A stretch of 20,194 nucleotides of DNA from the IMG/VR virus record IMGVR_UViG_3300025769_001128, positions 1-20,194 of that record; one strand, written 5' to 3'. This document shows, piece by piece, positions 1 through 20,194 of this stretch; position 1 is the first letter of the stretch, and each line of letters starts with the position of its first letter. The notes beneath the pieces were generated by a model. It worked only from the letters and a program-made list of their open reading frames with translations. It ran no database searches and was not told the DNA's origin. This stretch comes from a virus. Position numbers and translations under genes: made by a program.

Positions 1-11
1 TTGCGCCTAAT

Positions 12-1265
12 ATGACTGCAAACTTAGGTCGGAACGTACTCGTTGGTAGAACGTCAGGCGGTGCTTATCAAAACGTAGCAATCGAACCAGTTAGTAACGC
101 ACTTGATGTTAATATCCCAAGAGGTGCTTTTGGCGAGGTTGAAATGGTTGAACCTACTCCAGTAGTACAAGCTGATTTCGTTTATAATGTTAATACTGAT
201 ATGGTTGATGTAACAACGACTGGCAGTGGTACAGTTACTCAAGCGGACTCTATGGCAGTGCTGCAAACAACCGCTGCATCCAGTTCTAGTGCTCAGATTG
301 AAACCAAACGCTTTCTTAAATATAGACCAGGCCAAGGTGCTCACATAAGAGGTACTGCTTTGTTCACTACAGGCGTTGCTAACTCTGAACAGTTGTTCGG
401 TTGCGGTGATGATGTTGACGGTTTATTCTTTGGATTTAACGGAACAAGCTTCGGTATAATGACACGTAATAATAGTGTTGATACTTGGGTTGCTCAGGCA
501 GACTGGAACGGTGATGTTATGGATGGCACTGGCGGTGCATCTAACCCTACTGGACAAAATCTAGACCCAACAAAAGGTAATGTTTATCAAATTAACTTTC
601 AATGGTTAGGCTTCGGGCTTATTGAGTTCGCTATTGAGGATGCTAACACAGGAAGATTTGTTACAGTGCATCAGGTTCGATACGCTAACGCTAACACAGT
701 ACCTTCATTACTTAATCCGTCATTCCCTATTCTATGGAGTGTTGAGAACACGACTAACACAACAAACATCACATTAAAGGGTGCATCTTGTGTTGGTGAG
801 GTTGAGGGTAAGATTGAATATCTTGGTCCTACTAATGCGATTGGTAACACTAAAACAGGTGTTGGAACTTCATTCACTAATATTTTAACGATCCGTAATA
901 AAGCGACATACCAAACACTAACTAATAGAACACCTATTAACATTCTCAAATACAGTATAGCGGTTGACGGTAATAAACCAGCCGAGTTCCAACTTCTCAA
1001 AAACACAACGCTTGGCGGTACTCCAGCGTACACTGATATAAGTACTAATACTTCGGTAATAGAATACGATACAGCTGGAACAACAGTAACTGGCGGTCAG
1101 GCAATAGACTTCGGTACACTTGCAGCTGCTGGTTCAATAAGTGAAGGTGGACAAGTAACAACCGATATTATAATACTTCCTGGCGAAACTTTAACTATTG
1201 CAGTACGAGCAACTAACGCAACAACTGACGCAACGGTAGCAATCCGATGGGTAGAGGACTTTTAG
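12..1265 (+). CDS. Virion fibre-like structural protein (possibly 5' incomplete)
   Basis: A 417-residue, beta-rich, Asn/Thr/Gly-rich protein without catalytic motifs. Residues about 98-165 (KRFLKYRPGQG followed by a segment rich in Gly, Phe and Asp) resemble a jelly-roll-like module that I recall from fibre and adhesin proteins of marine tailed phages. The C-terminal half (about 280-417) is a second beta domain ending in TVAIRWVEDF. The role is inferred: a surface-exposed virion protein or receptor-binding fibre. The ATG at 12 is the first start in the window, but the frame stays open to base 1, so the true start could lie upstream. A TAA at 8-10 in another frame may end a preceding gene. The stop is one base before the Mu gpF-like gene, so the two are probably co-transcribed. 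A fibre gene on the portal side of the head module is an unusual place. Confidence is good that this is a gene and moderate for the role. Confidence 0.7.
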   Translation: MTANLGRNVLVGRTSGGAYQNVAIEPVSNALDVNIPRGAFGEVEMVEPTPVVQADFVYNVNTDMVDVTTTGSGTVTQADSMAVLQTTAASSSSAQIETKRFLKYRPGQGAHIRGTALFTTGVANSEQLFGCGDDVDGLFFGFNGTSFGIMTRNNSVDTWVAQADWNGDVMDGTGGASNPTGQNLDPTKGNVYQINFQWLGFGLIEFAIEDANTGRFVTVHQVRYANANTVPSLLNPSFPILWSVENTTNTTNITLKGASCVGEVEGKIEYLGPTNAIGNTKTGVGTSFTNILTIRNKATYQTLTNRTPINILKYSIAVDGNKPAEFQLLKNTTLGGTPAYTDISTNTSVIEYDTAGTTVTGGQAIDFGTLAAAGSISEGGQVTTDIIILPGETLTIAVRATNATTDATVAIRWVEDF

Positions 1266-1266
1266 A

Positions 1267-2403
1267 ATGATACGATTAGAATTTAAACGATTTTGGAAAC
1301 AGTTCAGGAAGCACACGACAGAAGTGCCAGTTATGCACAGGTTTGACCAAGCTGAATCGTTCACGTTCTTTTTCAAATCAAAAGAGGGCTGGGATTACTG
1401 GACACAAATTACTTTGCAAGAAATCTTTAATGTTGCAGACCTTGACGAAGTAGACCGACAATCAATCTTATCAAATTTTTACAATATTTACTGCGTTGAT
1501 AACTTAGTGGTTGAAGAACCGTTAATTGAGTTTACGCCACAAGAAGCAGAGCATAACGAGGACACAGAACCAGCGATTGATGTTTATACAAGTAGCAAGG
1601 CGGTTTCTGACGAAATCGAACCAGGCGAGGATGTTATTGACGAGTCTGATGATTATGCTAACTTCTACCTTCAAAATGTTAATCTCTGGAAAAAGAAAGT
1701 CACTAACAAAGTCAACGAAATACCAGTCGAGAAGATGGCTGCAGATATTACCACAAAGGCATTTGGCGAGTTTGTTCGTACAGTCCTTGGTGTTGTCAAT
1801 GCACGACCATTCCTTAGAGTCGTCAGGCGATTCGTTCGTGAAGGTGTTAAATCAGGTATGGAAGCAGTTGAGCAAGAATTAACTATGGATATTGGTATGA
1901 GTTCTGAACATTACTCAAAAGTAAAGGCTTTAGAAGACCAACAACTAAACGGTTATACAATCAACGGGCGAATGTGGTACGGAATTAAAGGAGCAACGAA
2001 AGAACTGCAAGTTCGGATCTTACGCCAAGTACAGGAAGATGTGCAAAATAAAGTTAGTCGAAAACAGATGACTAAAAACATTGAGAAAATCTTTGACGGT
2101 GTTGGTAAAGCACAGGCTGAGCGAATTGCAAGAACAGAAACAACTCGCTTCATTAACGAGGGTAAACTTACGAGTTATAAGAAAGCAGGGATTAAAGGTC
2201 ATAAAGCTTATGCAGCAGTAATGGATGATAGAACTTCCGACATTTGTCGCAGGTTACATAAAAAGTATTTCAAAAAGGGTGTTCCATTTGATGAACCGTT
2301 TGTTGATGATAAGACTGGTAAAAACTTTGATTATCCGCCTTCGCACGTAAATTGTCGTTGCGTCATAGAGTACCGATTACCCCCTAAAAACGAGCAATCA
2401 TAG
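1267..2403 (+). CDS. Phage Mu gpF-like head morphogenesis protein (minor head protein)
   Basis: 378 residues. The C-terminal half carries the Mu gpF / SPP1 gp7 signatures: AERIARTETTR at about 284-294, MDDRTSDICRRLH at about 319-331 and PPSHVNCRC at about 357-365. The last two supply the Cys/His residues conserved in this family. Members are minor capsid proteins that enter the procapsid with the portal and assist head assembly or DNA delivery. Residues 1-135 form an acidic, family-unrelated extension, rich in Glu/Asp from about 85 to 130. The gene starts one base after the preceding stop with no clear ribosome-binding site, which suggests translational coupling. Its last codon and TAG stop lie inside the 38-nt promoter repeat of the next gene. 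The portal and terminase genes normally found upstream are presumably outside the window. Confidence 0.88.
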   Translation: MIRLEFKRFWKQFRKHTTEVPVMHRFDQAESFTFFFKSKEGWDYWTQITLQEIFNVADLDEVDRQSILSNFYNIYCVDNLVVEEPLIEFTPQEAEHNEDTEPAIDVYTSSKAVSDEIEPGEDVIDESDDYANFYLQNVNLWKKKVTNKVNEIPVEKMAADITTKAFGEFVRTVLGVVNARPFLRVVRRFVREGVKSGMEAVEQELTMDIGMSSEHYSKVKALEDQQLNGYTINGRMWYGIKGATKELQVRILRQVQEDVQNKVSRKQMTKNIEKIFDGVGKAQAERIARTETTRFINEGKLTSYKKAGIKGHKAYAAVMDDRTSDICRRLHKKYFKKGVPFDEPFVDDKTGKNFDYPPSHVNCRCVIEYRLPPKNEQS

Positions 2404-2434
2404 AAATTATTTAAATATAAGTAAACTTATTTAT
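2397..2434 (+). repeat. 38-nt exact direct repeat, copy 1
   Basis: This copy is identical to 8109-8146 and contains a TATA box and palindrome. Its first seven bases (ATCATAG) are the end of the head morphogenesis gene including the TAG stop, which suggests this is the ancestral copy. Confidence 0.95.
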
Positions 2435-2440
2435 CTTTAT
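2397..2440 (+). promoter_or_regulatory. Archaeal-type promoter of the capsid operon with palindromic operator candidate
   Basis: A TTTAAATA box at 2410-2417, preceded by an A-rich stretch that could act as a BRE, is centred about 27 nt before ATG 2441. That is the archaeal TATA-to-start distance and implies a leaderless mRNA. Immediately downstream of the box, at 2417-2430, lies the perfect palindrome ATAAGT-AA-ACTTAT, well placed for a repressor to block initiation. Bases 2397-2434 recur exactly at 8109-8146. I see no bacterial -35/-10 pair. The promoter call rests on sequence and spacing only; the operator role is inference. Confidence 0.75.
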
Positions 2441-3376
2441 ATGTCTCAAACTCAAAAATCTACAGTCAATTCTAATCCAGGAAAGATTGAGCTTTTTCGT
2501 ACTTTAATGAAGACTTCTGACAGTAAATATTTAGCAGTTCTTAGTGATGATTCAATGGACCGAGATGGTGAAATTGTTTCACGTGAAGCATTGTTGAAGA
2601 TTGCTGGTAATGAGTCAGGAAAAACAGCTATTCTTTTGGACCACGAAAACAAGATTGAAAATATGGTTGGTGAATGGACTAATCAACGGATCGAAAACAT
2701 TGACGGACACACAGCTTTAATTGCAGAGCCTAAGTTTTACGAAAGTAACCCTAAAGCACAGATGATTAAGGGTATGCTTGATGAAGGCGCACACTGCGGG
2801 ATCAGTATTGGTGCTATGGTTAAAGGTTGTGAAGAACGTAAGATTGAAGAAAAATCAGTCAATGTATATACAGAATTAGAACTTCTTGAAGCAAGTTTTG
2901 TTGCTATCCCGAGCAATAGGCACGGAATGGCTATGGCACTTGCTAAGAAATTTAGTAAAAAACTTAACGAGGAAACTCAAAAAATGGCAGAAGAAAAAAC
3001 ATACTCTGAAAAAGAGTTTAACGAAATTCTGGACCAGAACGAAGCTTTGAAAGCAGAAGTTGCACAATTGCAAAAAGACGCAGAAGAAGCACCAGCAGAA
3101 CCTGAAGCGGTTGCTGAAGAAGCTCCAGCAGTTGAAGAAAAACCAGCTGAAGAAGAATCTGAAGCACCAGCAGAAGAAGAAGCTGAAAAGTCTGGTGAAT
3201 CTGAACTTGCAAAACAAGTAGCAGACTTACAGAAACAAAATGCTCTAATGGTTGAGCAGATGGAAAAACTTCAAGGCAGTCCTGTACTTAAAGCACAGCA
3301 CGATTCCCCAGAGGGCAATCAACTTGAAGCAAACAACGAAGTAAACAAAGGTAAACTTCCTATTTTAATAAGGTAA
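2441..3376 (+). CDS. HK97-type prohead protease fused to an acidic scaffold-like tail
   Basis: 311 residues. Residues about 20-165 match the U35/S78 prohead protease family: His68 in LLDHENK, Ser122 in CGISIGAM, and Glu150 in the ELLEASFVAIPSN motif form the expected His-Ser-Glu set. The protease cleaves scaffold and capsid N-termini so that the procapsid can expand and mature. Residues about 180-290 are a Glu/Ala/Pro-rich acidic segment flanked by heptad-like coils, the composition of an internal scaffold, so the two functions are probably carried on one chain. No separate scaffold gene is seen before the capsid gene. The start is the first ATG after the archaeal-type promoter and has no ribosome-binding site, fitting a leaderless message. 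Nine bases separate it from the capsid gene. Confidence 0.9.
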   Translation: MSQTQKSTVNSNPGKIELFRTLMKTSDSKYLAVLSDDSMDRDGEIVSREALLKIAGNESGKTAILLDHENKIENMVGEWTNQRIENIDGHTALIAEPKFYESNPKAQMIKGMLDEGAHCGISIGAMVKGCEERKIEEKSVNVYTELELLEASFVAIPSNRHGMAMALAKKFSKKLNEETQKMAEEKTYSEKEFNEILDQNEALKAEVAQLQKDAEEAPAEPEAVAEEAPAVEEKPAEEESEAPAEEEAEKSGESELAKQVADLQKQNALMVEQMEKLQGSPVLKAQHDSPEGNQLEANNEVNKGKLPILIR

Positions 3377-3384
3377 AAAGAAAA

Positions 3385-4440
3385 ATGAATAAAGCAGTAT
3401 TTAGTGAAAGACCAGCAGGATTTTCTGTTGAAAAAGCTTTTAACGATTCATTCGGTGACTTCCAAGTTGGCGAAGATGACTTAGGTGGAATCAGTCGTGA
3501 ATACTACAACCCGTTCTCACGAGTTGATAAGCGACAAGAAATTGCAGGTCAAATGCAGAAAGTATCAATCGATACTCAAACAGGCGGTGCAGGTACAGCA
3601 GGAACAGCTCTTGTTCCAGTATATGTAGACCCAAGTATTGTTGACCGAACAGTACGTGAAACTCCTCTTCGTAATATGTTACCACGACGAGCAGTTAAAG
3701 GTTTAACTTACGACTACGTACCTCTTACGAGCAAAGGCGGAGCAGTATGGGCAGCAGAGAATGCTTCAATTGCAGACCAAGTTGACGTTTACGACCGAGT
3801 AAGTGTTGGAATTAAATTCCTATACGCAAAAGGTAGAGTTAGCGGTCCAGCAGTAGCAGCTATGCGAGGATTTGTAGATCCAAGCCAACTTGATCTAAGT
3901 GTTAAAACTACTTCTATTATGGAAGCAGAAGAAGATATGATTATCAATGGTGATAAGGACACAAACCCAGAAGAACCAGACGGATTAATTCAATCAATTG
4001 CAACTAACACAACTGACTTGTCAAGCGGTTACCCAACTCTTTCAGGTATTAGAGCAGAGTTTGCAACGTCTTACAACAACAACGGAATGATTAATGTAGC
4101 GGTAACTGATGCAAGTACTCACAACTACGTTAAAGGATTGTTATTGAACATCCAGCGACAAGTGACTAACCCATCAGAAGCAGTATTAGGATTCGGTATC
4201 CCAGACGCTTTCGAGTTTGACGGTGTATTATTTATTAGAGATAAATTTATGCCAACAACTGCAAACAGTAAACGGATCTTATTCCTTGATACTAGATATA
4301 CATTTATGGCAGTCCTACAAGATTTGACGTACGAAGAAAAAGCTAGTGAAAACGATTCATACGTATATATGTTAAAAGAATACTTAACATTTGTATTGAC
4401 TCACGAAGCAGCTTGTACGCAAATGTACGGTATTGCTTAG
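3385..4440 (+). CDS. Major capsid protein, HK97 fold
   Basis: 351 residues. It shows HK97-family landmarks: a Gly/Ala-rich segment leading into TALVPVYV (about 74-81), the RETPLRNMLPRRAVKG stretch (about 91-106), VWAAENASIADQ (about 121-132) and the E-loop/A-domain hallmark EAEEDMIINGDKDTN..P.GL around 180-201. About 415 copies would be expected for a T=7 shell, but triangulation number cannot be read from the sequence. The N-terminal 60-65 residues are polar and may be removed by the upstream protease; no cleavage site can be assigned with confidence. A long delta-domain scaffold is absent, consistent with scaffolding being fused to the protease. It follows the protease and precedes two small beta proteins, the classic order protease-capsid-decoration. 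Confidence 0.93.
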   Translation: MNKAVFSERPAGFSVEKAFNDSFGDFQVGEDDLGGISREYYNPFSRVDKRQEIAGQMQKVSIDTQTGGAGTAGTALVPVYVDPSIVDRTVRETPLRNMLPRRAVKGLTYDYVPLTSKGGAVWAAENASIADQVDVYDRVSVGIKFLYAKGRVSGPAVAAMRGFVDPSQLDLSVKTTSIMEAEEDMIINGDKDTNPEEPDGLIQSIATNTTDLSSGYPTLSGIRAEFATSYNNNGMINVAVTDASTHNYVKGLLLNIQRQVTNPSEAVLGFGIPDAFEFDGVLFIRDKFMPTTANSKRILFLDTRYTFMAVLQDLTYEEKASENDSYVYMLKEYLTFVLTHEAACTQMYGIA

Positions 4441-4452
4441 AGGTAAATTAAA

Positions 4453-4746
4453 ATGGCAGCAGTAACAGTAAGCAACACATACAACAGTTGGAATGGCGAC
4501 ATTAAGGTAGTTACTCTTGAACTGGGTAGCACACCAACAACTGGCGACACATACGATACTAATATGGATGCAGCAGACGGTCGAGGAACTGTTTTTAGTA
4601 CAATTCTGGCAGCAGAATTTTACCAATCAGCAGGTTCAGCGTCTACTGATGAAAAACCAAGTTGGAACACGTCAACTGGCGTAGTAACAATTGGTAATGT
4701 ATCAACACCGACATTAACTGGAACTTTAGTAATTTCAGGGCTTTAG
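4453..4746 (+). CDS. Small beta protein, candidate head decoration protein (paralogue 1)
   Basis: 97 residues, Thr/Ser/Gly-rich, no Cys and no membrane segment. It begins MAAVTV, has a GDTYDT motif near residue 35 and ends TLTGTLVISGL. The next gene begins MAAATV, has GETYTS and ends CTLVLYGNLGN, so the two look like divergent copies of one beta fold. Position directly after the major capsid gene is typical of capsid-stabilising decoration proteins, so that role is inferred from context and composition. It has a strong GAGGTAA ribosome-binding site ending eight bases before the ATG, fitting high expression along with the capsid protein. Confidence 0.65.
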   Translation: MAAVTVSNTYNSWNGDIKVVTLELGSTPTTGDTYDTNMDAADGRGTVFSTILAAEFYQSAGSASTDEKPSWNTSTGVVTIGNVSTPTLTGTLVISGL

Positions 4747-4758
4747 AGGTAATTAACT

Positions 4759-5016
4759 ATGGCAGCAGCAACAGTTAATTACCGTCTAGTAAACGCAGAC
4801 CCAAACTATGAGGTAGTGCAACTAGACGTTAGCGATGGTGAAACATATACGTCACAGAAATTCAGCGTAATAAATCACGCTGTTGTTTCTAAGAACGATG
4901 ACTCAGATGCAGCAATTAATGTTGTAACTGCAGGCACAGGAACTGTAACAATCAATGTTGCAGGTGGTTCAGACGTAGCTTGTACTTTAGTATTGTACGG
5001 TAACTTAGGAAACTAA
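4759..5016 (+). CDS. Small beta protein, candidate head decoration protein (paralogue 2)
   Basis: 85 residues. The N-terminus, the GETYTS motif near residue 28 and the C-terminal hydrophobic strand plus Gly-Asn ending match the layout of the preceding 97-residue protein. The core contains TGTVTINVAGG, a typical beta-strand sequence of phage surface proteins. The ATG is preceded by GAGGTAA, the same translation signal as its neighbour. The likely role is capsid decoration or a head fibre base, inferred from context. The gene is followed within ten bases by a T-run and small hairpin, so this may be the last gene of a highly expressed capsid segment. Confidence 0.6.
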   Translation: MAAATVNYRLVNADPNYEVVQLDVSDGETYTSQKFSVINHAVVSKNDDSDAAINVVTAGTGTVTINVAGGSDVACTLVLYGNLGN

Positions 5017-5024
5017 TTGTTTCC

Positions 5025-5045
5025 TTTTTTCCCTTCGGGGTTTTT
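5025..5045 (+). terminator. T-run / UUCG hairpin, candidate partial terminator
   Basis: Six Ts (5025-5030), then CCC-TTCG-GGG (5031-5040), then five Ts (5041-5045). The stem is only three pairs, but the cUUCGg loop is exceptionally stable and T-runs by themselves terminate archaeal RNA polymerase. It lies between the decoration candidates and the rest of the operon. It may lower downstream transcription, so that capsid and decoration messages outnumber those for neck proteins. It is probably not a complete stop, since no new promoter is evident before 5063. Confidence 0.5.
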
Positions 5046-5062
5046 AATAGGTAAATAAAAAA

Positions 5063-5224
5063 ATGGCAGCAGGCGATACAACAGCAATTACAATTTCAGC
5101 AACAGACTCAGATGCTACAATTAAAACTAAGGTTGAAGCAGCTTTCACTGTTGCATCAGGTGATATATTTTTGACAGCTAATCAAGGCGGTCAAACTAGA
5201 ATCATTCAAATTAAAACAGCTTAG
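5063..5224 (+). CDS. 53-residue hypothetical virion-module peptide
   Basis: A short frame from ATG 5063 to TAG 5222-5224. It has an AGGTAA ribosome-binding site about eight bases upstream and sits exactly between two real genes, with seven bases to the next ATG. The product is Thr/Ala-rich (starts MAAGDTTAI, ends RIIQIKTA) and resembles the small beta proteins just upstream in its MAA start and composition. It could be a third, shortened member of that set. I do not recognise a family. Spacing, the ribosome-binding site and the absence of any alternative gene in this 215-base gap support it. Confidence 0.6.
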   Translation: MAAGDTTAITISATDSDATIKTKVEAAFTVASGDIFLTANQGGQTRIIQIKTA

Positions 5225-5231
5225 GTGAACA

Positions 5232-5447
5232 ATGAAATTTAAAGCAACAGCAGACTTCTTCTTTAAGTTTGCAGCACAGGATATTAGAAGTATCAAGAAG
5301 GGCGAAATAGTTGACCTTCCTGAGAAGTTTGAACGACATCCAAAGCTGGAAGCAGTAAAAGAAGAACCAGTAAAAAAGAAAGTAGTAAAGAAGAAAGTTG
5401 CCAAAAAAGCAACAAAGAAAACTACAAAGAAGTTTTGGAACAAATAA
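5232..5447 (+). CDS. Small head-module protein with histone-H1-like lysine-rich tail
   Basis: 71 residues with an AGGTGA ribosome-binding site. Residues 1-42 are a compact segment (MKFKATADFFFKF..IKKGEIVDLPE) of the kind seen in small conserved proteins next to phage head-completion genes. Residues about 43-68 are a run of Lys, Val, Ala and Thr with KKKVVKKKV and AKKATKKTTKK-like blocks, closely resembling the C-terminal tails of H1 and HU-type DNA-binding proteins. The tail suggests binding to packaged DNA or another polyanion inside or at the neck of the head, but this is inference from charge alone. Its stop is four bases before the connector gene. Confidence 0.65.
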   Translation: MKFKATADFFFKFAAQDIRSIKKGEIVDLPEKFERHPKLEAVKEEPVKKKVVKKKVAKKATKKTTKKFWNK

Positions 5448-5451
5448 ATAA

Positions 5452-6771
5452 ATGGCGTACACTAGCACACTCAGTATTGTTAGAACCACTGGAATTGGTG
5501 TTGATGTTCAGAACGAACTACTTGGCACTGGTGATAATAGTGAGGATTCTTTCGATCTGGATAATGGTAATGTTATTGCTAGTTCTTACAGTCTTTCTTA
5601 TGGAGCAGACGGTTCAAACAGTCTTACAGCATTAACAGAAACGACACATTACACTTTAGATAAGGATGCAGGGACAGTATTATTAACTGCTGGTGGTATT
5701 ACTGAGCTTGGCACTAACCTACTTTATATTTCTTATACACATTCCCCGAAAGCATCTGACACACTTTTGAATACATATTTATCCGCAGCAGAGCTTGAAG
5801 TCGATAAGATGACAGGCAATTACTGGGGAGTAGAAAAATCGTCAACTAACTTCTTCGACTGGGAATGGGAACAGCGTTACCCAACAACAGACGAACCGTA
5901 CATTCGTGACCACGACGATTACGAAGAACTTAAACTATTAAATCGTGGTGTTAATTCAATCACTGGGTTCTTTGTACTTTCACAAAATCAATCTATTATT
6001 AACGCACAGCGTTACGATTCAGTTGGCACAGCTTATACTGATGTAACGTCTTCAATCAACGCATCAGGCGGAACAGGTTTCCAACCGTTTGCAGATACGA
6101 CTGCAGCAAACGATTACTTGTATATTGGCAGTTCACGAAAGTTTCTGGCAATTCATACTCTACTTTACACTAACGGTGTAACTGGTGGAACTAATACTAT
6201 TGAATATTATAACGGAAGTTCTTGGGTTGCTATAAGTGCGACTGAAAGTGCCACAGGTGTCTTGAATTTCGAGACAGGTGGTAAGCTATCTTGGGGTTCA
6301 CTCCAGGATTGGCAAAAAACCACTGTTAATGGTAGCAGTAGTTTATACTTTGTGAGAATTGTAGCGAACAGCACATATTCCACAGAAGCTTTGATTAATA
6401 TGGTATATCTTGACCAAGATTCAACAATCGAGCGAGATATACCATTGTATCAGCTTTCGTTCAATAGCGACGGAAGAATTATAATTACAACAAGGTTGCC
6501 AAACGGTAAACGTAATATTCGAGTTGATTATAGGCACGGATATTCCTCAGTACCAGCAGACGTTCAGGAACTCACTGATTTAGTTGTTGCGTTACGTGTA
6601 TTCGCATCAATCACTGGTGGTTCATTCGATGATGCGACAAGCTTCACACTTGGTCGTAAAACAGTTGGTATTGGTGAAGTATATGTTAATGTTCGTGAAA
6701 CGGTTAATCAGTTCCAGGCACGTATTGACGCTTTACTACCGAGAGTTGGCGAATCCTTGTTTGCGTGTTAA
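5452..6771 (+). CDS. Head-tail connector (adaptor) protein with inserted beta domains
   Basis: 439 residues, much longer than the usual 100-200-residue gp6-type connectors. The C-terminal part (about 350-439: RVDYRHGYSSVPADVQELTDLVVALRVF followed by helices) has the helical layout of head-tail connector proteins, including the conserved VP-D-V-x-E/x-L turn. Residues about 103-135 may be the first helices of the same domain (SAAELEVDKMTGNYWG). Residues about 21-98 form a Gly/Asp/Ser-rich beta module also found in the tail-terminator and hub proteins of this virus. Residues about 188-325 form another beta domain with the EYYNGSSWVAI motif, probably surface exposed. The position between the capsid block and the stopper and gp10-like genes agrees with a neck role. 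Domain boundaries are estimates. Confidence 0.65.
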   Translation: MAYTSTLSIVRTTGIGVDVQNELLGTGDNSEDSFDLDNGNVIASSYSLSYGADGSNSLTALTETTHYTLDKDAGTVLLTAGGITELGTNLLYISYTHSPKASDTLLNTYLSAAELEVDKMTGNYWGVEKSSTNFFDWEWEQRYPTTDEPYIRDHDDYEELKLLNRGVNSITGFFVLSQNQSIINAQRYDSVGTAYTDVTSSINASGGTGFQPFADTTAANDYLYIGSSRKFLAIHTLLYTNGVTGGTNTIEYYNGSSWVAISATESATGVLNFETGGKLSWGSLQDWQKTTVNGSSSLYFVRIVANSTYSTEALINMVYLDQDSTIERDIPLYQLSFNSDGRIIITTRLPNGKRNIRVDYRHGYSSVPADVQELTDLVVALRVFASITGGSFDDATSFTLGRKTVGIGEVYVNVRETVNQFQARIDALLPRVGESLFAC

Positions 6772-6774
6772 ACA

Positions 6775-7164
6775 ATGGTAACAACTAGAGGAGCATCAGA
6801 CTTTGCAAGTTTACAACGGGCTAAATCACTTGAGTGGTTTGATAAGTTCGGGCGTAACGATATAACTTGGCGAGTTAATACAAACACCTACAATTCAGCA
6901 GGTCGTTTAACTGGTCAATCATCAACTGACACAACTATTATTGGCGACTTACAGTTTGACTTTAAGATCCTACGTGAACTAATTGAGATAGGTTATGCAA
7001 AGACTGGTGATGCAATCTTTTATACTGTTTATAATCACACAATAAGCGTAGGCGACGAGATTATTGTTGACGGTATTACTTGGCGTTTACGTCAACAAGT
7101 GGAAGCAGAACAGACTAACGGCAGTTTAATCTATCAAGGTTGGGTATGTAGGCGAAGTCCATAA
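6775..7164 (+). CDS. Head-tail joining / stopper-like neck protein
   Basis: 129 residues. A beta-barrel-like pattern runs through the second half: SVGDEIIVDGITWRLRQQVEAEQ, then a closing strand YQGWVCRRS. This layout (hydrophobic strand, G-D/x-x-I-x-V-D-G turn, final strand) is typical of head-closure or stopper proteins. The identification is based on position (connector, this gene, gp10-like gene) as much as on sequence. It starts three bases after the connector stop. Its TAA overlaps the next gene's ATG at one base, so translation is probably coupled. Confidence 0.55.
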   Translation: MVTTRGASDFASLQRAKSLEWFDKFGRNDITWRVNTNTYNSAGRLTGQSSTDTTIIGDLQFDFKILRELIEIGYAKTGDAIFYTVYNHTISVGDEIIVDGITWRLRQQVEAEQTNGSLIYQGWVCRRSP

Positions 7165-7580
7165 TGGTAGCTGTAAACTTAACACTTAATCTGAATGGTG
7201 GCTTTTCTGAGGAAGAATTGAACCAGCGTATGTTTATTCTTGGTGAGTTGATAATAAATCAGATTAAAGAGAACATCCGTAATATGCGATTGATTGAAAA
7301 CGGTCAGTTGTTGCAGGGTTGGTTTGCTTCGTTTAACGGTAGAGAACTCACTATTGAAAACACTCAGGATTATATGATTTATTTGGAGTTTGGTACTTAC
7401 GAGTATTGGAGTAGATACGGTGAAGAAAGTTACCCAGCTAACCCAGACCCTAAAAAGAAAGATTTACCAGCAAACCTACGCAAGAACTTTCCTCGGGGAG
7501 CTCAGCCATTCGCTTTTATCCGTAAAGTGTTGTATAACCCTATTGTAATGGATGATTTGGCGAAAAAGGCGTTTTCTTAA
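7164..7580 (+). CDS. HK97 gp10-like neck / tail-completion protein
   Basis: 138 residues. The central signature YMIYLEFGTYEYW (about 71-83) followed after about 35 residues by PRGAQPFAFIRKVLYN is characteristic of the HK97 gp10-like family: a Glu-Phe-Gly-Thr turn and a C-terminal helix after Pro-Phe. Family members sit at the head-tail interface and are needed to attach or complete the tail. Size matches the family. It begins on the last base of the preceding stop and is the last gene before the interruption by the HNH gene. Confidence 0.75.
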   Translation: MVAVNLTLNLNGGFSEEELNQRMFILGELIINQIKENIRNMRLIENGQLLQGWFASFNGRELTIENTQDYMIYLEFGTYEYWSRYGEESYPANPDPKKKDLPANLRKNFPRGAQPFAFIRKVLYNPIVMDDLAKKAFS

Positions 7581-7584
7581 TAAC

Positions 7585-7615
7585 TTTTATAAATAATATT
7601 AGTATATATCATACT
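7585..7615 (+). promoter_or_regulatory. Archaeal-type promoter of the HNH gene
   Basis: TTTATAAATA at 7586-7595 is centred about 25-26 nt before ATG 7616, again giving a leaderless transcript. A small inverted repeat (AGTAT-ATATC-ATACT, 7601-7615) lies between the box and the start. This sequence is unrelated to the promoters at 2397 and 8109 apart from the box and its spacing, so it is independent support for archaeal-type initiation. Confidence 0.65.
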
Positions 7616-8104
7616 ATGGTTATATGGGAAGCACTTTGGGATGATTATTTGATTAGTGATGATTGCCAAGTAAAAAGTTTGAAATTTGGCAAAGAACGAA
7701 TATTAAAATCTGATATTGATACCAGAGGGTATAAATACGTTGTTTTGTATAAAAACGGAAAAGGGAAACATTACACTATTCATAGATTAATGGCTATTGC
7801 GTTTATTCCTAATCCAGACAATAAACGCTGTGTTAATCATAAAGATGGCAACAAGTTAAATAATTTAATTGATAATCTTGAATGGTGTACTCATTCAGAG
7901 AATAATAAACACGCATTTACAATTGGTTTAAAATGCCAAAAACTTGAAAATGCTCCTAATGTAAAACTTTGTGAAGCGGATGTTGCAAGAATTAGACATC
8001 TACACAAAACTGGTAAATATTTTCATAGGGAACTCGCTGTTATGTTTGATGTTCAAAGAACAGTTATTACAAATATAGTGAACTACAAAACTTGGTGTTT
8101 TTAA
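7616..8104 (+). CDS. HNH homing endonuclease (NUMOD4-HNH with C-terminal HTH)
   Basis: 162 residues. Residues about 3-50 fit the NUMOD4 DNA-binding module (W..YLISDDCQVKSL and the RGYKYVVLYKNGK hairpin). Residues about 54-98 form the HNH nuclease core: IHRLMAIAFIPN, then VNHKDGNKLNNLIDNLEW and CTHSENNKHA, with His75, Asn87 and His93 as the expected catalytic or metal positions. Residues about 115-160 resemble a helix-turn-helix (VARIRHLHKTGKYFHRELAVMF..QRTVITNIV). Such free-standing enzymes nick or cut intron-less or allelic sites and spread by repair, and they have no virion function. The gene sits alone between two neck/tail genes, has its own promoter, and is followed by a copied promoter that restarts the operon. 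All domains appear intact. Confidence 0.87.
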   Translation: MVIWEALWDDYLISDDCQVKSLKFGKERILKSDIDTRGYKYVVLYKNGKGKHYTIHRLMAIAFIPNPDNKRCVNHKDGNKLNNLIDNLEWCTHSENNKHAFTIGLKCQKLENAPNVKLCEADVARIRHLHKTGKYFHRELAVMFDVQRTVITNIVNYKTWCF

Positions 8105-8108
8105 CACT

Positions 8109-8146
8109 ATCATAGAAATTATTTAAATATAAGTAAACTTATTTAT
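8109..8146 (+). repeat. 38-nt exact direct repeat, copy 2
   Basis: Identical to 2397-2434. Here the leading ATCATAG is non-coding and starts four bases after the HNH stop, whereas in copy 1 it encodes the end of a gene. Confidence 0.95.
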
Positions 8147-8151
8147 TATCT
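8109..8151 (+). promoter_or_regulatory. Second copy of the capsid-operon promoter, restarting the tail operon
   Basis: Bases 8109-8146 are identical to 2397-2434. They include the TATA box (8122-8129) and the ATAAGT-AA-ACTTAT palindrome (8129-8142). Predicted initiation is near 8152, where an ATG opens a six-codon frame. The copy would restore expression of the tail genes downstream of the HNH insertion and, sharing the palindrome, place them under the same control as the capsid genes. Confidence 0.75.
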
Positions 8152-8172
8152 ATGAGACAAGTGTCTCTTTAA
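8152..8172 (+). promoter_or_regulatory. Six-codon leader frame overlapping a perfect inverted repeat
   Basis: ATG at the predicted transcription start opens MRQVSL then TAA. The same bases contain the perfect inverted repeat GAGACA-AG-TGTCTC (8154-8167). It may be a translated leader, a 5'-end hairpin, an operator, or a relic of a former start. The main gene begins 11 bases later at GTG 8183. Confidence 0.35.
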
Positions 8173-8182
8173 AATCCAAGCG

Positions 8183-8890
8183 GTGATTAAAATTTATTTT
8201 AGCGAACCAGAAGAAGTTATATACAATTTTCTCAGAGCGAGAGTTGACGAAGTAACACGTACTGGTTTATCTAATCGAATGACAGCGGATACACAAAACT
8301 TCTCAGGTAACGCATCAGACACAGAATTTACATTAACAGAACAACCAGAGTGTATTGTTTCGGTTGTTGTTGATGGCGTAACACAAATTCCTTATACAGC
8401 ATATAATATTGACTTAGACAACAAAAAGATTAAGTTTGCAACAGCTCCAGCGAGTGGCACAGATAATATTGTTGTTAGTTTTAAGAAAGGTTCTAACTGG
8501 ATATATCCAGATTTACCACGAGTTGATTTAAGTAAAAACAACTTCCCACGTATTGGTAGTTGGCAAATATCAAAAACAAGTGGCTTTGAAGAAGTAGGCG
8601 ACCAATCAAACACTTACGATACAGTAGTGTTTCAGATTGATGTATTATCGTATAAAGACTTACTTTGTGAGGTTAGCGGTGAATCGTTTAGTGGTCCTGA
8701 TGTAACTCGATACTTAGCACGACAAGTTGAGAACGCTTTCAAGGATTATGCAAAGACTGACTTAATTGGCGTTTTGTATGATTTCCAAATACTGGATAAC
8801 TCACCAGCACCTTATCAATCACCTTTAAACATATTTCAGAGAATTATGCAGATTAGATTTAATATGCGTAACTTCAGGAGATTACCATAA
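8183..8890 (+). CDS. Tail terminator / tail-completion candidate with inserted beta module
   Basis: 235 residues. The outer parts (about 1-30 and 105-235) show the alpha/beta pattern of tail-terminator proteins: an initial helix-rich start (EEVIYNFLRARVDEVT), then strands and a late helix-strand pair (YLARQVENAFKDYAKTDLIGVLYDFQI, then IMQIRFNMRN). Residues about 38-102 are an inserted Gly/Asp/Thr-rich beta module similar to segments in the connector and hub proteins. The start is GTG: the upstream frame is closed by a TGA at 8153-8155 and offers no ATG. Position after the gp10-like gene and before the tail tube supports the role. The stop shares a base with the next ATG. The function is inferred rather than recognised by a catalytic motif. 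Confidence 0.55.
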   Translation: MIKIYFSEPEEVIYNFLRARVDEVTRTGLSNRMTADTQNFSGNASDTEFTLTEQPECIVSVVVDGVTQIPYTAYNIDLDNKKIKFATAPASGTDNIVVSFKKGSNWIYPDLPRVDLSKNNFPRIGSWQISKTSGFEEVGDQSNTYDTVVFQIDVLSYKDLLCEVSGESFSGPDVTRYLARQVENAFKDYAKTDLIGVLYDFQILDNSPAPYQSPLNIFQRIMQIRFNMRNFRRLP

Positions 8891-10071
8891 TGACAGACAC
8901 GAAAATTAGTGCATTAACAGAAATTACAGACTTAGACGCAACTGATGTATTACCAGTTGTTGATACATCAGCAGTTGAAACAAAGAAGATTACTTGGGCA
9001 AATTTACAAGCAGATGTTTCTATAACTGAATCACAAATTAGTGATTTTGGAACGTATCTTGCAAATGTAGTAGAGGACACTACACCACAACTTGGTGGTA
9101 ATTTAGATCTAAACAGTAACGATATTACTGGCACAGGTAATGTTAATCTTACAGGTACTATTGATTCAACTGGTGCAATTACTACAACAGCGACATCAGG
9201 TGCAGCAATTCTTAAAGCAGAATCCAACGATACAATCGGAAGATTACATCTTGACGGTAGTTCAGCATCTGGTGACGTAACGCAAATTAGACTAGACCTT
9301 GATGGAACTGCCCAAGCGTATATTGGCACTCGAACAACTGGTGAATTTTTTACTTATGTCAACGGTGCTGATGCTCTGACGATTGATACTTCACAGAATA
9401 TCACAATACCAGCAGGTAACTTAACTGCACCTGGAATATTAGTGAATGATGCAAGTTCATTAGATACTGACACATATTTCCAAATAGAAGATGCGGCTAA
9501 TTCGTTTGCTAAGATTAAATCCACGAGTACTGGTCAGGCTAAATTATTCTTAGACTCACCAGTTGACCCAGTGTTACATTTAGCGGTTAGCGGTACAAAC
9601 AAATGGTCTATCTTTTCAGATGTAAGTGAAACAAACGAGTTTAATATTTTTAATAATGCAGCAGGAAACGCAGCACTTGAAATTGATTCAACAAGTAATG
9701 TTACAATACCTAGTGGAGATTTAACAGTTTCAGGTGACATTTCAGGCGGTATCTTTACTGAATCACACGCAACGAGTCATACATTAACCAACACAGAGTG
9801 CTTCGGTGCGGTGTATTATGTAACAGGTGCAGCAACGCTTACGCTTCCAGCAGTGGAAGATGGTATGAGCTTAACAGTCATTACTATTGGTGCAGTAGCG
9901 GTTAGTGTAGACCCTAATGCAAGTGATTTAATTTACTTGGATGGCACAGCACTTGATGACGGTGACAAGATTACAAACTTATCAACAGCAGGAGATATTG
10001 CTGTATTAACATATTACGACGCAACTGGTTGGCACGCTAGCACAAACGGTTGGACAGATGGTGGGGCTTAG
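8890..10071 (+). CDS. Tail fibre-like protein
   Basis: 393 residues. The N-terminus (about 1-40: KISALTEITDLDATDVLPVV and KITWANLQ) is a common start of phage fibre proteins of marine and other tailed viruses. Residues about 70-290 contain loose repeats rich in Thr, Gly, Asn and Asp (for example NVNLTGTIDSTGAI, NVTIPSGDLTVSGD), consistent with trimeric beta-helix or spike repeats. The C-terminal 100 residues form a compact beta domain (AATLTLPAVEDGMSLTVI, then VLTYYDATGWHAS) often seen at fibre tips. It probably contributes to host attachment. It lies between the terminator and tail-tube genes, an unusual place for a fibre, next to another adhesin-like gene. Confidence 0.75.
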   Translation: MTDTKISALTEITDLDATDVLPVVDTSAVETKKITWANLQADVSITESQISDFGTYLANVVEDTTPQLGGNLDLNSNDITGTGNVNLTGTIDSTGAITTTATSGAAILKAESNDTIGRLHLDGSSASGDVTQIRLDLDGTAQAYIGTRTTGEFFTYVNGADALTIDTSQNITIPAGNLTAPGILVNDASSLDTDTYFQIEDAANSFAKIKSTSTGQAKLFLDSPVDPVLHLAVSGTNKWSIFSDVSETNEFNIFNNAAGNAALEIDSTSNVTIPSGDLTVSGDISGGIFTESHATSHTLTNTECFGAVYYVTGAATLTLPAVEDGMSLTVITIGAVAVSVDPNASDLIYLDGTALDDGDKITNLSTAGDIAVLTYYDATGWHASTNGWTDGGA

Positions 10072-10073
10072 AG

Positions 10074-10835
10074 ATGCTTAGTACTATACAAAGTTTTCAA
10101 TCAATTGCAAGACTTAGAGTAGCTGGTGGTGGCGGATTTATCGGTGACGATTCAGAATTGAACACTGGTAACTACTTCTGGTACTCATTCGATGACGCTG
10201 ATAATACAGGAAGTAACCCTGATGACCTCTCAAGTGCTGGGAATAACGGTACAAATAACGGTGCGACTACTGGACAAACAGGTGACACAGGTGAATCATA
10301 CGGATTCGACGGTGTGAACGATTATGTTGATTCAGGCGTAGCACCGAGTGCGAGTGATACTGAAATAACACTGTATGTCAAATTCCAACTTAAAGCGACT
10401 GGTGGTGCGAATAAGATGCTTATAGCATTCCAAGATACTAGCTTTGCAAAGTATTGTACGATACGTTATACTGCTTCAGTTACACGAGTGGACTTTGAAG
10501 TGCAGAACTCTGATTCAGAGTACGATGTAGTGACGCATACAATAAGTGCAAGTACTTCTGTTTGGTACGAAGCGGTATTAAAGGTTAGTGGTTCAAGCGA
10601 TAGTGGTGAGATGAAAGCGTTCTTTGGTGAGGTTGGTAGTATGGTGCAAGTTGGTAGTACTCAAGCACGAACTACTAACGGAAACTTTAGTTCAGCGAAC
10701 AATATCATAATCGGCAGAAATTCAGTCAATACAGGAAACCCAGCCGATATTTATGTAGATCAAGCAGGTGCGTGGAACAAGTATGTTTCAGATTCAAAAA
10801 TAACTGATGTATTATCAGGGAATACGTGGGATTAA
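10074..10835 (+). CDS. LamG / concanavalin-like virion adhesin
   Basis: 253 residues from ATG 10074. I chose this start because an alternative in-frame ATG at 10050 would overlap the preceding fibre gene by 22 bases and adds only eight residues. Residues about 33-245 fit a laminin-G-3/concanavalin-like jelly roll: WYSFDDADNTG..DLSS.GNNGTNNG, then the hallmark YGFDGVNDYVDSG near residues 80-93, a central strand set, and a terminal VDQAGAWNKYVSDSKI segment like the BVRIYNRALS-type ending of LamG domains. Such domains bind carbohydrate or protein, so a virion surface-binding role is likely. A second LamG-like domain lies at the end of the hub protein. Confidence 0.72.
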   Translation: MLSTIQSFQSIARLRVAGGGGFIGDDSELNTGNYFWYSFDDADNTGSNPDDLSSAGNNGTNNGATTGQTGDTGESYGFDGVNDYVDSGVAPSASDTEITLYVKFQLKATGGANKMLIAFQDTSFAKYCTIRYTASVTRVDFEVQNSDSEYDVVTHTISASTSVWYEAVLKVSGSSDSGEMKAFFGEVGSMVQVGSTQARTTNGNFSSANNIIIGRNSVNTGNPADIYVDQAGAWNKYVSDSKITDVLSGNTWD

Positions 10836-10837
10836 AA

Positions 10838-11116
10838 ATGGCAGTAATATATGTTAGAGGACCAGCAACTGTTTTTGATGAACAGTTTGCAGAGTATGAA
10901 CAGGGTATAGGACATTATTTCACTGTTGAGTTCAAAAACTTAGGTGGTATTCTTCGTAAATTAGATAATACTGAAGTAATCCTTGAAGAAGAAGAGTCTA
11001 AGTTTTTACAAGAACACTTAGACATATCCACAATTTACACGCACGAAGAAGTGCAACAATATTTAGAAGACAATAAAGCGGACTGGTTTGAACCAGATCC
11101 TGAGGTATCACAATGA
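10838..11116 (+). CDS. Hypothetical 92-residue acidic protein
   Basis: The preferred start is ATG 10838 (MAVIYVRGPATVFD), two bases after the LamG gene. The longer frame from 10826 overlaps that gene. The product is acidic, with EEEES and a C-terminal amphipathic helix (THEEVQQYLEDNKADWFEPDPE). No Cys, membrane segment or catalytic motif is visible and I do not recognise a family. It lies just before the tail tube gene and overlaps its ATG by four bases, so it is probably translated together with the tube. It could be a structural or assembly partner. Confidence 0.6.
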   Translation: MAVIYVRGPATVFDEQFAEYEQGIGHYFTVEFKNLGGILRKLDNTEVILEEEESKFLQEHLDISTIYTHEEVQQYLEDNKADWFEPDPEVSQ

Positions 11117-12120
11117 GTCAATCACAACAATTTAGTAAAGTTCAATATGGACCTGAAAGTTCTACTTACGGAACAGAAGCAGCTTCATATAACGAACTAG
11201 CAAGAGTACAAAGTGTTTCGCTTACTCAAGACAACTCAATCATTTATGGCAGAGGACTTGGCGAAGGTCTTAATATCACTAACGCATATTATGGACCGTT
11301 TGAAGCTGGTGGATCAGTCACATTTGATGTAGTTGATTTTGATTTCTTGAAACACTGGATAGGACCAAAGTCGGGAGATGGACAAGCAGAAGTATCTGCT
11401 TTTACATTAACAGAAGGCGATACAGTTGCAGTATCAGGTGGTACAGCAATCGTTCCGTTTAGTATTGAAGTATTAAACGACGATACAACTGACCAGGCAA
11501 GTTTTGCAACAGGTTGTGTTGGGCAATCATTCACTTTAAGCGGTAGCATTGGATCTAAACTATCTTGTGATGCAACTTTCGTTGCTCAAAAGACTGGTGA
11601 ACGAGAATCAGGTGAATCATATGTAGCAGTTACTGACCCAGCGTTTGTTATGCTTAACGGTACTTGGAAGTTTGATGCAACACCTTCAACATTAAGCGGT
11701 GTACGAAGTTTCAGCATTAGTATGGATAACGGACTTGTTACTGATACAAGGAGTATCGAATCACGATTTATTAACATTCCAAAACTTGGCGGTCCAGGAA
11801 GGACTTATAACTTTACAATTGAAGTAATTATGGCACAAGCTTTAGGCGACCAAATCATTACTAAGTTTTATGGTAAAGAATCACCAACGAACACTTATAC
11901 ACCAGAAGACGGTTCAACAAGTGTAAGTCCTGATACAACACAGGAATTTAGCATTGATTTAGTTAATGGTAATAAGTATTGTAGGTTACACCTTGATAAC
12001 TGTATTATTGATAATTTCAGTAAACCACAGTCAGTCGGTGGTGGGTTAGTTGTTGCAACTTTTAACGGTACAGCATTCCAAGCAAAAGACAGTGCTCCTA
12101 TTTTATGGTGGACAGTATAA
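11113..12120 (+). CDS. Major tail tube protein
   Basis: 335 residues, beta-rich. The N-terminal region (QYGPESSTYGTEAAS..., then IYGRGLGEGLNITNAYYGPFEAGGSVTFD) matches the layout of the longer phage tail-tube family: a start with Gly-x-E-x-x-x-Y-G-T-E, strands, and a Gly-rich turn. The C-terminal half repeats the strand pattern (GTWKFDATPSTLSGVRSFSISMDNGL, then YNFTIEVIMAQ), as in two-lobed tubes. It polymerises in hexameric rings to form the tail shaft through which DNA passes. Position before the chaperone-like gene and tape-measure candidate is diagnostic. The gene has no sheath neighbour, so a non-contractile tail is indicated. Confidence 0.78.
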   Translation: MSQSQQFSKVQYGPESSTYGTEAASYNELARVQSVSLTQDNSIIYGRGLGEGLNITNAYYGPFEAGGSVTFDVVDFDFLKHWIGPKSGDGQAEVSAFTLTEGDTVAVSGGTAIVPFSIEVLNDDTTDQASFATGCVGQSFTLSGSIGSKLSCDATFVAQKTGERESGESYVAVTDPAFVMLNGTWKFDATPSTLSGVRSFSISMDNGLVTDTRSIESRFINIPKLGGPGRTYNFTIEVIMAQALGDQIITKFYGKESPTNTYTPEDGSTSVSPDTTQEFSIDLVNGNKYCRLHLDNCIIDNFSKPQSVGGGLVVATFNGTAFQAKDSAPILWWTV

Positions 12121-12510
12121 ATGTTTAAGAAAAAGGTATATGAGGATTTTGTAGATTTGTCAATTGGTCGTGTGTATATTCGACCTTTAACTAATCGTGT
12201 TTTTAACAAGGCGTTAAAAATTTCAGGTGTAATTGAAAATGCAGTAAACAACTTTGCATTTTTAAATTATGTTGAACGAAAAATGACTTGTATTCCTTTT
12301 TGGAAATGGGGCAGCTTAACAATCAACGACGGTAATGTATTACGTAAAAAGATTATTGAGATGCTTAAAAAAGACGATATTGTTACAGATAAACCAGTTG
12401 CTGAAAAAACAACTGATGAAGCTAATTTATGGGCAAATGTATCAGAAGAAGATAAAAAATGGTTTAAGAATGTCGAAGAACATCAAAAACGTAAAATGGG
12501 GTTAATGTAA
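12121..12510 (+). CDS. Tail assembly chaperone candidate
   Basis: 129 residues, Lys-rich and helical, with a hydrophobic N-terminal part (FVDLSIGRVYIRPLTNRVF) and a charged C-terminus (EEDKKWFKNVEEHQKRKMG). It lies exactly between the tail tube and tape-measure candidates, where tail assembly chaperones are nearly always found. Unlike the classical G/GT pair, I found no slippery heptamer in the correct phase and no second frame to receive a shift, so a single-product chaperone is more likely. It begins on the base after the tail tube stop. The assignment is positional. Confidence 0.5.
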   Translation: MFKKKVYEDFVDLSIGRVYIRPLTNRVFNKALKISGVIENAVNNFAFLNYVERKMTCIPFWKWGSLTINDGNVLRKKIIEMLKKDDIVTDKPVAEKTTDEANLWANVSEEDKKWFKNVEEHQKRKMGLM

Positions 12511-12511
12511 A

Positions 12512-13429
12512 GTGCCAGTAGGAGCAAGTATAACAGTAAACGCAAGTCGTGGTGACGGTCAAGTAAGCGGAACAACGAGTTCAGAAGAATCTAAAATACT
12601 AAAACAAATTCTTGCAGAGTTGCAAAAAAGCAATAAACAACGAATGGTTACACAACGTAAACAAGAATCAGGGTTAATTGGCGGTGGCACATTGACTGGT
12701 GCTGCAGGTGCTGCTTTTAAGAAGGCACTTGCTGCAGCGTTATTTGGACCAGCAGGTGTTGCAGCTGTAGCAATAGGCGGATTATTTGCGGGTGGTTCTA
12801 GTGGTGATATTGGCGAAGATGGTAGAACACGATTTGCAAAAGTACGAACGCCTGAGGGTATTGATAAAGTTGCACGTATCGATAGATTAACTGGTGACAT
12901 TCTTGAACTTATATCTATGGAAGATGCTTTACGAGAAGGTATCGTTGATAAAGCAGGTAATATAGAACGTAATGAAGCAAATAAACTAAGCACTAACCAA
13001 AAAATACTTAGTACTTTAGAACAAATTGACGGCATATATATTTTAACTGAAGAAGCAGTTGCAAATGTTCAACATCTTGTTCGTGAGGAAGAAGAATTAC
13101 AAAAACGAATAAATGCAGCAAAAAAAGCAATCGCTGAAAACTTAGAACGTAAAGCAGGTAGAAGACAACAATCAGTATCAGAAGATAGAAAAACACGCAT
13201 AATGGAAACGACTATTAACGGTAGAACTTTTCAAGGCGGAATGTCGGTTGATCCAGGTGCTGTTTTTATAGCTGATATTGCTGAAAGAACAAGACGACAA
13301 CGTGAAGAACGTGAAGCACGTGATAGGTTACAAGAACAAATCCGAGTATCTGGTGAAACACAAACATCCAGAACAACTGATTATTTCCCATATTCATTTG
13401 GCGGATTTAGTTCAGGGGGTAATAATTAA
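12512..13429 (+). CDS. Short tape-measure protein candidate
   Basis: 305 residues from GTG 12512; no ATG is available nearby in frame. Residues about 24-52 are a polar helix, about 54-97 a Gly/Ala-rich hydrophobic region long enough for a membrane helix, about 125-230 long coiled-coil-like helices (KILSTLEQIDGIYILTEE, then LQKRINAAKKAIAENLERK), and 262-290 an Arg/Glu helix. This helix-hydrophobic-helix plan and the location between chaperone and distal tail genes fit a tape measure, which sets tail length and passes into the host membrane. Typical siphovirus tape measures exceed 600-1000 residues. At roughly 0.15 nm per residue this one would specify a tail near 45 nm. No larger candidate is in the window. 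Confidence 0.6.
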   Translation: MPVGASITVNASRGDGQVSGTTSSEESKILKQILAELQKSNKQRMVTQRKQESGLIGGGTLTGAAGAAFKKALAAALFGPAGVAAVAIGGLFAGGSSGDIGEDGRTRFAKVRTPEGIDKVARIDRLTGDILELISMEDALREGIVDKAGNIERNEANKLSTNQKILSTLEQIDGIYILTEEAVANVQHLVREEEELQKRINAAKKAIAENLERKAGRRQQSVSEDRKTRIMETTINGRTFQGGMSVDPGAVFIADIAERTRRQREEREARDRLQEQIRVSGETQTSRTTDYFPYSFGGFSSGGNN

Positions 13430-13845
13430 TGGCATTACAAAAACCGACATTAGATATATTTTCAGGCACTGAAAATATGGGTACTGTTATTAGTGAACAG
13501 CAACAGGTCAACATTAAATTTACTGAGTTTAATATTCCATTAACTGGCGAAGCAGGGAATACCGCAGTTGATTGGAAAGGTAAAACTCGAGTTATTGTCA
13601 TTCAAGCGTATCACGATGGAGAAGGTTTTGCAGGTGCTGATGATAATGCTAAACTGGCACAGTTTATTGGTATCTTAGAAAACTGGATTCAAGGCGACGG
13701 GCAACTTTTAAGTTTGCAACAATCAGCAGTTTATGTTGATAGCTTTGGAGATAATCATACAGTAAAAGGCTTTGATTGGACTTGGACAAGAAGTTTCTCA
13801 GACCCTTACAGAATTAATTATAGTTTGCTTTTAAAGGTTGTATAA
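13429..13845 (+). CDS. Distal tail / baseplate protein candidate
   Basis: 138 residues with mixed strands: NIKFTEFNIPLTGEAG, RVIVIQAYHDGEGFAG, a helix around LAQFIGILENWI, then AVYVDSFGDNHTVKGFDWTWTRSFSDPYRINYSLLLKV. The last segment, a strand with Gly-Phe followed by a Asp-Pro-Tyr-Arg-Ile and a hydrophobic strand, is typical of small baseplate and tail-tip proteins with a beta-barrel. Position between the tape measure and hub genes corresponds to a distal tail (Dit) protein. Its ATG overlaps the previous TAA by one base and its stop abuts the hub start. Confidence 0.5.
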   Translation: MALQKPTLDIFSGTENMGTVISEQQQVNIKFTEFNIPLTGEAGNTAVDWKGKTRVIVIQAYHDGEGFAGADDNAKLAQFIGILENWIQGDGQLLSLQQSAVYVDSFGDNHTVKGFDWTWTRSFSDPYRINYSLLLKVV

Positions 13846-15966
13846 ATGGTACAAACATATAGTTTCACAATAGCTGGAACAGAAGTAGGAATTGCAGATG
13901 GTACAGGACCAAATTATGTTTTAATTGGCACTTCCATTACTTTAGCACGAAATAATAACACTGGTAATATTGCACGTGTACTTGTTGCAGATTCTATTAC
14001 AGATACTGTCACACCAGCTTCTGGTGATGAAGTAATTATTAAACGAGCAGATGCAAGTCAAGGTGGTGGTTCTTTATTACTTGAATCAGGTGATAAATTA
14101 TTACTTGAATCAGGTGATGAAATATTATTGGATTTTGAATTTGATTATGATATTGTATTTAAAGGCAATATAAAAAAGATAGAAGACACACCAAACAATA
14201 CAAAAGAAATTATTGTTTTAGATCCACTTCAAAAACTAAAATACGATTTGTTTGTAACAAGCTATGACAAAAATATAGATCCAGAAGCAGGAAAACTAAG
14301 TGCTATATTTTCAGATATTGCAACAAATGGGGGTTTTACTCCGTCAGTTGTAGATAGCGGAACGCTAAATGCAGTTGATAAATTTGTGTCTAATAATCAA
14401 TCACGATTAAACAGGATGCACTTAATTCAAAAATTGTTAAATTGGATATTCTATTACGATTATAATGACGATGTTATACGTTTAGAGCCACAAGGTTATG
14501 AAGCATACGGTACAGTGTTAAATGTTGGTTCACAAATTAAAAATATACCTAACTGGGAAGAAGACATTGAAGGTATGCGAAATAAAATAACAATTGATGG
14601 TGCGTTACAACGTGATACCCGAACAGATTCTTTTGACGGTGACGGCAACGAAACTGAATTTGAATTAACTTATACACCAGTATCGATTGAAACTAAAATA
14701 AGCGGTACGCTTCAAGTACTAGGAAAACTTGGTTCAACAACTGGGTATGATTATACGCTTGATACATTACGTAAAACAATTATTTTTGAAGTAGCACCAC
14801 CAAGCGGAACTAATAATGTTGTTGCTACATATTTAACTGATATTCCAACACCAGTAACTGGATTAAGTCAGACAAGTATTGATAGGTACGGATTAACACA
14901 AGCAGAGTTATTTAAGTTTCCTGATGTATTAACAGTAGCTGATGCAGAAATACGTTTACAGCAAATTTTAGAAGTATTAGAATTTGGTGAAATTAGTACA
15001 ACAATTATGACTGATGAATACGGTATAACTCTTGGTAATAAAATAACAATTGCAGACCCAATAAGAACTGCACGTGATGGTGATTATGTAGTTACTGAGA
15101 AAATAATTAACTACGGTGCAGAATATGATGTCTTAAAGATTGGTACGCCACGTGTTGATATAAGAGGACTTATTGAAACGATTGATGAACGATTAAAAGC
15201 ACTCGAAGGTACTGACCAAACTTTGACATCTATATTAAGAAGTTTAATTGCATCAGTTAGAACAAATGTAACATTTGCACGACAAGGGCTTAAACTTGAA
15301 CACAGAGCTATGGGCGATTCGTTAATACTTGGACACGATACACTTGGATATTTACGGACAGGGCTTGATAAGGAAATTGATTGCAGCGGTAATTCTAATC
15401 ACGGTACGTGGGCAGGAACTAATGTTTCAACTGGTGCTCAATTTACTGCGATGACTGATACTGATGACTTCCCGCTCAATAGACTTGCGTGTGGTACGTT
15501 TAATGGAACGGATCATAATATAACAGCAACAGTAAGCGAGGCAGGGATTGTTGCGTGTAGTTTCTTTATGTCGGTTGATACTAACTCACGTGATGTTATG
15601 GACTTAGGCAACAGCAATATTATATCAGTTGATGGTTCAGGCAATATATCGACTTCAGGCTTAACAGGTGTCACAACAACAGAAACAGCAGTCACTGGTG
15701 GAACTCACGTATATATGGAGTTCGATTCAATCACACTTACAAACCCGACAATCGGTTTTTCAAGTACATACTTTGACGGTAACCTTGATGAAGTAATGTT
15801 TTTTGATACAACACTCTCAACAACTGTGCAGCAAGAACTACGTGATAATCAATTTGGAAGCACAAGCACTAATTATACTAACTGCAAACTTTGGTACTCT
15901 TTCGATAATCCGAAGCTTGGTGATAGACGAGGAAGTTATGTCGAGGACTTTGATACAACATATTAG
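13846..15966 (+). CDS. Tail hub / tip protein with LLLESGD repeats and C-terminal LamG-like domain
   Basis: 706 residues. Residues about 1-65 form a beta domain. Residues 77-96 are a short tandem repeat (LLLESGDK, LLLESGDE, ILLD), a motif common in phage tail-tip proteins. Residues about 100-250 and 345-440 resemble the gp27-like hub: long strands and the region IRLEPQGYEAYGTV. Residues about 260-331 are the same beta module as in the connector and terminator. Residues 440-480 are a helical linker. Residues about 500-700 are LamG-like (CSGNSNHGTWAG, CGTFNGTDH, FDGNLDEVMFFDT) and would bind a host surface ligand. The hub caps the tail tube and anchors fibres. The fusion puts the adhesin directly on the hub. 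Confidence 0.7.
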   Translation: MVQTYSFTIAGTEVGIADGTGPNYVLIGTSITLARNNNTGNIARVLVADSITDTVTPASGDEVIIKRADASQGGGSLLLESGDKLLLESGDEILLDFEFDYDIVFKGNIKKIEDTPNNTKEIIVLDPLQKLKYDLFVTSYDKNIDPEAGKLSAIFSDIATNGGFTPSVVDSGTLNAVDKFVSNNQSRLNRMHLIQKLLNWIFYYDYNDDVIRLEPQGYEAYGTVLNVGSQIKNIPNWEEDIEGMRNKITIDGALQRDTRTDSFDGDGNETEFELTYTPVSIETKISGTLQVLGKLGSTTGYDYTLDTLRKTIIFEVAPPSGTNNVVATYLTDIPTPVTGLSQTSIDRYGLTQAELFKFPDVLTVADAEIRLQQILEVLEFGEISTTIMTDEYGITLGNKITIADPIRTARDGDYVVTEKIINYGAEYDVLKIGTPRVDIRGLIETIDERLKALEGTDQTLTSILRSLIASVRTNVTFARQGLKLEHRAMGDSLILGHDTLGYLRTGLDKEIDCSGNSNHGTWAGTNVSTGAQFTAMTDTDDFPLNRLACGTFNGTDHNITATVSEAGIVACSFFMSVDTNSRDVMDLGNSNIISVDGSGNISTSGLTGVTTTETAVTGGTHVYMEFDSITLTNPTIGFSSTYFDGNLDEVMFFDTTLSTTVQQELRDNQFGSTSTNYTNCKLWYSFDNPKLGDRRGSYVEDFDTTY
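14074..14118 (+). repeat. 24-nt tandem repeat encoding LLLESGD units
   Basis: Bases 14074-14094 recur exactly at 14098-14118 (21-nt identity, 24-nt period). They encode two LLLESGD units, with a diverged third unit following. This suggests recent duplication or conversion within the hub gene. Confidence 0.85.
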
Positions 15967-15969
15967 AAA

Positions 15970-16866
15970 ATGGCAGGAATAAAAACAACAAACGGTAAAA
16001 AGATTCTTTTGAATCGTGGTTTTAAGAGTTCTCCTGATTACAGTATCCCTTCACAATTTAAAGTGGGAACAAGCTCAACAGCTCCTGCTGTGACTGATAC
16101 TGATTTGGGTGCTTCAATACCAATAGATAACGGAACAACGAACGACGACGGAAGCAACCAATTAACAGGTTCTAACGGTGGTGACAATTCTACTGATAAT
16201 ACATCAGTCTTTAAACCAGGAGCAGGGCAATCAGATGACACTGCACAGAACTTAATTGCAAACAACGGTAACGCTACAAAGACTTGGGCAATATCAGACT
16301 TAGCTTCTGCTGGAACAGTGGTTGATGAAACGTATTATGTAAGTTTATGGCTTTACATTTTAAACGATACTGCAAAAGATAAATTATTGACAAGCGGTAC
16401 AGCAGTTGAAGTTAAGCTTGGAAGTGATTCAAGCAATTACTTTTCAAAGACATTTGAAGTTTCAACACTAGCAACTGGTTGGAATTATTTAGATCTTGGC
16501 GTATTAAATACTAATACAGAAGTTGGAACTGTTGGTAGTCCTGTTGATTACTTTGAAATAGTAGCAACAACAAACAATGCAACTGATACATTTAGTGCTG
16601 GTGATTTCGTATATGATTTATTGCGTAGTTACCAAGATTCAGATTTACTCAAAGACTTTACATCCACAGCAATTGACGAAGTGGCTTTAACAGTTACGAC
16701 TGTTTGCGAACTAAGTTCTAACGAAGCGAACGGTTTCGATATTGCTGAGATTGGTACGTTTAACACTGACGGTACACCTAAGATGGATGGTCGTGATACA
16801 TACACTGCGGAAAGTAAAGCGAGTACTGACGAGTTTAAATTTACAATAACAGAGGGCTTTAATTAA
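15970..16866 (+). CDS. Tail fibre / receptor-binding candidate
   Basis: 298 residues. The N-terminus (about 1-60: KTTNGKKILLNRGFK, then SQFKVGTSSTAPAVTDTDLGASIP) matches a fibre start seen in many tailed phages, where a VGTS...P...DT.L turn connects to the virion. Residues about 95-215 form a beta-sandwich resembling a carbohydrate-binding module (TYYVSLWLYILNDTAKDKL, then GWNYLDLGVLNT). The C-terminal part returns to a short-tail fibre pattern (EANGFDIAEIGTFNTDG, then EFKFTITEGFN). It is likely a host-binding fibre protein. The start is three bases after the hub stop. Confidence 0.65.
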   Translation: MAGIKTTNGKKILLNRGFKSSPDYSIPSQFKVGTSSTAPAVTDTDLGASIPIDNGTTNDDGSNQLTGSNGGDNSTDNTSVFKPGAGQSDDTAQNLIANNGNATKTWAISDLASAGTVVDETYYVSLWLYILNDTAKDKLLTSGTAVEVKLGSDSSNYFSKTFEVSTLATGWNYLDLGVLNTNTEVGTVGSPVDYFEIVATTNNATDTFSAGDFVYDLLRSYQDSDLLKDFTSTAIDEVALTVTTVCELSSNEANGFDIAEIGTFNTDGTPKMDGRDTYTAESKASTDEFKFTITEGFN

Positions 16867-16868
16867 AA

Positions 16869-17816
16869 ATGGCAGTTAAAAATACAAGATTAGGCGGAAC
16901 AGATTGGACAGATGATGTTCCTTTAGTTGCAGCAGACTTAAACGATACGTTTGATGCAGCAGTTGATGAAGTAGAAAAAGTAAATAACAAAGTCGGGTTT
17001 TGTTTGGAAACCATCCAAGATAGTAATGCAGATAATACAATGTATTCTGCTGGTGATGTAATTGCTAAATTTAAGATTACTGGTGGTACTGGTAATAATA
17101 TTGAAAACATTAGTGCTAACGTAGATTTTTATACAAGTTATTCAACACGACCAACATACAGGATTCAGTACTCAACAGACAACTCTGCGTGGACAACTAT
17201 CGCAACTGAACCGACTGCGATTGCGAATACTACACTTGGTGCGAGTGGCGGTATTGCAGGAACAGTAGACGGTCTTGCTAATGACACATACTATATCAGA
17301 GTAATTGGTGAAAGTCAATCATCTTATACTTCAATTAATAATTTTGATTTAAACTTTAGAACAGCTAATGGTCCAGGAAAAACCATTACTATTAAACGAG
17401 TTTCTATGAAAATTGTAACAGCAGCAGTTGCAGCATTAACTTCGGTATTAGATGCAGCAGCAACTTCAGCGACTGATAATATAGTATTGCCAGTTGTTAT
17501 ATCAGCACCGAACGGTGAAACTATTACATCTGTTTCTGCATTAGGTCATATTTACGGTGATTTACAGAGTAACTCTAGTACAGCAACTTCATCATTAGAA
17601 TACTCAACTGACGGAACAACTTATGCAGCTATGGATGAAGGCAATTCAGAAACATTCTCAGGTAATAGTGGTGAAGGTTGGAATCACCAAAACTATGGTA
17701 TGAAAGAATCATTAAGTTCAAACGATGTATATGTATCGTTTAATGTAGTTAAAGGTGCAACAGGTCAAGCATTACGAGTGGCACACGCACATTTATTTGT
17801 AGTTGCAACATACTAG
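16869..17816 (+). CDS. Tail fibre-like structural protein
   Basis: 315 residues. The N-terminal 40 residues (GGTDWTDDVPLVAADLNDTFDAAVDEVEKV) carry the V-L-x-A-A-D-L-N-D-T-F pattern typical of fibre and appendage proteins. The remainder is beta-rich with repeated Thr/Ser/Gly segments: FYTSYSTRPTYRIQYSTDNS near 83-102 and a similar SSLEYSTDGTTYAAMDEG later, suggesting two related beta domains. No catalytic motif is visible. It is the last clear virion gene of the block and its stop is followed by an 87-base gap with two hairpins before the next module. Confidence 0.65.
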   Translation: MAVKNTRLGGTDWTDDVPLVAADLNDTFDAAVDEVEKVNNKVGFCLETIQDSNADNTMYSAGDVIAKFKITGGTGNNIENISANVDFYTSYSTRPTYRIQYSTDNSAWTTIATEPTAIANTTLGASGGIAGTVDGLANDTYYIRVIGESQSSYTSINNFDLNFRTANGPGKTITIKRVSMKIVTAAVAALTSVLDAAATSATDNIVLPVVISAPNGETITSVSALGHIYGDLQSNSSTATSSLEYSTDGTTYAAMDEGNSETFSGNSGEGWNHQNYGMKESLSSNDVYVSFNVVKGATGQALRVAHAHLFVVATY

Positions 17817-17838
17817 AAAAATGCGATCACTCTTATGG

Positions 17839-17903
17839 TATATATCTACATTTGTAGGTATTTACCAAAACCGAATAATAACGATTCGGTTGGAAAAGGA
17901 AAA
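17839..17903 (+). promoter_or_regulatory. Non-coding spacer with TATA-like box and two hairpins before the membrane-protein cassette
   Basis: TATATAT (17839-17845) is followed by two inverted repeats: CTACA-TT-TGTAG (17846-17857) and AACCGAAT-7 nt-ATTCGGTT (17869-17891). If the box is used, the transcript would begin about where the second hairpin starts. Neither hairpin has a following T-run, so a terminator is unlikely. A regulated start for the downstream cassette is possible. Confidence 0.35.
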
Positions 17904-18098
17904 ATGGCAAAGAAAGAAACGAACAAAAAGTTCTCGTGGAAGAAGTTCTTACTGGGACTAGAAAAACCAGCAGTAACATTAATCGCTGCAGGACTGACAA
18001 TGTTGGCAGGTCAACCGCAATTCGCTTGGGTTGGCGGTATTTCTGCAGCAGCAGTCTGGGGAACAGCGAAGTGGTATGTTAAGGAGCATCTCCAATGA
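17904..18098 (+). CDS. Small two-helix membrane protein (holin-like)
   Basis: 64 residues from ATG 17904, preceded by a purine-rich GGAAAAGG. An in-frame ATG at 17835 exists but lies upstream of the hairpin and would add 23 residues without a ribosome-binding site. A strongly basic N-terminus (MAKKETNKKFSWKK) is followed by two hydrophobic stretches, about 19-36 and 41-57, joined by a short Gly-Gln-Pro turn, then a charged end. A short helical hairpin with charged ends is the layout of class II holins, though many small phage membrane proteins look alike. Its stop overlaps the next gene's ATG (ATGA). The pairing with a transglutaminase-fold enzyme suggests lysis or membrane passage, which is inference. 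Confidence 0.6.
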   Translation: MAKKETNKKFSWKKFLLGLEKPAVTLIAAGLTMLAGQPQFAWVGGISAAAVWGTAKWYVKEHLQ

Positions 18099-18802
18099 GC
18101 TTTAAACGACTGATACAAAAGCATTCAAAGGACATCTTTAATGCAAGTATCAGCCACTACTTCAAAACAATATACCGTTACGTAATCGACAGGAACTACC
18201 GAAAGTCGGTTAATCTTTCTAATTGGTTAGAAGCCCAAATACAAAATCCTTCTGAACAACTTAAACTACTTGCAGACAAGATCCAGTCACACCCGACTGA
18301 TGCAGACCAACAGATGATGGCTATCTTCAAGTATATCGAAAATTCACGTGGTCATATGAAGTATGTTTCTGATTCTATTAAATGGAAGACTATTGAGAAG
18401 TGGCAAACAGTTACTGAATCAGCTGAATCATTAACTGGCGATTGTGAAGACGGTGCAATCTTGATGTATGCTTTAGCAAGATATAAGGGTATAGACGTTA
18501 ATCAACTCTTAATCTTTTGCGGTGAAGTGATTAATCCGTACACTAAGAAGCGTGAGGGACACGCTTATTTGATGTATAAGCCACTATTCGACCCGTTCCA
18601 CTGGTTTAGTATGGACTGGTGTTATTTCCCACGTAGAGAGCGTTTAGATAGGCGAGAACGGTTCTATGTGAAAGATAAAAAGATTTATTTACAAAAAGCA
18701 TTAGTTAATAGTACATTCACGTATGTTGAGCATCCGATTTACTTGAATATTTGGTGGGCGTTCAACGAAGAATACGCAATAAAAGAGTTTACGAGAAAAT
18801 GA
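18095..18802 (+). CDS. Transglutaminase-like cysteine protein (papain-like fold)
   Basis: 235 residues. The transglutaminase-like catalytic layout is intact. Cys117 lies in LTGDCEDGAILMYALAR at the start of a helix, His156 in REGHAYLMYK, and Asp174 in FSMDWCYF. Helices before the Cys (about 70-115, including FKYIENSRGHMKYVSDS) match the domain's usual lead-in. Such proteins act as amide-bond hydrolases or cross-linkers. Among archaeal viruses, the pseudomurein endoisopeptidases of methanogen viruses use this fold and triad. Here it could cut a host envelope polymer or process virion protein. There is no signal peptide. It is coupled by ATGA overlaps to the upstream membrane protein and the downstream gene. 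The fold is confident, the substrate unknown. Confidence 0.78.
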   Translation: MSFKRLIQKHSKDIFNASISHYFKTIYRYVIDRNYRKSVNLSNWLEAQIQNPSEQLKLLADKIQSHPTDADQQMMAIFKYIENSRGHMKYVSDSIKWKTIEKWQTVTESAESLTGDCEDGAILMYALARYKGIDVNQLLIFCGEVINPYTKKREGHAYLMYKPLFDPFHWFSMDWCYFPRRERLDRRERFYVKDKKIYLQKALVNSTFTYVEHPIYLNIWWAFNEEYAIKEFTRK

Positions 18803-19023
18803 TAGAAGAACAACTGGAACTGCCAAACTTCAAAAGCTTGTTGCATCAAGCTTATATGAAGCACGAAGTGACAATGATGACCGATTTTTATACTAAGTTA
18901 TTGAATAACGGATTTCCCAATATTGGAAGGGATGAATTTATTCAGCAGTACATAGATTCAGGGTTATCGCAGCAATTCTACGAGACATACAAGAACTATT
19001 ACGGTAGAGGGAAAGATGTTTAA
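18799..19023 (+). CDS. Hypothetical 74-residue helical protein
   Basis: The start is ATG 18799, overlapping the previous TGA in the same ATGA arrangement as the gene before. A longer frame from 18751 lies inside the transglutaminase gene and is unlikely. The product is helical and mildly acidic (LPNFKSLLHQAYMKHE, then DEFIQQYIDSGLSQQFYETYKNYYG), with no Cys and no membrane segment. It resembles no family I know. It overlaps the following gene by eight bases, so it is translated within the same four-gene cassette and may regulate or chaperone the enzyme. Confidence 0.55.
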   Translation: MIEEQLELPNFKSLLHQAYMKHEVTMMTDFYTKLLNNGFPNIGRDEFIQQYIDSGLSQQFYETYKNYYGRGKDV

Positions 19024-19681
19024 GAAATTAAAACTATATTTGCAACGGATGCGGAAATCGTTCCGGCAAGGGTATTCAAAAAAGACTGCTTGTTACCGTA
19101 ACACATCTAAATTCTTACACGCTAAAGGTAAGTTTAAGTGTAATATTCACGGTGATTTAGATCCTAAAAAATACGCAAAGGGTTTTATGGGTGTGCAGTT
19201 TGGCTTGAAATACAGATTACTATATCCAGCGATCTTGACTGCTGATTTATTGTTTGGGAAGTTCAAGAAAACAAAAGTGCCTAAAGCAGACCATAATTAC
19301 TTACTTAAACGATTCGATGCTGCATACAATAAAGCTGTTAGAAATTGGGTTAAGTTCTATATCTATGGCGGTAATATTAACGGTAAGAGTAAAGCGTATA
19401 TCACGAAGAAAACAAAAGAACATTCTGCAGCACAATTATTAATGAGTGCTAAACAATGGATGATTACTATTTTACTTTACGACCAAGCATACAAAGAGTT
19501 CTTTAATATGTTTACTCTGGAGTATGCGAAAGAGTTGCAAAAAGAATTGAAGGGCAAGAACGCTAATCATTTAATTTACCATTCTAAAATAGTAGATGAC
19601 GTAGCGTACTTTAAACTAATTCGTGAAGTCAAAGAGAACGTCAACATTGGAATGTTCAACCAAGACGAAAAGAAAAACTAA
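19016..19681 (+). CDS. Hypothetical 221-residue basic protein
   Basis: Lys/Arg/Tyr-rich, starting MFKKLKLYLQRMRKSFRQGY. Two Cys and a His occur in the sequence CYRNTSKFLHAKGKFKCNIHGD at about 26-47, a possible metal site but unlike standard zinc fingers. Helical segments follow (HNYLLKRFDAAYNKAV, then SAAQLLMSAKQWMITILLYDQ near 140-160, moderately hydrophobic). No known motif is recognised. It ends the plus-strand gene block. Its stop overlaps the stop of a small minus-strand frame. The basic character suggests contact with nucleic acid or membrane. Coding is well supported by length and overlap with its neighbour. Confidence 0.6.
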   Translation: MFKKLKLYLQRMRKSFRQGYSKKTACYRNTSKFLHAKGKFKCNIHGDLDPKKYAKGFMGVQFGLKYRLLYPAILTADLLFGKFKKTKVPKADHNYLLKRFDAAYNKAVRNWVKFYIYGGNINGKSKAYITKKTKEHSAAQLLMSAKQWMITILLYDQAYKEFFNMFTLEYAKELQKELKGKNANHLIYHSKIVDDVAYFKLIREVKENVNIGMFNQDEKKN

Positions 19682-19782
19682 TGGTCCAGCATTTCTTGCT
19701 GACCTTTAAACACTAGATCCATCCATTCTTCAAATAGTTCATCATCTTCAAACATTCCGTCAATATCTTCTGGGTGTATCAT
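19678..19782 (-). CDS. Small acidic minus-strand frame, 34 residues
   Basis: ATG at 19780-19782 (complement) runs to TAG at 19678-19680, sharing bases with the stop of the plus-strand gene. The product is strongly acidic and amphipathic (starts MIHPEDIDGMFEDDE, ends QEMLDH). Codon structure and composition look protein-like. No clear ribosome-binding site is seen, and the upstream 30 bases contain an inverted repeat. It could be the last gene of a leftward operon or a chance frame. Confidence is low. Confidence 0.4.
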   Translation of the reverse strand: MIHPEDIDGMFEDDELFEEWMDLVFKGQQEMLDH

Positions 19783-19786
19783 TTTG

Positions 19787-19815
19787 AAAAGAGGCGGGGT
19801 GGTCAACCCCCTTTT
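19787..19815. terminator. Inverted repeat at the convergent gene junction
   Basis: GGGGT-GGTCA-ACCCC (19796-19810) is flanked by AAAAG (19787-19791) and CTTTT (19811-19815), which can extend the stem across a 4-nt bulge. The rightward strand ends in a T-run. It fits a terminator for the plus-strand late genes and may also act on the other strand. Confidence 0.5.
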
Positions 19816-19817
19816 GG

Positions 19818-20012
19818 ATGAAAACAAAAACCAGGTACAAATACGAAAACCTGCTCATCGACCAAATGAGTATAAAAGGGTGGGAAGCCCAAAGAGGTAG
19901 AAAGGGCTTCCCAGAGAGGTTTTTTACAAAACAACTAACAACGACGATAGTTGCAATGAGTATGAGCGGTAAAGCTCTTTTACATTGGTCGGACTTGGAC
20001 TTTACCGCTTGA
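19818..20012 (+). CDS. Uncertain 64-residue frame across two inverted repeats
   Basis: The frame starts ATG 19818 and ends two bases before the convergent zinc-ribbon stop. The residues YKYENLLIDQMSIKGWEAQRG-KGFPERFF recall the start of Holliday-junction resolvase/VRR-NUC type nucleases (acidic residue, helix, Gly-Trp, Arg, then Gly-x-PD), but the Asp is replaced by Glu and no later E-x-K is seen. There are more C/G-ending codons than in neighbouring genes and the DNA holds two 10-bp inverted repeats, so this may instead be a chance frame in a structured non-coding zone. No upstream ribosome-binding site is evident. Confidence 0.3.
   Translation: MKTKTRYKYENLLIDQMSIKGWEAQRGRKGFPERFFTKQLTTTIVAMSMSGKALLHWSDLDFTA
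19881..19913. repeat. Perfect 10-bp inverted repeat (TGGGAAGCCC)
   Basis: TGGGAAGCCC (19881-19890) and GGGCTTCCCA (19904-19913) are separated by 13 bases. T-rich tracts follow on both strands: six Ts from 19920 rightward, and four Ts beyond the left arm on the complement. A bidirectional terminator, an RNA element or a protein-binding site are all possible. The GC-rich stem stands out from the surrounding AT-rich DNA. Confidence 0.85.
19965..20009. repeat. Perfect 10-bp inverted repeat (AGCGGTAAAG)
   Basis: AGCGGTAAAG (19965-19974) and CTTTACCGCT (20000-20009) are separated by 25 bases. The left arm can alternatively form GAGC-GGTAAA-GCTC (19964-19977), followed by four Ts. Two mutually exclusive hairpins are therefore possible. 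The element lies directly downstream of the minus-strand zinc-ribbon stop. Confidence 0.85.
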
Positions 20013-20014
20013 AT

Positions 20015-20128
20015 TTAAGTTTTCTTTGGTATTATTACGACCTTATGACACGCAATACATTCAAACGTATCGCCATCTTGTACGATCCAACCGTCGTAAC
20101 AGTATGGACAATTAGGTGCTTCGCTCAT
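20015..20128 (-). CDS. Tiny zinc-ribbon protein, 37 residues
   Basis: ATG at 20126-20128 (complement) runs to TAA at 20015-20017. Two CxxC pairs, CPYC at residues 7-10 and CIAC at 24-27, are spaced as in a rubredoxin-like or zinc-ribbon knuckle, with YDGWIVQDGDTFE forming the connecting hairpin. A GAGGAAG ribosome-binding site lies about nine bases upstream. Proteins of this kind in viruses often bind nucleic acid or act as partners of transcription factors, but its specific role cannot be stated. It overlaps the end of another minus-strand frame that enters from the right edge, indicating a leftward operon convergent with the late genes. Confidence 0.7.
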   Translation of the reverse strand: MSEAPNCPYCYDGWIVQDGDTFECIACHKVVIIPKKT

Positions 20129-20194
20129 TATATATCTTCCTCTTTACAAAACGTGTGAACACGTCTTCTTTCCTTGCATCGTATTCAGCGATTA
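20112..20194 (-). CDS. C-terminal end of a minus-strand gene (partial)
   Basis: The complement strand is open from the window edge to TAA at 20112-20114. It encodes about 26 residues, charged and helical (IAEYDARKEDVFTRFVKRKIYNERST). It overlaps the zinc-ribbon start by 17 bases, an arrangement common in compact viral operons. The other two minus frames here close quickly. Too little is visible to name it. Confidence 0.5.
   Translation of the reverse strand, partial: IAEYDARKEDVFTRFVKRKIYNERST

Follow-up and report, generated by a model that had tools for sequence, protein, structure and literature searches.

In this study, a 20,194-base virus fragment (the window, which is the entire record) was found to carry, in front of its head operon, a TATA promoter that is one of three virus-specific copies. 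The reading that we favour, with a probability of about 0.77, is that this promoter (P2, the protease promoter) is the core promoter for the head operon of a probable archaeal tailed virus and belongs to a late regulon with the promoters of the portal gene (P1) and of a neck gene (P3). On the plus strand of the window, TTTAAATA occurs at two sites only, 2410 and 8122, and both lie within the longest exact direct repeat of the window, the 38-bp block at 2397-2434 and 8109-8146; thus, the box and its context are far above chance. A third copy of 35 bp lies directly 5' of the portal gene in the contig L044 (IMGVR_UViG_3300025889_002090), which shares 99.97% identity with the window across 10.8 kb and reaches further upstream, and P1 of the window virus was read from this near-identical contig. 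The box-to-ATG distance is 28 nt at the portal gene, 27 nt at the protease gene and 26 nt at P3, where the ATG is that of a six-codon ORF. The original prediction had placed the box at 2410-2417, centred 27 nt from ATG 2441 and ahead of the capsid genes; these positions were confirmed, and the downstream genes encode a prohead protease (PF04586) followed by an HK97-type major capsid protein (PF05065). Its promoter part was upheld, and its second part, a repressor operator formed by a palindrome, was not. Moreover, it had not noticed that the whole block stands at three promoters, nor that the likeness within a virus lies upstream, not downstream, of the box. The coordinates are collected in Table 1. 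Elsewhere in the window, a 21-bp direct repeat with copies 24 bp apart (14074-14118) lies within a 706-aa ORF and encodes a repeated LLLESGD motif.

Table 1. Features of the window and of related contigs (contig named where it is not the window).
Feature	Position	Strand	Remark
Preceding ORF, Mu-F-like head protein	1267-2403		upstream of P2
P2 promoter block ATCATAGAAATTATTTAAATATAAGTAAACTTATTTAT	2397-2434	+	exact direct repeat with 8109-8146; precedes protease-capsid operon
P2 virus-specific element GAAATTA	2403-2409	+	adjoins TATA box, BRE position; overlaps final base of MuF stop codon
P2 TATA box TTTAAATA	2410-2417	+	centre 27 nt before ATG 2441
Inverted repeat ATAAGT-AA-ACTTAT	2417-2430		chance-level; private to window virus
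Prohead protease gene, first of operon	2441-3376	+	PF04586; predicted leaderless, no Shine-Dalgarno between box and ATG
Major capsid protein gene, HK97-type	3385-4440	+	PF05065, PF17236
HNH endonuclease gene, NUMOD4 + HNH_3	7616-8104	+	inserted between upstream gene and P3
P3 promoter, other exact 38-bp copy	8109-8146	+	element 8115-8121, TATA box 8122-8129
P3 leader hairpin 1, GAGAC-AAGT-GTCTC	8154-8167	+	stem begins 29 nt past box centre, about the predicted transcription start
P3 leader hairpin 2, CC-AAGC-GG	8176-8183	+	adjoins neck gene start
P3-driven gene, neck/tail-completion-like, 235 aa	8183-8890	+	ORF; homologues by tblastn
Two-hairpin leaders	window 8154-8183; L086 1948-1995; L071 6052-6099 (-); L070 11789-11834; L091 18133-18183; L108 2961-3005		
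Winged-helix ORF, examples	L044 14169-14351 (-); L080 6724-6930; L087 8142-8366		

A capsid search of viral contigs yielded 41 loci; the comparison covered 28 dereplicated viruses, most of them represented by genome fragments. In nearly all 41 loci a box of the form TTTAAATA, TTTATATA or TATAAATA stands 5' of the protease gene, and TATA boxes were found at the P1, P2 and P3 positions across the 28 viruses. Many of the fuller contigs have, as their longest or near-longest intergenic direct repeat, another TATA promoter whose sequence is particular to that virus and which precedes the portal gene, the protease gene or the orthologue of the gene at 8183. Archaeal TATA boxes are located approximately 26-27 nt upstream of the transcription start, and the distance from box centre to ATG agrees with this value, with a median of 27 nt and 87% of the 46 P1/P2 promoters in the range 25-30. 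An archaeal-type promoter, predicted from its architecture to be leaderless or nearly so, is therefore well supported by the comparison, as the original prediction had proposed. Since a ribosome site precedes the ATG in some promoters with longer spacing, near-leaderless is the safer term for these.

The likeness between the promoters of one virus is found directly upstream of the box. When the promoters were aligned at the box (with registers or starts set by hand in five viruses, G005, G009, G017, G019 and G020), P1 and P2 within one virus shared 89% of the 10 nt upstream of it, versus 52% between viruses (20 viruses, permutation p=5e-5), and the corresponding values for P2 and P3 were 86% and 46% (10 viruses, permutation p=5e-5). 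The likeness is concentrated at positions -7 to -1, at which P1 and P2 share 95-100% identity within a virus (20 viruses) and mostly about 40% between viruses. The control stretch from -18 to -11 had no excess (31% within versus 30% between), so the likeness is not explained by neighbourhood or composition. The excess within a virus was weaker in the spacer than in the upstream element. Furthermore, in 19 of the 20 viruses the virus's own P1/P2 pair was more alike than the orthologous promoters of that virus and its nearest relative by capsid (Wilcoxon p=9e-5). Overall, the pattern looks like that of a late regulon with a promoter signature that evolves in concert.

It might be argued that this identity only reflects the preference of each virus's own host TBP and TFB, with no factor specific to late genes. 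The conserved positions are indeed the positions of TFB contact, and G at -6, which strong archaeal BREs favour (PMC11065993), is present in many of the elements here. The two longest genomes, G012 and G020, were used to compare early and late promoters. In G012 (41.3 kb), TAGTA-TTTAAATA occurs at exactly 4 sites, and in G020, GTGGTG-TTTAAATA also occurs at exactly 4 sites; all are on the late strand, each 5' of structural genes. The boxes of the opposite, early strand, 5' of replication genes, instead combine GAAAG-type elements with TTTATA(A/T)A, so that a different upstream element and box are used in the same genome and the same host. Two promoter classes served by one host argue against a mere BRE preference of the host, and this explanation is considered unlikely. 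The late timing of P1-P3, for its part, is inferred from the genes that they drive.

It is quite unlikely that the copies are alike through recent copying or gene conversion between repeats, or through transport by an HNH element, rather than through a shared reader. Such an origin would suit the near-identity over 35-45 bp in the window virus and in G002, as well as the HNH gene that adjoins P3. However, copying of random length does not predict that the common stretch should stop approximately 7-10 nt upstream of the box in 20 viruses, with background identity beyond. Moreover, an orthologous P3 precedes the neck gene in relatives whether or not an HNH gene lies between, and the finding of P3 in relatives with no HNH gene there rules out transport of the repeat by the HNH element.

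A further explanation, put forward in the original prediction, is that the palindrome between box and start (ATAAGTAAACTTAT) is an operator at which a dimeric repressor of the virus or host stops initiation of the late genes. The palindrome is present at 2417-2430, with one base common to the box, and has the same sequence in all three copies; in addition, ORFs of dimeric DNA-binding type were found in the lineage. The copies also agree over the spacer at 18-19/20 positions in the window virus and in G002, unlike most relatives, so an extra constraint or recent copying is possible in these two viruses, but the palindrome is not singled out by it. Against the operator, shuffling produced an inverted repeat with 6-bp arms in 15% of trials with the 24-nt spacer and in 51% of trials with the 37-nt intergenic region, and several dozen inverted repeats with such arms exist within the window. 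Over 58 spacers, the best inverted-repeat arm averaged 3.83 versus 3.73 expected, which is no enrichment. The palindrome was found in none of the homologous promoters of relatives, including those with 83% capsid identity, and this absence is what the original prediction itself had named as refuting it. A second copy does occur in the window, at 8129-8142, but it recurs because the whole 38-bp block recurs, and its conservation is indistinguishable from that of the entire block. A role as operator is thus very unlikely.

The archaeal host is probable on the basis of the promoter architecture. No relative was found among the GTDB genomes scanned with the capsid and portal alignments, and the isolated phages gave no capsid match. 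Terminase and DNA polymerase of the relatives resemble bacteriophage proteins. It is nevertheless highly improbable that this is a virus of bacteria with an AT-rich motif that is not a TATA box, as the 42% identity of the G012 terminase to Bacteroides and flavobacterial phage terminases might suggest: TTTAAATA or TTTATATA lies 25-30 nt from the ATG in 87% of 46 promoters, the operons contain AGGT(G/A)A-type ribosome sites, the early regions have canonical archaeal GAAAG-TTTATA boxes, and the top-ranked isolates for the portal (by rank) are haloarchaeal tailed viruses. As for the content of G012 (L086-L088, 41,312 bp), it encodes PolB, an ATP-dependent ligase, thymidylate synthase-like and asparagine-synthase-like proteins, and a 64-aa protein that is similar to ribbon-helix-helix factors and has no Pfam match. 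Its first and last ORFs encode overlapping parts of a similar protein; therefore, G012 may be a near-complete, circularly permuted genome.

The late regulon model may be described as follows. P2 would be the core promoter that drives the head operon; the virus, uncultured and tailed, would most likely be archaeal. The host TBP would bind TTTAAATA, and TFB would touch the 7 nt directly upstream. RNA polymerase would initiate approximately 24-28 nt downstream, at or just 5' of ATG 2441. P1, P2 and P3 would fire together, and the box-abutting element with TTTAAATA would mark the late class, whereas the early genes would use the canonical GAAAG-TTTATA(A/T)A. One sequence-specific factor reading all copies would keep them alike within a virus while they drift between viruses, and a small conserved winged-helix protein encoded 5' of the portal gene may be this factor.

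The candidate is a protein of 61-88 aa that forms one alignable family and is encoded a few genes 5' of the portal gene in every contig reaching far enough. AlphaFold predicted an H-H-H-E-E fold with a pLDDT of 94, a confident winged helix. Its neighbours in Foldseek included the archaeal regulators AbfR2, 3r0a and TA0346 and the virus-plasmid protein Stf76, all with E >= 0.001, and a comparison with Pfam gave no clear family. The distances of the late element and of the winged-helix protein correlated in a plain Mantel test (r 0.26), but correction for capsid distance left nothing of this covariation (partial r 0.03, p 0.41). This result weighs against the model, as do the phage-like terminase and DNA polymerase and the lack of a virus-encoded TFB homologue in 26 records. 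Also, the repeats of halovirus HF2 work in the absence of viral factors (PMC8707807), and a dedicated factor may therefore be unnecessary.

The transcript of P3 has a feature of its own. The start of the neck gene, from the alignment of starts with the relative G001, may be GTG 8183 or ATT 8194 (ATG in G001), and the six-codon ORF opens ahead of it at 8152. At the predicted 5' end of the transcript, approximately 16 related viruses carry a leader of two tandem hairpins with CAAGN(N)G loops. The stem of hairpin 1 varies between viruses and its loop is constant (AAGN or AAGNN, with a C-G closing pair except in one); hairpin 2 is shorter and lies approximately 22 nt downstream, beside the start codon. 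In all 15 viruses in which a box could be paired with a hairpin, the stem of hairpin 1 begins 24-31 nt past the box centre. All five pairs of hairpin 1 vary on both sides. The covariation among 13 sequences was 0.949 for hairpin 1 (0.224 shuffled, <=0.21 slid) and 0.487 for hairpin 2 (0.202 shuffled). The hairpins were selected by eye from their loop motif, and this favours pairing from the outset; such selection alone would nevertheless hardly yield this many pair types or the outcome of the sliding control. A covariance model built from 16 leaders had these leaders as its 16 best matches in 451 kb, which follows from its construction; the informative point is that nothing comparable occurred elsewhere. 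Rfam gave no family match in the window, leader included. An alignment of more neck proteins was too divergent for a scan of the collection, and scans with single proteins returned the same viruses only. The simplest reading is that the hairpins act in cis as the leader of a single operon; they may be a translational operator or may protect the 5' end.

The HNH gene at this junction has its own box, TATAAATA at 7588-7595, 24 nt from its ATG. HNH genes or remnants recur between the upstream gene and the P3-driven gene (window 7616-8104, L089 8776-9306, L106 after 3016), and the junction looks like an insertion hotspot for such genes.

A bolder proposal joins two parts, and as a whole we hold it to be possible but somewhat doubtful: that the BRE position is read by a dedicated factor that evolves fast, either a viral winged-helix factor or a protein that modifies TFB, and that gives each virus its own late-promoter code, and that the hairpins in the P3 transcript are a new, conserved RNA element which is read by a viral protein or the ribosome and controls the neck gene. 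The leader RNA is unreported in the open-access literature, where absence is weak evidence. To our knowledge, temporal control in archaeal tailed viruses has been described for only a few haloviruses. Here, the sequences by themselves reveal a putative late regulon in dozens of uncultured viruses; its signature, the 7 nt next to the TATA box, is testable, and a candidate reader gene lies nearby. A promoter set that is uniform within a genome and drifts between genomes may also serve as a natural experiment on the evolution of archaeal promoter recognition.

Late promoters of phages can be read by a phage-specific factor, as in the T7-type polymerase promoters, whose copies are near-identical and whose consensus differs between related phages. 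The present promoters are similar in that several near-identical copies per genome stand before late genes; unlike them, the core here is a TATA promoter of archaeal type that the host polymerase would use, and no viral polymerase or TFB was found. In rudiviruses and fuselloviruses (SIRV2, SSVs), early genes are marked by genome-specific regulatory sequences (PMC11065993). There, as here, a genome-specific sequence around a common BRE/TATA core marks a temporal class and the flanks vary; however, those sequences mark early anti-defence genes in Sulfolobales viruses, whereas structural operons of tailed viruses are concerned here and the virus-specific part is the element abutting the box. The closest known system is that of HF2, an archaeal tailed virus whose intergenic repeats (class I of 58 bp, class II of 29 bp) had promoter activity in reporter assays, one class serving early-middle genes and the other morphogenesis genes (PMC8707807). 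Both systems have several near-identical intergenic repeats with BRE and TATA at the archaeal distance (three copies in the window virus, and own copies in its relatives), the same gene positions in relatives and separate promoter classes for different gene sets. The present case differs in its other genes, in its AT-rich uncultured lineage, in being known from sequence, and in the repeat itself, which relatives of HF2 conserve and which here agrees within genomes (89% in the upstream element) and differs between them (52%). The promoters described here thus work like the repeats of HF2, yet are a variant of them.
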